Part shown: one piece after another, positions 1-64,000 of the stretch | Position numbering within the stretch: position 1 is the stretch's first letter | Layout: the number at the start of each line of letters is the position of its first letter | Assembly (NCBI RefSeq): GCF_003143555.1 | Contig: NZ_CP029347.1 | Span: 248,001 to 312,000 of the forward strand | Reading direction: 5' to 3' | From: Saliniradius amylolyticus | Lineage (GTDB): Bacteria > Pseudomonadota > Gammaproteobacteria > Enterobacterales > Alteromonadaceae | Length of the DNA stretch: 64,000 nucleotides | Notes under the pieces: model-generated | Told to the model about the DNA's origin: nothing | Database searches by the model: none | Seen by the model: the letters and a program-made list of their open reading frames with translations, nothing else | Translations under genes and position numbers: made by a program

Positions 1-2
1 CA

Positions 3-1451
3 CATATTTTAATTGTGGGCGGCGGAACTGCCGGCTGGATGAGTGCTCTGTTGCTGAATCAGCAGCTTTCGGAGTACGGAGTGCGAGTCTCGTTGATGGA
101 GTCGGAACAGATTGGCACCATCGGCGTAGGAGAGGGGACCACCCCATACATTCGCCAGTTTTTTAGTGCCATTGGCCTGTCTGAGCGTGAGTGGATGTCA
201 GAGTGTCAGGCAACCTTTAAGTGCGGAATTCGTTTTCCCAGCTGGAGCGACAACCCTGAACATGGCTCTTACTTCCATCCTTTTTATTCTGGTGTGGATA
301 AAGAGCCTGGTGAGGCGTTTTTTGTCAATGCCAACTTAAGGCGTCGCGGACAGATGGCAGAAGCTCAGCCGGATCGCTTTTTCCTGGCTCACTATCTCGC
401 CAGTCAGGGTAAGGCGCCGAAAGTGCCGGATAATGCCTTTCATCTGGATTATGCCTATCACTTCGATGCCGGATTGCTGGGGCAGTATCTGAAGAAAGTT
501 GGCATTCAGCGAGGGATCAGGCATCGTCTGAATACCATCGACGCCGTGCGCCGCCATCCCAGTGGCGATATAGCTTCGGTGATCACCGCCGACGGTGAAG
601 CGGTAGCCGCAGACTTTTTTATCGACTGTACCGGCTTTGCCAGCAAGCTGTTACAACAAAACCTGGGTGTGCCTTTTTGTTCCTTTGCCGATAACTTGCT
701 CAATGACAGCGCTGTCGCTATCCAGTTGCCCCGTGATTATGAACAGGTCCTGGTCAGTGAGACCCGTTCCGAAGCGTTATCGAATGGCTGGGCCTGGCGT
801 ATCCCGCTGATACGGCGCACTGGCTTTGGCTATGTGTTTAGCAGTAACTATCAATCGCCTGACCAAGCCGAGACAGAGTTGCGGCGCTATTTGCAAGTTG
901 GCGATGAGATTCCCGCCCGGCGCCTGTCTATGAAGGTGGGCAGGGTCGAAAAGCACTGGCAGAACAACTGTCTGGCAGTGGGCTTATCGCAAGGCTTTAT
1001 TGAACCTCTTGAAGCCACAGCATTGATGCTGGTGCAGTTTACCGTCGAGCGGTTTGCTCGGGCGCTGATAAAGGGCTCCCCCGAACATTGTTTTAATCAA
1101 GAGGTAAACCGAATGTTCGACGGTGTTCGGGATTATATCGTTGCTCACTACAAGACCAATGGCCGCCAAGATACGCCCTATTGGCGGGATAACCGCGAGC
1201 AGACTCCAGCTTCCGATCGCTTACAGGCAATTCTGGATACCTGGCGCACTGGCGCGGAACTTGAGCCGGTTTTAACGGAGATGGAATCCGAGTTAGTGTA
1301 TTTCAGACCCAGTTGGTACTGCCTGTTAGCCGGTAGCGGCCTGCTTCCCGATGTGCCTGCACAGCCTTGCGTTGGGACGCCTGCCAGCTACGCGGAGCGC
1401 TTCTTCCGGCCGCTGGCCGAGCGTTTTACTGATCAAACTGACTACCTTTGA
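3..1451 (+). CDS. Flavin-dependent tryptophan halogenase family protein (5' truncated by window edge)
   Basis: FAD-dependent halogenases of this family chlorinate or brominate tryptophan or related aromatics using FADH2 supplied by a separate reductase. The reading frame is open from base 3 (HILIV before the GGGTAG dinucleotide-binding motif), so only about ten residues and the true start are missing; the GTG at 15 is inside the FAD motif and is not the start. Counted from that GTG, Lys69 in TFKCGIRF matches the catalytic lysine of PrnA-type enzymes, the WxWxIP signature reads WAWRIP, and GFIEPLEAT carries the catalytic glutamate region. About 490 residues is normal for the family. It is followed 69 bases later by gabD. 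The substrate cannot be told from sequence; many marine homologues sit near TonB receptors and have unknown substrates. Confidence 0.9.
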   Translation, partial: HILIVGGGTAGWMSALLLNQQLSEYGVRVSLMESEQIGTIGVGEGTTPYIRQFFSAIGLSEREWMSECQATFKCGIRFPSWSDNPEHGSYFHPFYSGVDKEPGEAFFVNANLRRRGQMAEAQPDRFFLAHYLASQGKAPKVPDNAFHLDYAYHFDAGLLGQYLKKVGIQRGIRHRLNTIDAVRRHPSGDIASVITADGEAVAADFFIDCTGFASKLLQQNLGVPFCSFADNLLNDSAVAIQLPRDYEQVLVSETRSEALSNGWAWRIPLIRRTGFGYVFSSNYQSPDQAETELRRYLQVGDEIPARRLSMKVGRVEKHWQNNCLAVGLSQGFIEPLEATALMLVQFTVERFARALIKGSPEHCFNQEVNRMFDGVRDYIVAHYKTNGRQDTPYWRDNREQTPASDRLQAILDTWRTGAELEPVLTEMESELVYFRPSWYCLLAGSGLLPDVPAQPCVGTPASYAERFFRPLAERFTDQTDYL

Positions 1452-1520
1452 GCCTGTCGGGGTTGAGATATCCGGTCTCGGGGCTATGTTGAATGATAAA
1501 CCCCCGAACAAGAGAACATC

Positions 1521-2972
1521 ATGACACTGAAGAAACAGGCGTTAATCAAAGATAAGGCCTTTGTTGACGGGCAATGGATCTCGGCGACAGACGAGTTTTC
1601 GGTTACCAACCCCTACGATGGCAGTGAACTGGTCAAGGTTGCAGACTTAAGCCCTGAGCAGGTGACGTCCGCCATCGGGGCCGCTCATAAGGCATTTTCG
1701 GGCTGGAAAAATAAGACCGCCGGTGAGCGCAGTGAGCTGTTGATGAAGTGGTATCAGTTGATGATGGACAATCAACAGGCATTGGGAGAACTGCTCACCG
1801 AAGAGCAGGGTAAGCCGTTGGCCGAAGCTAAGGGTGAGATTGCCTACGGGGCCAGTTTTGTGAAGTGGTTTGCCGAGGAAGCATTACGGGTATACGGCGA
1901 TACTATCCCTGGGCCATCGCCCGACAACCGTATCATGGTGCTTAAACAGCCCGTCGGTGTCGTGACGGCAATTACGCCGTGGAATTTCCCCAATGCCATG
2001 ATAGCCCGAAAAGCCGCTGCTGCCCTGGCGGCAGGCTGTACCTTTGTGGTTAAACCCGCCTCGGAAACCCCGCTGTCGGCATTGGCCATGGCGGAGCTGG
2101 CGCATCAGGCCGGTATTCCGGCGGGGGTTTTTAATGTGGTTACCAGCACTGATTCGAAAGGCGTCGGTAAGGTGCTCACCCAGGATGATCGGGTCCGCAA
2201 GTTTACCTTCACCGGTTCAACAGAAGTAGGCAAAACGCTGATCAAGCAGTGCGCTGATACGGTTAAAAAGGTGTCTATGGAACTGGGGGGTAACGCTCCC
2301 TTTATGGTGTTTGATGATGCCGATCTGGACGCAGCCGTAGAAGGGCTTATGGCGTCCAAATTCCGCAATGCCGGACAGACTTGTATCTGTGCGAATCGGG
2401 TTCTGGTGCAGGACTCGGTGTATGACGCCTTTAAAGCCAAGCTTCTGGAGAGAGTCAAAGTTCTGGAAATGGGCAACGGTCTGGATGATGGAGTCACCAT
2501 CGGGCCGCTGATTAACAGTGCCGCGCTTGAGAAGGTTGCCAAGCTGGTGAAGGACTCAGTGGCTCAGGGCGCCAAAATTGAAGTGGGCGGTGAACCGGCT
2601 GACGACGAAAGTCTGTTTTTCGAGCCGACGGTGCTATCGAATGTCGGCCCAGATATGCCACTGTCTTGCAATGAGATCTTTGGTCCCGTGGTGCCGCTCA
2701 TCCCCTTCAAGGATGAAAAGCAGGCCATTGAGCTTGCTAATGACACTGACTTTGGTCTGGCTTCTTACTTCTATGCTCGGGATATTGGCCGAATCTGGCG
2801 GGTCAGCGAAGGGCTGGATTACGGCATTGTTGGCGTGAACGAAGGGGCGATTTCCAATGCGGCTGCACCCTTTGGCGGCATGAAACAATCCGGCTTTGGC
2901 CGTGAAGGTTCCAAGTACGGACTGGATGACTATCTGGAAATCAAATATCTGGCGCTGGGTGGCTTAGGTTGA
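1521..2972 (+). CDS. gabD: NAD(P)+-dependent succinate-semialdehyde dehydrogenase
   Basis: Oxidises succinic semialdehyde to succinate in the cytoplasm, the last step of the GABA shunt. The 483-residue length equals GabD of enterobacteria. Aldehyde dehydrogenase landmarks are in order: PWNFPN near residue 155, FTGSTEVGK, the general-base motif MELGGNAP near 254, and the catalytic cysteine C288 in AGQTCICANR. The ending GLDDYLEIKYLALGG is typical of GabD-type ALDHs. No gabT or transporter lies beside it. It converges on ubiX with only 7 bases between stop codons and no visible terminator. A broader semialdehyde dehydrogenase activity (for example glutarate semialdehyde) is the main alternative. 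Confidence 0.9.
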   Translation: MTLKKQALIKDKAFVDGQWISATDEFSVTNPYDGSELVKVADLSPEQVTSAIGAAHKAFSGWKNKTAGERSELLMKWYQLMMDNQQALGELLTEEQGKPLAEAKGEIAYGASFVKWFAEEALRVYGDTIPGPSPDNRIMVLKQPVGVVTAITPWNFPNAMIARKAAAALAAGCTFVVKPASETPLSALAMAELAHQAGIPAGVFNVVTSTDSKGVGKVLTQDDRVRKFTFTGSTEVGKTLIKQCADTVKKVSMELGGNAPFMVFDDADLDAAVEGLMASKFRNAGQTCICANRVLVQDSVYDAFKAKLLERVKVLEMGNGLDDGVTIGPLINSAALEKVAKLVKDSVAQGAKIEVGGEPADDESLFFEPTVLSNVGPDMPLSCNEIFGPVVPLIPFKDEKQAIELANDTDFGLASYFYARDIGRIWRVSEGLDYGIVGVNEGAISNAAAPFGGMKQSGFGREGSKYGLDDYLEIKYLALGGLG

Positions 2973-2979
2973 TCAGGTA

Positions 2980-3591
2980 CTAGCGTTGGTCGTAGCCCCA
3001 GCGCTGCATCAGGCTTTGCTCCAGTCCCAGGTGGTCCAGAATCCGGGCCACCACGAAATCCACCAGATCGTCGATAGACTTGGGCTGGTGGTAAAACCCG
3101 GGTGAGGCGGGCATTAAGGTTACCCCCATCTGGGACAGCTTGAGCATGTTCTCCAGATGCAGGCTGGACAGCGGCATCTCCCTTGGCACCAGAATCAACT
3201 GGCCGCGCTCCTTTAAAACGACATCGGCAGCGCGCTCGATCAGATTATCACTGGCACCGCAGGCGATGGCCGATAAGGTGCCCGTGGAGCAAGGGCAGAC
3301 CACCATCTGCTTAGGCGCGGCCGAGCCGGAGGCCACCGGTGAGAACCAGTCTTCCTTGCCGAACACGTTAAGCTGATCATGCGATGCGCCGAAGTGCTGG
3401 CACAGCATCTCACTGGCCTTTTGTGGATTGGCTGGCAGTTGCCAGTCCTGCTCTGTCGCCAGCACCACCCGGGCAGCGGAAGAGATGAGCAAATACACCG
3501 GGGTATCACTGTTAAGCAACACCTCCAGTAAACGCAGAGCATAAGGGGCTCCTGAAGCGCCGGTGATGGCCAGAGTAATGGGCTTGGGCAT
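2980..3591 (-). CDS. ubiX: Flavin prenyltransferase UbiX
   Basis: Makes prenylated FMN from dimethylallyl phosphate and FMN, the cofactor of the UbiD decarboxylase in ubiquinone synthesis. The N-terminal [18 protein letters not shown] flavin-binding segment, the [14 protein letters not shown] segment and LVPREMPLS are UbiX hallmarks. An upstream in-frame start at 3774 would give 264 residues and run through the fbp promoter. The ATG at 3591 is preferred: it gives 203 residues, the normal size, has AGGAG about 5 bases upstream, and starts directly with the family's N-terminus. It is divergent from fbp, sharing a 162-base intergenic region, and convergent with gabD. Confidence 0.93.
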
Positions 3592-3753
3592 AAGAGCTCC
3601 TATGCGGGTTAATTCACTGGGATTATGCCGTAAAAGCCACAGTTGGCAAAGCTCAGCGAGGACAGCGGCAGGATTCTTGGTTACAATAGCGGCACTAATA
3701 AGACAGAGACAACTCTGCGTGCCAACCCTACAAAATAATATAAGGTCTGAACC

Positions 3754-4728
3754 ATGAAACGACTCAACACCCAACTTCAGGAAGACGGTTGTCCTCTTGA
3801 GCTGATTTTGCTTATCCGCACTCTGCTGGCAGCCTGTAAGGAAATTTCCTTCCGCGTTAGTCAGGGCGCTCTGGCCGGTGTACTGGGCTCTACCCTGAGC
3901 GAAAATGTGCAGGGCGAACGCCAGAAGAAGCTGGATGTCATCTCCAATCAGATCATCAAGGATATTCTCAGCGAGTCGGGCTACGTAAAGGCAATATCCT
4001 CAGAGGAAGAAGACGATGTCATCGCCTGCCACCCCGAAGGGAAATACCTTGTGAGCTTTGACCCCCTGGATGGTTCTTCTAATTCCGATATTAACAGCCT
4101 GATCGGTACCATCTTTAGCATCATGCATGCGCCTCAGTGGCTGGAAGGGGATGACCCTAAAGCCTTCTTGCAGCCTGGTACTCAGCAGGTAGCAGCAGGG
4201 TATGTGCTCTATGGTCCGTCAACCATGCTGGTAATGAGCACCGGTAATGGCACCCACATGTATACACTGGATAAGACCCACGGCGGTTTCCTGGTAACCC
4301 GTGAGAATGTCAAAGTGCCTGAACAGACTCAGGAATTTGCCATTAATATGTCAAACCAGCGCCACTGGCAGGGACCGATGCAGGCGTATGTTAACGACCT
4401 GCTGGCGGGCAGCGATGGTCCTCGGGGCAAAAATTACAATATGCGTTGGGTAGCAGCCATGGTGGGGGATATTCACCGGATGCTATGTCGCGGCGGGATT
4501 TTTGCCTATCCGTTTGATTATCGCGACCCAGGAAAAGCAGGCAAGCTGCGACTCATGTACGAGGCCAACCCAATGGCTTTCCTAATGGAACAGGCTGGAG
4601 GTAAGGCTTCCACTGGCGAGCACGATATTCTGGATATCATGCCGGAGGATATTCACCAGAGGGTTCCTGTGATTATGGGCTCCGCGGGGGAAGTGAACGC
4701 CTGTCTGGAGTATTACAAAGAGTCTTAA
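3754..4728 (+). CDS. fbp: Fructose-1,6-bisphosphatase class I
   Basis: Hydrolyses fructose 1,6-bisphosphate to fructose 6-phosphate in gluconeogenesis (cytoplasm, Mg2+-dependent). At 324 residues it is close to the usual class I length. The metal-binding signature [13 protein letters not shown] begins near residue 102, the acidic EEED loop precedes it, and the active-site segment [19 protein letters not shown] is near the C-terminus. It starts 162 bases from the divergent ubiX and is followed 24 bases later by an exported amidohydrolase on the same strand. That short gap suggests possible co-transcription, although the functions look unrelated. Confidence 0.96.
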
Positions 4729-4752
4729 AGTGCCTCGGGCTCAGGAGGATTT

Positions 4753-6306
4753 ATGCGTTTAGTAATGCTTATCGCCAGTCTCTTTCTGAGCTCGGCTGCA
4801 CAAGCCGAGGTGGACTGGGTTATCCGCTCGGACCGGGTATTTACCGGCGAGCAAAACACTCCTCAGGCGTTGGATGTTGCGTTGTGTGGCGAGCGAATCT
4901 GCCGTATTGCCCCGTTGGGTGCCATTAAGACCACGAAGAATAAGCTGGTTGATGCCAGGGGGTTAATAGTAGCCCCTGGCTTCATCGACCCCCATACCCA
5001 TGCCTTGCCAGAGCTGATGCACGCCGATAAGGCCGTCAATGCCAATTACCTTACTCAGGGCGTGACCACCGTAGTGGTAGGTAACGACGGAGCCGGTAGT
5101 GCGGATATTCAGGGGCGGACGCAGGCCATGCTGTTTCACGGTATTGGCACCAATGTGGGGTTATTAGTGGGCCATGGAGCGGTTCGAAAGCAGGTGCTCG
5201 GTCAGGCAGACACCAGGCCTGATAAGCAACAACTGGCCGCCATGAAGACGCTGGTTCGTGAAGCTATGAAAGACGGTGCTTTGGGGTTGTCGTCAGGACT
5301 GTTTTATACCCCGGGCAGCTTCGCCGATACTCAGGAAGTGATTGCGCTGGCTCAGGAGGTGGCACCATTCTCAGGTTACTACGACACCCACTTGCGAGAC
5401 GAAGGTGCCTTTAATGTTGGTATCCTTGCAGCGCTGGATGAGGCCATCGCAATTGCCGAAAACGCCTCGGTGCCACTGCATATTTCTCATCTTAAGTTAC
5501 TTGGGGTGGATGTATGGGGCCAAAGCCAGGCGGTCATCAAGAAGGTCGAACAGGCTCATGAGCGCGGTGTGGTGGTCAGTGCTGACCAATATCCCTGGCT
5601 GGCCTCAGGAACATCGTTTCGAGCCGCCTTAGTGCCCAGGTGGGCCAGAGCGGGTGGTGAAGCTCAGCTTCAGGCCAGGCTGACAGATACAGCTACGCTT
5701 CAGAAGATAAAGCGGGATATGGCTGATAACCTCCGGGGACGGGGCGGCGCCGATTCTTTGTTGATAACTCGTGGGCCGACATCGTATCTGGGGCAGACTT
5801 TAGGTGAGGTCGCCGAGAAACGAGAACAGTCGGCAGTGGACACTGCCATTGAACTTATCCAGGAAGCCACTTTTGGTGTCGCGTCTTTCAATATGCAGGC
5901 AGACGATGTGAAAGCTTTAATGAAGCAGCCCTGGGTGGTGACCTCTTCGGACGGATCTGATGGGCACCCGCGAAAATTCGCAAGCTTTCCGCGTAAGTAT
6001 CAGGACTATGTGCGCAATGCATCGGTGCTGACGCTGGCACAGTTTATTCATCAAAGCAGTAGCAAAACGGCCGACGTTCTGGGCTTACCAGAACGTGGAC
6101 GTATTAAAGTCGGCTACTATGCCGACCTGACGGTGTTTCATCCCAAAAACTATGCGCCGCGGGCGACCTTCGAGTATTGGGACCGGTTTAGCACAGGGGT
6201 GCGTTACCTGTTCGTCAATGGCGTTCCGGCCATTGACGAAGGTGAACTGACCGGACGCCGACCGGGCCGTGTACTCAGGCGTCAGCCCGATCAGCAGGAG
6301 CCTTGA
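4753..6306 (+). CDS. Exported D-aminoacylase / N-acyl-D-amino-acid deacylase family amidohydrolase
   Basis: Amidohydrolase-superfamily enzyme predicted to hydrolyse N-acyl-D-amino acids or a related amide in the periplasm. A signal peptide (residues 1-18, cleavage after AQA) precedes the domain. Metal ligands visible are H81 and H83 in DPHTHA, LHISHLK further on, and the family motif DGSDGHPRKFASFPRKY; GRIKVGYYADLTVF at the C-terminus is the usual composite beta-sandwich strand. In the classical enzymes a zinc-ligand cysteine follows the second strand (NCG motif); here the equivalent segment reads GNDGAG with D112, so the metal centre must differ. AGGAGG sits just before the ATG. It converges on yebG with 15 bases between stops. 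The exact substrate is not assignable. Confidence 0.85.
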   Translation: MRLVMLIASLFLSSAAQAEVDWVIRSDRVFTGEQNTPQALDVALCGERICRIAPLGAIKTTKNKLVDARGLIVAPGFIDPHTHALPELMHADKAVNANYLTQGVTTVVVGNDGAGSADIQGRTQAMLFHGIGTNVGLLVGHGAVRKQVLGQADTRPDKQQLAAMKTLVREAMKDGALGLSSGLFYTPGSFADTQEVIALAQEVAPFSGYYDTHLRDEGAFNVGILAALDEAIAIAENASVPLHISHLKLLGVDVWGQSQAVIKKVEQAHERGVVVSADQYPWLASGTSFRAALVPRWARAGGEAQLQARLTDTATLQKIKRDMADNLRGRGGADSLLITRGPTSYLGQTLGEVAEKREQSAVDTAIELIQEATFGVASFNMQADDVKALMKQPWVVTSSDGSDGHPRKFASFPRKYQDYVRNASVLTLAQFIHQSSSKTADVLGLPERGRIKVGYYADLTVFHPKNYAPRATFEYWDRFSTGVRYLFVNGVPAIDEGELTGRRPGRVLRRQPDQQEP

Positions 6307-6321
6307 TTCTGCGAATGGGTA

Positions 6322-6612
6322 TCAGGCCTGTTTGCGTTCCAGTTCGACAATCTCGGCCTTTTCCTGCTCCAGCAACTCAGAGGCACCGGTGCCTTTGAAT
6401 AGTTTGCCAACCACATCTTTGTTTTCTGATAGCAGGATGCTGAGTTCTTCCATCACCGGCTCGTCCAGCTTGATGCCTTTGGCCTCAATATAACGCGCCA
6501 GATTATCCGCCACGTCCAGCATCTTATCGTATTTGTCGGCCTCTTTTTTATCTGTGGTCACCAGTTTTTCCACCCCTTTGTGTTCAACAACGTATCGGGT
6601 TATTACCGCCAT
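6322..6612 (-). CDS. yebG: YebG family SOS-regulated protein
   Basis: Small cytoplasmic protein of the YebG family, known in Escherichia coli as a DNA-damage-inducible member of the LexA regulon; its biochemical role is unclear. The 96-residue product starts MAVITRYVV and has KKEADKYDKMLD and SENKDVVGKLFK, which line up with the E. coli protein (KKEADAYDKMLD, AEQKDVL). The tail is rich in Glu and Lys. A near-consensus LexA box lies 70 bases upstream, which supports both identity and start. It is convergent with the amidohydrolase gene and divergent from the small membrane protein gene. Confidence 0.9.
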   Translation of the reverse strand: MAVITRYVVEHKGVEKLVTTDKKEADKYDKMLDVADNLARYIEAKGIKLDEPVMEELSILLSENKDVVGKLFKGTGASELLEQEKAEIVELERKQA

Positions 6613-6681
6613 AATGGATCTCCTGTTGTCTTGGGCTTTTCGCTATAGCGCGAGTAAATGACGGGACTACCTTATCATGAA

Positions 6682-6701
6682 CACTGTATGAAAAAACAGT
6701 A
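6682..6701. promoter_or_regulatory. LexA (SOS) operator upstream of yebG
   Basis: The 20 bases read CACTGTATGAAAAAACAGTA, i.e. CTG-N10-CAG with an AT-rich core, very close to the gammaproteobacterial LexA consensus TACTGTATATATATACAGTA. It lies 70 bases before the yebG start and 81 bases before the divergent membrane-protein gene, so repression of yebG is expected and an effect on the other gene is possible. Confidence 0.88.
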
Positions 6702-6782
6702 TTCATTTAACGTCTATTATTTGGCTTATTCGATATTCGGCCTCACCCTATAGTTAGTATTGGTCTTAATCGGGGGCATCCC

Positions 6783-7139
6783 ATGGTGTATTTAGTAATA
6801 CTGGCGTTACTGAGTGCCTGGTTGTGCTGGTGGATAGCGGTGCGAAAAGGGCGCAGGGGCACGGGGTGGTTTTTGGTTGGCCTAATTCTGGGGCCTCTGG
6901 CGATTATTGCCCAGTTAGTTCTGTTTAAGATTCAGAATGGTTCCGATAAGGACGACATAAACCAGATGTCGGCACTGAAAAGCAGTATCGCCAATGGCGA
7001 GCGGAGCCGGGTTGTTGAATTGCTGGCGGTGCGTCAGTGGAGCGAGAGCGAGTTGTCTTATCTGGCCGAACTGGCTGACCTGAACGGCCAGCCAGCAATA
7101 AAGAGCTTGATTGAGCAGAAAGCTCGGGGCGAGGGTTAA
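6783..7139 (+). CDS. Small membrane protein of unknown function
   Basis: I do not recognise a named family. The 118-residue product has two predicted membrane segments, about residues 1-20 and 28-50, separated by a short positive loop (RKGRRGTG), then a hydrophilic cytoplasmic tail of about 65 residues rich in Ser, Glu and Leu. The pattern of hydrophobic segment, basic Gly-rich loop and hydrophobic segment is common in small inner-membrane proteins that carry a soluble C-terminal tail. A G-rich stretch (GGGGG) sits about 5 bases before the ATG. It is divergent from yebG, and its last 4 bases overlap the end of the CBS-domain gene on the other strand. Confidence 0.75.
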   Translation: MVYLVILALLSAWLCWWIAVRKGRRGTGWFLVGLILGPLAIIAQLVLFKIQNGSDKDDINQMSALKSSIANGERSRVVELLAVRQWSESELSYLAELADLNGQPAIKSLIEQKARGEG

Positions 7140-7717
7140 CCGACTTCATCCTGGCGGTGCACAACGGAGACGATTTCCTTAAAGTTATGCACCTTATAGG
7201 GTAGATGCGATGAACCGGGCAGGTGGTTTAGTTGACTACCGAAAATGACTCCTTTTAGGGCTCCAAGCTCGTTGACCACCAGAAGGTGTTGATCACCTTC
7301 ATCTCTCATGGTTGCAAGCACATCACCCACAGTAGCTTCTCTTAACGTAGTAAAGCTGACCGCATGTAGCTGATCCCGCCGTGTCATTACATCGGCAACC
7401 GTGACATCGTGGCGTGATATTTGCTGACGTGTCGCTACCATCAGGACTTTCCTTCCTAATAAATCCAGTTTCGAAACGATGCCCACAAAGTCGCCCAAAT
7501 CATTCACCACGATTCGGGACGACAATCCTGTATGCTGGATGACCTGAAGTGCCTCATCCACGGTTAACCGCTGTGATAGTAAATAAGGGCTTTGACTACT
7601 GAGGCGAGTCACTGCATCGAGAGCCGGACTGCTCAAAGAAATGTCGCTTTTTTTGGGGGATAGCAGATTGGCGTCAGTGCCTAGGGACACTAACTTTAAG
7701 TGTTTGTAAGTTTTCAT
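7136..7717 (-). CDS. CBS-domain pair protein
   Basis: Stand-alone tandem CBS protein of 193 residues, probably a cytoplasmic adenine-nucleotide sensor acting on another protein. CBS motif 1 covers about residues 45-95 (SQRLTVDEALQVIQ ... VVNDLGDFVGIVSKLDLL). Motif 2 covers about residues 105-165 (VADVMTRRDQLHAV ... LLVVNELGALKGVIFGSQL). The first 35 residues are a Ser/Leu-rich extension. GGAGAG lies 6 bases before the ATG. No effector domain is fused and no obvious partner lies next to it; the membrane pyrophosphatase 0.4 kb upstream is only a neighbour, although CBS control is known in other pyrophosphatase families. Its stop overlaps that of the convergent small membrane protein gene by 4 bases. 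Confidence 0.85.
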   Translation of the reverse strand: MKTYKHLKLVSLGTDANLLSPKKSDISLSSPALDAVTRLSSQSPYLLSQRLTVDEALQVIQHTGLSSRIVVNDLGDFVGIVSKLDLLGRKVLMVATRQQISRHDVTVADVMTRRDQLHAVSFTTLREATVGDVLATMRDEGDQHLLVVNELGALKGVIFGSQLNHLPGSSHLPYKVHNFKEIVSVVHRQDEVG

Positions 7718-7754
7718 ATTGTCTCTCCAACGGATTAAAAGATTTCTAGTGACG

Positions 7755-8051
7755 TTAGAGAGAGATTGGGGGGCTGCGGTTGCCCGGAGTTACGGTAAAG
7801 GTGGAAAAGTAGGGGGGGTAGGGCCTGATTGTGCGGCTGGTTAATACAACCGTAAAGGAGAGATGACCGTTTGCAACAGCACTGTCCGGTTGCTCTCCTT
7901 CTGTGTCATCTGCAATAACACTGACTAAGCAGTCTGGTGTACTCGCTTGATAGGCAGGATCATGAGCGCTGGCATAAGATGGCAGAGCTGCACTAAGTAA
8001 CAGCCCAGCCATAATGCTGATAAGCCAATGCCAACGGTTATTTATGCGCAC
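7755..8051 (-). CDS. Small exported protein, family uncertain (DUF2946-like?)
   Basis: The frame is open from an ATG at 8117. The GTG at 8051 is preferred because it gives a clean signal peptide (RINNRWHWLISIMAGLLLSAALPSYASA, cleavage before HDP) with AGG about 10 bases upstream. The mature part is about 70 residues with one Cys and a C-terminus YFSTFTVTPGNRSPPISL. Small exported gammaproteobacterial proteins of the DUF2946/DUF2607 type end in a similar aromatic-Arg-Pro-Pro motif, but the usual CxxC is absent, so the link is only a guess. It lies between the pyrophosphatase and CBS genes on the same strand, 95 bases after the hppA stop. Confidence 0.5.
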   Translation of the reverse strand: MRINNRWHWLISIMAGLLLSAALPSYASAHDPAYQASTPDCLVSVIADDTEGEQPDSAVANGHLSFTVVLTSRTIRPYPPYFSTFTVTPGNRSPPISL

Positions 8052-8146
8052 GCTTGACTGCCTATTGAAACAATAACGCCCTATCTCAAATATTGGGGTA
8101 AAGGCGCTTAATATCAAGCACCTGCCCCCTGTTTGCGCTGAATTGC

Positions 8147-10141
8147 TTATAAAAGTGGTGCAATCACCAGACTGACAATGGCCATCACGTTAATCAGGAT
8201 GTTCATTGATGGGCCTGATGTGTCCTTGAAGGGGTCGCCCACGGTATCTCCGACGACGGTGGCTGCGTGTACCTCAGACCCTTTGCCGCCAAAGTTGCCT
8301 TTTTCCACATGCTTTTTGGCATTATCCCAGGCGCCACCGGCGTTGGCCATCATCAGCGCCAGCAGTACGCAGCCCAACAAGGCTCCGCCCAGCATCCCGC
8401 CCAACGCATGGGGACCGATGCCAAAGCCCACTAATGGGGGCGCCGCTACGGCAATCACACCGGGCAAAACCATCTTTTTAAGCGCGGCGGTCGTGGCGAT
8501 ATCAACACAGCGAGCGGTGTCCGGCTCGGCTCGGCCCTCCATCAGGCCTTTGATTTCATGGAACTGACGACGTATTTCCTTAATCATGGCAAAGGCCGCA
8601 TCGCCCACTGCGGTCATGGTGATAGAAGCGATCAGAAACGGCAGCAGACCCCCTAAGAATAGTCCCACCAGTACCTCGGGATTCCCCAGGTGAAGGGTGA
8701 AATCCACATACTTGAGCGACAGTGTCTCAACGAAAGCGGCGATGATCGCCAGGGCTGCCAGTGCGGCCGCACCGATAGCAAAACCCTTGCCGATGGCGGC
8801 GGTGGTGTTACCCAATTCATCGAGGGAGTCGGTAATGGCCCGGGTCTCCGCTCCCAGGCCTCCCATTTCAGCAATGCCTCCGGCATTATCGGCCACGGGA
8901 CCATAGGCGTCGATGGCCATAGTAATGCCTACGGTGGCGAGCATCCCGACTGCCGCGATACCCACGCCGTACAGACCGGATAACTGAGTGGATGCGAAAA
9001 TGATGACACAGATGGTTAAAAGTGGCACCACTACCGACTGCATACCCACCGCTAAGCCGGTGATCATCACCGTTGCCGGTCCTGTCTGACCGGCCTCGGC
9101 AATCTTACGCACCGGTTTGGCGGCGGTGTAATATTCGGTAACGAGTCCGATAATAATACCGCCGAGGGCGCCGGTCAGGATGGACCACCACACATGGGTA
9201 TGAATGGCTAAGGCATCTACCACAAAGAAGGCCACGATCATAAACAGGACTGACGAAGTCAGGGTACCGGCCCGCAGCGCGGTTTCCGGCTGGCTGCTTG
9301 AGAGCATCCGCACCAGAAAGATGCCGAGGACTGAGCACAAAAGCCCTGCAGAGGCCAGTGCCAGGGGTAGGAACATCAGGTTTTCCCTTACACCCAACAC
9401 ACTGACGGTCATGGCCGACGCGATGGCAATGGTGGCGATCATTGAGCCGCAGTACGACTCGAAAATATCCGATCCCATCCCCGCTACATCGCCGACGTTA
9501 TCGCCTACATTATCGGCAATCACACCGGGGTTTCGGGGATCATCCTCGGGAATGCCCGCTTCCACCTTACCCACCAGGTCAGCGCCCACGTCGGCACTCT
9601 TGGTGAAGATGCCGCCGCCGACCCGGGAAAACAGCGCCACTGTAGAGGCGCCCATACCGAAGCCATGGATAACATGGGCGGTGGCCGGATCGCTGCCAAA
9701 CAGCCAGTACAACAGCCCTAAACCCAGTAGACCCATAGAGGCCACGCATAACCCCATGATGGAGCCGCCGGAAAAGGCAATCGACAGCGCCGCAGCCGCC
9801 CCTTCATCGTGAGCTGCCTGAGTGGTGCGAACATTGGCTTTGGTGGCGGTGAACATGCCGAAATAGCCTGCCAGGCCTGAGCAAATGGCCCCCACCGCGA
9901 AGGCCAAAGTGGTGTTGGCCCCCAGAGTGAAAAACAGCACCACCGCCAGCACCACGGAAAAAATAAACAGCATCTGATATTCCCGGTGCATAAAGACCAT
10001 GGCACCGAGGTGGATTTTGTCTGCGATGCTGGCGATCTTAGGGTTGGAGACAGGGTGACGTTTGACTAGCAGGTAGAGTAACAGCGCGATAACTAAGCCC
10101 ACCACACCGAATAGTGGTGGTAGCAGTAAGTAGTTGTCCAT
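8147..10141 (-). CDS. hppA: Membrane-bound K+-dependent pyrophosphatase (H+ or Na+ pumping)
   Basis: Integral inner-membrane enzyme that couples PPi hydrolysis to H+ and/or Na+ export. The 664-residue protein has the catalytic core [20 protein letters not shown] at about residues 198-217 and the second acidic cluster [12 protein letters not shown] at 411-422; the C-terminal third carries [14 protein letters not shown]. The segment [14 protein letters not shown] (444-457) has Ala448 and Gly451 at the positions that are Lys and Thr in K+-independent enzymes, so this is the K+-dependent class, which includes Na+ pumps. About 16 membrane helices are expected. AGGA precedes the ATG. A soluble pyrophosphatase gene lies 8 kb away. 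Confidence 0.95.
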
Positions 10142-10370
10142 AGCGATTCCTGTATTTTTATTTTTAGCAAAATCAGGACATTACGTACGACATGATACCG
10201 AGCCCTTTTGTCAATATAGACCTAATAGCGAGATGAATAAACCTATTGGCTTAGCGGCTATCAATTATGGAAAGAACAAAACAAGTTGCGAAGCGGCTTG
10301 AAACTCTGTGACCGATTGGTGCATTATTCGCGCATTCTGAATAAGAGCGAATAGCACGGGCTGAACGATT

Positions 10371-10937
10371 TTGAAAGCAAGTGATGATTCAGAGGCTGGC
10401 GCTGAGGGCTGGTACGAAAGCCTGGTGCTAAATACTCACAATAAGCTCAAGCGCGCTTTAGGTCGAATGTTGTCGGCTGCTGAGGCCGATGAGGTTATTC
10501 AGGAGTCTTATCTTAAGCTTTTTGAAGTGTGCAAAGAGGCTGTGCCAGAAAACCCTCAAGGTTATGTATATCGTATTGCTCGCAACTTTGCTCTCACCCG
10601 CTTAAGGAACAAAGAAGTTGCCAGAAAGTTCCTCGAGCAACGAGTCGAAGATATCGAGGTGGTCTCGGGGGATAGTCAATCCTTTGAGTCTGTAAAGGCG
10701 AAACAGCAACACGAGCAGTTACAGTCCGTAATTAGTCAATTGCCCCCGGTTTGCCGGCAGGTGTTTGTGCTCAGGAAATTGCATGGTTATAGCCACAGAG
10801 AAATCGCAGAAACTATGCAGATCTCCCAGAAAACGGTGGAAAATCACATTGCCCGAGGTATGAGGGCATGCTTTGATGCCTTTCGTCGGCCCTCTCAAAC
10901 CAGTCCAGACAGCGCTAAGTATCAACAGTACAGGTAA
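10371..10937 (+). CDS. ECF-family RNA polymerase sigma factor (FecI-like)
   Basis: Extracytoplasmic-function sigma factor of 188 residues. Region 2 is recognisable in EADEVIQESYLKLFEV and NPQGYVYRIARNFALTRLRNK (about residues 38-83). Region 4 has LPPVCRQVFVLRKLHGYSHREIAE followed by the helix-turn-helix MQISQKTVENHIARGMRACF (about 124-170). The start is the TTG at 10371; an in-frame stop lies 9 bases upstream and no later Met would preserve region 2. The C-terminal tail of about 18 residues is Ser/Gln-rich. Its stop codon overlaps the start of the mini anti-sigma gene (TAATG), so the two are translationally coupled. The TonB receptor downstream is the likely regulated gene, as in FecI/FecR/FecA-type systems. 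Confidence 0.9.
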   Translation: MKASDDSEAGAEGWYESLVLNTHNKLKRALGRMLSAAEADEVIQESYLKLFEVCKEAVPENPQGYVYRIARNFALTRLRNKEVARKFLEQRVEDIEVVSGDSQSFESVKAKQQHEQLQSVISQLPPVCRQVFVLRKLHGYSHREIAETMQISQKTVENHIARGMRACFDAFRRPSQTSPDSAKYQQYR

Positions 10938-11269
10938 TGGCCATGTCTATTGACGAATGGGTGGGATATGGCATTCCAGAAGAAATTATTGAACAGGCTA
11001 TTTCCTGGCTGACGCGCCTAGACTCAGGAGAGATGAGTGACGACGAAAAAGCCTTATTTATGAGTTGGTTGGATGATGATCCCACCCACCGATGGGCCTT
11101 TGAAGAAATGTCGACCGTGTGGGCCAGGACATCAATCAGACCGGAAGCATCAGTTCCAGAAACCAAGCCTTCCAATAAATCCACAGCACCTAGCGCAGGC
11201 TATTACTCATTATTGAGCTATATCACCATTGCCTTAATAGCGTTGGGTTTAGTTGCAGGTATTTTGTAA
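10937..11269 (+). CDS. Truncated FecR-like anti-sigma factor (N-terminal domain plus one membrane helix)
   Basis: The 110-residue product has the cytoplasmic FecR N-terminal domain (DUF4880 type): QAISWLTRLDSGEMSDDEKA followed by FMSWLDDDPTHRWAFEEM, about residues 21-66. A 25-residue Pro/Ser/Lys linker and one hydrophobic helix (about 92-110) follow, and the protein ends right there. Normal FecR proteins run to about 320 residues with a periplasmic signalling domain; no such domain is found in any frame in the next 220 bases, so this looks like a natural short form and not a frameshift. It overlaps the sigma gene by one base. It could still hold the sigma factor at the membrane, but how it would receive a signal is unclear. 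The ATG at 10943 is an alternative start. Confidence 0.8.
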   Translation: MAMSIDEWVGYGIPEEIIEQAISWLTRLDSGEMSDDEKALFMSWLDDDPTHRWAFEEMSTVWARTSIRPEASVPETKPSNKSTAPSAGYYSLLSYITIALIALGLVAGIL

Positions 11270-11329
11270 CATCAAGGCCTAACGACCAGGTGTATGTAAA
11301 AAACCGGTTGCTGATGACAAGACTCATGC

Positions 11330-11382
11330 CCCTACTCGTGGCTCCTATGCTGTTCACAGTATCTTTTGGGAGCCGAATAGGG
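11330..11382. repeat. Nested inverted repeat between the anti-sigma gene and the TonB receptor gene
   Basis: Outer arms are CCCTA (11330-11334) with TAGGG (11378-11382) and GGCTCC (11340-11345) with GGAGCC (11369-11374). Inside the loop is a second palindrome-like core, CTGTTCACAG, at about 11350-11359. There is no T tract after it, so it is not an ordinary terminator; an operator or a 5'-leader RNA structure is more likely. The rest of the 220-base gap is AT-rich, and I see no convincing promoter hexamers in it. Confidence 0.5.
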
Positions 11383-11489
11383 TAAGCGGATTTAAAAAGT
11401 TTTAAAAATTAGTAGGGGAAGTAACGTTCTCGTGCGTTTACATATTGATAACAAGAAAAATCATCGAATTATCATATGGAGCACAGCAA

Positions 11490-14400
11490 ATGTTAAACCC
11501 TATTACCCAGGCGATTCGAGGTCGAAAAGCCAGTTTATTAACACTCCCACTTACCATAGTCGCGGGCCTGAGCGCCTTTGGTCTTAATGCACAGGAACAA
11601 GACGCTAAGTCTGCCGAGGCTGAAGACGTTGAACGCGTTGCCGTGGTGGGCTCACAAATTCGAGGTGGCAAGGTCAGCGAAGCTCTGGCCGTTTCCGTCT
11701 TCGATGCCGAAGATATTGCCGAACTGGGCATTGAGTCGGGCGATGAGTTACTCGACTTGATCCCGGAAAACGGACAGAACTTCTTCAATGAAGCCGGTAA
11801 TATAGGCGGTGGTGTTAACGCCTCTCGCGGTGATGTGGGCGCATTTAACCTACGCAACTTAGGTACAGGTAATACTCTGGTACTGCTCAATGGCCGTCGA
11901 ATGGTTAACTCAGCCTCTTACCAGACCGAAGAAGTAGGCGGCAGCTTTGTACCCGTGAATTCTGTTAACTCCAACACCATTCCCGTTGGTGGCCTGCAGC
12001 GTTTAGAAGTACTGCGTGATGGTGCCTCGGCGATTTATGGTGCCGACGCCGTGGCCGGAGTGGTCAACAATGTCTTAAAAACCGACTTTGTGGGCTTTAA
12101 TGTCGGTGTTCGCTACAAGGATTATGAGAATCTCCCCCGGAATGACAAAAAACTCACCATAGAGTGGGGTGAAGACTTTAATGACGGTCGTACCAATGTC
12201 AGTGTCTTTGGTAGTTACTATGATCGTGGGCGGGTGAATTCTACCCACGATCCTCGCTGGTCCAATTCAGATTTCCGTGACCGCATTCCTGAAGACTCTC
12301 CCTGGGCGGGCGACAGAAACTTTCGTAATAACTCGGCAAATTCACTCTATGGTCAGTTTGATCTTCAGGGCGCAAGCGCAAGCAGTGTAGGTCTGGAGGG
12401 TGTCCTTACTGATAGCCGAGGCGAGTTTGAAACCTATCCCATCGGCGACGAGCGCTGTCAGTACACTATTAACGAGTACATTTGCGGTGCCATCGATGGT
12501 CAGGGCGTGGAGAGGTTTAACTTCAACGGAAATGCGGGCATCGGCCGGGATCTGGTGTCTGATTTAGAGCGTCGGAACTTGTTTATCTTCGTCAACCATG
12601 CCTTCGATAACGGCATGGAATCCTTTACCGAGGCATCCTATTACAATTTTACCTCCAATCTGATCCGACATCCTTCTGCTCAGTTCTCGACTTCGGAGTT
12701 GCGTGTTGGCGCCCAGAACTATTACAACCCTTTTGGCCCCTGTGGCTCGCCAAACCGCCTTCCGGATGAAATGATTCCGGATGTGCCTTGTGAAGGGCTT
12801 GAGTTTAGGCTGGATAACTACCGCTTCGCCGAATTGCCGCGAATTGTTGACAATAAAGGGACAACATTCCGCTTATTACAAGGCTTGCGCGGCTATATTG
12901 GTGATTGGGAGTGGGAGTCGGCAATTGCCTACTCCAAGGCCAAAAAGTCTGATGTGACCCACAACCGTGTATCCAATACCCTGATGCAGGAGGCCTTGTT
13001 TGATCCGACCGAAGCGGCCTATAACCCATTCAGTGCGGGTGTAGACAGTAATATTGAGCGTGCTTTGGTCGATGTACGTCGAGACAATGAAACCACCCTG
13101 ACTACCTTTGACATCAAAGCTTTTCACCCCGCAATGTTTGAATTGCCTGGTGGAGAAGCGGGATTGTTAGTTGGATTAGACTACCGACGTGAAACCTTTG
13201 AAGACGATCGTGACCCCAGGCTGGATGGAACCATTCGCTTTACCGACTGGGAAGGCGATACCTACCCCTTCGTTTCGGATGTGGCGAACTCCAGCCCAAC
13301 GCCGGACAACAGCGGGTCACGTAAGGTAACCTCGCTGTTTACCGAGCTGCAATTGCCGGTGCTGGATACTCTGGACGTGCAAGCGGCTCTGCGGTATGAA
13401 GACTTCTCTGATGTGGGGGACACCACTGTTGGCAAGCTGGCTTTCGGATGGAGGCCTACAGAGTCTGTGTTGATTCGCGGTTCCTGGTCAGAAGCCTTCC
13501 GTGCGCCGAATCTGGTGACCATCAATGAAGAATTTGTTGCCCGTAGTAATACCCGTACCGACTGGACTTGTGTGTATGCCGCGGAAAACGGCGGCGATCC
13601 GGATCAGGATGTGCTGGACTGCCGTAACTCCACTCAGCGTAGTGCTGAAGGCAGCCAGGATCTGGAACCGGAGGATTCTACCAACACCTCTTTAGGCCTG
13701 GTGCTGACGCCCACCGATAGCTTGACCTTGACGCTGGATTACTGGTCTATTGAGAAAAACAACACCATTGGCTTGTTGGGTGAGGAAAACCACACATTGC
13801 TCGATTTGGTGTACCGGTTACAAGGGGATGTGAATAATTGCATGACCAACCCGGCAGTAGATCGGGTTGAAGCGTCCGCTGATCAGGCTGAGGTCTACGA
13901 GGCCGCTGGCTTATGTCCTGCTGGTGATATCCGCTTTATTAACGACACCTACGCCAACCTTGATACGCGAACCGTACAGGGATATGACATCGGTGTTTAC
14001 TACGAGGAAACTTTCGATTTCGGTCGCTTAGACTTCCGTTATAATGCCTCCATCCTGGACAAGTTTGAGCAAGAAGCGGGCGGCGATGCAGCGGTACTGG
14101 TGAATGCCAAAGAACAGGGTATATTGCCAGAGAGCTTCCCTGTGACGGGGTTTGCTGACCTGATCGGTAAAGATGGTAATCAAAAACAGCGTCACACCTT
14201 TAAGCTCTCTTGGAGGCAAGGTGATTGGGGGGCAGCTGTGTCAGGCAACCGTATTGGCAGTTTCTATCAGAGCCATTTGACATTGGATGACGGCACTAAA
14301 TACATCATTCCTGCCATGACCACCTATGATGCTATGGTCGATTACCGCTTCGACGTGAATGACGTACGCACACGGGTGCGCTTTGGGGTTAAGAACCTGA

Positions 14401-14504
14401 CCGATGAACGAGCCCCGCTAGCCGATGATTACTTTGGTTTCGCTTCAGATGCCCATCGTGACTATGGCCGCAATTACTATGTTGACGTGAAAGCGTATTT
14501 CTAA
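11490..14504 (+). CDS. TonB-dependent outer-membrane receptor
   Basis: Active-transport beta-barrel of 1004 residues. The ATG at 11490 is chosen: GGAG lies 8 bases upstream and it starts a signal peptide ending at about ALGLNAQ-type residues (LSAFGLNAQ), whereas the TTG at 11445 only adds a polar leader. The plug domain contains AVSVFDAEDIAELG, LNGRRMV and DGASAIYGADAVAGVVN; the barrel ends in YYVDVKAYF with the C-terminal Phe required for BAM recognition. Extracellular-loop segments carry paired cysteines (for example CQYTINEYIC, CGSPNRLPDEMIPDVPC and CVYAAENGGDPDQDVLDC), as in the large receptors of marine and Xanthomonas-like bacteria that import peptides or glycans. It follows the sigma/anti-sigma pair and ends in a strong terminator. 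Confidence 0.93.
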   Translation: MLNPITQAIRGRKASLLTLPLTIVAGLSAFGLNAQEQDAKSAEAEDVERVAVVGSQIRGGKVSEALAVSVFDAEDIAELGIESGDELLDLIPENGQNFFNEAGNIGGGVNASRGDVGAFNLRNLGTGNTLVLLNGRRMVNSASYQTEEVGGSFVPVNSVNSNTIPVGGLQRLEVLRDGASAIYGADAVAGVVNNVLKTDFVGFNVGVRYKDYENLPRNDKKLTIEWGEDFNDGRTNVSVFGSYYDRGRVNSTHDPRWSNSDFRDRIPEDSPWAGDRNFRNNSANSLYGQFDLQGASASSVGLEGVLTDSRGEFETYPIGDERCQYTINEYICGAIDGQGVERFNFNGNAGIGRDLVSDLERRNLFIFVNHAFDNGMESFTEASYYNFTSNLIRHPSAQFSTSELRVGAQNYYNPFGPCGSPNRLPDEMIPDVPCEGLEFRLDNYRFAELPRIVDNKGTTFRLLQGLRGYIGDWEWESAIAYSKAKKSDVTHNRVSNTLMQEALFDPTEAAYNPFSAGVDSNIERALVDVRRDNETTLTTFDIKAFHPAMFELPGGEAGLLVGLDYRRETFEDDRDPRLDGTIRFTDWEGDTYPFVSDVANSSPTPDNSGSRKVTSLFTELQLPVLDTLDVQAALRYEDFSDVGDTTVGKLAFGWRPTESVLIRGSWSEAFRAPNLVTINEEFVARSNTRTDWTCVYAAENGGDPDQDVLDCRNSTQRSAEGSQDLEPEDSTNTSLGLVLTPTDSLTLTLDYWSIEKNNTIGLLGEENHTLLDLVYRLQGDVNNCMTNPAVDRVEASADQAEVYEAAGLCPAGDIRFINDTYANLDTRTVQGYDIGVYYEETFDFGRLDFRYNASILDKFEQEAGGDAAVLVNAKEQGILPESFPVTGFADLIGKDGNQKQRHTFKLSWRQGDWGAAVSGNRIGSFYQSHLTLDDGTKYIIPAMTTYDAMVDYRFDVNDVRTRVRFGVKNLTDERAPLADDYFGFASDAHRDYGRNYYVDVKAYF

Positions 14505-14517
14505 CCTTGAGTCAGTG

Positions 14518-14553
14518 AAAGAGAAAAGTGGGGAGACCCGCTTTTCTCTTTTT
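14518..14553 (+). terminator. Intrinsic terminator after the TonB receptor gene
   Basis: A 15-bp stem (AAAGAGAAAAGTGGG with a GAGA tetraloop paired to CCCGCTTTTCTCTTT, one T-G wobble) runs straight into TTTTTATTT. It lies 13 bases after the receptor stop, so the transporter gene downstream needs read-through or its own promoter. Confidence 0.92.
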
Positions 14554-14573
14554 ATTTAATGAAGTAGAAAACT

Positions 14574-16067
14574 ATGACAGAAGAAAAAAAAACAACTAAA
14601 GCCGGTGATGCTACCAGTCGCGGGCGCTATCAGGACATTGGACTCGTGTTAGGGCCATTGGCCTTTGCCTTGATGATGATGTTTGCCTCTTCGCAAACGG
14701 CCATGCCTGATGTGGCCTGGCGCACGGCCGCCATTGGTATCTGGATGGCCATATGGTGGGCATCGGAAGCTATTCCGGTTCCTGCCACGGCACTGGTGCC
14801 TCTGGCTATGTTTGATATTCTCGGTATCGCCAGCTTTAAGGAAGCTGCCGCTCCTTTTGCTAACCCCATTATCTATCTATTCCTTGGCGCTTTTTTACTG
14901 GCCATATCGGTAGAGAAATGGAATTTGCATAAGCGAATTGCCCTTAGCCTACTGTCGGTTACCGGCACTGAAGGGAGGCGTTTAATTGCCGGCTTCATGC
15001 TGGTAGCAGCATTTTTATCCATGTGGATGAGTAATACCTCAACCACTCTAATGTTGTTGCCTATCGCACTTTCCGTGGCGAAAGTGATTGCCGATAACCT
15101 AACTGAAGCCTCAGAAACACAAATCAAACACTTCCAAACGGCTTTGTTATTGGGGCTGGCTTATGCGGCAACCATTGGCGGTCTATCGACCCTTATCGGC
15201 ACACCACCGAATGCCTTGCTGGCGGCATTTTTATCAGAAAACTATGATATGAAGATCGACTTTATCACCTGGATGAAAGTCGGCTTACCAGTCAGTTTTA
15301 TTATGTTGCCACTGGCGTGGTTTATTCTGACTCGTGTGGTGTACAAGGTGGATATTGCTGCCAATCAGGCGGTAGATGCCCACCTTAATAAACTACGTGA
15401 AGAGCTGGGCACCATGAAGCCAGCTGAGAAACGTGTCGCCGTGGTCTTCGTGCTGGTAATCGCTTCGTGGATATTACGCAGACCTTTAACTGAATGGTTG
15501 GGGCTGGAGGGAGTCACTGACGCTGGTATCGCGATGCTTGCCGCCTTACTGCTGTTTTTAATCCCTAGCGATAAAGGTGGGGTGACGCGCCTTCTTAATT
15601 GGCATGACGCCAGCCGTGTGCCGTGGGGGGTGTTGATTCTCTTCGGTGGAGGCTTGAGTCTGGCTGCTGCGGTTTCCAATTCGGGCTTGGCGACCTTCCT
15701 GGGTGAATCACTGCAACCGTTATCGATCTTTGGTATTGCGGCATTAATCATCGGTGCTACCGCCTTGGTGATTTTCCTGACGGAGCTAACCAGTAATCTG
15801 GCAACGACGGCGACCTTATTGCCAGTGGTGGCTGCGATTGCCATGCAAATGGATATATCTCCGCTGCTGCTGACCGTCCCTGTTACTCTGGCGGCCAGCT
15901 GTGCCTTTATGTTGCCGGTGGCAACACCTCCGAATGCCATCGTCTTTGCTTCTGGTATGTTGACCATTCCACAGATGATCCGCTGTGGGGTGCTCCTGAA
16001 CATCTTAGGAATGGTCCTGCTGTCTATCGTGGCGGTGTGGTGGGCACCCATGTTGTTAATAGGATAA
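14574..16067 (+). CDS. DASS/SLC13-family Na+-coupled anion (dicarboxylate-type) transporter
   Basis: Inner-membrane secondary carrier of 497 residues with about 11-12 hydrophobic segments. The two Ser-Asn-Thr-type substrate/Na+ hairpins of the divalent-anion symporter family are visible: MWMSNTSTTLMLLPIAL in the first half and LTSNLATTATLLPVVAA in the second, each with a following Pro-rich clamp (STLIGTPPNALL and VATPPNAIVFASG). Family members move succinate, malate, citrate, sulfate or N-acyl-amino acids; the solute here is not predictable. The start ATG lies 20 bases after the receptor terminator; the next gene follows after 4 bases, so they form an operon with the two exported hydrolases. 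Confidence 0.9.
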   Translation: MTEEKKTTKAGDATSRGRYQDIGLVLGPLAFALMMMFASSQTAMPDVAWRTAAIGIWMAIWWASEAIPVPATALVPLAMFDILGIASFKEAAAPFANPIIYLFLGAFLLAISVEKWNLHKRIALSLLSVTGTEGRRLIAGFMLVAAFLSMWMSNTSTTLMLLPIALSVAKVIADNLTEASETQIKHFQTALLLGLAYAATIGGLSTLIGTPPNALLAAFLSENYDMKIDFITWMKVGLPVSFIMLPLAWFILTRVVYKVDIAANQAVDAHLNKLREELGTMKPAEKRVAVVFVLVIASWILRRPLTEWLGLEGVTDAGIAMLAALLLFLIPSDKGGVTRLLNWHDASRVPWGVLILFGGGLSLAAAVSNSGLATFLGESLQPLSIFGIAALIIGATALVIFLTELTSNLATTATLLPVVAAIAMQMDISPLLLTVPVTLAASCAFMLPVATPPNAIVFASGMLTIPQMIRCGVLLNILGMVLLSIVAVWWAPMLLIG

Positions 16068-16071
16068 AACC

Positions 16072-16887
16072 ATGATGCGTAAATTAAGCTTATTCATTTT
16101 GTTAGCTGTTGGCGCTTTTTCAATTTCCTCGGCTGCCAAGGAGATAGAAAAGCCGGAGGTGAACCCCTCGAGCACGCCTCAGAAAGTACTCTTTGTGGGC
16201 AACAGCTTCAGTTACTTCAATGGAGGCTTACATAACCATGTGAGCAACCTGATTCGGGCGGCTGGTAAGTGGCAGAGAGGTCAAAACCGCTATCGCATGA
16301 AGACCCTCTCGGGTGGGAAGTTATATGAACATGTTGCTGGCATGCCGTATCTTGCCGATCAACCCAAGGGCAAGGCCTGGGATATGGTTGTTATCCAAGG
16401 TCACTCCAATGAATCGGTGACGAAAAAGCGTTATAAAAAGTTTGTTCAGGGCGCTAAGGTATTGACCAAGGTCATTCGTCAACATGGTGCAGAGCCCGTG
16501 CTGTTCATGACCTGGCCCTATAAGCATCATAAGGAAATGACAGATGCCTTGCACAGCAGCTATGTTAGTTTGGGCAATCATCTCGACGCTTTAGTCGCTC
16601 CGGTTGGTTTGGCCTTCGATCATGTCAACCATAAGCACCCGGAGATTGATCTCTATCACGCCGACGTTAAAGGTTTTACTGAGCAGGGAGACGTGATTTA
16701 CAAAGAGGACTTAAAGCACCCGTCTCTGGCAGGTACCTATTTAGCCGCCTGCGTGTTTTACGCTACCTTCTATCAAGAGTCCCCACAGGGCTTAGCCTAT
16801 GATGCCGATTTGCCCAAAGAGGTGGCTAACGCCTTGCAGGCGGCGGCATGGCAAACCTATCAGCAGTTCTATGGAGTCTCTCAATAA
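16072..16887 (+). CDS. Exported SGNH/DUF4886-like hydrolase
   Basis: The 271-residue product has a signal peptide (about residues 1-22) and an SGNH-type layout: block I FVGNSFSYFN with candidate nucleophile Ser45, block III region DMVVIQGHSNES near 104-114, and block V EDLKHPSLAGTYLAA with candidate Asp213 and His216. These match the catalytic Ser and Asp-x-x-His of SGNH esterases, most like the DUF4886 group, whose substrates are mostly unknown. Predicted location is periplasm or outside the cell. It starts 4 bases after the transporter stop. Its last 17 bases overlap the start of the M14 peptidase gene. The esterase activity is inferred from motifs only. Confidence 0.8.
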   Translation: MMRKLSLFILLAVGAFSISSAAKEIEKPEVNPSSTPQKVLFVGNSFSYFNGGLHNHVSNLIRAAGKWQRGQNRYRMKTLSGGKLYEHVAGMPYLADQPKGKAWDMVVIQGHSNESVTKKRYKKFVQGAKVLTKVIRQHGAEPVLFMTWPYKHHKEMTDALHSSYVSLGNHLDALVAPVGLAFDHVNHKHPEIDLYHADVKGFTEQGDVIYKEDLKHPSLAGTYLAACVFYATFYQESPQGLAYDADLPKEVANALQAAAWQTYQQFYGVSQ

Positions 16888-17953
16888 CTCAAAGAGCAGG
16901 CTAACTGGCCTGCTCTTTTTTTTCTGCCTGGGGGTATTTGAGTCTCAAGCAGAAAGCTGCGAAGCCAATGGTTTGCAGGTTCATGACCATTTTGGTGGTG
17001 GAGCCTTCGCTCGCTGTTCAATGACCGGTGATGGTGCGGTTAAGGTGATCATTAGACCAGAAAACCTGCCGATCAATCCGAGTCCCTGGTATGCGATGGC
17101 GTTAGAGTCTGAATCTAAGCGTCAATTGACCTTGTTGCTTGAATACTCGCACAGCAAACATCGCTATTGGCCAAAGTTCAGCTCTGACTTTATTCATTGG
17201 TATCCTTTGCCAACAGAGCATGTACACCTCAGCGCGGATCAACGCCTTAGGGCCGATAATCTGGATGTGAGGTTGAATCATTACGGAAAGTCTGTTCAGG
17301 GAAGAGTGCTGACAGGTCTTGTTAGCGATAGACACCGTCCGAAGACATATATCGTATTACTGGGACGGGCTCACCCGCCAGAAGTGACAGGTGCCTTAGC
17401 AATGCAGCAATTTGTTCAGACCTTGTTGGCCAAGACAGCATTGGCAGAAAAGTTCAGGCAGCAATTTGCACTGCTGATATATCCCAACCTCAACCCCGAT
17501 GGTGTGGCCAATGGTTATTGGCGGCATAATGCCAAGGGGCATGATCTCAATCGTGACTGGGGTATATTTTCCCAACCAGAAGTAGAAACCTTATGGCGTG
17601 ATATTGAAAGGCAGCGGAGAGATGGGGAAATTGCGGTGATGCTTGACTTTCACTCCACCCGAAAGAATATTTTCTATATCCAGCCTGACTCCTTGCCTTC
17701 GAAATATCCGCAGTTTGCCCAGCATTGGCACAGAGCGATACAACAAAAAGGGGCTGAATTGACCTTCGATCTCAGACCCGGCCATTCTTCAAAACGAACC
17801 AACGCCAAGACCTTCTTTTACAAACAACTTCAGATCCCTGCCATTACCTATGAGGTCGCCGATTCAGCAACGCCAAGTTCAATTGCCTCTAGTGCGAAGC
17901 TGTCGGCGCAAGCCTTTATGGAGTTGTTACTGAAAACTCACTGCTTCAAATAA
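16871..17953 (+). CDS. Exported M14-family zinc carboxypeptidase
   Basis: Metallocarboxypeptidase of 360 residues from the ATG at 16871, the only start that supplies a signal peptide ([19 protein letters not shown]). Zinc and catalytic residues in M14 order: H168 and E171 (RAHPPEVTG), the substrate-binding NR pair N227/R228 (HDLNRDW), third zinc ligand H261 (LDFHST) and catalytic Glu328 (ITYEVAD). The N-terminal 130 residues form a beta-rich domain, as in cytosolic-carboxypeptidase-like M14 members. The gene overlaps the SGNH gene by 17 bases with a poor ribosome-binding site, so translation is probably coupled. A perfect terminator hairpin lies within codons 7-18, which could cut expression sharply. 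Likely substrates are peptides or amino-acyl conjugates in the periplasm. Confidence 0.85.
16891..16923 (+). terminator. Intrinsic terminator embedded in the signal-peptide codons of the M14 gene
   Basis: A perfect 11-bp stem, AAAGAGCAGGC (16891-16901) with GCCTGCTCTTT (16908-16918) and a 6-base loop, is followed by an 8-base T run (16916-16923). It lies just after the SGNH-hydrolase stop (16887) but is inside the M14 open frame, where the T run encodes the Phe-rich hydrophobic core of the signal peptide. It may act as an attenuator that translating ribosomes would melt. Confidence 0.85.
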
Positions 17954-18015
17954 CCAGAGGCATAATATTGAATAAATTGTCCACAAGTCGAGTTTTCTAT
18001 TGGGGCTGGAGCCGA

Positions 18016-18021
18016 TATAAT
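18016..18021 (+). promoter_or_regulatory. Probable -10 element of the ppa promoter
   Basis: A perfect TATAAT lies 37 bases before the ppa start codon, just after the M14 gene. The segment 17 bases upstream (TTTTCT) is a weak -35 match, so only the -10 is called. Confidence 0.5.
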
Positions 18022-18057
18022 CGCCGCAGTTTTTATAACTTCAACACAGGATCTCCC

Positions 18058-18606
18058 ATGAGCTTGAACAATGTACCTGCTGGCGACAAGCTGCCAGAAG
18101 AAGTCAATGTGATCATCGAAATCCCGGCGCACGCCGATCCGGTCAAATACGAAGTGGACAAGGACTCCGGTGCTTTGTTTGTGGACCGCTTTATGGCCAC
18201 TTGCATGCACTATCCCACCAACTATGGCTATGTGCCGCACACTCTGTCAGAAGATGGTGACCCTGTAGACGTATTGGTGCCTACGCCTTTCCCTCTGCTA
18301 CCGGGTTCGGTGATCGCCTGTCGTCCGGTGGGCGTACTGAAGATGACCGATGAGTCAGGCACTGATGCCAAGGTGCTGGCTGTACCAAAAGACAAACTGT
18401 CCACGGTCTATCGCGGTATTAAGGACATCAATGATCTGTCAGAGCTGCTGCGCCATCAGATTGAGCATTTCTTCGAGCACTACAAAGATTTGGAACCTAA
18501 TAAATGGGTTAAAATCGATGGCTGGGCCGATGCGGCGGCGGCTAAGAAAGAGATCGAAAGCAGCGTAAAACGCTATAACGACTCACCGGAAAAACCGGCA
18601 TTCTAA
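18058..18606 (+). CDS. ppa: Soluble inorganic pyrophosphatase (family I)
   Basis: Hydrolyses PPi to phosphate in the cytoplasm, pulling biosynthetic reactions forward. The 182-residue product has the family I signature [10 protein letters not shown], the Lys-Tyr substrate site [10 protein letters not shown], and [11 protein letters not shown]. The ATG at 18058 is chosen over an in-frame ATG 90 bases earlier: it has AGGA upstream, matches the family length (about 176), and follows the TATAAT element. The upstream alternative would place the promoter inside the gene. The gene ends in its own terminator. The genome therefore has both a soluble and a membrane pyrophosphatase. Confidence 0.96.
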
Positions 18607-18625
18607 GCGTGTTTGAACGTTGTCT

Positions 18626-18657
18626 GAGGCCAGCCTGTCGCTGGCCTCTTTTGTTTT
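18626..18657 (+). terminator. Intrinsic terminator after ppa
   Basis: A perfect 9-bp stem GAGGCCAGC / GCTGGCCTC with loop CTGTC is followed by TTTTGTTTT, 19 bases after the ppa stop. Confidence 0.92.
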
Positions 18658-18718
18658 GGCCTGATTGTCTCTAACATCAGAGTGGTTTGTCGTGCCTTAT
18701 AAAACACAGGTAGTTGAA

Positions 18719-19180
18719 ATGAAAATATTGATCGTATTAATGGCGTTGTTACCTCTAATGGCCACCGCCAAGCCTCAGGAGCTGTTTTGGGAAGACCTGG
18801 CCCCGAAAGATTTTGAGGCTCCGGAGCAGCAAGTGGACCATGGCGGTGAAAATAGCATGACGCAGATGTCGCCGAATGCGCCGGTGGTGCAAGAGCTGGA
18901 CGGCAGGGAAGTGAAAATCCCCGGTTTCGTGGTGCCCTTGGAAGGTGATGACGACAACCTCACCGAGTTTTTACTCGTGCCTTACTTCGGTGCTTGTATT
19001 CATGTGCCGCCCCCGCCATCCAATCAGATTGTGTATGTGAAGTTTGAAAACGGCGTGCCTATCGACAGCCTCTATGATGCCATCTGGGTGCATGGCGTGC
19101 TGGAAACGAAACAGTGGAGTGGCGACATCGCCACCGTCGGCTATCGGTTGAAGGGTATCGGCGTCAGCAGCTACGAATAA
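18719..19180 (+). CDS. Exported DUF3299 family protein
   Basis: The 153-residue product has a signal peptide (MKILIVLMALLPLMATAKP). The conserved DUF3299 core follows: VKIPGFVVPLEGDDDNLTEF, LLVPYFGACIHVPPPPSNQI with a single Cys, and WVHGVLETK near the end. In many proteobacteria DUF3299 proteins occur beside ABC-type export genes and are predicted periplasmic or lipoprotein-like, but no function is established. No such partners lie here; it stands alone between ppa and an unexplained 0.55-kb stretch. The ATG at 18719 is preferred over one 54 bases earlier because the signal peptide begins exactly there. Confidence 0.85.
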   Translation: MKILIVLMALLPLMATAKPQELFWEDLAPKDFEAPEQQVDHGGENSMTQMSPNAPVVQELDGREVKIPGFVVPLEGDDDNLTEFLLVPYFGACIHVPPPPSNQIVYVKFENGVPIDSLYDAIWVHGVLETKQWSGDIATVGYRLKGIGVSSYE

Positions 19181-19731
19181 ACAATGAATCCATCGTAAAA
19201 GATGAAATGGAGATGGATTGCGCTAAGGCATTGTTGACGCGATTATTCCTCAAACCCAAACCTTAGCCCGCTTATCTTGTGGCAGTGAGCTAAAGCAACG
19301 GGAATAAAAGGAAGAAACAGTTGTACTCTCTAATAGGCTGGAATGCCCGGCAGAGAGTACGATCATATCCGGCTTCCCTGTGAAAACTACTGTTGGGTTA
19401 ACGGTGACTACCAGGAGTTTTTTGATTCCGGCCATTGCCAGGCCCACTTCATCCTTACCCACATGCATTACAAATCTCAGCACAGGCTCTGGTGCAGACG
19501 CGTAAGAGGGTACCCTTTGGTAATGGCCCGTCCCGCTTATGGGCCGACGGGTAATGGCTCCAATGTCTGTTTTGGGATTATCCGGATTGTTCTTCTCTGC
19601 CAGCCAGTGTTTACTAGCCACGCCAATAGACGATTTGAATAGGGCAACCGAAGTGAATACATACGGCGCCAATATGCTTTTTCAGGGTTGGGCTACAATG
19701 GTGAATAACCGTAAAAGAGCAGGAGGCGAGA
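19181..19731. other. 0.55-kb stretch without an assignable gene; structured, possibly a repeat element
   Basis: No family is recognisable here, yet both strands stay open: a minus-strand frame of 140 codons (19250-19672, TTG start, no clear ribosome site) and a plus-strand frame of 100 codons (19343-19642). Neither product looks like a folded protein with known motifs. The DNA holds inverted repeats, e.g. GTACTCTC (19323-19330) with GAGAGTAC (19353-19360), and GGCCCGTC (19525-19532) facing GGGCCGACGGG (19541-19551), plus a GGTAATGG direct repeat flanking the latter. From memory only, and with low confidence, such wordings recur as short hypothetical proteins in marine gammaproteobacterial genomes, suggesting a dispersed non-coding element. 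Confidence 0.4.
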
Positions 19732-20415
19732 GTGTATAGGTTAATCACTCTGTTAATGGTGCTGCTGAGTTTTGAGAGCTACCCGGGTGAGGAGAGAGCT
19801 ACCTACTCAAAGCCTGAACGCTTGGTTATTTCTCACCTCGATCACCCGGGCATACAGCCCTTTGTCAGTATGATTAAGGCCGTTTATCAGGATGATTTGG
19901 GTATTAAAGTTACGCTCCTGCCCACGCCAGCCATGAGAGGCTTTTTCATGGTTAATGAAGGCTTTTCAGATGCCGATGTTCTCAGAATTGACGTCAATGC
20001 GGGGGCCTTCGAAAACCTGATTATCGTTGAACCCGGCTTGCTGATCGGAGAGCTGCTACTGTTGTGTCAGCGGGGACTTGAGTGCACAACAGAGGTATTT
20101 TCAGATCCCGAAAGTATTATTCTTACAAATATGGCTAACCAGCGGATTCTGGATGGCTATCAGTTCAAAGCCCGGGTGGTCAATAATGAGAAGCTATCCG
20201 ACACTCTGGAAATGCTCACAGAGGGGCGAGTCAGGTACGGAATTTTTGGTTCCTATGGCACATTTACCGATAAGCTCAGGGAGAGCTTTGAAGTAACAGA
20301 GTTGAAAAAAGTTCGCTTACATCATGTGATTCATAAGAAACACTCGGGGCTACTGCCGGAGCTTCAGCAGTCGTTGAATAAGCGCCTCAACGGTAAATCT
20401 TTTCTGCAGGATTAA
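19732..20415 (+). CDS. Exported periplasmic solute-binding-like protein (SBP family 3 type)
   Basis: The 227-residue product starts at GTG 19732 with AGGAGG 5 bases upstream, and has a signal peptide (about residues 1-18). The body resembles short SBP-bac-3-like proteins: LVISHLDHPGIQPFVSMIKAVY at the N-terminus, MRGFFMVNEGFSDADVLRID in the middle, and LTEGRVRYGIFG later. Members of this short class are usually encoded without ABC transporter genes and often serve as sensory or orphan binding proteins; no permease or ATPase is adjacent. Its 3' end overlaps the convergent 2OG-oxygenase gene by 29 bases. Ligand unknown. Confidence 0.72.
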   Translation: MYRLITLLMVLLSFESYPGEERATYSKPERLVISHLDHPGIQPFVSMIKAVYQDDLGIKVTLLPTPAMRGFFMVNEGFSDADVLRIDVNAGAFENLIIVEPGLLIGELLLLCQRGLECTTEVFSDPESIILTNMANQRILDGYQFKARVVNNEKLSDTLEMLTEGRVRYGIFGSYGTFTDKLRESFEVTELKKVRLHHVIHKKHSGLLPELQQSLNKRLNGKSFLQD

Positions 20416-21079
20416 ACAGCATCCAGGAGGTGATGATGTACTTGTCGTTGGAGATTGGCATGTTGCCTCTGTGGGTGTGGGTGAAATAGCCTGGTGCGAT
20501 CACCATACGGCCTTGCTTGGGCTTAATGGCCCGTTGCTGGTAATAAAACTCCGTTTCTCCGCCTTCTTCCACATCGTTGAGGTAGTACATAAATAACAGC
20601 ATTCGGTGCAAGGCGTCGTTTCCGCCCGCCTGAGGGTAGACCTCTGAGTGCCAGTAGGGATAACCACCTCGGTTCTGCTGGTATTTCTGGGCATTAATAT
20701 CCCCGAGGCGAAATAAATACTGGATCAGGTGAGGCAGGTTGGGTTTGGCAACCTCATGGAAGTTATCCTGAGTCACCTTCACTGGCTCACCGGTTTCAGG
20801 GTGCTTAAGGGTCAGACCCATCGGGCCGATGAGGGCGAAGTAATACTTTTCGATGTAGTTCATCAGGTGAGCGGTGGTCGGTGGGATCACCTGTGGCAGC
20901 AGACCTTTGAAGTCTTCGGCCCGCGTGATCATCACATCCTCGCTGTTTTTCTTCTCTGTATCCACACCGCCGCTGGTGCGGCCCTGATAGCGGCCTGGGC
21001 TTTGCTCAAACTGGTGGATAAGCTGCTGGCAAGTCTTCGCCGGCAGGGCATCGTCGATGACCTCGATAAAGTCGGTCAT
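20387..21079 (-). CDS. 2-oxoglutarate/Fe(II)-dependent oxygenase (prolyl-hydroxylase-like)
   Basis: Cytoplasmic dioxygenase-like protein of 230 residues. The double-stranded beta-helix facial triad is visible as His-x-Glu in YWHSEVYP and the distal His in YFTHTHRGNMP, followed by the 2OG-binding basic residue region. GGETEFYYQQRAIKPKQGRM is the usual strand between them, where acidic Glu replaces the more common Asp of the HxD pair, as in several prolyl-hydroxylase-like proteins. It is the last gene of the uvrA - thioesterase - oxygenase run, overlapping the thioesterase stop by 4 bases. Substrate unknown. Confidence 0.82.
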   Translation of the reverse strand: MTDFIEVIDDALPAKTCQQLIHQFEQSPGRYQGRTSGGVDTEKKNSEDVMITRAEDFKGLLPQVIPPTTAHLMNYIEKYYFALIGPMGLTLKHPETGEPVKVTQDNFHEVAKPNLPHLIQYLFRLGDINAQKYQQNRGGYPYWHSEVYPQAGGNDALHRMLLFMYYLNDVEEGGETEFYYQQRAIKPKQGRMVIAPGYFTHTHRGNMPISNDKYIITSWMLFNPAEKIYR

Positions 21080-21471
21080 AACTCTACCTGTATGTCGACC
21101 ATGCGTGATCTTACCTCATCGGGAATGGGGGCACTTTTTTGCTGATGATAATCAAAGTGCACCATGGTGGTAATGCCGCTGACACACTTCTCGCCGTTTT
21201 GCCATACTTCCTGATAGACATCGAAAGAACTGCCACCAATGCGGCAGATGCCGGAACGGATTTCTACCGGCGAGCCTAAAAAAAGCTGGCGCAAAAAGTC
21301 GATCTTATAGCTGGCCAGAATCAGTGGCCAGTTATCAAGATCCAGGTCGGCATTGAAAAACCGGAAGATGGGTTCGCGGGCGGCTTCGAACCACCCGGCG
21401 ATCACCGTGTTACTGACGTGTTTGAGGGCGTCGGTTTCATAGAACCGTACATTAAACTGTTCGCTTAGCAT
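21076..21471 (-). CDS. 4HBT/YbgC-like acyl-CoA thioesterase
   Basis: Single hot-dog domain of 131 residues. The N-terminal pattern VRFYETDALKHVSNTVIAGWFEAARE places the catalytic Asp in the same position as in 4-hydroxybenzoyl-CoA thioesterases (Tyr/Phe-x-Asp-Thr-Asp in YbgC). The following beta strands (VEIRSGICRIGGSSFDVYQEV) fit the fold. It probably hydrolyses short or aromatic acyl-CoAs. It starts 8 bases after the uvrA stop and overlaps the oxygenase gene by 4 bases, so it is in the uvrA transcription unit. Confidence 0.82.
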   Translation of the reverse strand: MLSEQFNVRFYETDALKHVSNTVIAGWFEAAREPIFRFFNADLDLDNWPLILASYKIDFLRQLFLGSPVEIRSGICRIGGSSFDVYQEVWQNGEKCVSGITTMVHFDYHQQKSAPIPDEVRSRMVDIQVEL

Positions 21472-21479
21472 CGTTATTA

Positions 21480-24314
21480 TTATTGTTGTTGTTTTAACAT
21501 GGGCTTTAAAAAGCGCGCCGTATGGGAGGCCTTACTCTCGACCAGTTGCTCCGGCGTGCCTTCGGCGATGATCTCGCCGCCGCCTGAGCCACCTTCGGGG
21601 CCAAGATCCACAATCCAGTCGGCGGTTTTGATCACATCAAGATTATGCTCGATCACCACAACAGTATTGCCATGATCCCGCAATCGATGCAATACGGTCA
21701 GTAGTTGTCGGATGTCGTGAAAGTGTAAACCTGTGGTGGGTTCATCCAGAATGTACAGGGTCTGGCCAGTGTCACGTTTGGACAACTCTCTGGCCAGCTT
21801 AACCCTCTGCGCCTCGCCCCCGGACAGAGTTGTGGCGGCCTGACCTAAGCGAATATACGACAAGCCGACATCCATCAGGGTCTGTAGCTTGCGGGCCACC
21901 GCCGGAATCGGATCGAAAAACTCACGGGCGTCTTCCACGGTGAGATCCAGCACCTGGTTAATGTTTTTACCCTTGTATTGAATCTCTAAAGTCTCACGGT
22001 TGTAACGTTTACCTTTGCACACATCGCAGGGCACGTAGACATCGGGCAAAAAGTGCATCTCCACCTTGATCACGCCATCGCCCTGACAGGCTTCACAGCG
22101 TCCACCTTTTACATTGAAGCTGAAACGGCCTGGCTTATAACCGCGAGATCGGGCTTCCTGGGTCCCGGCGAACAGCTCACGGATCGGCGTAAAGATACCG
22201 GTATAGGTGGCCGGGTTGGAGCGTGGCGTGCGGCCAATGGGGCTTTGGTCGATGTCCACCACCTTGTCCAAATGCTCCATGCCGGACACGGATTTGTGTG
22301 GTGCTGCTTCGCCCACCGTGGCGCCGTTGAGTTCCTTATGAGCAATAACATAGAGAGTGTCGTTGATCAGTGTCGACTTACCAGAGCCTGACACGCCGGT
22401 CACGCAGGTGAGCAGGCCGATGGGCAGTTTCAGGTCTACACCTTTAAGGTTGTTACCGGTGGCCCCACTGACCTCCAGCCACTGTTTGCTGTCGTGTTGA
22501 GTACGCTCTTGAGGTACTTCGATAAGCTCTTTACCCGACAGGTATTTTCCGGTCAGTGAGTGTTCACTGTTTAGGATGTCATCGAGGCTGCCTTCGGCCA
22601 CGACTTGACCGCCATGAACCCCGGCACCCGGGCCGATATCCAGCACATAGTCGGCGGTGCGGATGGCGTCTTCGTCGTGTTCCACCACGATCACCGTATT
22701 GCCCAAATCCCGCAGGCGTTGCAAGGTACCCAACAGACGTTCGTTGTCGCGCTGATGCAGACCGATGGAAGGCTCGTCCAGCACATACATAACGCCTACC
22801 AGTCCGGCCCCAATCTGACTGGCCAGCCGGATTCGCTGGGCTTCCCCCCCGGACAGGGTCTCGGCACTGCGGGACAGGGTCAGGTAATTGAGACCCACAT
22901 CCACCAGAAAATGCAGACGGTCGTGGATTTCCTTTAGAATTTTATCGGCGATCTGCGCTCTTTGCCCCTTCAGGCTCAGGGTTTCGAAAAAGTCCGCTGC
23001 GCCGCCAATAGACATGTCGCTGACCGCTGGCAGGTTAGTGTTGCCGATAAACACATGGCGGGCTTCTTCGCGCAGGCGGCTGCCGTGGCAACTGGTGCAG
23101 GACTGCTGGCTTAAATACTTGATCAGCTCTTCGCGCACCGCATTAGACTCGGTCTCACGATAACGACGCTCCATGTTAGGAATTACCCCCTCGAAGGGGT
23201 GTTTACGCTCCATCACATCGCCACGGTCGTTCATATACTTGAACTTGATGGCGGTACCTTTGCTGCCGTAGAGCACGATATTCTGATGCTCTTTGCTCAG
23301 TTCGCAGAAAGGGGTACTCAGATCGAAGTCATAATGTTCGGCCACTGACTGAAGCATCTGGTAATAGTAGTAGCTACGTTTATCCCAGCCACGAATGGCA
23401 CCGCCGGACAGGCTGATTTCTTCGTTCATGATCACCTTGTCCGGATCGAAATACTGCTTGATGCCCAGACCATCGCAGGTAGGGCAGGCACCCGCCGGAT
23501 TGTTGAACGAGAACATGCGCGGCTCCAGCTCTGTCATGCTATAGCCACAGTGAGGACAGGCGAAGTTGGCGGAGAATACCAGTTCGTCTTTATCCTTATC
23601 GTCCATGTAGATCACCTTCGCGCTGCCGCCGGATAAGCTGAGAGCCGTTTCGAAGGACTCGGCCAGACGCAGTTGCAGATCGTCACGCACCTTAAAGCGG
23701 TCTACTACCACTTCGATGGTGTGTTTCTTATGAAGCTCAAGGGGCGGGGGATCGGACAGATCACACACCTCGCCATCAATGCGGGCACGGATGTAGCCCT
23801 GGGCCGCCAGGTTATCCAGTAATTTGACGTGCTCGCCCTTACGATTCTGGATGACGGGGGCCAGCAGCATCATTTTGCTGCCTTCCTCCAGTGCCAGCAC
23901 TTTATCCACCATCTGACTGATGGTCTGGGCATCCAGAGCCACGTCATGGGTGGGACAGCGTGGTTCACCGACGCGGGCGAATAACAGGCGCAGATAGTCG
24001 TAGATTTCGGTAATGGTGCCCACGGTGGATCTTGGGTTATGGGAAGTGGATTTCTGCTCAATGGAGATAGCCGGAGAGAGCCCTTCGATATGATCCACAT
24101 CGGGCTTTTCCATCATCGACAGAAACTGGCGGGCGTAGGCAGATAGTGATTCCACATAACGGCGCTGACCTTCGGCGTACAGGGTATCAAATGCCAGTGA
24201 GGATTTACCGGAGCCGGACAAGCCGGTGATCACAATGAGTTTGTCTCTCGGCAGAGTGACTGAGACGTTTTTCAAATTGTGAGTGCGCGCGCCACGAACC
24301 TCGATGTTTTCCAC
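21480..24314 (-). CDS. uvrA: UvrABC excinuclease subunit A
   Basis: DNA-damage-recognition ATPase of nucleotide excision repair, acting as a UvrA2-UvrB2 complex. The 944 residues contain two ABC modules: the first Walker [21 protein letters not shown] near residue 31, the second [15 protein letters not shown] near 640, ABC signatures [12 protein letters not shown] and [12 protein letters not shown], and three zinc-finger-type Cys clusters (CPHCGYS..., [17 protein letters not shown]...CDVCKGK). Unlike E. coli, where uvrA and ssb diverge from one SOS-controlled region, here an MFS gene and a small gene separate them, and I find no LexA box in the 187-base upstream gap. Confidence 0.97.
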
Positions 24315-24501
24315 TAATAACCCCTTCTTGGTTTGGTAACAAGCGTTGCTGTTTGAGCAAAATGGACCGCCTAGTATGGCATAGGATGGCTTGTGACCAC
24401 GACCCTAAAATTCGATTCCAGCGGGTGCTACCTTGTCGCTTCTGCCGCCAGGCGCCCTATGCTAAACTGGCGCGTTTTCGGCAGTAATACGAGTCAGGGC
24501 T

Positions 24502-25866
24502 TTGAATCGATTAGAAATCCGTGGCGCCAGTTCGTTGGCGTCGGTCTATGTGCTTCGAATGCTGGGCCTGTTTATGGTGATGCCGGTGCTCCCCATACTG
24601 GCGCTGGAGTACGCGGATTACACGCCGCTATTGCTGGGCCTGGCCATCGGTGGCTACGGCCTGACCCAGGCATTGTTGCAGATCCCCTTTGGCATACTAT
24701 CGGATAAATGGGGCCGTAAGCCGGTGATCATGCTGGGACTGGGGCTGTTTGCTCTTGGCTCGGCGGTGGCGGGGCTGGCGGACTCCTTATGGGTGGTGGT
24801 TCTGGGGCGCTTGCTACAAGGCACAGGCGCTATCGCCGGTGCAGTGATGGCGCTGGCCGGTGACATCAGTCGCGACAGCGAGCGGCCTAAGGTGATGGCG
24901 ATCATTGGTGTGGCCATTGGCTTTTCTTTTTATCTGTCGCTGTTGTTAGGCCCCATGATTGGTGCTGGCTTCGGGCTAACCGGATTGTTTTTAATCACGG
25001 CGCTACTGGCACTGCTTTGCATTCCACTGGTGTGGTGGGTAGTGCCAGACTCGGTGAATTTGGCACCCACGGGCGATACATTACCCAACTGGCAAAAAGT
25101 CCGCGCGTTGTTCGCCAATGCCACTCTGATGCGCCTGAACCTGAGCGTATTTGTATTGCACCTGTTAATGACGCTGCTATTTGTATATCTGCCGACCCGT
25201 TTTTCTGAACAGGGCTGGTCGCTGGCGCAGCACTGGCAATTGTATCTGCCCATTCTTATCGCCTCGGTGTTGGGTATGGTGGTGCTGATGCGCCTGGCAA
25301 GGGTCCGTGGGGTAAGGGCTATATTAATGCTTTCAGTTGGGCTGCTGGGACTGTCACTATTGGGACTGGCCTTGTTACCTCCCTACTTTACTGCGTTGTT
25401 GGTATTGATTTGGCTGTTCTTTAGTGGCTTTAATTATGTCGAAGCCAACTTGCCAGCTCTGGTGTCCAGCCTGGCACCAGCCGGAGAAAAGGGCTCGGCC
25501 ATGGGCATTTATGCTTCTTTCCAATTTGCCGGTGCGGCACTGGGAGGGGTGGTCGCTGGCGGCCTAAGCCAGTGGTTGTCAGAGTCGTGGGTTTTGCTAT
25601 TTGCCGCGCTGACTTGCTTAGTCTGGCTATTGTGGCTGATGCAGGGGCAGTTTGAACAGCGCCACCTCAAGCGCTATCAACTGCCCTTGACTGGTTCGCC
25701 AGAGCAGATGCAGCAGCTGGCCAAACAGTTAGCCGACTGGGCAGGGGTGCGGGATCTCACTCTGGTACCCGAAGAACGAACGTTGTATTTAAAGGTGGAT
25801 GGCGGACAGTTCTCCCTCAAACAAGCCCGAGATTTTGTGTCACAACAAGATAAGAGAGACGAATAA
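24502..25866 (+). CDS. MFS transporter, YajR-like with C-terminal YAM domain
   Basis: Inner-membrane efflux-type carrier with about 12 helices in 454 residues, the same length as E. coli YajR. The MFS signature A, GILSDKWGRKPVIMLGLGLF, lies near residues 66-85. After the last helix (about residue 382) a soluble tail of about 70 residues (LTLVPEERTLYLKVDGGQFS) has the ferredoxin-like YAM fold features. The start is TTG at 24502; the preceding GTG/ATG options are out of frame or much further away. Its TAA overlaps the ATG of the next gene (TAATG), so the two are coupled. Substrate unknown; YajR itself has no agreed physiological cargo. Confidence 0.85.
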   Translation: MNRLEIRGASSLASVYVLRMLGLFMVMPVLPILALEYADYTPLLLGLAIGGYGLTQALLQIPFGILSDKWGRKPVIMLGLGLFALGSAVAGLADSLWVVVLGRLLQGTGAIAGAVMALAGDISRDSERPKVMAIIGVAIGFSFYLSLLLGPMIGAGFGLTGLFLITALLALLCIPLVWWVVPDSVNLAPTGDTLPNWQKVRALFANATLMRLNLSVFVLHLLMTLLFVYLPTRFSEQGWSLAQHWQLYLPILIASVLGMVVLMRLARVRGVRAILMLSVGLLGLSLLGLALLPPYFTALLVLIWLFFSGFNYVEANLPALVSSLAPAGEKGSAMGIYASFQFAGAALGGVVAGGLSQWLSESWVLLFAALTCLVWLLWLMQGQFEQRHLKRYQLPLTGSPEQMQQLAKQLADWAGVRDLTLVPEERTLYLKVDGGQFSLKQARDFVSQQDKRDE

Positions 25867-26243
25867 TGAAACGGTTATTAATAAGCCTATTGGTATTGAG
25901 CGCTTCCCTGGGGGGGCACGCCGATGAGCAGCCCAGGCATTTTTCCGGGGAGAAAGTGAACGACATTGGCGAAGCCTTGCAAGTACTGCAGACCTACAAT
26001 AAACAGTTGGAAGGGCTGCTCGAAGGCGAATTATCCACGGCGGATATGGCTGAGATCCATAAGCTGACTTATTCACTGGAAAATGCCATGAAGATGATCC
26101 AAAGTTCTACCAAGGTGGCGGCCGATCATCTGGAACGTGTGCATTTAGGCTCTGAGCAACTCAAGCAGCAACAGGTTCGCAGTAACGCCCGGGTGTACCT
26201 GGATTTTACCACGCCACTGACGCAGGGCAGCGGTACCCAATAA
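25866..26243 (+). CDS. Small exported protein (DUF6746-like)
   Basis: The 125-residue product has a signal peptide (about residues 1-19, cleavage at GHADE) and a helical body with LQTYNKQLEGLLEGELSTAD and AMKMIQSSTKVAADHLERVH, which is a pattern I associate with the DUF6746 family of periplasmic proteins. No catalytic residues are evident. It overlaps the MFS stop by one base and precedes ssb by 80 bases. A role connected to the MFS transporter is inferred only from the coupling. Confidence 0.65.
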   Translation: MKRLLISLLVLSASLGGHADEQPRHFSGEKVNDIGEALQVLQTYNKQLEGLLEGELSTADMAEIHKLTYSLENAMKMIQSSTKVAADHLERVHLGSEQLKQQQVRSNARVYLDFTTPLTQGSGTQ

Positions 26244-26323
26244 AGCGAAAGGGGTGATGCGCCGTCATAGTAATTTGGTGGCGTAAGTGCCAAAATAGCG
26301 CATCAGTTTTTGAAGGAGTGATT

Positions 26324-26863
26324 ATGGCGAGCAGAGGCGTCAACAAAGTAATTCTGGTCGGTAATCTGGGGCAGGACCCGGATATCCGTTATACAGCCAA
26401 TGGTAAAGCCGTGGCAAATCTAACCCTGGCGACGTCTGAAAGCTGGAAAGATCAGAGCGGTCAGATTCAGGAGAAAACCGAATGGCACCGGGTAGTGATG
26501 TTCGGCAAGCTGGCTGAGATTGCCGGTGAATACTTGCGTAAAGGCAGCCAGATATATGTTGAAGGCAAGCTGCAAACCCGCAAGTGGCAGGATCAGAACG
26601 GTCAGGACAAATACACCACTGAAATCGTTTTGGACCCTTTCAATGGCACCATGCAAATGCTTGGTGGTCGCGGTGGTCAAAGCGGTGGTGGTCAAGGTGG
26701 CGGCCCTGCCCAGGGTGGCTATGGCCAGCCTCAGGGCGGCGGTTATGGTCAGTCGCAACCTCAGCAACGTCCAGCTCCGCAACAGAATCAGGGTGGTCAA
26801 AATCAGCAGCCGGGGCAGATGCCGGAGCCGGACTTTGACTTCGATGATGATATTCCGTTTTAA
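26324..26863 (+). CDS. ssb: Single-stranded DNA-binding protein
   Basis: Tetrameric ssDNA-binding protein for replication and repair. The ATG at 26324 is used instead of the GTG 6 bases earlier because the product then begins [20 protein letters not shown], as in other SSBs, with GGAG 7 bases before it. The OB-fold covers residues 1-110. A Gly/Gln-rich disordered linker follows (about 112-160), and the acidic tip [10 protein letters not shown] is the partner-binding tail for RecO, PriA and exonuclease I. No LexA box is visible upstream. A terminator closes the gene. Confidence 0.97.
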
Positions 26864-26881
26864 CGAGCAGTGAACTTGTAT

Positions 26882-26910
26882 AAAAAGGCCCTAAATATCA
26901 GGGCCTTTTT
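26882..26910 (+). terminator. Intrinsic terminator after ssb
   Basis: The 11-bp stem AAAAAGGCCCT / AGGGCCTTTTT with a 7-base loop is followed by more T residues, 19 bases after the ssb stop. Between this and mshI (26911-27152) there are no genes; it holds a small ATATGA/TCATAT inverted repeat at 27015-27032 and presumably the MSHA operon promoter. Confidence 0.9.
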
Positions 26911-27152
26911 TTATTTCGAATGGTATTCTGAATCAACAGACCCTGCCTCGTTCAGAGGTGGATTGTCCGGCATAGTCGGTTTTGTACCAAAAAAGTCGGT
27001 AACTGGGTGACGAAATATGATCAGCGTCATATGCTAGGGTGGAAAAAGGCTGATAATGTTGGTTGTAATGGCGTTTTGCGGGTGTGAAGCGCTAGACAGG
27101 AAGTAGGGTTTCCCTTAAGGTACGCCTTAATTATGAGGAAATATACATACGT

Positions 27153-28091
27153 ATGAAATTTGGTTGGGTTGATTGGGCCAAACGTCGCTTAGCGGGGCCG
27201 TCAGTGTATGCATCGCTGGGGTTGGAGTACAGCGCCGAAGGTGTGAGCCTGTCATTGTTTTCGGAGCAAGATGGACTCTGGCGGTGGGAACAGCAACAGT
27301 TCTTCGCCGCCAATAAATGGGCCACAGAGCTGCCAGACTGGGTGGCTGAACACAGCGCTCAAAACACGCCTTGCCATGTCACCCTATCCACCGGCCTTTA
27401 CCAGTTACGACAGGTGGAAAAGCCCAACGTCAAAGATGATGAAGTAGTACAGGCGCTGAAGTGGTCGGTGCCCGAACTGATGGGGACCAATGAAGAGCAG
27501 ATTATTGATTGCTTTGAACTGCCGGTCCAGCCCTCCAGTGTCAACAAGGTTAATCTGGTGGCGACGCCCCGCAGTCTGGTTGAGTCGGTAATAGAGCATG
27601 TCTCTAAGGCCCATCTAAAACTGAATACCATTAGTATTGAAGAGCTCAGCTTATGTGACTTACTGGGGGTTAAAGATGAGCCTCAGATGTTGATAAGTCA
27701 GGGCCAGGGCGACGAGGTTTGCCTGTTGATTGTTCGCCAGGGAAAGCTCTATTTTACCCGCCGAATCCGGGGGATAGGACAACTAAGTAAGCTGGGGCCA
27801 CAAATGGCTGACAGTGATGTGGTGGAGGGGTTGGCCCTAGAGATTCAGCGTTCCATGGATTATTTTGAAAGCCAGCTGCGTCAGCCTCAAGTGCAAAAGT
27901 TGGTGATCTGTCTGGATACGCCTCATTTAGATGCTCTGAAAATGGCATTGCAGCAGAATGTGATGGCTCGGGTTGAATGGCTGGTACCGTCCTTCGATAC
28001 AGGGTCTTTTCAGCTCTTGCCCGGCAACATTGCCAGTGTGGCGGCAGCCCAGGCCGGACGTTCTCAACTAATGATGGCGCAGGCCTCATGA
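27153..28091 (+). CDS. mshI: MSHA biogenesis protein MshI (PilM-like)
   Basis: First gene of the MSHA pilus operon. The 312-residue cytoplasmic protein resembles the actin-like PilM/GspL-N fold: the N-terminal strand ASLGLEYSAEGVSLSLF, the segment VVQALKWSVPELM, and the acidic-Gly motif QMLISQGQGDEVCLLIV. In type IV pilus machines PilM binds the N-terminal tail of PilN on the inner face of the membrane. The stop overlaps the next gene by four bases (ATGA). The usual upstream neighbour mshH (csrD) is absent; ssb is upstream. Confidence 0.9.
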   Translation: MKFGWVDWAKRRLAGPSVYASLGLEYSAEGVSLSLFSEQDGLWRWEQQQFFAANKWATELPDWVAEHSAQNTPCHVTLSTGLYQLRQVEKPNVKDDEVVQALKWSVPELMGTNEEQIIDCFELPVQPSSVNKVNLVATPRSLVESVIEHVSKAHLKLNTISIEELSLCDLLGVKDEPQMLISQGQGDEVCLLIVRQGKLYFTRRIRGIGQLSKLGPQMADSDVVEGLALEIQRSMDYFESQLRQPQVQKLVICLDTPHLDALKMALQQNVMARVEWLVPSFDTGSFQLLPGNIASVAAAQAGRSQLMMAQAS

Positions 28092-28696
28092 AGTATCGTG
28101 TCAATCTTTATCCGAATGATCTGAAGCCCAAGGTGGAGCTCTATACCTTACAGTTCGCATTGGTTTTATTGGGGTTCTGTTTGCTGCTGGTGGTGGCTGG
28201 CAGCCTTTTGGTTCAGGCGCGCACTGAGCATTGGCAAGAGCAGGCACAACAGGCAAGCCGGGAAGTACAACAGTTCCAGAAAATACTGGCCAAGCAGCGC
28301 CAGGAGTTACAGCAGGGGCCGAGCCCGGAGCTAGTGGATCAGGTGCGCCGTATGCAGGAACAAGCCAGAGAGCAGCGTCTGCTATTGAGACAGCTGGATA
28401 CACTGGAAGGGCAACAGAATCTTGGACTGGCCGGGCTAATGGAGGATTTAGCCGCTGCCGATCACCCGCAATTGTGGTTATCTCGCATCAGTGTGTCCGG
28501 CTCGGACCTCTATTTGCAGGGCCAGCTTAGCCGAGCCAGTGCGCTTCCTGAGTGGCTCGAACAGCTCGCTCAACAACCCTCACTTCAGGGGCGGGACTTT
28601 ACCGATGCCAGGCTGTATCAACAGCAGGAAAAGGGCTTACATTTTGTGCTTAATACTGGCCTGGATCCCAAAGCGTCCGTGGGGGGTAAGCCATGA
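28088..28696 (+). CDS. MSHA biogenesis PilN-like inner-membrane protein
   Basis: The 202-residue product begins MKYRVNLYPNDLKPKVELYT, like the PilN N-terminal tail that docks to PilM (MshI). A single helix (about residues 20-43) is followed by a periplasmic coiled coil rich in Gln and Arg (about 47-110) and an alpha/beta domain. It overlaps mshI by ATGA and the next gene by ATGA, so the three are coupled. In MSHA nomenclature this is the second MshI-like gene (mshI1/mshI2 in some genomes). Confidence 0.85.
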   Translation: MKYRVNLYPNDLKPKVELYTLQFALVLLGFCLLLVVAGSLLVQARTEHWQEQAQQASREVQQFQKILAKQRQELQQGPSPELVDQVRRMQEQAREQRLLLRQLDTLEGQQNLGLAGLMEDLAAADHPQLWLSRISVSGSDLYLQGQLSRASALPEWLEQLAQQPSLQGRDFTDARLYQQQEKGLHFVLNTGLDPKASVGGKP

Positions 28697-29337
28697 AGTA
28701 TTGGCACAAACGCCTCAGTGAAGGATTTATGGCATTAAAGGAGCGAGAGCGCAAAATCGTCATCTTTGCCAGTGCCTTCTTGTTGCTGTATCTGGGCTTT
28801 ATAGGCTGGATAGAACCAGGGCTAAATAAACAAGAGAGTTATCAGCAGGCGCTTACAAAGCACCATAATACTCAACGCGCTTTAGAGAGCGAGTTAAAGG
28901 CGCTTGGTGCCAGCATTACCGACCCCGATGCCTCTCTAATCGACCGGCGCAAAGCGCTGCAGAAAGAGTATGAGCAGCTTAAGCAGGAGCTTAGTCAGAA
29001 GACCACTCAACTGATACCGGCAGACCGTATGCGTCAAGTGCTCAGCCAGCTGCTGCAAGAGCATGAAGGGGTGAGTGTATTGGAGGTTACCTCAATGCCG
29101 GTCAGTAAACTCAGCGTCTCAGAGCAGGTGCTCAGTGATACCCTCTATCAACGCGGCTTTACCATTAAAATGGAAGGGCAGTACTTTCAACTGCAACGGT
29201 ATCTTGCCGATATGGAATTGCTGCCTTGGGAGTTGTACTGGCGTCGGTTTGACTATCGAGTTACTGAATATCCTACCGCTCAGGTAACTCTGGAACTTTA
29301 TACGCTCAGCACCAACGCATCTTTTTTGGGGGTCTAG
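28693..29337 (+). CDS. mshJ: MSHA biogenesis protein MshJ (PilO-like)
   Basis: The 214-residue inner-membrane protein has a short cytoplasmic tail, one helix (about residues 24-41), a coiled coil (about 45-105, EKEYEQLKQELSQKTTQ-like heptads) and a PilO-like ferredoxin-type domain (RGFTIKMEGQYFQLQRYLADME). With the PilN-like and MshK proteins it should form the periplasmic alignment complex. Starts overlap the previous stop by ATGA, and its own stop overlaps mshK (TAGTG). Confidence 0.88.
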   Translation: MKYWHKRLSEGFMALKERERKIVIFASAFLLLYLGFIGWIEPGLNKQESYQQALTKHHNTQRALESELKALGASITDPDASLIDRRKALQKEYEQLKQELSQKTTQLIPADRMRQVLSQLLQEHEGVSVLEVTSMPVSKLSVSEQVLSDTLYQRGFTIKMEGQYFQLQRYLADMELLPWELYWRRFDYRVTEYPTAQVTLELYTLSTNASFLGV

Positions 29338-29690
29338 TGAAACGTATTCTTATACTATCCCTTTGCTTATTTGTATCTGTCTCGGCTTTGCCCGGGCAGC
29401 GGCTGACTGACCCAACCCGTCCTTCACAGGATTGGTTGAAGGCGCCTGCAGAGCAGAAGTCACAAATCTCGGAATTGAGCTGGCCTAAGGTGCAGGCGGT
29501 GATGCACCGCCAAGGGCGATACCTGGCGTTAATCGCTGGGCAGTGGTATGCCGAAGGTGACAGGTGGCAGGAAATCAAGATTACTCGTATCCGTCCAACC
29601 GAGGTGACTTTTGCGGGGCCTGAAGGATTGGTCAAGCGTCAAGTCGGCTCGTCAAACACAATCAAAAAAGTGGCGAAAGATGAAGTTTAA
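29337..29690 (+). CDS. mshK: MSHA biogenesis protein MshK (PilP-like)
   Basis: Short exported protein of 117 residues with a GTG start and a signal peptide (about residues 1-17, SVSALPGQ). The mature part contains the DPTRP motif and a small beta domain (VMHRQGRYLALIAGQWYAEG, then IRPTEVTFAGPEG), like GspC/PilP HR domains that bind the secretin. No lipoprotein cysteine is seen, unlike PilP. It overlaps mshJ by one base and mshL by 11 bases. Confidence 0.85.
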   Translation: MKRILILSLCLFVSVSALPGQRLTDPTRPSQDWLKAPAEQKSQISELSWPKVQAVMHRQGRYLALIAGQWYAEGDRWQEIKITRIRPTEVTFAGPEGLVKRQVGSSNTIKKVAKDEV

Positions 29691-31371
29691 GTACAGTGTG
29701 ATTGGCAGTGGCATCTTCCTGTTAGTAGCTTGTCAGAGCACCGGGGATGGCAAACTGGTAAGCGATTCTCTCGAGCAGGCCGCCGAGGAACAAAAGCAGC
29801 GTCAATTGATGTCGAACGCACCTTTGGAACAGGTCCCCGATGATGTCGAGGGATGGTTGCAGCAAGGCCATACTGGCGATGATATCTCAACGACGGAAAT
29901 GCTTGTGGAGGAGCGTTACGACATCAGTGCGCATGGCGCCGATGTGCGTGGCTTTTTTGCTGGCCTGGTGGCCGATACAGACTACAGTGTGGCGGTGCAT
30001 CCAGAAGTGGATGGCAGCATCAGTATGGATCTCAAGCAGGCGACCATTGCCGAGATTGTGGCTTTGATCGAGGATATGTACGGCTATGATATTCAGCAAA
30101 GCGGCAAGGTGTTTAAAGTCTTCCCGGCTGGTATGCGTACCGAGACCTTTTCACTGAACTATCTGCAAATGCGCCGTAACGGTATGACTCAGATTAGTGT
30201 CACCTCAGGCGGCGTGTCGCAGAATGCAAATAATAACCGCAGTGGCGGTCGGAACAATAACCTTGGCAATCAGGGAAATATGGGCGGGCTCGGCGGCGGC
30301 TATGGTGGCTTCGGCAATAATATGCAGCAGCAAGGCTTTGGCGGCATGGGTCAGGGTACTATCAATGGCACCAATATTATGACCAACTCGGAGAATGACT
30401 TCTGGAAGGATCTGGAAGAGACTCTGGACTCGTTTGTGGGCGAGGGTGGCGGCCGCAGTATTCTGGTTTCCCCTCAGTCTGGCCTGGTTACAGTGCGCGC
30501 TATGCCGGATGAGCTAAGAGTGGTGCGGGAATTTTTAAGTAAGACTGAACGCAATATTCAACGTCAGGTCGTGCTGGAAGCCCGGATCGTGGAGATCACC
30601 CTGAATGATCAGTATCAGCAGGGCATCGACTGGAGTAAGATTGCCAATAGTAGCCGCTTGGGACCCATTACTTTCTCCGGTGCCAATGTGGGCAACTCAA
30701 TCACTAATTCATTAGGCGGGATTACCGGCGTCAGCTTCGAAACAGGCAGCTTTAGCGGTATCCTCAACCTACTCTCTACTCAGGGCAATATGCAGGTACT
30801 ATCCAGCCCCAGAGTAACCGCCACCAATAATCAAAAAGCGGTGATAAAAGTCGGCGACGATGAATACTTTGTGACCGATGTACAGAGTGACACGAGTTCT
30901 ACCGGCAGTGTCTCCCAGAACAGTGCAGATATTGAGTTAACGCCCTTCTTCTCGGGGATTGCTCTGGATGTGACCCCCCAGATCAATGATGAGGGCAGTG
31001 TGTTATTGCATGTGCATCCATCGGTGATCGAAACCGAGGAGCAGGAGAAGGTGATTACCGTTAACGGGCGGGAGCAGGTTCTGCCGCTGGCGCGCAGTAA
31101 TATCCGTGAATCGGATACCGTAATCCGAGCTGATTCGGGCGAGATCGTGGTGATCGGTGGCCTGATGCAGACTATTATCGAGGAAACCCACTCTAAGACT
31201 CCGCTGTTAGGGGACATTCCCTGGCTGGGAGAACTGTTTAAAAACCGTCGTGACGAAGAACGCAAGAAGGAACTGGTGATCATGCTTAAACCAACTGTGG
31301 TGGGGCCGGGCACCTGGCAGGAGCAACTGTCCCGAAGTGAATCCCAGGTTAAAGGTTGGTTGAACGAATAG
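29680..31371 (+). CDS. mshL: MSHA outer-membrane secretin MshL
   Basis: Forms the outer-membrane pore through which the pilus passes. The 563-residue product starts at ATG 29680 (inside the end of mshK) and has a lipoprotein-type signal with lipobox LLVAC (Cys near 18). An STN/N-domain region follows (YSVAVHPEVDGSISMDLK). A long Gly/Asn/Gln-rich insert (about 195-235) separates it from the secretin core, which carries LVSPQSGLVTVRAMPDEL, VLEARIVEITL, VLSSPRVTATNNQKAVIKVG and the C-terminal VIGGLMQ ... PLLGDIPWLGELFK signature. The low-complexity insert may be variable between strains. Confidence 0.95.
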   Translation: MKFKYSVIGSGIFLLVACQSTGDGKLVSDSLEQAAEEQKQRQLMSNAPLEQVPDDVEGWLQQGHTGDDISTTEMLVEERYDISAHGADVRGFFAGLVADTDYSVAVHPEVDGSISMDLKQATIAEIVALIEDMYGYDIQQSGKVFKVFPAGMRTETFSLNYLQMRRNGMTQISVTSGGVSQNANNNRSGGRNNNLGNQGNMGGLGGGYGGFGNNMQQQGFGGMGQGTINGTNIMTNSENDFWKDLEETLDSFVGEGGGRSILVSPQSGLVTVRAMPDELRVVREFLSKTERNIQRQVVLEARIVEITLNDQYQQGIDWSKIANSSRLGPITFSGANVGNSITNSLGGITGVSFETGSFSGILNLLSTQGNMQVLSSPRVTATNNQKAVIKVGDDEYFVTDVQSDTSSTGSVSQNSADIELTPFFSGIALDVTPQINDEGSVLLHVHPSVIETEEQEKVITVNGREQVLPLARSNIRESDTVIRADSGEIVVIGGLMQTIIEETHSKTPLLGDIPWLGELFKNRRDEERKKELVIMLKPTVVGPGTWQEQLSRSESQVKGWLNE

Positions 31372-31377
31372 TCGTCT

Positions 31378-32283
31378 ATGTATCTGTACCATTTCGGGCT
31401 GAATGAATTGCCCTTTACCCTCACGCCCAATACCAGTTATTACTTTGGTTTGCCCAGTCATAAGCAGGCGTTAGAGACCCTGCTGACGGCACTGAAAACC
31501 GGTGAGGGCTTTATCAAGGTCACCGGTGAAGTGGGCACTGGCAAAACGCTCATTTGCCGTAAACTGCTGAATGAACTGCCGGACTACTTTGTTACCGCTT
31601 ATATCCCGAATCCTTATTTAAACCCGCAGGAGTTGCGTCTGGCGGTGGCCCGCGAACTCGAAGTGGAAGTGGGGGATGCGGTAGATCAGCAAGCCTTCAG
31701 CCGCTCCATTGAACAGCGTTTGATAGACATTCAGCGGCAAGGACAGACAGTGGCGTTGCTGATTGATGAGGCCCAGGCCTTACCGACAGAGAGCATTGAA
31801 GCTCTGAGGTTGTTTTCCAACCTCGAAACCGAGTCTCGCAAACTGCTTCAGGTGGTTCTCTTCGCTCAGCCGGAATTGGATCAAAAGCTACAGCAGCGTG
31901 AGTTGCGTCAGCTAAAACAGCGTATCACTTTTAGCTATCAATTGGATTCCATGGACCCCGACCAGCTCTACCAGTACGTGGCTCACAGAATGAAAATTGC
32001 CGGTCACAAAGGCTCCCCGGTGTTTAACCGACGCTGCTGTAAAATGCTGTATCAGGCCACGGATGGTACTCCCAGGATCGTGAATGTGCTTTGTCATAAG
32101 GCATTGATGTTAGCGTATGGTGAAGGGGTTAATCAGGTGAACAAGGACCACATCCGTGCGGCGATAAAAGATACGGAAGCGGCGCAGCAGCCTCCGCAGC
32201 GCTGGCCAATGTATTGTGCTGTCAGTGTCGTTGCTCTGCTGGCTGTTGGCTGGTGGTACTGGCAGGGAGGAGTGGTGTTGTGA
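31378..32283 (+). CDS. mshM: MSHA biogenesis ATPase MshM (ExeA/GspA-like)
   Basis: AAA+ ATPase of 301 residues. It begins with the ExeA-type YHFGLNELPFTLTPNTSYYFG, has Walker A GEVGTGKTL near residues 48-56, Walker B VALLIDEAQ near 126-134, and a C-terminal membrane helix (about 277-295). ExeA-type proteins help assemble the secretin through peptidoglycan. It lies 6 bases after mshL and overlaps mshN by 4 bases (GTGA), with the ribosome site GGAGG inside its own last codons. Confidence 0.92.
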   Translation: MYLYHFGLNELPFTLTPNTSYYFGLPSHKQALETLLTALKTGEGFIKVTGEVGTGKTLICRKLLNELPDYFVTAYIPNPYLNPQELRLAVARELEVEVGDAVDQQAFSRSIEQRLIDIQRQGQTVALLIDEAQALPTESIEALRLFSNLETESRKLLQVVLFAQPELDQKLQQRELRQLKQRITFSYQLDSMDPDQLYQYVAHRMKIAGHKGSPVFNRRCCKMLYQATDGTPRIVNVLCHKALMLAYGEGVNQVNKDHIRAAIKDTEAAQQPPQRWPMYCAVSVVALLAVGWWYWQGGVVL

Positions 32284-33401
32284 GTGTGGTCAATAAAATG
32301 CTGAAAGATCTGGAGCAGCGTCAACAGCACACATCGTCGGCCGAATCGGATTATCAACCCAGAAAAACCTCATTCAAGAGGCGCTTTGGTCCGGTTATGT
32401 TGGTGGTATTGCTGGTGGTTATAGCTGGCTGGGTGTTGTTTGACACCTTCAGGCCTGTGGCATCGGTGGAAGTGTCTGATAAGGGACAGCCAGCAGGCCC
32501 CATGCCAATACAAAAATACGTTGAATCTGCTCCAGCCGAGCAGAAAATCAATGAAACGGCTCAGCCGACTGCTGGTCCTGACGTATCTTCGCCAAACCAA
32601 ACGTTACAGGTTCAGACGACGGTTGCTAAGCAGCAACCCAATACCCCGGCAACAAAACCGGCCGCCATTGAGCAAGACTCCAAGGAGCCTGAGACTGATT
32701 CGAAAGAGGTAGCGGTATCGTTACCCCAGAACGCCGGTGAACAGCCTGCCCAGCAGGACACAGCACAACCGGCTACGGAGCAGGCTGCGGCCGAGCCACC
32801 TCAACCAGACGTGCGTAAACGCCAGGTAGAGGTGAGCGAAGCCGAACAGGTGCGTCGCCAGCTGGAGCCGCTCCTTGCAGAGCGCAAGTATAAGCTGGCC
32901 TTCCCACTTCTAGCCCGCTTGCTGGAGCTAGAGCCCGGCGCGCATAACATCAGAGCCAAGCTGATTAATTTAAGCTTGCGGCAAGGACGTCGTCCGCTGG
33001 CCGAAGGTACGTTACAACAGGCCGTCGAGCAATTTCCGGAGCACTATGAATATCGCTCGCAGCTGGCTCGTCTCTGGCGTCAGGATAAACCACAACAGGC
33101 GCTGGCATTATTGATGGCTGCGAAGCCTCCGGTTGCGTCGTACACAGATTACTATGCACTGCGGGCTGGTCTGGCACGGGGGCAGGGGCAATTTTTTCAG
33201 GCGGTGAAGGACTACTATCAGCTGCTGGAACTGCAGCCGGACAACGACCGCTGGCGTCTGGGTATGGCTATTGCACTTGATAAGGCAGGCCAACATCAGC
33301 CAGCCCTGAAACAATATCATCAGGTCAGTAATTCAACGGTACTACCTGAACAAGCCAGGCGCTTCATTCAGCAGCGTATTGACGCATTAGGAGGTAGGTA
33401 A
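32280..33401 (+). CDS. mshN: MSHA biogenesis TPR protein MshN
   Basis: The GTG at 32280 gives MSVVNKMLKDLEQRQQ, the usual MshN beginning, with GGAGGAG upstream; the earlier in-frame ATG at 32214 only reads through mshM. The 373-residue protein has one inner-membrane helix (about residues 40-60), a long Pro/Gln/Ala/Thr-rich periplasmic linker (about 65-205), and a TPR domain of several helical repeats (LLAERKYKLAFPLLARLLEL and onward). Such TPR proteins act as periplasmic scaffolds in MSHA assembly. It overlaps mshE by one base (TAATG). Confidence 0.9.
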   Translation: MSVVNKMLKDLEQRQQHTSSAESDYQPRKTSFKRRFGPVMLVVLLVVIAGWVLFDTFRPVASVEVSDKGQPAGPMPIQKYVESAPAEQKINETAQPTAGPDVSSPNQTLQVQTTVAKQQPNTPATKPAAIEQDSKEPETDSKEVAVSLPQNAGEQPAQQDTAQPATEQAAAEPPQPDVRKRQVEVSEAEQVRRQLEPLLAERKYKLAFPLLARLLELEPGAHNIRAKLINLSLRQGRRPLAEGTLQQAVEQFPEHYEYRSQLARLWRQDKPQQALALLMAAKPPVASYTDYYALRAGLARGQGQFFQAVKDYYQLLELQPDNDRWRLGMAIALDKAGQHQPALKQYHQVSNSTVLPEQARRFIQQRIDALGGR

Positions 33402-35140
33402 TGCGTAAACTAAAAATGCGACTCGGAGACCTTCTGGTACTGGAAGGCATTATTTCAGAAGAGCAGTTACAGCGGGCCCTCAATGCTCAGAAGAAATCCG
33501 GCGGTAAACTGGGTAACTTACTGGTTAATATGGGCTTTGTAACCGAGCCTCAGCTTTTACAGTTCTTGTCTCGTCAGCTGGATGTGCCCTTGGTGGATAT
33601 CAGTCATCAGGACCTGGACCCAGACCTGGTTAAGTTACTTCCTGAGAGTCACGCCCGACGTTACCGGGCGCTGGTGTTAAGCGACAATGGCGATACATTG
33701 CTGGTAGGCATGAGTGATCCGGCAGACTTGTCGGTGGTGGATACTATTGCCAATATCCTGCCCAAACCGGTCAAGATCGCTGTGGTGAAGGAGAGCCAGT
33801 TACTTAACGCTTTTGATCTCTATTACCGTCGTACTGAAGAAATTGCGTCTTTTGCGTCTGAGTTGGCCAGCGAACAGCAGGATGATGAATTTCAGCTCGA
33901 GGCCCAGAGCGATGACGATAATGATACCGCCGTGGCCAAGTTGTTGCAGTCTGTGTTTGAAGATGCGGTGCAGATGGGAGCCTCGGACATTCATATTGAA
34001 CCAGGTGAGGAACACCTGAGCATCCGCCAGCGGGTAGACGGGGTATTACAGGAAACCATTTTCAAGGAGAAACAGATTGCCGCAGCCTTAGTGTTGCGAC
34101 TGAAGTTGATGTCAGGGCTGGATATTTCCGAGAAACGATTGCCTCAGGATGGGCGGGCACAAATCAAGGTCAAGGGACATATTATCGACCTGCGGATTTC
34201 AACCATGCCCATTCAGTGGGGCGAGTCGGTGGTGATGCGTTTGCTCGATCAATCTCAGGGCATACTCAGTCTGGACGAGACCGGCATGCCGGAAGGCATA
34301 CTCAAGCGCTTCCGACGTATTATTCATCAACCCCACGGGATGGTGCTGGTTACGGGACCAACGGGGTCAGGTAAAACCACTACGCTGTATGGTGCGCTGA
34401 CTGAGCTAAATCAATCTGGTGTTAAGATCATTACAGTAGAAGACCCGGTAGAGTACCGTTTACCCCGCATCAATCAGGTGCAGGTCAATCCGAAGATCGA
34501 TCTGACTTTTTCCCGGGTGCTCAGAACCACTCTGCGCCAGGACCCCGACATTATTATGGTCGGGGAGATGCGCGACAACGAAACCGTTGAGATTGGCCTG
34601 CGAGGGGCTTTGACCGGACACCTGGTACTTTCCACCCTGCATACCAATGATGCGATTAGCAGTGCGGTGCGCCTGTTGGATATGGATGCGCCCGGCTATT
34701 TGGTGGCCAGTTCGCTCAGAGCCATTGTTGCCCAGCGGCTGATCCGCCGGGTATGCGACAACTGCTCCCAAGATCACTCCCTGACGGCAGAACAAAAAGT
34801 ATGGTTGGAGAGTCTGAACGTGGAGTTGGATGGTGCCAGCTTTAAGCAAGGTAAAGGTTGTCCTAATTGTCATCAGACCGGTTATAAGGGGCGTATTGGT
34901 GTGTTTGAACTCCTTGAGATGAACGACACTCTGATGCAGCCTCTCAAGCAAAACGATACGGCTCGCTTCAGTGAGTTGGCCAGCCAGACTCCCGGTTATC
35001 AGCCCTTATGGAGTGATGCCTTAAACTATGCCAGACAAGGCATTACCTCGGTAGATGAAGTGTTGCGCTTGGTGGAGATGGTGCCCGAAAATGGCGTGAG
35101 CCACGAGCCCCCTGTGACTTCTGCTCATGGCGAAATATAA
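33401..35140 (+). CDS. mshE: MSHA pilus extension ATPase MshE with MshEN c-di-GMP-binding domain
   Basis: Hexameric GspE/PilB-type motor, 579 residues, cytoplasmic. The N-terminal domain holds two 24-residue MshEN motifs, at residues 7-30 (RLGDLLVLEGIISEEQLQRA... ending in Gln30) and 36-59 (KLGNLLVNMGFVTEPQLLQF... ending in Gln59), both with the RLG/KLG, Leu and terminal Gln pattern that binds c-di-GMP in Vibrio MshE. The core carries Walker A GPTGSGKTTT near 323, the Asp box EDPVEYRLP, Walker B IIMVGEMRDNET, the His box LSTLHTNDA, and a C4 zinc site (CDNC ... CPNC). It overlaps mshG by 14 bases. Extension should respond to c-di-GMP. Confidence 0.97.
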   Translation: MRKLKMRLGDLLVLEGIISEEQLQRALNAQKKSGGKLGNLLVNMGFVTEPQLLQFLSRQLDVPLVDISHQDLDPDLVKLLPESHARRYRALVLSDNGDTLLVGMSDPADLSVVDTIANILPKPVKIAVVKESQLLNAFDLYYRRTEEIASFASELASEQQDDEFQLEAQSDDDNDTAVAKLLQSVFEDAVQMGASDIHIEPGEEHLSIRQRVDGVLQETIFKEKQIAAALVLRLKLMSGLDISEKRLPQDGRAQIKVKGHIIDLRISTMPIQWGESVVMRLLDQSQGILSLDETGMPEGILKRFRRIIHQPHGMVLVTGPTGSGKTTTLYGALTELNQSGVKIITVEDPVEYRLPRINQVQVNPKIDLTFSRVLRTTLRQDPDIIMVGEMRDNETVEIGLRGALTGHLVLSTLHTNDAISSAVRLLDMDAPGYLVASSLRAIVAQRLIRRVCDNCSQDHSLTAEQKVWLESLNVELDGASFKQGKGCPNCHQTGYKGRIGVFELLEMNDTLMQPLKQNDTARFSELASQTPGYQPLWSDALNYARQGITSVDEVLRLVEMVPENGVSHEPPVTSAHGEI

Positions 35141-36344
35141 ATACAACGCCCGCAATCAAGGCGGAGAGCTGGTTAAGGGGATCATGGATGCCTCCGACCA
35201 CGATGCGGTTGCCAAGTATTTGCGTGACCAGGGATTGATCCCTCTGGATGTGATGGAAGAGCGCCAACCTACTCAGGTAGGTAATGTCGGTGCCTGGTTC
35301 CGGGGCCGGGTGAGCCTAGATGAACTGGTGATTTTCTCACGTCAGATGTACTCGTTAACCAAGGCCGGTATTCCTATTATCCGAGCCTTGGAAGGCATTG
35401 CTAGCACTACGACGAATAAACGCCTGAAAACAGCATTAGAAGATGCTGTCGATCAGTTAGGGCGAGGGCGTAATCTGTCCACGGCCTTTAATCGTCACCC
35501 CGATATTTTTAACCAGTTGTATGTTAGCGTGGTGCATGTGGGTGAGAATACCGGCCAATTGGATGAGTCCTTTCTTTCTCTTACGCAATACCTGTCTCGC
35601 GAACAAGAAACTCGTAAACAGATAGCATCAGCCATTCGCTATCCTATTTTTGTTATGTTTGCCATTGGCGTGGCACTGGTGATTATGAACATTTTTGTTA
35701 TCCCCACCTTTGCCAATATGTTCAGTCGACTGGGCGCCGAGCTGCCGCCCATGACTCAGTTTCTTATCGGTATGTCCAATCTGTTTGTGCATTATTGGTA
35801 TCTGCTTATATTGGCCCTGATAGTGGGCATATTCGCAGTGCGTCAATATCTTAACACTGATTACGGACGGGAAAGCTGGGATAAGCGCAAACTCAGGCTT
35901 TATGCAGTGGGCAGTATTATGGAACGCTCCTTGCTTTCCCGATTTGCCAGGAGCTTTACGCTAATGTTGCGAGCGGGCATTCCGATGACTTATGCCTTAA
36001 GTCTGGTTTCTGACTCGGTGGATAACGCCCATATGAGCAAGCGAATTAGTGAGATGCGTAAAAACATCGAAAAAGGCGAGAGCCTCTCTAAAGTATGTAA
36101 GAAAAGCGGATTGTTTACTCCTCTGGTGTTGCAGATGATCGCCGTGGGTGAGGAAATTGGTCAGGTGGATGTGCTGCTCAGAGATGTGGCTGACTTTTAT
36201 GAACGAGAGGTGGAATACGACCTCAAAGCCTTGACCTCGAAAATAGAGCCTATACTGATCGCGATCGTTTCAGTCATGGTGTTGGTATTGGCTCTGGGAA
36301 TATTTACACCCATGTGGGATATGATGGGCGCATTTAAGGGCTAA
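35127..36344 (+). CDS. mshG: MSHA inner-membrane platform protein MshG (PilC/GspF-like)
   Basis: Polytopic core protein of 405 residues on which the pilus is assembled. Two GspF domains are seen: the first after MYSLTKAGIPIIRALEGI (about residues 72-190) and the second after SFTLMLRAGIPMTYALSLV (about 275-395). Three membrane helices lie near 170-192, 218-240 and 374-395. VHVGENTGQLDESF and IAVGEEIGQVDVLL are the paired E-x-x-G-x-L/V motifs of the family. It starts within the last codons of mshE. Confidence 0.95.
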   Translation: MAKYKYNARNQGGELVKGIMDASDHDAVAKYLRDQGLIPLDVMEERQPTQVGNVGAWFRGRVSLDELVIFSRQMYSLTKAGIPIIRALEGIASTTTNKRLKTALEDAVDQLGRGRNLSTAFNRHPDIFNQLYVSVVHVGENTGQLDESFLSLTQYLSREQETRKQIASAIRYPIFVMFAIGVALVIMNIFVIPTFANMFSRLGAELPPMTQFLIGMSNLFVHYWYLLILALIVGIFAVRQYLNTDYGRESWDKRKLRLYAVGSIMERSLLSRFARSFTLMLRAGIPMTYALSLVSDSVDNAHMSKRISEMRKNIEKGESLSKVCKKSGLFTPLVLQMIAVGEEIGQVDVLLRDVADFYEREVEYDLKALTSKIEPILIAIVSVMVLVLALGIFTPMWDMMGAFKG

Positions 36345-36363
36345 CGGTATAGCGGAGAAGACA

Positions 36364-36837
36364 GTGAAAGCGGTGCAGTGGGTTCGTTGGTTAATTCTGG
36401 CTTTGTTTGTCACGGCTTTGGTGGCCGGCATTATCTATATGCAAAGTCGTGCGCCCTCTGAGCAGGACTCAGGGTTTCTGCGTAAGGCGGCTATGTTTGC
36501 CAGTCATGCCGAAAGTGCTCACTGGCAGTGGGCCGCCGAGGGACGGCCCGATCGAATATTACTGCTGTTGTTTGATGAAAGAGGAATAGAACGAGACCGA
36601 CGGCCCGTAGCTATGTCCCCTGAGGGCTGGCCAGTAGCGGAGCGCAGTAACCAGGGCTGTGCTCGCTTATGGCAGCAGGTAATAGGCGAAGCGCCGCGAA
36701 TGAATCAGCAGCGTATCCGCACTGAATATATTGGTCCGGATGATCCCGATCAAAGCGACCTGGGCGGTTGCCGTTATGCTGTGTCTATGGGGCCCAGTTT
36801 CACTTACGATATGAATACCGGCAAAGTGACTCGCTGA
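36364..36837 (+). CDS. mshF: MSHA-locus protein MshF-like
   Basis: The 157-residue product starts at GTG 36364 with GGAGAAG upstream. It has one N-terminal helix (about residues 8-27) and a periplasmic domain with two cysteines (ARLWQQVIGE after QGC, and GGCRYAVSMGPSFTYDM). Sequence similarity to named MshF proteins cannot be checked here; the name rests on position between mshG and the major pilin and on the same single-helix layout. The role of MshF in the pilus is not well defined. Confidence 0.75.
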   Translation: MKAVQWVRWLILALFVTALVAGIIYMQSRAPSEQDSGFLRKAAMFASHAESAHWQWAAEGRPDRILLLLFDERGIERDRRPVAMSPEGWPVAERSNQGCARLWQQVIGEAPRMNQQRIRTEYIGPDDPDQSDLGGCRYAVSMGPSFTYDMNTGKVTR

Positions 36838-36985
36838 CTTGAGTCGCAGTTGCTATGAAACCCCGATCTTTTCTGGGTTGACGGGCAGTGAAAAGGTCTG
36901 CCCGAAAATAGAAAACAGTTGCTTTTCTGGATAAAAAAAGCACAATACACGAAAAAGTATCAATCTCTATATAAAGGTATTAAAT

Positions 36986-37498
36986 ATGCAACAACAACGT
37001 GGTTTTACACTGATTGAACTGGTCATTGTAATTGTTATTTTAGGGATTCTGGCGGTGACAGCCGCGCCGAGATTTATTGATTTAACGGACGAGGCCAGAG
37101 TGTCTTCGGTGACGGGCGTAAAAGGAAGCATTCAGAGTGCTGCCAACATTATTTATTCACAAGCTGCCGTGGACAGTAGCTTATCAGGAGATGCAACAGT
37201 TAACGGAATTAACACCGTGAATGGCTATCCAACCGCGACGGCAGCAGGCATTATCCTGGCCTCGCAATTGGACTCTGCGGCTAATGAGTCTGCAAACGTC
37301 ACCTCGGAATTCCTTCACGCTATTACTGCGGAGTCTGCGGATGAGGCGGGTGATGGTGAAATAGCGTTGACGCTATCCAGTGTTCTGGCTCAGGGTGACC
37401 AGGCAGCGATTGAAGCAACTAACTGTTATGTTAAGTATGTAGAGACCGACAGCTCTGATACTCCGCCAACAGTTACAAGCGATACCTCTGGGTGCTAA
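36986..37498 (+). CDS. mshA: MSHA major-pilin-type prepilin (MshA/MshB)
   Basis: Type IV prepilin of 170 residues. A six-residue leader (MQQQRG) is followed by [20 protein letters not shown], with Glu5 of the mature protein; cleavage by the prepilin peptidase is after the Gly. The C-terminal part has a cysteine pair (C near 147 in ATNCYVKY and the terminal Cys), the disulfide-bounded region. Vibrio and Shewanella loci carry two genes here, mshB then mshA; this window has one, and its rich Ala/Ser/Thr composition and 148-base leader suggest the major subunit. The symbol is by position; MshB is possible. Confidence 0.85.
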
Positions 37499-37505
37499 CC
37501 CCAGA

Positions 37506-37531
37506 GCAGGAGCGGCGTTGGTCGCTTCTGC
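37506..37531. repeat. Hairpin between the major pilin and mshC
   Basis: GCAGGAGCG (37506-37514) pairs with CGCTTCTGC (37523-37531), a 9-bp stem with one G-T wobble and an 8-base loop, with no T tract. It fits an RNA stabiliser or partial attenuator that raises pilin output over the minor pilins. Confidence 0.55.
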
Positions 37532-37552
37532 AGCCTTCGCCGTGGAAGTTGT

Positions 37553-38074
37553 ATGAGAGGAAAGTCCGGTTTCACACTGATAGAACTGGTCATTGTAATA
37601 ACCATTCTGGGTGTGATTGCGGTGACCGCGATTCCTCGGTTTGCCAATAAAAATAATTTCTCAATATCCTCTTACCAGAACCGTTTAATCAGTAGCCTGC
37701 GCAATATGCAGCAGCGTGCTATGCAGGACACCCGTCCGGACTTTTGTCATCAGGTGGTGTTTGATACCGGTTCGACTCCGGCGTTTGGGCCTCCCAGCCT
37801 GGATTACTCGGTTGGAACGACGCCACCCGCAGGCACCTGTGATACCAACATCGATTATTCGGGCCCGGAATATTTACGCACCTCGGTTAACGAACTGGTC
37901 GAAGATGGCGTCACCATAAGCCTCACTGGCCTGACGACTCATGTCGGCTTTAACACAAGAGGTCAGCCTGTTGTGGGAGCCAGTCAGTCCCGTGTTTGCA
38001 GCAGCGGGTGTCGTATCGACCTTAATGACCGTGCGGTTTGTATCGAATCAGAAGGCTACATCCATGCCTGCTAG
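37553..38074 (+). CDS. mshC: MSHA minor pilin MshC
   Basis: Minor prepilin of 173 residues with leader MRGKSG and helix [20 protein letters not shown], cleaved after Gly. The body contains four cysteines (FCHQVVFD, AGTCDTN, VCSSGCRIDLND) plus a C-terminal Cys. Minor pilins prime pilus assembly at the tip. The ATG at 37553 is the only start that preserves the leader. Its last 11 bases overlap mshD. Confidence 0.92.
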   Translation: MRGKSGFTLIELVIVITILGVIAVTAIPRFANKNNFSISSYQNRLISSLRNMQQRAMQDTRPDFCHQVVFDTGSTPAFGPPSLDYSVGTTPPAGTCDTNIDYSGPEYLRTSVNELVEDGVTISLTGLTTHVGFNTRGQPVVGASQSRVCSSGCRIDLNDRAVCIESEGYIHAC

Positions 38075-38690
38075 GAGGTCGCGTTTTATCCGGGGCTTTA
38101 CTCTGATCGAGTTAGTATTGGGTATCACCGTATTTGCTATCGTAATGACCCTGATTACCAGCCTGATGGCTCCTCAGGCTGGCCGGTCTGTTGATCCTAT
38201 CTTTCAGGTTCGAGCTGCCGAGTTCGCTCAATCGTTACTCAGTGAGATTGTTTCGAAGTCCTTTGACGAGAATTCTGATCGCAGCGGGGGGGAGTTGCGT
38301 TGCGGAGAAGATATCGATGGTGATGGTGTTACTGGTGCCGATGGTGACGGTGATGATATGTGTGCCTGTCCGGCTGATGATTCCGGCTGTGGTTCAGCCA
38401 ATACCATAGGACCGGATGGTGAGGGGCGAGGAGAGTTTGATGATGTGGATGATTATCATAACTTCAGTCAGTCGGGTGCTGGCTTGACTGACTCTCTGGG
38501 CAATGCCTTGCTGGATTCGGACGGAGAGCCACTTTATTCGGGGTACCAGGCCGATTTTAACGTTTTCTATGACGACAATTATGATGGCCAGCCCGATGGA
38601 GATATCGGCCTTGTGAAGGCCATTCGCGTGCAGATTACCACGCCCGGCGGGCAGACACTGCAATTTATTGGCTACCGGGGGAACTACTGA
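38064..38690 (+). CDS. mshD: MSHA minor pilin MshD
   Basis: Starts at ATG 38064, within the end of mshC; the longer frame from 37941 has no leader. The 208-residue product has leader MPARRSRFIRG and helix FTLIELVLGITVFAIVMTLI. The middle is strikingly acidic: GEDIDGDGVTGADGDGDDM resembles Ca2+-binding Asp-x-Asp-x-Asp-Gly loops, followed by CACPADDSGCG and DFDDVDDYHNF-like segments typical of MshD. Calcium-dependent folding is an inference. The stop overlaps mshO (TGATG). Confidence 0.9.
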   Translation: MPARRSRFIRGFTLIELVLGITVFAIVMTLITSLMAPQAGRSVDPIFQVRAAEFAQSLLSEIVSKSFDENSDRSGGELRCGEDIDGDGVTGADGDGDDMCACPADDSGCGSANTIGPDGEGRGEFDDVDDYHNFSQSGAGLTDSLGNALLDSDGEPLYSGYQADFNVFYDDNYDGQPDGDIGLVKAIRVQITTPGGQTLQFIGYRGNY

Positions 38691-39544
38691 TGGATAGGAG
38701 TCATCAGCGGGGGTTTACCTTGGTGGAGCTGGTTGCGGTCATCGCTCTTCTCGGGATTGTGTCTGTAGGGGTGTTTGGTTTTATCGGCAGCAGTACTCAG
38801 GTGTATGTGAATGCCTATGAGCGAGATCAGTTATTAAGTGATGCGCGCTATGTTCTCAAGCGGTTTAACCGTGAACTTCGGGGGGCTATGCCGGGCAGCG
38901 TGAGAATTACCGAAAGCAGCGGCTTCGCCTGTATGGAATATGTGCCCATTATGACCAGTACTCAATATGGTGATATTCCAGTGGCTCCGGAGGCGAAGGC
39001 TGACCAGATTGAGTTAGTGCCATTAGGTCTTAGTCATGATAGTAACCAGTACCGAATATATGTATATCCCCTGGATTCGTCAGAGGTGTATATTGATAGC
39101 GGCAATGTACCGGATGATGACAACAAGGTGGCCTTTTTAGGCAGTGATGCAAACACACAGCCGTCGACGGACGATCCCGCTAAGAACATGGTCGAATTGG
39201 TGAATACCTCCGGCATCCCGGATGAGACGCATTTTAGCGACGACTCGCCAGCCAAAAGGCTTTACGTGGCAGATAATCCGGTGGCTTTTTGTCTGGAAAA
39301 CGGCGAAATACGCCGTTACACGAGCTATGGTTATATGAGTAGTCTGAATAAAGGTCTGATGGGGACGGGTGTATTAATGGCTGAAAACCTCGTCAATGAT
39401 TTATCCGAGCCGACAGATACGCCCTTCCGGGTAGCTACCACTACGCTACAGAGTAACGCGGTGGTGCAGCTTCGGCTTTTGTTTGAGCGCAACGATCAGG
39501 TAGTGGTGTTTCACAATGAAATCCATGTCAGTAATTCCCCTTAA
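38690..39544 (+). CDS. mshO: MSHA minor pilin-like protein MshO
   Basis: The 284-residue prepilin-like protein has leader MDRSHQRG and helix FTLVELVAVIALLGIVSVGV, with a PulJ/GspJ-like beta body (YVLKRFNRELRGAMPGSVRI). One Cys pair (FACMEY and AFCLENG) may form a disulfide. Its stop overlaps the beginning of mshP by 29 bases, so translation is coupled. It probably sits in the tip complex with MshC, D and P. Confidence 0.9.
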   Translation: MDRSHQRGFTLVELVAVIALLGIVSVGVFGFIGSSTQVYVNAYERDQLLSDARYVLKRFNRELRGAMPGSVRITESSGFACMEYVPIMTSTQYGDIPVAPEAKADQIELVPLGLSHDSNQYRIYVYPLDSSEVYIDSGNVPDDDNKVAFLGSDANTQPSTDDPAKNMVELVNTSGIPDETHFSDDSPAKRLYVADNPVAFCLENGEIRRYTSYGYMSSLNKGLMGTGVLMAENLVNDLSEPTDTPFRVATTTLQSNAVVQLRLLFERNDQVVVFHNEIHVSNSP

Positions 39545-39956
39545 GAAGGGGCAGCGAGGTAGTATGCTGATGATGAGTGTGTTTGTGATGGTCGTCATTG
39601 CTTTGTTGGGGCTGGCCCTCACTAAGATGCTATCGGCCTCAAATAACGCTATTGTTTATGAGGTCTATGGGGTGCGGGCGTTATATGTGGCCAGGGCGGG
39701 GCTAGAGCATAAGCTGGCGGAAGTGTTTCCTCTTAATGGTGGCACAAGGCAATGTGAAAGTGACGATGACAATGATGATCAGCAAACGATAAATGCTCAG
39801 GGGCTGGCAGGATGTCGTTTTAACGTCCAGTGTGCGGAAGAAACATATTCAGACAGCACCTACTTTAGGTTTAAGTCAGAGGGTTTATGTGTGGCCGCTA
39901 ATAATGTAGTGATTTCGCGCACTCTGAGAGTAGATGCGCAGGAACTAAACAATTAA
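39516..39956 (+). CDS. mshP: MSHA biogenesis protein MshP (PilX/GspK-like)
   Basis: The 146-residue product has a pilin-like N-terminus, GSMLMMSVFVMVVIALLGLALTKML, without the Glu5-type FTLxE motif, as in PilX/MshP proteins. Three to four cysteines follow (QCESDDD, GCRFNVQCAEE). The ATG at 39525 (MSVIPLKKGQRG) is an equally good start. It lies inside the last codons of mshO and ends 39 bases before the mshQ start. Confidence 0.87.
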   Translation: MKSMSVIPLKKGQRGSMLMMSVFVMVVIALLGLALTKMLSASNNAIVYEVYGVRALYVARAGLEHKLAEVFPLNGGTRQCESDDDNDDQQTINAQGLAGCRFNVQCAEETYSDSTYFRFKSEGLCVAANNVVISRTLRVDAQELNN

Positions 39957-39995
39957 ACGGCTGAAGCCGGTGTGACAGAGGTAGAGGTAAGGGCT

Positions 39996-42900
39996 ATGCA
40001 ACATAATCGTGTTTGGTTAAAACTTCGGGTCTTGGTTTTGGGAGCCCTGGCGAGCGCTGGCGCAATGGCGCAGGAACTGCCGCAATGTGAGGTGGTATTT
40101 ACCAATGCGGTGTCCGGAAATGGGGCAGGTTCGCAGCTGATCATGAACAACAGTTCTCAGATCACCAACCTGGGAGGCAATAATCAGCTTTCTTTTGATA
40201 CACCTTCACCCTATAACACCGGCAGTGACGGTTACTGGCACGACGGGCGTTGTGATAATGCCGCGTGTGAACTGACAGGGACCGCACTGGCATTGGAGCT
40301 GCCGGCCATGCCTGTGGACTTGCCGAGTATCAATGGGCAGTGGGTTTCCAGAGGGCAGGACATCACCATCCCCTCCAGCGGCCAACTGAACGCTAATGAA
40401 TTCTCAGGACTTTCCACCTGGGGCGGTGCCAATATTACCTTCGAAACCGATGACTATGACACCTTCTCTGTGGGGTCTTTACAACCTGCCAACAATGCCT
40501 CGGTTAGTTTTTCTCAAGGGACTTACTATATTGACACCTTTACTTTAAACGGTGGTAACCGAGCAGAGTTCGGCGGGGGAACCTATTATATTGATACCTT
40601 CAACGTAGGTAATAATTCTGAGCTTCTGCTTCGTCCCGGTACCTATTATATCAACAGGTTGACAATCCAGCAGGGCAGTGAGGTGAGTGTTGAGGGGAAC
40701 GGTACCGTCACTATTTATACCCAAAGGCTGGAAACCAATTCTGTCCAGGTTAATGGTTTAAATGGCAATGCCAATCTGGAGGTTTATGTAACCGGTGGCT
40801 TATCTGGCTACGATTTGCTCGTTACCGGCACATCACATCTGCAGGGGCTGTTTTATGTCGATGGTTCTACCGAGCTCAACAACACATCCGAAGTGACGGG
40901 AGCGCTGTCCTCGAACGAGCTGTATATGCGCAACTCTTCAAAGGTGAATTATGATGGTGGGGCCATCCAGGGTGCGAGCCGCTGTGAGTCTCAAGACCAA
41001 GGGGACGATGATGTTCAGGCCTGCGAAGTCAGTTTCCCGACGGTAATATCGACCACCGCTTCCGGCCAGGTGCGACTGTCCGGGTCGGCAACCGATATCT
41101 ACGGCACTATCAATGGTGCAGTGGTGACGCCGACAATGGTGAGAAATGGCAATCCAAACTGTGATGGTGGTGCCTGTAGTGCCACCGGAACGGCTGCTGC
41201 GGCACTCGACTTTCCTGAGTGGTGCGCGTCAGACGAAGAACTTAAACCGAAGAGTGACCTGGTGCTCGAAGCCGGTCAATCTTACTGTTACGGGGACCTG
41301 AAGCTATCCGGACAACGCGATATTCGGGTTAATGGCACCGGCACGGCGACGCTCTATCTAACCGGAGATGCGCAGGTAACTGGCCCTGCGGAACTGAACA
41401 CGGGAGGCTCCCCCGATCAGCTGCGTATTGTGACCCAAGGTGACTTTAGCCACACTGGTAACGGTGATACCCATGCTTTCATCTACAGCCAGGGACAGCT
41501 TGAACTTGGGGGGAATGTCGATTACTACGGCGCCTTCCAGAGTGAGTCTGAGGTCTGGGTGCATGGTAACTCCACCGTGCGTTATTTTGGTGACGTGGCA
41601 GAGCAGTGTGGCCCCGGAGGAAGCGAGGATGAGGTTCATCATTATCGCTTGCTGCATGATGCCACTGCATATACCTGCGGCGCTTCTACAGTTACTATTC
41701 GCGCTTGTGCCGACCAGGCCTGTACCAGCCAGGTGACCGATGCGGTGAGCATGACATTATCGGCCTCCGATGGTGCCAGCTTCAGCCCTTCTAGCCAGAC
41801 ATTTAATGGTAATGCTACCGTCGAGCTGACTAAGTCGACTGCCGGCGAAACGACATTGTCTGTAGCAAGCGCTACCCCCAGTGCGCCGGTATTATGTGAA
41901 AGCGACAGTGGTGGCGACTGTCGAGTGTCGTTCAGCGATGTGGGTTTGAATGTGTCATGGGGGAGCGCCGCTTCTGTGGTCAATATTCCTTCACAGCAAG
42001 CACAGTCAGCCTGGCCTGAAACCTTATATGTCTCTTTGGGAGAGGCACAAAGCTGCCAGGCGGACATCGCCGGTGGGCAATTACAGTTGGCAGTGCAGTG
42101 TGTCAGCCCGGGAAGCTGTAATAACAACATGTTTGCCATTGATGGGAGCACCACAGGAGATACGGAAAACTATGCCGATGCGGGCGTAACATTTGACGAA
42201 AATGGTATTGCCGAAGTTCCGGCCGGTTTCCTGAGGTATGATGACGCCGGTCAGATAAAACTCAATGTTCAGGTTGCAGGTACACAGGTCTCTGGCAGCT
42301 CTAATGCCTTCGCGGTAGCTCCATTATTGTCTTTGGGTCTGGGGACAAGTGCGACTACAGGGGAGACAGATGCCTTTGTTGCTGCAGAGGACTTGCCTTT
42401 AAGTGTCCGGGCCGTCGGAGCTCAAGGCGCTGTAACCCCCAATTATCAGCCCGGTGATCTTAGGTTGAGATTACAACAGAGTATGCCTCAATCGAATGCC
42501 GTTACAGCTGTATTTGCTCCCGGAAATCTGAGTAGCCAGCCGACAACGGACTCCGGTTTTAGCAATTATGACGACGAGCTTATCGGTACCTTTACTCAGG
42601 GCGAGGCAAGCTGGATAGGGAGCTTGAATGAAACTGGTGAGTATTCGCTGACACTTCAGGATAATAATTACTACGGCGTGAGTATTAATTCTAATGCTGT
42701 GAGTTGGCTCAGTGTGCCACACCATATGACGCTGGAGATAACAGCACATACTTTAAACGCCACCAGTGGTTTTATCTATCTCCAACAAACCACCGAACTT
42801 GGACAAGCTGCTGAAGTGGTGCTGACAGCTCGCAATAAAGCCGGTGAAGTGACTGCGAATTACAGTGGCGAATTGTGGCAACTGACGACGCCTGAGATTC

Positions 42901-43640
42901 AACAATGGGCAGTGACCGATGAGGCCTACCAGCAGCGAGCTCAGTTGATGCCCGGCGGAGAGCTATCCCATAACCTTGGGGTTAGTTTTAGTGAATCGGC
43001 AGGGGTGGGGAATTATACCATTGATGGGTCCGTAACCTATCAGCGTCCTGCAGCCAGTACACTAACCAATGTTCCCCCCGGATCTAATGAGCTTACCCTG
43101 TCTGCCCCACCAGAGGTCTTCCAGTTGGCATACGGCGATCATCTTCTGTGTATTCGCGAGAATGCAGACGATAACGATTGTGATGGCGTGCTGGTGACTT
43201 CCGGACAGCTGACTGAATTGCGCCATGGGCGGGCAGTATTACAAAACGCGTATGGTCCCGCCGGTGAACCGTTAGATGTCCCCTTGCAGATTGAGTACTA
43301 CAACGGCAGTCGTTGGGTAGTAAATCGGGATGACTATGTCACCGATTACGACAGTGATGAGGTTACCGTGGATGATGAGCTGGGTCTTGAGTCTCACTCT
43401 GGTATTGTCGAAGCGGGCCGCGCCCCATCGGCCCACGGATTTGTGATACAGGCCTACGCCAATAGTCATGAGTCCCAGGCCGAGTGGGATGTGCCGCAAT
43501 ACCTGGAGTATGACTGGGATGGCGATGGCAGTCATGATAATGATCCCCAGGCTGATGTTCGCTTTGGGCTTTATCGCAGTAATGACCGCATCATCAACTG
43601 GCGGGAAGTTCAGGAAGACGAGCAGGGCGAAACCAATTAG
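39996..43640 (+). CDS. mshQ: MSHA adhesin-like protein MshQ
   Basis: Very large exported protein, 1214 residues from the ATG at 39996 (a GTG 24 bases earlier is possible), with signal MQHNRVWLKLRVLVLGALAS ending AMAQ. The first third is Asn/Ser/Gly-rich with three GTYYI segments (residues about 175-225) like a beta-helix. A second copy of the same module follows from about 345. The C-terminal half is an Ig-like/DUF6701 region ending in YDWDGDGSHDNDPQADVRFG, the conserved MshQ tail with a DWDGDG Ca2+-type loop. Cysteines recur through it. It is the last gene of the operon and probably tip-located or surface-exposed; the adhesive role is inferred from position. Confidence 0.9.
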   Translation: MQHNRVWLKLRVLVLGALASAGAMAQELPQCEVVFTNAVSGNGAGSQLIMNNSSQITNLGGNNQLSFDTPSPYNTGSDGYWHDGRCDNAACELTGTALALELPAMPVDLPSINGQWVSRGQDITIPSSGQLNANEFSGLSTWGGANITFETDDYDTFSVGSLQPANNASVSFSQGTYYIDTFTLNGGNRAEFGGGTYYIDTFNVGNNSELLLRPGTYYINRLTIQQGSEVSVEGNGTVTIYTQRLETNSVQVNGLNGNANLEVYVTGGLSGYDLLVTGTSHLQGLFYVDGSTELNNTSEVTGALSSNELYMRNSSKVNYDGGAIQGASRCESQDQGDDDVQACEVSFPTVISTTASGQVRLSGSATDIYGTINGAVVTPTMVRNGNPNCDGGACSATGTAAAALDFPEWCASDEELKPKSDLVLEAGQSYCYGDLKLSGQRDIRVNGTGTATLYLTGDAQVTGPAELNTGGSPDQLRIVTQGDFSHTGNGDTHAFIYSQGQLELGGNVDYYGAFQSESEVWVHGNSTVRYFGDVAEQCGPGGSEDEVHHYRLLHDATAYTCGASTVTIRACADQACTSQVTDAVSMTLSASDGASFSPSSQTFNGNATVELTKSTAGETTLSVASATPSAPVLCESDSGGDCRVSFSDVGLNVSWGSAASVVNIPSQQAQSAWPETLYVSLGEAQSCQADIAGGQLQLAVQCVSPGSCNNNMFAIDGSTTGDTENYADAGVTFDENGIAEVPAGFLRYDDAGQIKLNVQVAGTQVSGSSNAFAVAPLLSLGLGTSATTGETDAFVAAEDLPLSVRAVGAQGAVTPNYQPGDLRLRLQQSMPQSNAVTAVFAPGNLSSQPTTDSGFSNYDDELIGTFTQGEASWIGSLNETGEYSLTLQDNNYYGVSINSNAVSWLSVPHHMTLEITAHTLNATSGFIYLQQTTELGQAAEVVLTARNKAGEVTANYSGELWQLTTPEIQQWAVTDEAYQQRAQLMPGGELSHNLGVSFSESAGVGNYTIDGSVTYQRPAASTLTNVPPGSNELTLSAPPEVFQLAYGDHLLCIRENADDNDCDGVLVTSGQLTELRHGRAVLQNAYGPAGEPLDVPLQIEYYNGSRWVVNRDDYVTDYDSDEVTVDDELGLESHSGIVEAGRAPSAHGFVIQAYANSHESQAEWDVPQYLEYDWDGDGSHDNDPQADVRFGLYRSNDRIINWREVQEDEQGETN

Positions 43641-43663
43641 TGATGTAGATCGTTAACCCTGAC

Positions 43664-43717
43664 AAAACGGCGCTTTTGGTGGATTTTTAAACCCAGGTTC
43701 ACCAAGGCGCCGTTTTT
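43664..43717 (+). terminator. Terminator of the MSHA operon
   Basis: AAAACGGCGC (43664-43673) pairs with GCGCCGTTTT (43707-43716), the arms extended by TTTGGTG/CACCAAG, followed by a T run. It lies 23 bases after mshQ. Bases 43718-43854 are the mreB leader; no other gene is visible. Confidence 0.88.
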
Positions 43718-43839
43718 ATTAACTTTCTATACTCAGGGATGTACTGCTAGCTTGCTGTCACCCCGGCCCGTTGGTAAAGTTACCCCATTTAGCCAAGAAC
43801 GCTTTTCTTTCAGAAAATTCTGAAAACCAACTGTTTTAA

Positions 43840-44898
<1,059 letters not shown>

Positions 44899-44903
44899 AA
44901 AAA

Positions 44904-44926
44904 GGGCGGCGTAAGCCGCCTTTTTT
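44904..44926 (+). terminator. Hairpin with T tract between mreB and mreC
   Basis: GGCGGC / GCCGCC with a GTAA loop is preceded by seven A and followed by six T, five bases after the mreB stop, 16 bases before mreC. It probably lowers mreCD expression relative to mreB, because the genes normally form one unit. Confidence 0.85.
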
Positions 44927-44941
44927 GCCACTATTACCTTT

Positions 44942-45805
44942 ATGAATACCATTTTCGCTCGTGGACCCTCTCTACTCAGTCGCCTGATCCTGGCGTCCGT
45001 GCTCTCGGTCACCCTGATGGTGCTGGATCATAAGCTCGACAGCTTCAGTAGCGCCCGCGTGTTTCTGAACTCCTTAGTCAGTCCGTTGCAGTATATGGCC
45101 AATATGCCGGGGGAGATGCTCTCCGAGGCTTCCAAGGCACTGACCACTCGCCAGCAGCTACTGGATGAAAATGCCAGATTGACTCAGGCCAATATTTTAA
45201 TGAGCGAGCAGCTTCAGCGGCTTAACATGCTGAAAAAAGAAAACGACAAGCTGCGTCGTCTTTTGGGATCTCCGGTACGTCAGGATGTGCGCAAGGTGGT
45301 GGCCGAACTGATGGCGGTGGATAACAACCCGTATAGCCACCAGATAGTTATCAACAAGGGCGCGCTGCAAGGCGTCTACGAAGGCCAGCCAGTATTGGAC
45401 GATAAAGGCGTAGTCGGGCAAGTGATGCAGGTGGGCAGCACCAATAGTCGGGTACTGTTGATCGCCGATGTGACCCACGGCGTGCCGGTGCAGGTGATGC
45501 GAAATGGTGTGCGCGCGGTGGTGTCCGGGTCGGGCCAAATACATTCGTTAATTCTAAACCATGTGCCCCACAGCACTGATATCCGGGAAGGTGACCTACT
45601 GGTCTCTTCAGGGTTGGGAGAGGTGTTCCCGGAAGGCTACCCGGTGGCGAGGGTCAAGCAGGTAATCCGTGACGAGTCCCGTCCTTTTGCCCATATTGAA
45701 GCCCAGCCAGTAGCGGAATTGGACCGACTAAAATATTTATTGCTTCTCTGGCCCGCCGATGCGCCAGAGCGGTCCACCGATGAAGAGGAGGCCGCCAATG
45801 GTTAG
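44942..45805 (+). CDS. mreC: Rod-shape-determining protein MreC
   Basis: Bitopic inner-membrane protein of 287 residues linking MreB to the periplasmic elongasome. One N-terminal helix (about 12-30), a coiled coil (about 68-105, QLQRLNMLKKENDKLRRLLG) and a beta-rich MreC core with GALQGVYEGQPVLDDKGVVG and DLLVSSGLGEVFPEGYPVARV. Its last 8 bases overlap mreD. Confidence 0.95.
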   Translation: MNTIFARGPSLLSRLILASVLSVTLMVLDHKLDSFSSARVFLNSLVSPLQYMANMPGEMLSEASKALTTRQQLLDENARLTQANILMSEQLQRLNMLKKENDKLRRLLGSPVRQDVRKVVAELMAVDNNPYSHQIVINKGALQGVYEGQPVLDDKGVVGQVMQVGSTNSRVLLIADVTHGVPVQVMRNGVRAVVSGSGQIHSLILNHVPHSTDIREGDLLVSSGLGEVFPEGYPVARVKQVIRDESRPFAHIEAQPVAELDRLKYLLLLWPADAPERSTDEEEAANG

Positions 45806-46283
45806 AAGTCCGGCGTCCCGCTATGTGATATGGCTGAGTATTCTGGTGGCGTTGATGCTACAGATTATGCCTATGCCCTTGTGGGCCGATGTTCTGCGAC
45901 CCGACTGGGTCATCCTGGTGCTGGGATACTGGACCCTGGCCCTGCCGGAGCGAGTTAATGTGGGCGTTGCGTTTTTCACTGGCCTGGTACTGGATATTCT
46001 GTTGGGCACCGTGTTGGGCATTCATGCCCTGGCTCTCAGTGTCGTGGTGTTCTCGCTGGCAGCCAATTACCAACGTCTGCGGAATTACTCGGTCTGGCAG
46101 CAGGCAGCCTTGGTCGGCTTGTTAGCCGCGCTTTACCACTTGGTGGTGTTCTGGCTGCAGCATTTGCTTACCGATATTTATTTTATCATCGACTATCTGT
46201 GGCCAGTGGTTACCACAATGCTGTTCTGGCCCTGGTCTTTCTTGATTCTGCGCAAATTACGACGACAGTTTAGAGTACGTTAA
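45798..46283 (+). CDS. mreD: Rod-shape-determining protein MreD
   Basis: Polytopic inner-membrane protein of 161 residues with about five helices, partner of MreC and the RodA/PBP2 system. The ATG at 45798, inside the mreC end, is chosen because the longer frame from 45759 only adds polar residues. PDWVILVLGYWTLALPERVN and LDILLGTVLGIHALALS are typical MreD segments. It ends 3 bases before maf. Confidence 0.93.
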   Translation: MVRSPASRYVIWLSILVALMLQIMPMPLWADVLRPDWVILVLGYWTLALPERVNVGVAFFTGLVLDILLGTVLGIHALALSVVVFSLAANYQRLRNYSVWQQAALVGLLAALYHLVVFWLQHLLTDIYFIIDYLWPVVTTMLFWPWSFLILRKLRRQFRVR

Positions 46284-46286
46284 ATC

Positions 46287-46847
46287 ATGTTGATACTGGC
46301 TTCCCGCTCCCCCCGACGTGCTGACTTTCTGACTCAGCTGGGGGTGGCTTTTCAGCAGCAGGCAGCGGATGTGGATGAAACGCCGTTGCCGAATGAACTG
46401 CCCGCAGACTATGTGATACGCGTGGCGGAGCTTAAGGCTACGACTATCGCAGCGCACACGGAGCATCCGGTACTGGGTTCGGATACGGCGGTAGTCATCG
46501 ACAATGACCCCTTGGGCAAGCCTGAGAATAAAGCCCACTTTCAGTCTATGATGGAACGCTTATCCGGGCGCTGTCATCAGGTGATGACGGCGGTCAGTAT
46601 TTGTGTTCACGGACAATGCCATAGTCGCCTTGTGACCACGAGCGTCTGGGTAAAGCCGCTCACTGAGCAAGAGATTAACTGGTATTGGGACACAGGAGAG
46701 CCACAGGATAAGGCGGGTGGTTACGGCATTCAGGGGTTGGCGGGACGCTTTATTCCCAAGATTGATGGTAGCTACAGTGCCGTGGTGGGATTGCCGTTGT
46801 ATGAAACCAATGAATTGTTAAGGGAGCTGGACATTTATGAGCGCTGA
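46287..46847 (+). CDS. maf: Maf-family nucleotide pyrophosphatase (YhdE-type, dTTP/UTP)
   Basis: House-cleaning pyrophosphatase of 186 residues. The Maf signature SRSPRRADFLTQLG is at residues 6-19. VLGSDTAVVIDNDPLGKP and DKAGGYGIQGLAGRFI are the other two active-site segments. Among Maf proteins, sequence and synteny (mreD-maf-rng) match the YhdE group, which hydrolyses dTTP, UTP and related nucleotides. It overlaps rng by 11 bases. Confidence 0.93.
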   Translation: MLILASRSPRRADFLTQLGVAFQQQAADVDETPLPNELPADYVIRVAELKATTIAAHTEHPVLGSDTAVVIDNDPLGKPENKAHFQSMMERLSGRCHQVMTAVSICVHGQCHSRLVTTSVWVKPLTEQEINWYWDTGEPQDKAGGYGIQGLAGRFIPKIDGSYSAVVGLPLYETNELLRELDIYER

Positions 46848-48303
46848 GTTATTGATCAATGTTACCCCTTCCGAATCCAGAGTTGCGTTGATTGAAAACG
46901 GCATCCTGCAAGAGGTGCACGTGGAACGCCATACCAAACGTGGTTTGGTGGGCAATATCTATCGTGGCAAGGTCAGTCGGGTGCTGCCCGGGATGCAGGC
47001 TGCTTTCGTGGATATTGGCCTGGAAAAGGCCGCTTTCCTGCATGCATCGGACATTGTGATTCATAATGAGGTGGTCGATGACGTGTCAGAAAGTCACCTG
47101 TCCAAGCAGGACATTCGTGATCTGGTGCGTGACGGGCAGGACATTGTGGTACAGGTGGTTAAAGATCCCATCGGTACCAAGGGGGCTCGGCTGACCACAG
47201 ATATTACCATCCCTTCCCGTTATCTGGTATTTATGCCGAGCGTGTCTCATGTGGGGGTGTCCCAGCGGATCGAAGATGAGCAGGAGCGGGAGCGATTAAA
47301 AGAGTTGGTGGGCGGCTTCTGTGACGATCAGGGGGGCTTTATTCTGCGCACGGCCGCTGAAGGCGTGGGCGAGCGAGAGCTGCGTCAGGACGCCGACTTT
47401 TTGCGCCGCCTCTGGAACAAGATCCAGTCGCGCATGAAGCGCAAAAAATCCCATGTGCTTTATGAAGACTTGCCGCTGGCGCGCCGGGTATTGCGGGATT
47501 TTGTGGGCACCGAGCTGGATCGTATCCGCATTGATTCTAAGCTGGCGTTTCAGGAGCTCAAAAGCTTTACCAAGGAATACGCGCCGGAGTTTAATGACCT
47601 GCTGGAACATTATCTGGGCGATCGCCCTATTTTCGATGTCTATGATGCAGAAAACGAGATCCAGCGAGCCCTCAATCGGCGCGTGGACCTAAAGTCTGGC
47701 GGCTATCTGATCATCGACCAGACCGAAGCGATGACCACCATCGACATTAATACCGGTGCCTTTGTGGGGCACCGAAACTTAGAAGAAACCATCTTCAACA
47801 CCAATATCGAGGCGACCCAGGCTATCGCACGCCAGCTGAGGTTGCGTAATCTCGGCGGTATTATCATCATCGATTTTATCGACATGACCGACGCCAATCA
47901 CCAGCGGCGGGTATTGCACAGTCTGGAAACGGCCACCGGTAAAGACAGAGCCAAGATCAATATTCATGGCTTTACCGCGCTGGGATTGGTGGAGATGACT
48001 CGCAAACGAACCCGGGAAAGTCTGGAACATATCCTCTGCGGCGAGTGTCCAGTATGTAAGGGGCGTGGTTCGATTAAGACGGTAGAAACCATCTGTTTCG
48101 AGATCATGCGTGAAATTGTCCGGGTCAGCCGTGCCTATGACGCCGATATGTTCGTGGTTTATGCCGCACCGGCGGTAGCGGAAGCGCTGATGGGAGAAGA
48201 GTCACATATGCTGGCCGAATTAGAAGTGTTTGTCTCTAAGCAGATTAAAGTTCAGACCGAGCTGCTCTACAGCCAGGATAAGTATGACGTGGTGATGATG
48301 TGA
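46837..48303 (+). CDS. rng: Ribonuclease G
   Basis: Endoribonuclease of the RNase E/G family, maturing the 16S rRNA 5' end and degrading some mRNAs. At 488 residues it is RNase G size, without the RNase E scaffold tail. The S1 domain (about residues 35-125) includes RGKVSRVLPGMQAAFVDIG, the DNase I-like catalytic part has TTIDINTGAFVGHRN with catalytic Asp, IIIDFIDMTD, and the Zn-link CGECPVCKG near 402-410. It overlaps yhdP by 4 bases (GTGA). Confidence 0.97.
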   Translation: MSAELLINVTPSESRVALIENGILQEVHVERHTKRGLVGNIYRGKVSRVLPGMQAAFVDIGLEKAAFLHASDIVIHNEVVDDVSESHLSKQDIRDLVRDGQDIVVQVVKDPIGTKGARLTTDITIPSRYLVFMPSVSHVGVSQRIEDEQERERLKELVGGFCDDQGGFILRTAAEGVGERELRQDADFLRRLWNKIQSRMKRKKSHVLYEDLPLARRVLRDFVGTELDRIRIDSKLAFQELKSFTKEYAPEFNDLLEHYLGDRPIFDVYDAENEIQRALNRRVDLKSGGYLIIDQTEAMTTIDINTGAFVGHRNLEETIFNTNIEATQAIARQLRLRNLGGIIIIDFIDMTDANHQRRVLHSLETATGKDRAKINIHGFTALGLVEMTRKRTRESLEHILCGECPVCKGRGSIKTVETICFEIMREIVRVSRAYDADMFVVYAAPAVAEALMGEESHMLAELEVFVSKQIKVQTELLYSQDKYDVVMM

Positions 48304-51300
48304 GATCACCGCGCTTTTATCTGTCCTGGGGGTTACGCAAGCTATGGGAGTTAAGCGCTGTCCTGTTGGTAACACTGGCTGTGTTACTCAGTGCTTTGCG
48401 CCTGGCCCTTCCCCACCTGGACAGTAATAAGCAATTACTGGAAGACTATATCTCTGATACTTATGGTGCTGAACTGAGTATCGGCGCCATCTCTGCCTCA
48501 TGGACGGGCACTGGGCCTGCCATGGTGCTAAAGGACGTGCGTTTAAACAGCGAGCAGGATGCCCCTATCCGTTTGACTATCGAAGAAACCCAGGTGGAAC
48601 TGGATTTCTGGGCTAGCGTGTTAAATGGCAATATACAATCCAAGCGCTTCCACCTAAGTGAATTGGCCTTGCTGCTGGATGTGGATCGACTGGAAGCCGG
48701 TGAGGATGATAATTACCCGGTAGTGGATGCACTGCAAAGTCTGTTTCTCGAACAGCTACAGCGTTTCTCGGTCACCGACAGCCGTTTGCTGCTCACTAAC
48801 AGAGGTAAGCAGCAGGTGGTGAACCTGCAAAAGCTCAGTTGGTTGAACCAGGGGCAGCGACACCAAGGCGTAGGCCTGATGCGAGTGTCTGACCTGACTC
48901 GTAACTCAGCCAGCTTTATCCTAGATCTGACCGGAGATAGCAGCGCGCTGAGTGGTACCTTCTACGCCAACGCCAGCGAACTGGATATCTCACCCTGGTT
49001 GACTCAGTGGAACCCCAGCTCCAGAAATCTGACCGATGCGAGGGTTAACGTTACCTTGTGGGCAGATATTGAGCCTGAGGGGATAAGCGAAACTCAGGCG
49101 GTGTTCGGAACCAGTATGCTGAACTGGGAAGACGGCCGTAATATAGAAGTGTCGGGTGGCCGACTGGATGCGGTTCCCGATGGAGATGGCTGGCGCTTTG
49201 AAATATCGGAATTGGTGCTGGATGGTCATGGTTTCACCAAACCCGTGCCGATGTCGCTTAATGGGCAATGGTCTGGCGGTGGGCGGCTGCAGTTGCAGTC
49301 CAGCCAATTAGAGCTGACCGGCGTGATTGATACTCTGAGTGTCTTTCGCCCTCAACTTGCCGAGTTAGCGCCAAAGGGTCAGCTCAGTCTGTTACAGTTT
49401 AGCTCCGATGGCGAGAACCATTTGTTGCGAGCGGATATCGAGGGGTTGGAATTGCCGGAAAGTACTGATTACCCCGGTATTGGCCCCCTCTCGGCGCAGC
49501 TGGACTGGCATAACCACTCGGGTTTGGTAACGCTGTCTGGCGGGGCCAGCGTGTTAAACGGGCAGCAGTTACTTGGCTTCGATCTTGAGTATCAAAGCCT
49601 GCATGCCCGGGCTTATCTGGATACCTCATCCGGATTTTCAATGTATATCCCCAGGCTCAGTCTGGCCAGTGAACTGGTGACGCTCGAGCATAGCCTGTAT
49701 TACCGTGGCGATGACCGGCATCTGGCATTGGTTGCCAATATTCAGGATATGGATATTGCTACGGCCAAGCGTTTATTTCCCGGCAACCTGATGGGGCAGA
49801 AGACCAGTCAGTACCTTACCCGGGCATTGATCGATGGAGAGGTGAGTCAGGCCCAGGTGATATGGCAGGGGCCTCTAAGCGGCTTTCCGTTTGATGAGCA
49901 GGAAGGTGTATTTCAGGCTGGGTTGGCAGTAGATAACGCTGAGTTTAAGTTTGCCCCGGACTGGCCAGCAGTGACCGGACTCGACGCCGATGTGTTGTTT
50001 GAAAATAAAGCTATGACCGTCACCGGTCGGCAGGGCCGTATCGCCAGCATTCAGGCCACTCGCTTAAATGGCGAGATAGCAGATTTGACCGAGAACGCGG
50101 AACTCAGTCTGGATCTGGCCGCCAAGGCCAGCGGTGAGGCAATAGGCGAATTGATGGACAGCAGCAGCCTGAGAAACTCGGTGGGTGTTGCATTACAAGA
50201 GCTTAGGATCGACGGCACTTTGTCGGCGAATGTGGCCATCAATGTGCCATTGACCACTGATAATGTGGTGGCAGAAGGCGTGGTAAGCTTTGATAACAAC
50301 CAGGTTTTTATCCGCAGTCTGGAGCAGTCATTTACCGAGCTTAACGGGCAGCTCCGTTTTACTAATGAGGTGATCACTGCCGATAACCTGAATGCTAAGT
50401 TGTGGCAGCAGCCAATGACTCTGTCACTGGATGGCCAGCAGCTTGACGCCGGTTACCAAACTCAGATCCAGTTAGAGGGAAACTGGGACTTATCTCAACT
50501 TCTGCAGCCTGTCGCCGAGGATTTTAGCCGACGATTTGAGGGGAAAACCCAGTGGCAGGGTCAGGTCAGCTTGCTTCTTCCTGAACAAGGCTACCAGTAT
50601 GAAGCTTCTGTGGAGGCGGATTTATTGGGAATGGAGGTGGGACTGCCTGCTCCATTTGCGAAACAGTCCGGGCAAGCTGGGCAACTGACTGCCAAAGTGA
50701 GCGGCGATGCCTTGGTGTCGGAAGTGAATATGAACCTGAATGACGAGGTCACCTTCAACGGCTTGTTGCCTCATAAAGAGATGCGTTTCTCAAGAGCTCA
50801 CCTTGCCATGGGCAAAACCGATTTTGTCGGCATGGGCTCGGGATTTAGTATTTCCGCTAACCTGCCCAGAGTAAATTTGCTGGCCTGGCAGCAGGCCGTG
50901 GCCGATCTTATTGGTGACCAGGACAGTCAGCCAAATAGCCGTTTATTAGCGCAGCCTGAGCGGATATTTCTGTTCGCCGAGCGTCTGGATATGGCCGGAT
51001 TGGTGCTGAACAACGCCGATGTGAACGTTAAATACAGCGATCTGGCCTGGTTAGCCGATGTAAGTGCCAAGCAAAGTCGGGCTCAGGTAAGACTGTTTCA
51101 TGACTGGCAACAGCAGGGAGTAGAGATTGAAGCCGACTATCTGCGAATTCCCAGACTGGCCGAAGGTGGCTGGCGTGATGCATTAGGCGCAGAGCAGACT
51201 GAACTGCCCCCGATACGCTTTCGTTGTGGCAATTGCCAATATCAGGACTGGGAGTTAGGGCGGGTTGAGTTGACGCTGACCCCCAATGCAGCGGGAGTCG

Positions 51301-52094
51301 GGATTGAAGAGCTATCCATTAGCCGTAATGGCTCGACACTCGATGCCAGCGGTCAGTGGCTCACCGCAGAGGATACAGCCAGCACTCAGCTTAATGGCCG
51401 CCTGACCAGTGATGATATTGGTCGTTTACTGAAGGATCTGAATGTGCATTCCGGAATTCGGGACTCGGGCGCCGATATTCGCTTCGATCTCAACTGGCAG
51501 CAGGCACCGCACCAATTCAATGTGGCGAGTCTGGGCGGGGAAGTGCAGTGGCGATTGTCCGATGGTTACCTGGCAGAGGTCAGCGACAAAGGGGCCCGAC
51601 TGTTCAGTATCCTGAGTCTCGACTCGCTGGTGCGTAAGCTGACTCTGGATTTTCGAGATGTGTTCGCAAAAGGCTTTTTCTACGATGAAATGGAAGGCAG
51701 CTTCCAGATAGAACAGGGGCAGGTGAATACCGACGATACGGTTATCGATGGGGCTGCGGGTAAGATGCAATTGGCAGGCTTCACCAACCTGAATACAGAA
51801 GAACTTAATTATGATATCGAGTTTACGCCTAAGATTACCTCAAGCCTGCCGGTGATTCTGGCGTGGATGGCGAATCCGGCCACCGCCATTGCCGCCTTTG
51901 CTATTGATGAGGTACTGACCTCGGCCAAAGTTATTTCCAATATCAAATACTCATTGACCGGCTCCCTTGATGATCCCATCCTTAAGGAGATGAAACGGGA
52001 CAGTCGGGAGGTGGAAATTCCGGCGCAGAACCGGCCCAAATCACCACCAACTCAAAACCCAGAAACGAACGATCAGGAAGCCGAGAATGGTTAA
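48300..52094 (+). CDS. yhdP: AsmA/TamB-like envelope protein YhdP
   Basis: Large bridge-like protein of 1264 residues anchored by one N-terminal helix (about residues 15-33) and spanning the periplasm. Known members help transport phospholipids to the outer membrane. The repeated beta-strand grooves (DUF3971 region in the middle, AsmA-like C-terminus with LSLDSLVRKLTLDFRDVF and GSFQIEQGQVNTDDTVIDG) are typical. It starts at GTG 48300 overlapping the rng stop, ends with a polar Pro/Gln/Asn-rich tail, and overlaps the amidase gene by 8 bases. Confidence 0.93.
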   Translation: MRSPRFYLSWGLRKLWELSAVLLVTLAVLLSALRLALPHLDSNKQLLEDYISDTYGAELSIGAISASWTGTGPAMVLKDVRLNSEQDAPIRLTIEETQVELDFWASVLNGNIQSKRFHLSELALLLDVDRLEAGEDDNYPVVDALQSLFLEQLQRFSVTDSRLLLTNRGKQQVVNLQKLSWLNQGQRHQGVGLMRVSDLTRNSASFILDLTGDSSALSGTFYANASELDISPWLTQWNPSSRNLTDARVNVTLWADIEPEGISETQAVFGTSMLNWEDGRNIEVSGGRLDAVPDGDGWRFEISELVLDGHGFTKPVPMSLNGQWSGGGRLQLQSSQLELTGVIDTLSVFRPQLAELAPKGQLSLLQFSSDGENHLLRADIEGLELPESTDYPGIGPLSAQLDWHNHSGLVTLSGGASVLNGQQLLGFDLEYQSLHARAYLDTSSGFSMYIPRLSLASELVTLEHSLYYRGDDRHLALVANIQDMDIATAKRLFPGNLMGQKTSQYLTRALIDGEVSQAQVIWQGPLSGFPFDEQEGVFQAGLAVDNAEFKFAPDWPAVTGLDADVLFENKAMTVTGRQGRIASIQATRLNGEIADLTENAELSLDLAAKASGEAIGELMDSSSLRNSVGVALQELRIDGTLSANVAINVPLTTDNVVAEGVVSFDNNQVFIRSLEQSFTELNGQLRFTNEVITADNLNAKLWQQPMTLSLDGQQLDAGYQTQIQLEGNWDLSQLLQPVAEDFSRRFEGKTQWQGQVSLLLPEQGYQYEASVEADLLGMEVGLPAPFAKQSGQAGQLTAKVSGDALVSEVNMNLNDEVTFNGLLPHKEMRFSRAHLAMGKTDFVGMGSGFSISANLPRVNLLAWQQAVADLIGDQDSQPNSRLLAQPERIFLFAERLDMAGLVLNNADVNVKYSDLAWLADVSAKQSRAQVRLFHDWQQQGVEIEADYLRIPRLAEGGWRDALGAEQTELPPIRFRCGNCQYQDWELGRVELTLTPNAAGVGIEELSISRNGSTLDASGQWLTAEDTASTQLNGRLTSDDIGRLLKDLNVHSGIRDSGADIRFDLNWQQAPHQFNVASLGGEVQWRLSDGYLAEVSDKGARLFSILSLDSLVRKLTLDFRDVFAKGFFYDEMEGSFQIEQGQVNTDDTVIDGAAGKMQLAGFTNLNTEELNYDIEFTPKITSSLPVILAWMANPATAIAAFAIDEVLTSAKVISNIKYSLTGSLDDPILKEMKRDSREVEIPAQNRPKSPPTQNPETNDQEAENG

Positions 52095-52914
52095 TTTAAT
52101 TGCCTTGCAAATGGTGTCCGGCCCGGATCCGGAGACCAATCTGGAACATGTGTCACAACAGTTGGCCCAATTACGACCTCAGCCTCCGGCGCTGGTGGTA
52201 TTGCCCGAGTGTTTTGCCTGTTTTGGCGCCAGTGACCGTACTCAGCTTGAGCATGCTGAGCCACTGGGAGACGGGCCCATCCAGCATCGTCTGCAGCAAC
52301 TTGCTAAAGAGTACGGTATTTGGCTGGTGGCGGGGACCATGCCGATCCAGTCGGAGGATGATTCGCACTTTTACGCCACCAGTTTACTGTTTAATCCAAA
52401 CGGTGAGCGGGTGGCGGCCTATCGTAAGATCCACCTGTTCGATGTGGAGGTAGAAGACAGTACTCGCAGCTATCAGGAGTCTCGCTATACCCATCCTGGT
52501 GATGAGGTGGTTGTGGTAGAGACTGAGATTGGTCGGATTGGCTTGTCGGTATGTTATGATGTCCGGTTCCCGGGCCTGTTTCAGGCCATGGGCGAGATCG
52601 ATATTCTGGTCTTGCCGGCGGCCTTTACCAAAGTGACCGGTGAGGCCCACTGGGAGTCTTTAATACGCGCTCGGGCCATCGAAAAACAATGTTATCTGGT
52701 GGCGCCGGGTCAGGGTGGGGTGCATGACAATGGTCGTGAAACCTACGGTCATTCGATGATCGTCTCGCCCTGGGGAGATGTGCTCAAGTCACTGTCCGAG
52801 GGCGAGGGTAGCGTATTTACCTCGGTGGATACTAAGAACATCGATAAGCTGCGGGCCAAAATGCCAGTGGGCAAACATAACCGATTCAGGAGTCAATTGA
52901 TTGAAGCAAGTTGA
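52087..52914 (+). CDS. Carbon-nitrogen hydrolase, Nit/omega-amidase type
   Basis: Nitrilase-superfamily amidase of 275 residues. The catalytic triad is Glu in VVLPECFA (about residue 42), Lys in [10 protein letters not shown] (about 112), and Cys156 in [11 protein letters not shown]. The last motif and the LFDVEV segment match the Nit1/Nit2 branch, which deaminates glutathione or acts as omega-amidase. A similar gene sits before tldD in many Alteromonadales and Vibrio. It overlaps yhdP by 8 and tldD by 14 bases. Confidence 0.9.
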
Positions 52915-54343
52915 AGCCAATTTACTCGACAGCGCCGGACTGAGCCAGAACGATCTGGCCCAGTGTCTGGGGCTGATCTATCAGCACGATAACGACTTTG
53001 CCGACCTCTATTTTCAGTCCAGCCAGCATGAAAGCTGGGTGTTGGAAGACGGTATTATTAAAGACGGCAGCTATAACATTGAGCGTGGTGTGGGCGTACG
53101 TGCGGTCAGCGGAGAGAAAACCGGCTTCGCCTATTCCGATGACATCTCTCCCGAGGCCCTGACTCAGGCTGCTAAGGCAGCGCGTAGCATCAGCCGCAGT
53201 GGTGGCAATCACTCGGTTAAAGCCTTTAGCCGTCAGCAACACCAGCCATTGTATGGCCATAAGAATCCGGTGCAGGAACTTACTGAACAGGAAAAAGTGG
53301 ATCTGCTGCGTCGGATGGATGCCTATGTACGTAAGCAGAAGCCTGATATCAATCAGGTGATCGTGTCGCTGACCTCCACCTATGAAGAAGTTCTGGTAGT
53401 CGCCACCGACGGTACCTATAACACCGACATCCGGCCATTGGTCCGGCTTAACTGCTCGGTGTTGATGGAAAAAGACGGCCGTCGTGAACGGGGCGCGTCC
53501 GGAATGGGCGGGCGCTATGGCTATCAGAGATTCTTACAAAATAACGCTCAGGGGCAGCCGGTTTATGAACAACTGGCCGACGAGGCGTTGCACATGGCCG
53601 ACGTTAATATGCAGGCCGTCGATGCACCGGCGGGCATCATGCCTGTGGTACTGGGCAGCGGCTGGCCGGGTGTTCTGTTGCACGAGGCGGTTGGTCATGG
53701 ACTGGAAGGGGACTTTAATCGAAAAGGCTCTTCTACCTTTAGCGGTCGTATTGGTGAGCAGGTGGCGGCGAAGGGCGTCACTGTTGTGGATGATGGCACC
53801 ATGCCCAATCGTCGCGGCTCGCTGAGCATGGATGACGAGGGCACGCAAACAGCCCGTAACGTGTTGATCGAAGATGGTGTGTTAAAAGGCTATATGCAGG
53901 ACAAACTCAATGCCCGCCTGATGGGAGTAGACCCTACGGGCAATGGCCGTCGTGAATCCTACGCTCACCTACCCATGCCGCGGATGACCAACACCTATAT
54001 GCTAAATGGTGACTATGACGCCGAAGAGATCATCGCTTCCATCGATAAGGGGATCTACGCGCCTAATTTCGGCGGTGGGCAGGTGGATATCACCTCCGGC
54101 AAGTTTGTGTTCTCCACCTCCGAAGCCTATCTGATAGAAAAGGGCAAAATCACTGCACCGGTTAAAGGTGCAACCCTCATCGGTAATGGCCCTGAAGTGA
54201 TGCAGAAAGTGTCCATGATTGGCAATGACATGGATTTGGATAAGGGCGTCGGCGTCTGCGGTAAAGACGGTCAGAGCGTGCCTGTGGGCGTTGGTCAGCC
54301 GACCCTGAAGGTGGATGAGCTGACGGTGGGCGGCACGGCCTAA
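52901..54343 (+). CDS. tldD: Metalloprotease subunit TldD
   Basis: Catalytic subunit of the TldD/TldE (PmbA) heterodimeric protease, which processes microcin B17-type peptides and degrades CcdA in E. coli. The zinc motif HEAVGH lies at residues 261-266 in [15 protein letters not shown]. The TTG start at 52901, 14 bases inside the amidase end, gives 480 residues, matching E. coli TldD. The C-terminal GGTA-like ending ([16 protein letters not shown]) is the family's. pmbA lies 0.8 kb downstream, so both subunits are in this window. Confidence 0.96.
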
Positions 54344-54393
54344 GGAAACGCTATCTGTTTGTGTTAAACGCAGACAGGCTATAAACCCATCCA

Positions 54394-54426
54394 GAAGGCC
54401 CTGTGCACGAACAGGGCCTTCTTATT
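54394..54426 (+). terminator. Intrinsic terminator after tldD
   Basis: A perfect stem GAAGGCCCTGT / ACAGGGCCTTC with loop GCACGA runs into TTATT, 50 bases after tldD. It closes the mreB-to-tldD run; the T tract is short. Confidence 0.85.
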
Positions 54427-54488
54427 AATTTAACGCAGTCACCGTCATCTACCCTATTTCTTCCGATTTGGAACATGACTCGGACAGA

Positions 54489-55007
54489 CTATAACGCCGT
54501 CTGCTCCTTTAACATCTGGAAGATTTCCCGCGCTGCCTTAGGCGGCTTGTTATTCTGCTGTTCCTTGTGCGCCTGGCGATAGAGCTGGCGAAGTCGCTGA
54601 CGGTCCAGTTCAGGGTATTCCTCAAGCACTCGGTTAATGGCGTCATCCCCTTTGGAGATGATGTCATCGCGCCACTTCTCTAATTTATGCAGAATGGCCG
54701 TGGCTTGATTGTGTTGGTTCTCGATCAAGGCCAGGGCCTGTTGAATGGGCTCTGGGTCGCGGCTGCGCATCAGCTTGCCAATAAACTGCAGCTGACGGCG
54801 AAAACCGTCTTTTTTACGATTGATTTTTCTGGCCTGATGAATGGCGTTGGCCAGTTCATCGTCCATGGGGATTTTCTCCAGATTGGCGGGTGTCAGTTCC
54901 ACCAAGCGGGTACCAAGCTTTTGCAGAGCTTCGGCTTCCCGTTTGATCTGGGTCTTGCTTTTAAATTCAACGTCTTGATCGTCGATTGGGTAATCGCTAT
55001 CCGTCAT
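54489..55007 (-). CDS. yjgA: Ribosome-associated protein YjgA (DarP, DUF615)
   Basis: The 172-residue basic protein binds pre-50S particles; DarP promotes late steps of 50S assembly. Matching segments are KSKTQIKREAEALQKLG, IHQARKINRKKDGFRRQLQF and LRQLYRQAHKEQQNNKPPKA. Divergent from pmbA with 128 bases between them, the same arrangement as in E. coli. No other start fits; the ATG at 55007 gives the family N-terminus. Confidence 0.93.
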   Translation of the reverse strand: MTDSDYPIDDQDVEFKSKTQIKREAEALQKLGTRLVELTPANLEKIPMDDELANAIHQARKINRKKDGFRRQLQFIGKLMRSRDPEPIQQALALIENQHNQATAILHKLEKWRDDIISKGDDAINRVLEEYPELDRQRLRQLYRQAHKEQQNNKPPKAAREIFQMLKEQTAL

Positions 55008-55135
55008 TGGCTGGCTTTAATGTTACACTGTGGGTTGAGTTTAACCTTAATACCCATTCGATGAAATAAATGCTTGGCGAATGCGATGGCAAGCATGGAT
55101 ATTGATGGGTACAGTCGGATGGCAATTCTATCATT

Positions 55136-56467
55136 ATGCAAGCACAGCAGACTCTAAGCGAAATTCAGAACGTGGTCAGCGATGTATTAAGTCTCGCCAA
55201 ACAGAAGGGGGCCACCGCCGCAGAAGCCAGTATGAGCAAGGTTCAGGGCATCTCAGTGGGCTCCAGACTGCGTCAGATTGAAACCCTGGAGTTTACTAAC
55301 GATGGCGGTTTGGGGATTACCGTGTATGTAGGGCAGCGCAAAGGCAGTGCCTCAACTGCCGACTTGCGTCCTGAAGCCTTGCAGCAGACCGTAGCTAAAG
55401 CGGTGGAAATTGCCCGCTATACCAGTGAAGACCCCTGCACAGGGCTGGCCGATAAGGCCATGATCGCCACCGATATTCCCGATCTGAACCTCTATCATCC
55501 GCAGGAGCTGGATGCCGAACAGGCAATCGCCCAGGCTATTGCCGCCGAGGAAGCGGCTTTTGCCGCCGATGACCGTATTGTCAATTCAGATGGTGCCGCC
55601 TTTAACGCCAATCTCGGGGTTAAGGTATATGGCAACACCCATGGCATTAATGCGGGCTATCCCAGCAGTCGCTACAGTTTAAGCTGTGTGGTGATCGGCA
55701 AAGATGGCGATGATATGCAGCGTGACTACAGCTACACACTCAGTCGCAAAGCCGGTGAACTGCTGACGCCGGAACAGATTGGTCAGGAGGCCGCCAGACA
55801 CACTTTGTCTCGTCTGGGCTCACGTAAGGCTAAGACCGATAAGGTACCGGTGATCTTCCACCATGATCTGGCACCCGCCTTGTTTGGCCATTTCGTGGCC
55901 GCCATCAGCGGTGGCAGCCTGTATCGGAACTCGTCGTTCTTGCTGGATCACAAGGGTAAACAGGTACTGCCCTCCTGGCTGAATATCAGTGAACGACCTC
56001 ACCTCACGGCAGGCCTTGCCAGCAGTCCTTTCGATTATGAAGGGGTGCGTACCCGGGATATGGAAATCGTTACCGACGGGATCCTGCAAGATTATCTGCT
56101 GACCAGCTATTCGGCTCGTAAATTAGGATTGCAAACTAATGGGCATGCCGGTGGCATACACAACTGGTTGGTAACGGATACCGGAGACTCGCTGGATGCT
56201 TTGGTGAAGAAAATGGGGCGCGGTTTATTGGTAACCGAATTGATGGGGCAGGGCGTGAATATCGTTAATGGCGATTATTCCCGTGGTGCGGCCGGTTTCT
56301 GGGTGGAAAACGGCGAGATTCAATATCCCGTTCACGAGGTGACCATCGCCGGAAACTTAAAGCAGATGCTGATGGGTATCCAGGCCATCGGCACGGATAC
56401 AGAGACCCGCGGTAGCATTGCCACGGGCTCGGTGTTGATTGATCAAATGCAGGTAGCAGGGAATTAA
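55136..56467 (+). CDS. pmbA: Metalloprotease subunit PmbA (TldE)
   Basis: Second subunit of the TldD/TldE protease, 443 residues, with no HExxxH, as expected for the non-catalytic partner. Segments NDGGLGITVYVGQRKGSAST, HHDLAPALFGHFVAAISGGS and GHAGGIHNWLVTDTGDS align with PmbA. The ATG at 55136 has a poor ribosome site but starts the normal N-terminus. It stands between yjgA and a shared terminator. Confidence 0.95.
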   Translation: MQAQQTLSEIQNVVSDVLSLAKQKGATAAEASMSKVQGISVGSRLRQIETLEFTNDGGLGITVYVGQRKGSASTADLRPEALQQTVAKAVEIARYTSEDPCTGLADKAMIATDIPDLNLYHPQELDAEQAIAQAIAAEEAAFAADDRIVNSDGAAFNANLGVKVYGNTHGINAGYPSSRYSLSCVVIGKDGDDMQRDYSYTLSRKAGELLTPEQIGQEAARHTLSRLGSRKAKTDKVPVIFHHDLAPALFGHFVAAISGGSLYRNSSFLLDHKGKQVLPSWLNISERPHLTAGLASSPFDYEGVRTRDMEIVTDGILQDYLLTSYSARKLGLQTNGHAGGIHNWLVTDTGDSLDALVKKMGRGLLVTELMGQGVNIVNGDYSRGAAGFWVENGEIQYPVHEVTIAGNLKQMLMGIQAIGTDTETRGSIATGSVLIDQMQVAGN

Positions 56468-56544
56468 TTGCTGTTGTTGCTTCGCTCTGATTAATCCATG
56501 AGATTCTAGGTGCGTTTATGATGGCAGCTTTTCAGAGCTGAACT

Positions 56545-56574
56545 AAAAAAGGCCGGTAAAAACCGGCCTTTTTT
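56545..56574. terminator. Bidirectional terminator between pmbA and arcA
   Basis: AAAAAAGGCCGGT / ACCGGCCTTTTTT with an AAAA loop has A and T tracts on both sides, so it can stop pmbA (+) and arcA (-), which converge here. Confidence 0.93.
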
Positions 56575-56596
56575 ATTGTTTGGTTGTGCGCAGCGT

Positions 56597-57304
56597 TTAA
56601 CTGTCCACTTCGCCACTGAACCGGTAGCCTTCCCCATGGATAGTGGTGATCAGATCATCACCGTTGGCTTCCGATTCGAAGTGCTTACGGATACGGCGGA
56701 TGGTCACATCCACGGTGCGGTCATTGGGACGCAGCTCACGACCCGTCATCTCCATAATCAGCTGCTCACGGGTCAGGATTTTACCGGGGTGGCGCAGGAA
56801 CAGGTGCAGAGCGCGGAATTCGCTGCGAGGCAGGCGGAACTCGTTGCCAGATGGTGAAATCAGACTACGACTGTCGCCATCCAGGGTCCAACCATTAAAG
56901 CTGACTTTATTCGGCAAATCATCATCATCGCTGCTATTCATGGTGCGGGAAAGCAGGTTACGGGCTCGGATGGTCAGTTCTCTGGGGTTAAACGGCTTGG
57001 TCAGATAGTCGTCGGCACCAATTTCCAGACCCAGGATACGATCCACATCGTTGTCCCGACCGGTGAGGAAAATCAGGCCCACGTTTTTACGGTCACGCAC
57101 TTCACGCGCCAGAATCAGACCATTACGACCCGGAAGGTTAATATCCATAACGACTAAGTTAATGGTGTTGTTCTCAAACAGGTCGTGCATCTCTTCGCCG
57201 TTCTCGGCTTCCAGCACCTGGTAGCCTTCGGCTTCGAATAAACTCTTCAGCGTCGTTCTGGTTACGACTTCATCTTCAACAATCAGAATATTTGGGGTCT
57301 GCAT
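56597..57304 (-). CDS. arcA: Response regulator ArcA
   Basis: OmpR-family regulator of aerobic/anaerobic metabolism. The 235 residues start [15 protein letters not shown], have the phosphorylation site Asp54 (VVMDINLPG), [21 protein letters not shown] with Lys about 104, and a winged helix ending in RRIRKHFES. Close identity to E. coli ArcA along its whole length makes the name secure. arcB is not adjacent; the neighbour upstream is a different sensor kinase, 136 bases away on the same strand. Confidence 0.96.
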
Positions 57305-57440
57305 CTTGTCCGAACCGTCAGTTGTTAGCTTTTTGTTATTTTATCAGAATCTGTGATAGAAGGCATAAGTATGTCTTTATAATGAAAAAACAAGGTGTAG
57401 CAGTAATTTAATATCAGGGATCTGAACCAGAAAACCTGTG

Positions 57441-59066
57441 TTACATGTCGGTTTTGGGGGTAACCGGGAAGCGGATTACAAACTCGACGCCTTCCCCTTC
57501 TTCGCTACTAACTGAGATAGAGCCGTTCAACGCCTGGGTGATCAGGTTGTACACCAAATGTAATCCTAGCCCGCTGCCGCCCTGTCCGCGTTTGGTGGTG
57601 ACAAAGGGATCGAAGATGCGTTTACACATTTCTTCGGGAATGCCCTTGCCGTTATCTTTGTAGACGATAGTCAGTTGATTGCCTTTGTCGAGGCTGACGT
57701 CGATGTCGATCTGACCATGGTCGATAAACTCAAATCCGTGTATCAATGAGTTCATAATCAGATTAATCATCACCTGATTAATGGGACCCGCCTTGGATTC
57801 GATGGTCAGGTTGTCATCGCAATGCAGGTTGATGTCGTGCTTAACCTTTTTAAGCTTAGGCCGCATGGACATGAGGATCTCATCCATCAGCTGGGTAAAG
57901 CGGAACACACGAGTATTTTCACTGGTTTGATCCACTGCAACCTGCTTGAAGCTGGAGATCAGTTCGGCAGCGCGATTCAGGTTCCGATAGATGATGTTCA
58001 GGTTCTCTTCGCCTTCCTGGATAAATTTGGCAAGGCTGCTGGCTTTCAGTTGTTTGGCGTTAAAGTCTTTCTCTAGCTGACTCAGTCTGTCCAGCATCAT
58101 GGTTGACGCGGTAACGCCCAAGCCGATGGGGGTGTTTACCTCATGGGCAACGCCGGCCACCATATCGCCCAGAGACGCCATTTTTTCGTTTTGTACGATC
58201 TGTCGCTGAAACTGATGCAGTTTTTCCAGAGTCTCAATGAGCTCTTTGTTGGCTTCTTTTAAGGCGGTAGTCCTGCTGCTGACTTTTTCTTCCAGAGACA
58301 GGTTCAGACGGCGGTATTCGTCTTCGGCTTCTTCCTGTGCCTTAATATGCTGTTGAATGCGCTCCAGCATCTGGTTAAACGCCTTGGCGAGTATGTCCAG
58401 CTCTTTCAGTGACGAATGGTCCGCTCTTAGCCGGTAATCCTTCTGACCGGCGACGTGCTGAACGATACTGACCAGATCCTGAATGGGGTCAGTCACCGAG
58501 CGCTGCATCCGTAAGGTGAGGGCGAGACTGAGTAACAGTGCTACCAACAGCACGCTCACGGCAATCAGAACGGTGTTGATGATCAGAGAGTTTAGTGACT
58601 CGGTGGAGGCCCGCACATAGGTGTAGCCGATAAGATCCTGCTGGCGATAAATCGGGGTGATGATTTCCAGGATGTCTTCAGAAAATTTTGGCTTAGACAA
58701 TTCTTCCAGACGATGGGTCATAGAGGGGATAGGGGCCTGCCCCGTTTTATTATAACTGGCAAAAAAGGCCAGCTCTCCGTCCAGATTCTGCTTATAGATG
58801 TGTAGGTTTTGTACAAAACTGGCCGCTTCCAGCGTACTTAGCGCCTGTTCCTCGCGTATATTGTCGTCCTGAAGCAGCATTTCACCTGAGCTATTGCCCA
58901 CCAATTCGGCGAGCGTTTTTACTTCGCTGACGATGTTCTCTTTGTAGGTAGTGATCTGGGAATACAGGGTGATGCCGGTCGACAGCAACAGCGCCACAGT
59001 AGTGATACACATCACCACTGTGATCAACAAGCTTTTCAGTGAAAGGGCCCGATTGTTTTCACCCAT
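57441..59066 (-). CDS. Membrane sensor histidine kinase (HAMP, HPK4-like), upstream of arcA
   Basis: The 541-residue kinase has helix 1 (about 12-34), a periplasmic sensor of about 125 residues, helix 2 (about 160-184), a HAMP domain (about 186-240), a coiled coil (about 240-290), and a HisKA/HATPase pair with His308 in VAGVAHEVNTPIGLG, an N box NLIMNSL, and G boxes DNGKGIPEE and GQGGSGLGLHLVYNL. It lacks the PAS, receiver and HPt domains of ArcB. The NTPIG motif places it in the HPK4-like group. It is upstream of arcA on the same strand with an independent 136-base gap. It may signal to ArcA, or only be a neighbour. Confidence 0.9.
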   Translation of the reverse strand: MGENNRALSLKSLLITVVMCITTVALLLSTGITLYSQITTYKENIVSEVKTLAELVGNSSGEMLLQDDNIREEQALSTLEAASFVQNLHIYKQNLDGELAFFASYNKTGQAPIPSMTHRLEELSKPKFSEDILEIITPIYRQQDLIGYTYVRASTESLNSLIINTVLIAVSVLLVALLLSLALTLRMQRSVTDPIQDLVSIVQHVAGQKDYRLRADHSSLKELDILAKAFNQMLERIQQHIKAQEEAEDEYRRLNLSLEEKVSSRTTALKEANKELIETLEKLHQFQRQIVQNEKMASLGDMVAGVAHEVNTPIGLGVTASTMMLDRLSQLEKDFNAKQLKASSLAKFIQEGEENLNIIYRNLNRAAELISSFKQVAVDQTSENTRVFRFTQLMDEILMSMRPKLKKVKHDINLHCDDNLTIESKAGPINQVMINLIMNSLIHGFEFIDHGQIDIDVSLDKGNQLTIVYKDNGKGIPEEMCKRIFDPFVTTKRGQGGSGLGLHLVYNLITQALNGSISVSSEEGEGVEFVIRFPVTPKTDM

Positions 59067-59127
59067 GGGCGATTTTTATTCCTGTTCGCTATTGAGTCTT
59101 TGTAAGCCTAGTTTCATATTGAAGCAA

Positions 59128-59589
59128 ATGTCTGAAATTTCCAATAGTTTATCTGGTTCGATGAGCGATTACCTTCAACAATATGATACGCAACTATGGG
59201 CGCTCTACCGGCAAACCCTGTTTGAGATTAGCCCGGAGTTTTATATACCCTCGTCTGGCGCCGTTATTACGGCCTGTAATCCCGAGGGCCATATCCTCAG
59301 CCAGGGCGCCAATCAGCAACGCATGGCTGAACTTAAACAGCAGCTCAGGGAACGGGATCTTACCTACCAGTCGTTGGTGGGTATGAGTCCCGACCAACAG
59401 CACCAGGAGCCCAGCTTGCTCATTGAATGCAATAGAGATCAGGCGCTTAAACTGTGTCAGCAATACCGTCAGAACGCCTACTTCTGGTTATCAAAGGGGC
59501 AGTTGTGGCTAGTGCCTGCGTTACACCCCGGCCCAAAAGTAGCGATGGGCTCTCTACGGCAACGATTAGTAACGAGCCAGCTCGAGTAG
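59128..59589 (+). CDS. DUF3293 family protein
   Basis: The 153-residue product (start ATG 59128; ATG 59161 is possible) has the DUF3293 pattern: ISPEFYIPSSGAVITACNPEG, then QQRMAELKQQLRERDLTYQS, GMSPDQQHQEPSLLIE and CQQYRQNAYFWLSKGQLWLV. Function unknown; no membrane segment. It is divergent from the kinase gene (61 bases between starts) and its end overlaps the small exported-protein gene on the other strand by 24 bases. Confidence 0.82.
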   Translation: MSEISNSLSGSMSDYLQQYDTQLWALYRQTLFEISPEFYIPSSGAVITACNPEGHILSQGANQQRMAELKQQLRERDLTYQSLVGMSPDQQHQEPSLLIECNRDQALKLCQQYRQNAYFWLSKGQLWLVPALHPGPKVAMGSLRQRLVTSQLE

Positions 59590-59910
59590 CCTATCGGCTT
59601 CAATGTTGTACAGGGCTTCCATCTGTTGCAACTGCATCTCCTGATTGATGCGCTCCTGCTCCGATTCGGGTTGCTTCAGGAGCGGCTTAAAGTCGGTCAG
59701 ACACAGACAGATAATGCCCTTATCATCGGCGAGCCCGGTGCTGATCTCATCGACGCGCTTATAAATGAGGTTCGGGCAAGGCTCTGACCGTGAGGGCCCC
59801 TCAATGCACTGGTCGGGCAGTGCGCTTGCCGTTGTGCTGGCTAACAGGTTAATACTTGCGATCAGGGCAATGCTTTGGGGCCTCAAGAGCCTGCTGATAT
59901 AACGCAACAT
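59566..59910 (-). CDS. Small exported Cys-containing protein overlapping the glgA 3' end
   Basis: A start at ATG 59910 gives a 114-residue product with a signal peptide (MLRYISRLLRPQSIALIASI ... STTASA), an early Cys-rich part (DQCIEGPSRSEPC), and ICLCLTD further on, then a Gln/Glu/Leu-rich helix at the end. AGGAGG lies 12 bases before the ATG. The gene overlaps the last 62 bases of glgA in another frame and ends opposite the DUF3293 gene. I do not recognise a family. The four cysteines could form two disulfides in the periplasm. Confidence 0.7.
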   Translation of the reverse strand: MLRYISRLLRPQSIALIASINLLASTTASALPDQCIEGPSRSEPCPNLIYKRVDEISTGLADDKGIICLCLTDFKPLLKQPESEQERINQEMQLQQMEALYNIEADRLLELARY

Positions 59911-61309
59911 AATGTTCGGCTGCCTCCTGCCAGGTAAAACGGGTCTGCATGGCGCGTTTTTGCACCTGCCTGAATCGATCGGGGTACTCATAATAAAACA
60001 ACAGAGCCCGCCGAATACAGTGCAGCAGTGCTGAACTGTCAGGAGACTGGAACACAAAGCCGGTGGCCGATTCCGGAGCCGCGCTGACGTCGATAACGGT
60101 ATCGGCCAAGCCGCCCACAGCCCGAACGATAGGCAGCGTGCCATAGGCCAGACTGTACATTTGATTAAGACCACAGGGTTCGAACAAAGAGGGCATCAGG
60201 AAAAAGTCACTGGCGGCTTCTACATTATGCGCCAGCGTATTACTGAAGTCGTTGCAGTAGACAAATTGTGCCGGATTTCGGTGTTGGACCCGGGTCAGTT
60301 CATCACTGATGCCAGGGTCTCCGGTGCCGACAATAATCAGCTGTACCCGGTGTTGTAATACCTGCTCCAGAATGGGCAGCAGAAAGCCAAAGCCCTTCTG
60401 TTCTGTCAGCCGACACAACATGCCAATCAGTGGAATGTCTGGAGCTGGCTCCAGACCAAACTGCTGTTGTAAGGCCCGCTTACAGTCGGTTTTACCGCTG
60501 ATTTCCTCGGGGCCAAAATGGGCTGGCAGGAGAGGGTCGGTGGCCGGGTCCCACTGGCTGTAATCACAGCCGTTAAGGATTCCGGAGACATCCTGGCGAC
60601 GCTGGAAAAATGACTGGTAGAGGTGATGGGATCCGAGCGGGGTTAACAGCTCACTGGCGTAATTGGGGCTGACCGCATTGATCTTACTGGCGTACTGAAC
60701 CCCCAAACGCAGGAAGTTAATTTCGCCGTATTCGTTGGTCTGGCTGATAAGCTTGGGATCGTGTTGTAGGCAGGGGATCTCTCTTAAGGGGTAGGCCCCC
60801 TGAAAGGCACCATTATGAATGGTCAACAGCGTGCGAGTGTCTTTGAAAAAGCCGCTGTTGTCACGCTCGGCGAAATAAGGGCATAGTGCCGTGTGCCAGT
60901 CGTTGCACTGAATAATATCAGGGTGAAAGTCTATCGCCTTAGCGGTTTCAAGCGCCGCCATCGAGAAAAACGCAAAGCGCTCGCCATTATCATCGAAGGG
61001 TTGATACCCGTCCGAGTACAGACCGGCCCGGTGAAAATAGTCCGGGTAGTCAACGCAATACACGGGCACTCTCTCTAGCTCCAGACGTTTAATATGAAAG
61101 CGGTACTGCCGGCCACCGGCATTGAGACACTGCTCTTCCGTCTCATTAACGAGCTGATATTTGTGGGCCATATCGCGATAGTAGGGTTTGACGATACGGA
61201 CATCGTGGCCCATCGCTTTTAAGGCCAGAGGCAGAGCTTTGCCCACATCGGCCAGACCGCCGGTTTTGGCCAGATCCTCAACTTCTGAAATTACAAACAG
61301 AATATTCAT
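59849..61309 (-). CDS. glgA: Glycogen synthase
   Basis: Bacterial GT5 ADP-glucose:glucan transferase of 486 residues. The ADP-glucose site KTGGLADVGKALPLAL is at residues 15-30. HNGAFQGAYPL, DWHTALCPYFAE and the C-terminal MPSLFEPCGLNQMYSLAYGTLP are family hallmarks. It begins directly after the glgC stop with no gap. No glgB, glgP or glgX lies in this window. Confidence 0.96.
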   Translation of the reverse strand: MNILFVISEVEDLAKTGGLADVGKALPLALKAMGHDVRIVKPYYRDMAHKYQLVNETEEQCLNAGGRQYRFHIKRLELERVPVYCVDYPDYFHRAGLYSDGYQPFDDNGERFAFFSMAALETAKAIDFHPDIIQCNDWHTALCPYFAERDNSGFFKDTRTLLTIHNGAFQGAYPLREIPCLQHDPKLISQTNEYGEINFLRLGVQYASKINAVSPNYASELLTPLGSHHLYQSFFQRRQDVSGILNGCDYSQWDPATDPLLPAHFGPEEISGKTDCKRALQQQFGLEPAPDIPLIGMLCRLTEQKGFGFLLPILEQVLQHRVQLIIVGTGDPGISDELTRVQHRNPAQFVYCNDFSNTLAHNVEAASDFFLMPSLFEPCGLNQMYSLAYGTLPIVRAVGGLADTVIDVSAAPESATGFVFQSPDSSALLHCIRRALLFYYEYPDRFRQVQKRAMQTRFTWQEAAEHYVALYQQALEAPKHCPDRKY

Positions 61310-62536
61310 CTAATTACCTACGTAAGCCCCTTTGGACAGCACGACTAAGCCTTCGTCGGTGACCGTTAAGCCGCGATCCCGGTCCTCGGCATTGTCGATA
61401 CCGATACGGGTGCCCGGTGCAATGGTAACGCCTTTATCGGCGACTACCCGATTGAGCTCACAGCCAGCGCCAATAGTGCTGGTGCCCAAAAATATGCTTT
61501 CTTTAAGACTGGCTCCCGCACCCACATCGATCTTATAACCCAGTACGGAGCGCTCCACATTGGCGCCGACGATGGTACAGCCGGCGGCGATCATAGAATC
61601 GCTGATGGCCGACTGGGTGCCGTCATTATCCCCTAAAATTCGTGCCGGGGCGACGGGAGGGTGGTAAGAACGCAGCGGCCATTTGGGATTGGTCAAATCC
61701 AGCGGTGGGCTGCAGCTCAACAAATCCATATGGGCTTCCCAGAACGAATACAGAGTACCTACATCACGCCAGTAATGGCTGCGACCTTCCTCGCCGGGGA
61801 TCTGGTTCAGGGTAAAGTCATACACATAGACCGAACCCTTGGGGTAAAGCTTGGGGATGATGTCGTTGCCAAAGTCATGGCTGGATAATTTATCTTCGGC
61901 ATCTTTATGCAGGGTGTCGAACAGTACCTGGGTGTCGAAAATATAATTGCCCATGGAGACCAGCGCCGAATTGGGATCATCCGGCAGTGGCTTGGGGTTG
62001 GCTGGCTTCTCTTCAAAGCCGATCATGCGAAAGTTCTCATCCACCTCAATGACCCCGAAGCGGCTGGCCTCAGCCAGAGGAACCCGTGTGGCACAGACGG
62101 TCAGGTCAGCCTGTTTCTTTTCGTGGTAGCGTACTGCCTGGCGTACTTCCATCTTATAGATATGGTCTGAGCCGAAGATACACACATTGTCTGGCTCATG
62201 GATTTCGATCAAACGCAGGTTCTGGTAAATGGCGTCGGCTGTTCCCTCGTACCAGCGCTTACCCATGCGCATCTGTGCTGGAATGGCGTCGATGAAATTG
62301 CCGGTCAGTCCTGACAGGTACCAGGCTTGCCGTAGATGAATGTTCAACGACTGAGATTTAAACTGGGTGAGCACATAGATCTTGAGCAGGTCGGAATTGA
62401 CGAAGTTGTTCAGCACAAAGTCGATCAATCGAAGGCCGCCAGCAAAGGGCACGGCGGGTTTGGTGCGGGTCTGGGTGAGCGGATAGAGGCGTGTTCCTGC
62501 CCCTCCGGCCATGATCATCGCAAGGGTTCTGGACAT
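61310..62536 (-). CDS. glgC: Glucose-1-phosphate adenylyltransferase
   Basis: ADP-glucose pyrophosphorylase, the committed step of glycogen synthesis. The ATG at 62536 (GGGAG 8 bases upstream) gives 408 residues starting MSRTLAMIMAGGAGTRLYPL; the longer frame from 62608 adds an unlikely polar leader. The substrate motif TKPAVPFAGGLRLIDF and the activator/second-site segment GFEEKPANPKPLPDDPN are present, followed by a beta-helix end. glgA follows directly. A 72-base upstream leader, then an unrelated small gene. Confidence 0.96.
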   Translation of the reverse strand: MSRTLAMIMAGGAGTRLYPLTQTRTKPAVPFAGGLRLIDFVLNNFVNSDLLKIYVLTQFKSQSLNIHLRQAWYLSGLTGNFIDAIPAQMRMGKRWYEGTADAIYQNLRLIEIHEPDNVCIFGSDHIYKMEVRQAVRYHEKKQADLTVCATRVPLAEASRFGVIEVDENFRMIGFEEKPANPKPLPDDPNSALVSMGNYIFDTQVLFDTLHKDAEDKLSSHDFGNDIIPKLYPKGSVYVYDFTLNQIPGEEGRSHYWRDVGTLYSFWEAHMDLLSCSPPLDLTNPKWPLRSYHPPVAPARILGDNDGTQSAISDSMIAAGCTIVGANVERSVLGYKIDVGAGASLKESIFLGTSTIGAGCELNRVVADKGVTIAPGTRIGIDNAEDRDRGLTVTDEGLVVLSKGAYVGN

Positions 62537-62651
62537 ATAGGCGGCTCCCGTTGTTGGTCCATCATTTGGCTGGTACAACTCAGTGTAGACAGTCAGTGTA
62601 GTGCCCAAATGGATCGTTGCGCAATCACAAATGGAGCTGGCTTGATCCCAG

Positions 62652-62885
62652 TCACGCGACCTGCGAAGCAGCCAGGCTCAAGTTCTCTAGTTGCCACTGA
62701 ATCTCCCGGATCTGATGAGTGAGACTATCGCGTTCTAATTCGTATTGATAACGAAACTCGGGTTCATCCTTCATCAACTGCTCGTATTGTGTAAGCAGCG
62801 GTTGAAGTTCCTGAATTCGTTGTTGAAGTGTTTTTTGGGTCTGATGGTAACCAAACTGAATAACTGAAACGTTCAACTGAGACAT
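62652..62885 (-). CDS. Small coiled-coil protein of unknown function
   Basis: The 77-residue product from ATG 62885 (AAAGGG about 9 bases upstream) is mostly predicted helix: QTQKTLQQRIQELQPLLTQY and YELERDSLTHQIREIQWQLENL have heptad-like leucines. No signal peptide or membrane segment. A second Met 18 bases earlier (62903) gives MRKGIV as an alternative start. It precedes glgC by 115 bases on the same strand; a functional link is not evident. Confidence 0.6.
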   Translation of the reverse strand: MSQLNVSVIQFGYHQTQKTLQQRIQELQPLLTQYEQLMKDEPEFRYQYELERDSLTHQIREIQWQLENLSLAASQVA

Positions 62886-63036
62886 AACGATACCCTTTCT
62901 CAACCAGATATATTGGTAAAGAAATCAAGATTAGTGCCAATTTATTTATCTGGCTGAAGGAAGACTCTGACAATTGGGAAACCAAGGTACAGAGCGGCTA
63001 TGACAACTGGGTGACGCTAGGGTGACACTTTGGTGA

Positions 63037-63075
63037 AGCTCTGTTCTGGTGCAGCTAAAGCACCAAAACAGGGCT
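63037..63075. repeat. Long hairpin in the gap between rsmC and the coiled-coil gene
   Basis: AGCTCTGTTCTGGTGC (63037-63052) pairs with GCACCAAAACAGGGCT (63060-63075): 16 bp with one mismatch and one wobble, 7-base loop. On the + strand it is followed by TAGTGTTTTCTT; on the - strand, the direction of rsmC, there is no T tract. It could end rsmC transcription weakly; the rest of the 238-base gap shows nothing else. Confidence 0.6.
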
Positions 63076-63123
63076 TAGTGTTTTCTTCGATATTCGCTTT
63101 CTGTTGAGAGCGATAAACACGCT

Positions 63124-64000
63124 CTAAGCCCGCTTCTCGGCGACATAGACTCGGAACTTGCTCGTCTCGGCGACGATGCTGAGGCGACTTAAATGCGCCT
63201 GCATAGTGGGGGCATACTTTAAAAAGCTATTGGCCACCAGTTGTAATTTGGCTCTTGGTGTCATTAGTGTTGGAATTCGGGCAAGAAACTGCTCGGTGAT
63301 GTCATAGTCGGTCTTAAGGCCGGTATGAAAGGGCGGGTTGGTGAGCACGGCATCGAACTGACCGCTGATACTGCTCAACCCGTCGGAGGCCAACACTTCG
63401 CCTTCCAGGCCATTGAGCGCTAGCGAGTGCTCGGAACTATACAGCGCCAGTGCGCTGACGTCACTCAGTGTTAACTCGAGTCTGGGATTGGTTTTGCCCA
63501 GATAACAGGCCACCACACCACAGCCGCAGGCAAAATCCAGTACCTTGCCCCTGGCCGGAACATCGGCGTTTTCCAGTAGCAGTTTGGTGCCGGGATCCAG
63601 CTCGCCCGCACTGAAGACACCGGGTAAATAGGCCACCTGAAACTTCTGTCCCGCCACCGACACATCCAGAGTCTTAAGCCATTGTTCAGGGGTAAAGTCT
63701 TGCGCGGGCGTCTGCAAAGGTGCCGCGTACAGTGAGCAGCGGCGCGCCGAATCCAGCTTGTTGCAAATATCGCTGTAAGGCGCGAGCAGCTTAGGCGCAC
63801 TTTTAACACCGCCCTTGTTATCGCCGATCAACACCAGAGTGCCGCCGGGTTTGATACAGCGGCTGAGATTGGCCAGCAGCATCTGAGCCAGCGCCTTGGC
63901 CTTAGGCATATAGAGCACGGCGCCGTCGTACAACTTGTCCGGCGCTACCTCAAGGCTGACACCAAAATGATGCTGCCCGGGGCCTTTTGCCTGCTGATAC
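63124..64000 (-). CDS. rsmC: 16S rRNA m2G1207 methyltransferase RsmC (5' part beyond window)
   Basis: SAM-dependent methyltransferase of 16S rRNA. Reading continues from the window edge (YQQAKGPGQHHFGVSLEVAP before the TTG at 63933), so that TTG is not the true start and the N-terminus is missing. About 292 residues are visible of a usual 340. The catalytic half carries VLDFACGCGVVACYLG (SAM motif I) and LTNPPFHTGLKTDYDI (NPPF target-base motif). The N-terminal half is the inactive duplicated methyltransferase domain. It ends 238 bases before the coiled-coil gene. Confidence 0.93.
   Translation of the reverse strand, partial: YQQAKGPGQHHFGVSLEVAPDKLYDGAVLYMPKAKALAQMLLANLSRCIKPGGTLVLIGDNKGGVKSAPKLLAPYSDICNKLDSARRCSLYAAPLQTPAQDFTPEQWLKTLDVSVAGQKFQVAYLPGVFSAGELDPGTKLLLENADVPARGKVLDFACGCGVVACYLGKTNPRLELTLSDVSALALYSSEHSLALNGLEGEVLASDGLSSISGQFDAVLTNPPFHTGLKTDYDITEQFLARIPTLMTPRAKLQLVANSFLKYAPTMQAHLSRLSIVAETSKFRVYVAEKRA

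Follow-up and report, generated by a model that had tools for sequence, protein, structure and literature searches.

Gene content and layout of the locus

The window, a 64,000-nucleotide stretch corresponding to positions 248001–312000 of the 3.2-Mb single-contig genome of Saliniradius amylolyticus, harbors six consecutive genes encoding an ECF sigma factor, a small anti-sigma factor, a TonB-dependent receptor, a DASS-family carrier, an SGNH hydrolase and an M14 metallocarboxypeptidase (Table 1). All six had been proposed in an earlier sequence-only reading and were found in place on the same strand, and the one-base coupling it described for the sigma/anti-sigma pair is borne out by the overlap taATG at 10937. 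Its picture of short gaps or overlaps holds for this junction and for that between the hydrolases, where the M14 start overlaps the SGNH end by 17 bases, but not for the 220-bp gap between anti-sigma and receptor, which houses a dedicated promoter. Likewise, the terminator noted after the receptor is present, but is not the only one, a second strong hairpin being located within the M14 gene. The receptor start was assigned to the ATG at 11490, preceded by GGAG; the alternative TTG at 11445 coincides with the expected transcription start.

Table 1. Features of the six-gene locus, in window coordinates
Feature	Position	Strand	Basis
ECF sigma factor, sigma70 regions 2 and 4, TTG start	10371–10937	+	Pfam PF04542/PF08281
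Tail-anchored mini anti-sigma: DUF4880 domain, then one C-terminal transmembrane helix	10937–11269	+	PF16220 only
Putative ECF promoter TAGGGG-N15-GCGT, 5' of receptor	11413–11437	+	Same element in relatives' loci
TonB-dependent receptor, no STN domain	11490–14504	+	PF00593 and PF07715 only
Terminator-like hairpin, receptor/DASS interval	14517–14552	+	-24.3 kcal/mol, z -6.4
DASS-family sodium-coupled carboxylate carrier (function from family)	14574–16067	+	TIGR00785 over cut-off
SGNH hydrolase (DUF4886), predicted exported	16072–16887	+	PF16227; fold Z 22 to 4i8i
M14 metallocarboxypeptidase, cytosolic-carboxypeptidase-like, predicted exported	16871–17953	+	PF00246
Strong intrinsic-terminator-like hairpin within M14 signal-peptide codons	16891–16918	+	-19.6 kcal/mol, z -5.1

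The operon is flanked by a membrane pyrophosphatase (8147–10141, minus strand) and a soluble pyrophosphatase (17968–18606, plus strand), a pair common only to the nearest relative (L040); the start of the latter probably lies near 18058 rather than at the TTG at 17968.

Conservation of the module

Of 397 genomes of the family, 32 carry SGNH orthologues and 37 carry receptor orthologues (64–92% identical); the named organisms bearing the closest receptors are Neptunicella marina, Alteromonas sediminis and Glaciecola. The gene-neighborhood comparison suggested by the sequence-only reading was run over 32 loci, comprising the SGNH loci fetched and the window's own, and did not find the genes scattered: the order sigma factor, anti-sigma, receptor, DASS, SGNH, M14 is kept on one strand in 18, three of which also carry a tandem receptor-DASS-SGNH copy. 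More generally, SGNH adjoins receptor and carrier in 25 of the 32, the remaining SGNH loci having no receptor, a broken cluster or one inverted unit, and a sigma orthologue is the first gene of the cluster in 25 loci, the window included. Since the same order recurs across many genera, the arrangement is far above chance, and the six genes form a real, conserved module. The flanking genes vary from genus to genus. No description of this gene set together with TonB receptors was found in the open-access literature. Divergence from the nearest orthologue is unevenly distributed, with dN values, at near-saturation of synonymous sites, of 0.05 for the receptor, 0.04 for DASS, 0.15 for SGNH, 0.31 for the sigma factor and 0.49 for M14, identifying receptor and carrier, by their far lower values, as the constrained part of the module.

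A dedicated promoter and a truncated anti-sigma factor

Of 25 sigma-bearing loci, 22 have the exact element TAGGGG-N15-GCGT in front of the receptor, and in the tandem clusters L058, L059 and L065 it stands before both receptors. None of the sigma-less loci has it at this place, and within the window's genome it occurs only once. It was not found 5' of the sigma gene, nor 5' of SGNH, M14 or lyase units facing away from the receptor. This distribution links the sigma factor with the receptor operon, and suggests that TAGGGG-N15-GCGT is the sequence that the sigma factor reads. Together with the conserved gene order, a dedicated promoter at the receptor upholds the earlier claim of a single functional unit. 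Upstream of the sigma gene itself, CRP, sigma70 and Fur motifs showed no enrichment over shuffles.

The proposal of FecI/FecR-type control stands for the sigma factor alone, as the periplasmic domain of FecR and the signaling domain of the receptor are both missing. In the window's anti-sigma the membrane helix spans residues 92–110 with zero residues beyond it, and no match to a FecR or other periplasmic domain was found; the receptor comprises plug and barrel only. All 24 anti-sigmas examined share the architecture of a DUF4880-type domain and one C-terminal membrane helix, with 0–1 residues following the latter. By comparison, DUF4880 open frames at other loci of 31 related genomes encode 324–397 aa, and the only short ones (116 and 164 aa) are the two of this locus, in the window's own genome and in G005. 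Because both contact domains are absent, FecA/FecR surface signaling cannot operate here as known. E. coli FecR shortened to its membrane segment activates FecI without inducer (PMC9249621), and removal of the periplasmic part of FecR leads to its cleavage by RseP (PMC8144685); a naturally short anti-sigma should therefore behave as permanently primed, and by analogy would resemble the primed end-product of the FecR cascade. Speculatively, the input signal probably arrives via cleavage of the tail-anchored anti-sigma within the membrane, or else by way of the carrier or cytosolic sensing. This protein offers a clean test case for ECF sigma switching without surface signaling.

A FecI-type sigma factor paired with a DUF4880 anti-sigma, beside a receptor whose plug is nearest to FepA/PfeA-type receptors, might also suggest ferric-siderophore uptake accompanied by periplasmic hydrolysis of the siderophore. 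This is very improbable, since no Fur-box enrichment was found upstream of sigma or receptor, STN and FecR domains are absent, and the usual partners are C4-dicarboxylate carriers, joined in relatives by malic enzyme and lyases.

The carrier and the two hydrolases

Assignment of the carrier to the DASS family is secure (304.4 bits against TIGR00785, with a cut-off of 198.6). Its motifs TSNLAT and PVATPPN match those of SLC13A2/A5 and differ from those of the sulfate carrier SLC13A1, and these carboxylate-type motifs are kept in most orthologues; sulfate is accordingly disfavored as cargo. Malate, fumarate and succinate are typical substrates of DASS import, whereas aspartate is not. Terminator-like hairpins similar to that preceding the carrier gene occur in several relatives.

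Both hydrolases are predicted to be exported, in agreement with the sequence-only reading. PF16227 matched all 13 SGNH proteins examined. Ser45, Gly81 and His216 are invariant, while Asp213 of the block V DxxH motif is present in the window protein but not conserved among relatives; the best fold match, 4i8i, is itself a DUF4886 protein. The M14 protein possesses the HxxE...H zinc ligands, the Asn-Arg clamp and the catalytic Glu on a CCP fold, with H168, E171, N227, R228, H261 and E328 invariant and K313 near-invariant. Lys313 is located 15 residues before the catalytic Glu328, which is the spacing of residue 255 in carboxypeptidase A, and in this putative S1' position it would suit acidic P1' residues. 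The nearest folds, at Z scores of 27–29, belong to bacterial CCP-like enzymes (4a37, 3l2n) and to CCP5, a glutamate-removing enzyme.

The state of the M14 gene in the window is less certain. Its start overlaps the SGNH stop, and the hairpin found in 16871–16950 doubles as signal-peptide codons; no hairpin comparable to 16891–16918 was found at the SGNH/M14 junction of relatives. With so strong a terminator in this position the window's M14 may be weakly expressed, and the gene may be either under translation-coupled attenuation or decaying. The latter would reduce the core to receptor, DASS and SGNH, with a hardly expressed M14, and would be compatible with the polyaspartate reading of the whole module discussed below. 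It is a possibility of some substance, to which the terminator, the loss of an N-domain stretch that includes a near-invariant Tyr and Trp, and the difference in dN (0.49 for M14 versus 0.05 for the receptor, against the nearest orthologue) all contribute, but one that we lean against, as the reading frame and all catalytic residues are intact and coupled translation via the SGNH overlap could suppress the hairpin.

Partners of the receptor in other lineages

In a tree of 83 receptors, 30 Alteromonadaceae sequences, mostly of the sigma type, have a ten-member clade as their neighbor. Loci of the latter encode an exported alpha/beta hydrolase and DASS together with a dCache histidine kinase and an NtrC-type regulator, and some of them add an NAD malic enzyme. 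In this sister clade the alpha/beta hydrolase stands in place of SGNH and M14. More distant receptors of SAR86 retain DASS alongside gamma-glutamyltransferase and M20 enzymes, others are accompanied by LysR, DadA and a D-aminoacylase-like enzyme, and those of sphingomonads by DctA, with or without the kinase and regulator; a C4-dicarboxylate carrier (DASS or DctA) is mostly kept in these orthologous settings, and it is the hydrolases and regulators that change. Lyases of the fumarase/adenylosuccinate-lyase superfamily are normally cytosolic, yet exported members adjoin receptor and DASS at six loci in three lineages (L051:10525–11922, L061, L123, L153, L159 and L168). What recurs is the combination of a C4-dicarboxylate carrier and exported enzymes whose targets are acidic monomers in amide or ester linkage. 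Because gamma-glutamyltransferase, D-aminoacylase or an alkylsulfatase can also accompany the receptor family, the ligand may vary between clades. The alkylsulfatase case is L128:8926–14033, where it follows a receptor orthologue (66%) with none of the usual partners, and where the ligand may differ. The window itself encodes an exported amidohydrolase (4753–6306, plus strand) mostly 44–50% identical to the receptor-adjoining D-aminoacylase-like enzymes found elsewhere, situated 4 kb upstream of the sigma gene and without the promoter element, a placement that may be coincidental.

A link to poly(aspartic acid) hydrolases

The sister clade's exported alpha/beta hydrolase is a homologue of poly(aspartic acid) hydrolase-1 (PahZ1, 6ve6), with E values of 1.2e-47 for a single sequence and 7e-96 in a profile search. 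Among 394 family genomes, all nine homologues of the sister-clade enzyme at 55% identity or above adjoin the receptor. The reverse search, using residues 36–286 of the solved PahZ1 sequence against 324 phylum genomes, placed four of its best five matches (L242, L243, L244 and L246, but not L245) within a few genes of the receptor family; weaker matches (31–38%) were not beside it. L242 unites a PahZ1-like hydrolase, DASS, DctA, a lyase, DadA, a D-aminoacylase-like enzyme, M14 and the receptor, and is the single locus best suited to reconstructing the pathway. The window's genome gave no match to PahZ1, its homologues being confined to the sister loci. Homology of 35–47% does not fix specificity. 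The bonds that PahZ1 cleaves are internal beta-amide linkages of D/L-polyaspartate, and the enzyme bears a likeness to PHB depolymerases, whose targets are beta-ester polymers (PMC4456602). SGNH has no homology to PahZ1, and its position in the cluster is what suggests that it may share the same role. The C4 carriers, malic enzyme, fumarate-type lyase and D-amino-acid enzymes encoded around these receptors all fit aspartate chemistry.

The sequence-only reading had envisaged an ester- and amide-linked anionic compound. Its anionic character is supported by the carboxylate-type DASS pocket, the acid-type M14 pocket and the C4-dicarboxylate genes of relatives, but an ester-plus-amide conjugate is not required, and since the sister clade swaps SGNH and M14 for a PahZ1 homologue, an amide-linked polyanion is the simpler reading, with an ester polymer such as polymalate as a possible alternative. 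The main idea survives in altered form; what is new is the mode of control and the likely class of substrate.

Proposed function

The reading that we tentatively favor, with confidence a little short of even, is a self-contained nutrient-uptake operon whose targets are acidic oligomers assembled from C4-dicarboxylate units; chains of the polyaspartate type, or a natural compound much like them, are the likeliest. As the conserved element suggests, the sigma factor would read one promoter and so turn on receptor, carrier and hydrolases. The TonB receptor, judging by its family, would carry the oligomer into the periplasm, where SGNH may cut it internally, filling the PahZ1-type role of the sister clade, and M14, according to its pocket, could trim acidic C-terminal residues; DASS would then import the freed C4 acids, as is the function of its family. 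Several points weigh against this reading: SGNH and PahZ1 lack homology, the ligand may differ from clade to clade, aspartate would be an atypical cargo for DASS, and the window's M14 looks compromised. Thermal polyaspartate is man-made, and polyaspartate hydrolases are known mainly from their action on such polymer. If correct, this function would give these enzymes a transport and regulatory context, and point to the existence of a natural polyanion on which marine bacteria draw, among them SAR86 and the Alteromonadaceae relatives.

A broader specificity, in which the receptor binds any sizeable conjugate of a C4/C5 dicarboxylic acid (malyl, aspartyl or glutamyl, in ester or amide linkage, e.g., beta-polymalate) and each clade's hydrolases set the chemistry, is rather unlikely. 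It would accommodate the exchange of SGNH, alpha/beta hydrolase, M14, GGT, M20 and D-aminoacylase around one receptor family, the malic enzyme and one tartrate dehydrogenase near clusters, the mostly esterase activity of SGNH enzymes and the likeness of PahZ1 to beta-ester-cutting PHB depolymerases (PMC4456602). However, the 64–92% receptor identity across the family suggests one ligand there, and the best-characterized linked enzyme acts on aspartate amides. A more far-reaching version of the polyaspartate proposal can be offered as a long shot, namely a widespread marine system that scavenges beta-linked D/L-aspartate-rich polymers or aged isoaspartyl peptides via a dedicated TonB receptor, governed by a new envelope switch: a tail-anchored FecR remnant devoid of its outer part and invariably of a size accessible to the intramembrane protease RseP, which would be signaled to through the membrane or cytoplasm, e.g., by the DASS carrier, and not by the receptor.

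Comparison with known systems

The locus resembles FecI-FecR-FecA in its succession of ECF sigma factor and DUF4880 anti-sigma beside a TonB receptor, and in the conserved promoter element preceding the latter. It departs from that system in an anti-sigma that stops at the membrane helix, a receptor without signaling domain, the lack of Fur-box enrichment, and a cargo of carboxylate carrier and hydrolases rather than iron transport. The carrier shows full-length homology and carboxylate-type pocket motifs in common with SLC13/DASS proteins (SLC13A2, SLC13A5, VcINDY), but shares its operon with a TonB receptor, and its carboxylate cargo is a prediction. Similarly, the M14 fold matches CCP-like enzymes over both domains, although the window protein is predicted to be exported and its N domain is truncated. 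Closest in probable chemistry is poly(aspartic acid) degradation by PahZ1 and PahZ2 in Sphingomonas sp. KT-1 and Pedobacter sp. KP-2, for which PMC4456602 describes no receptor, carrier or regulator with PahZ1; in the sister loci, homologues of PahZ1 are encoded together with the orthologous receptor and carrier, whereas the window has SGNH and M14 where PahZ1 stands.
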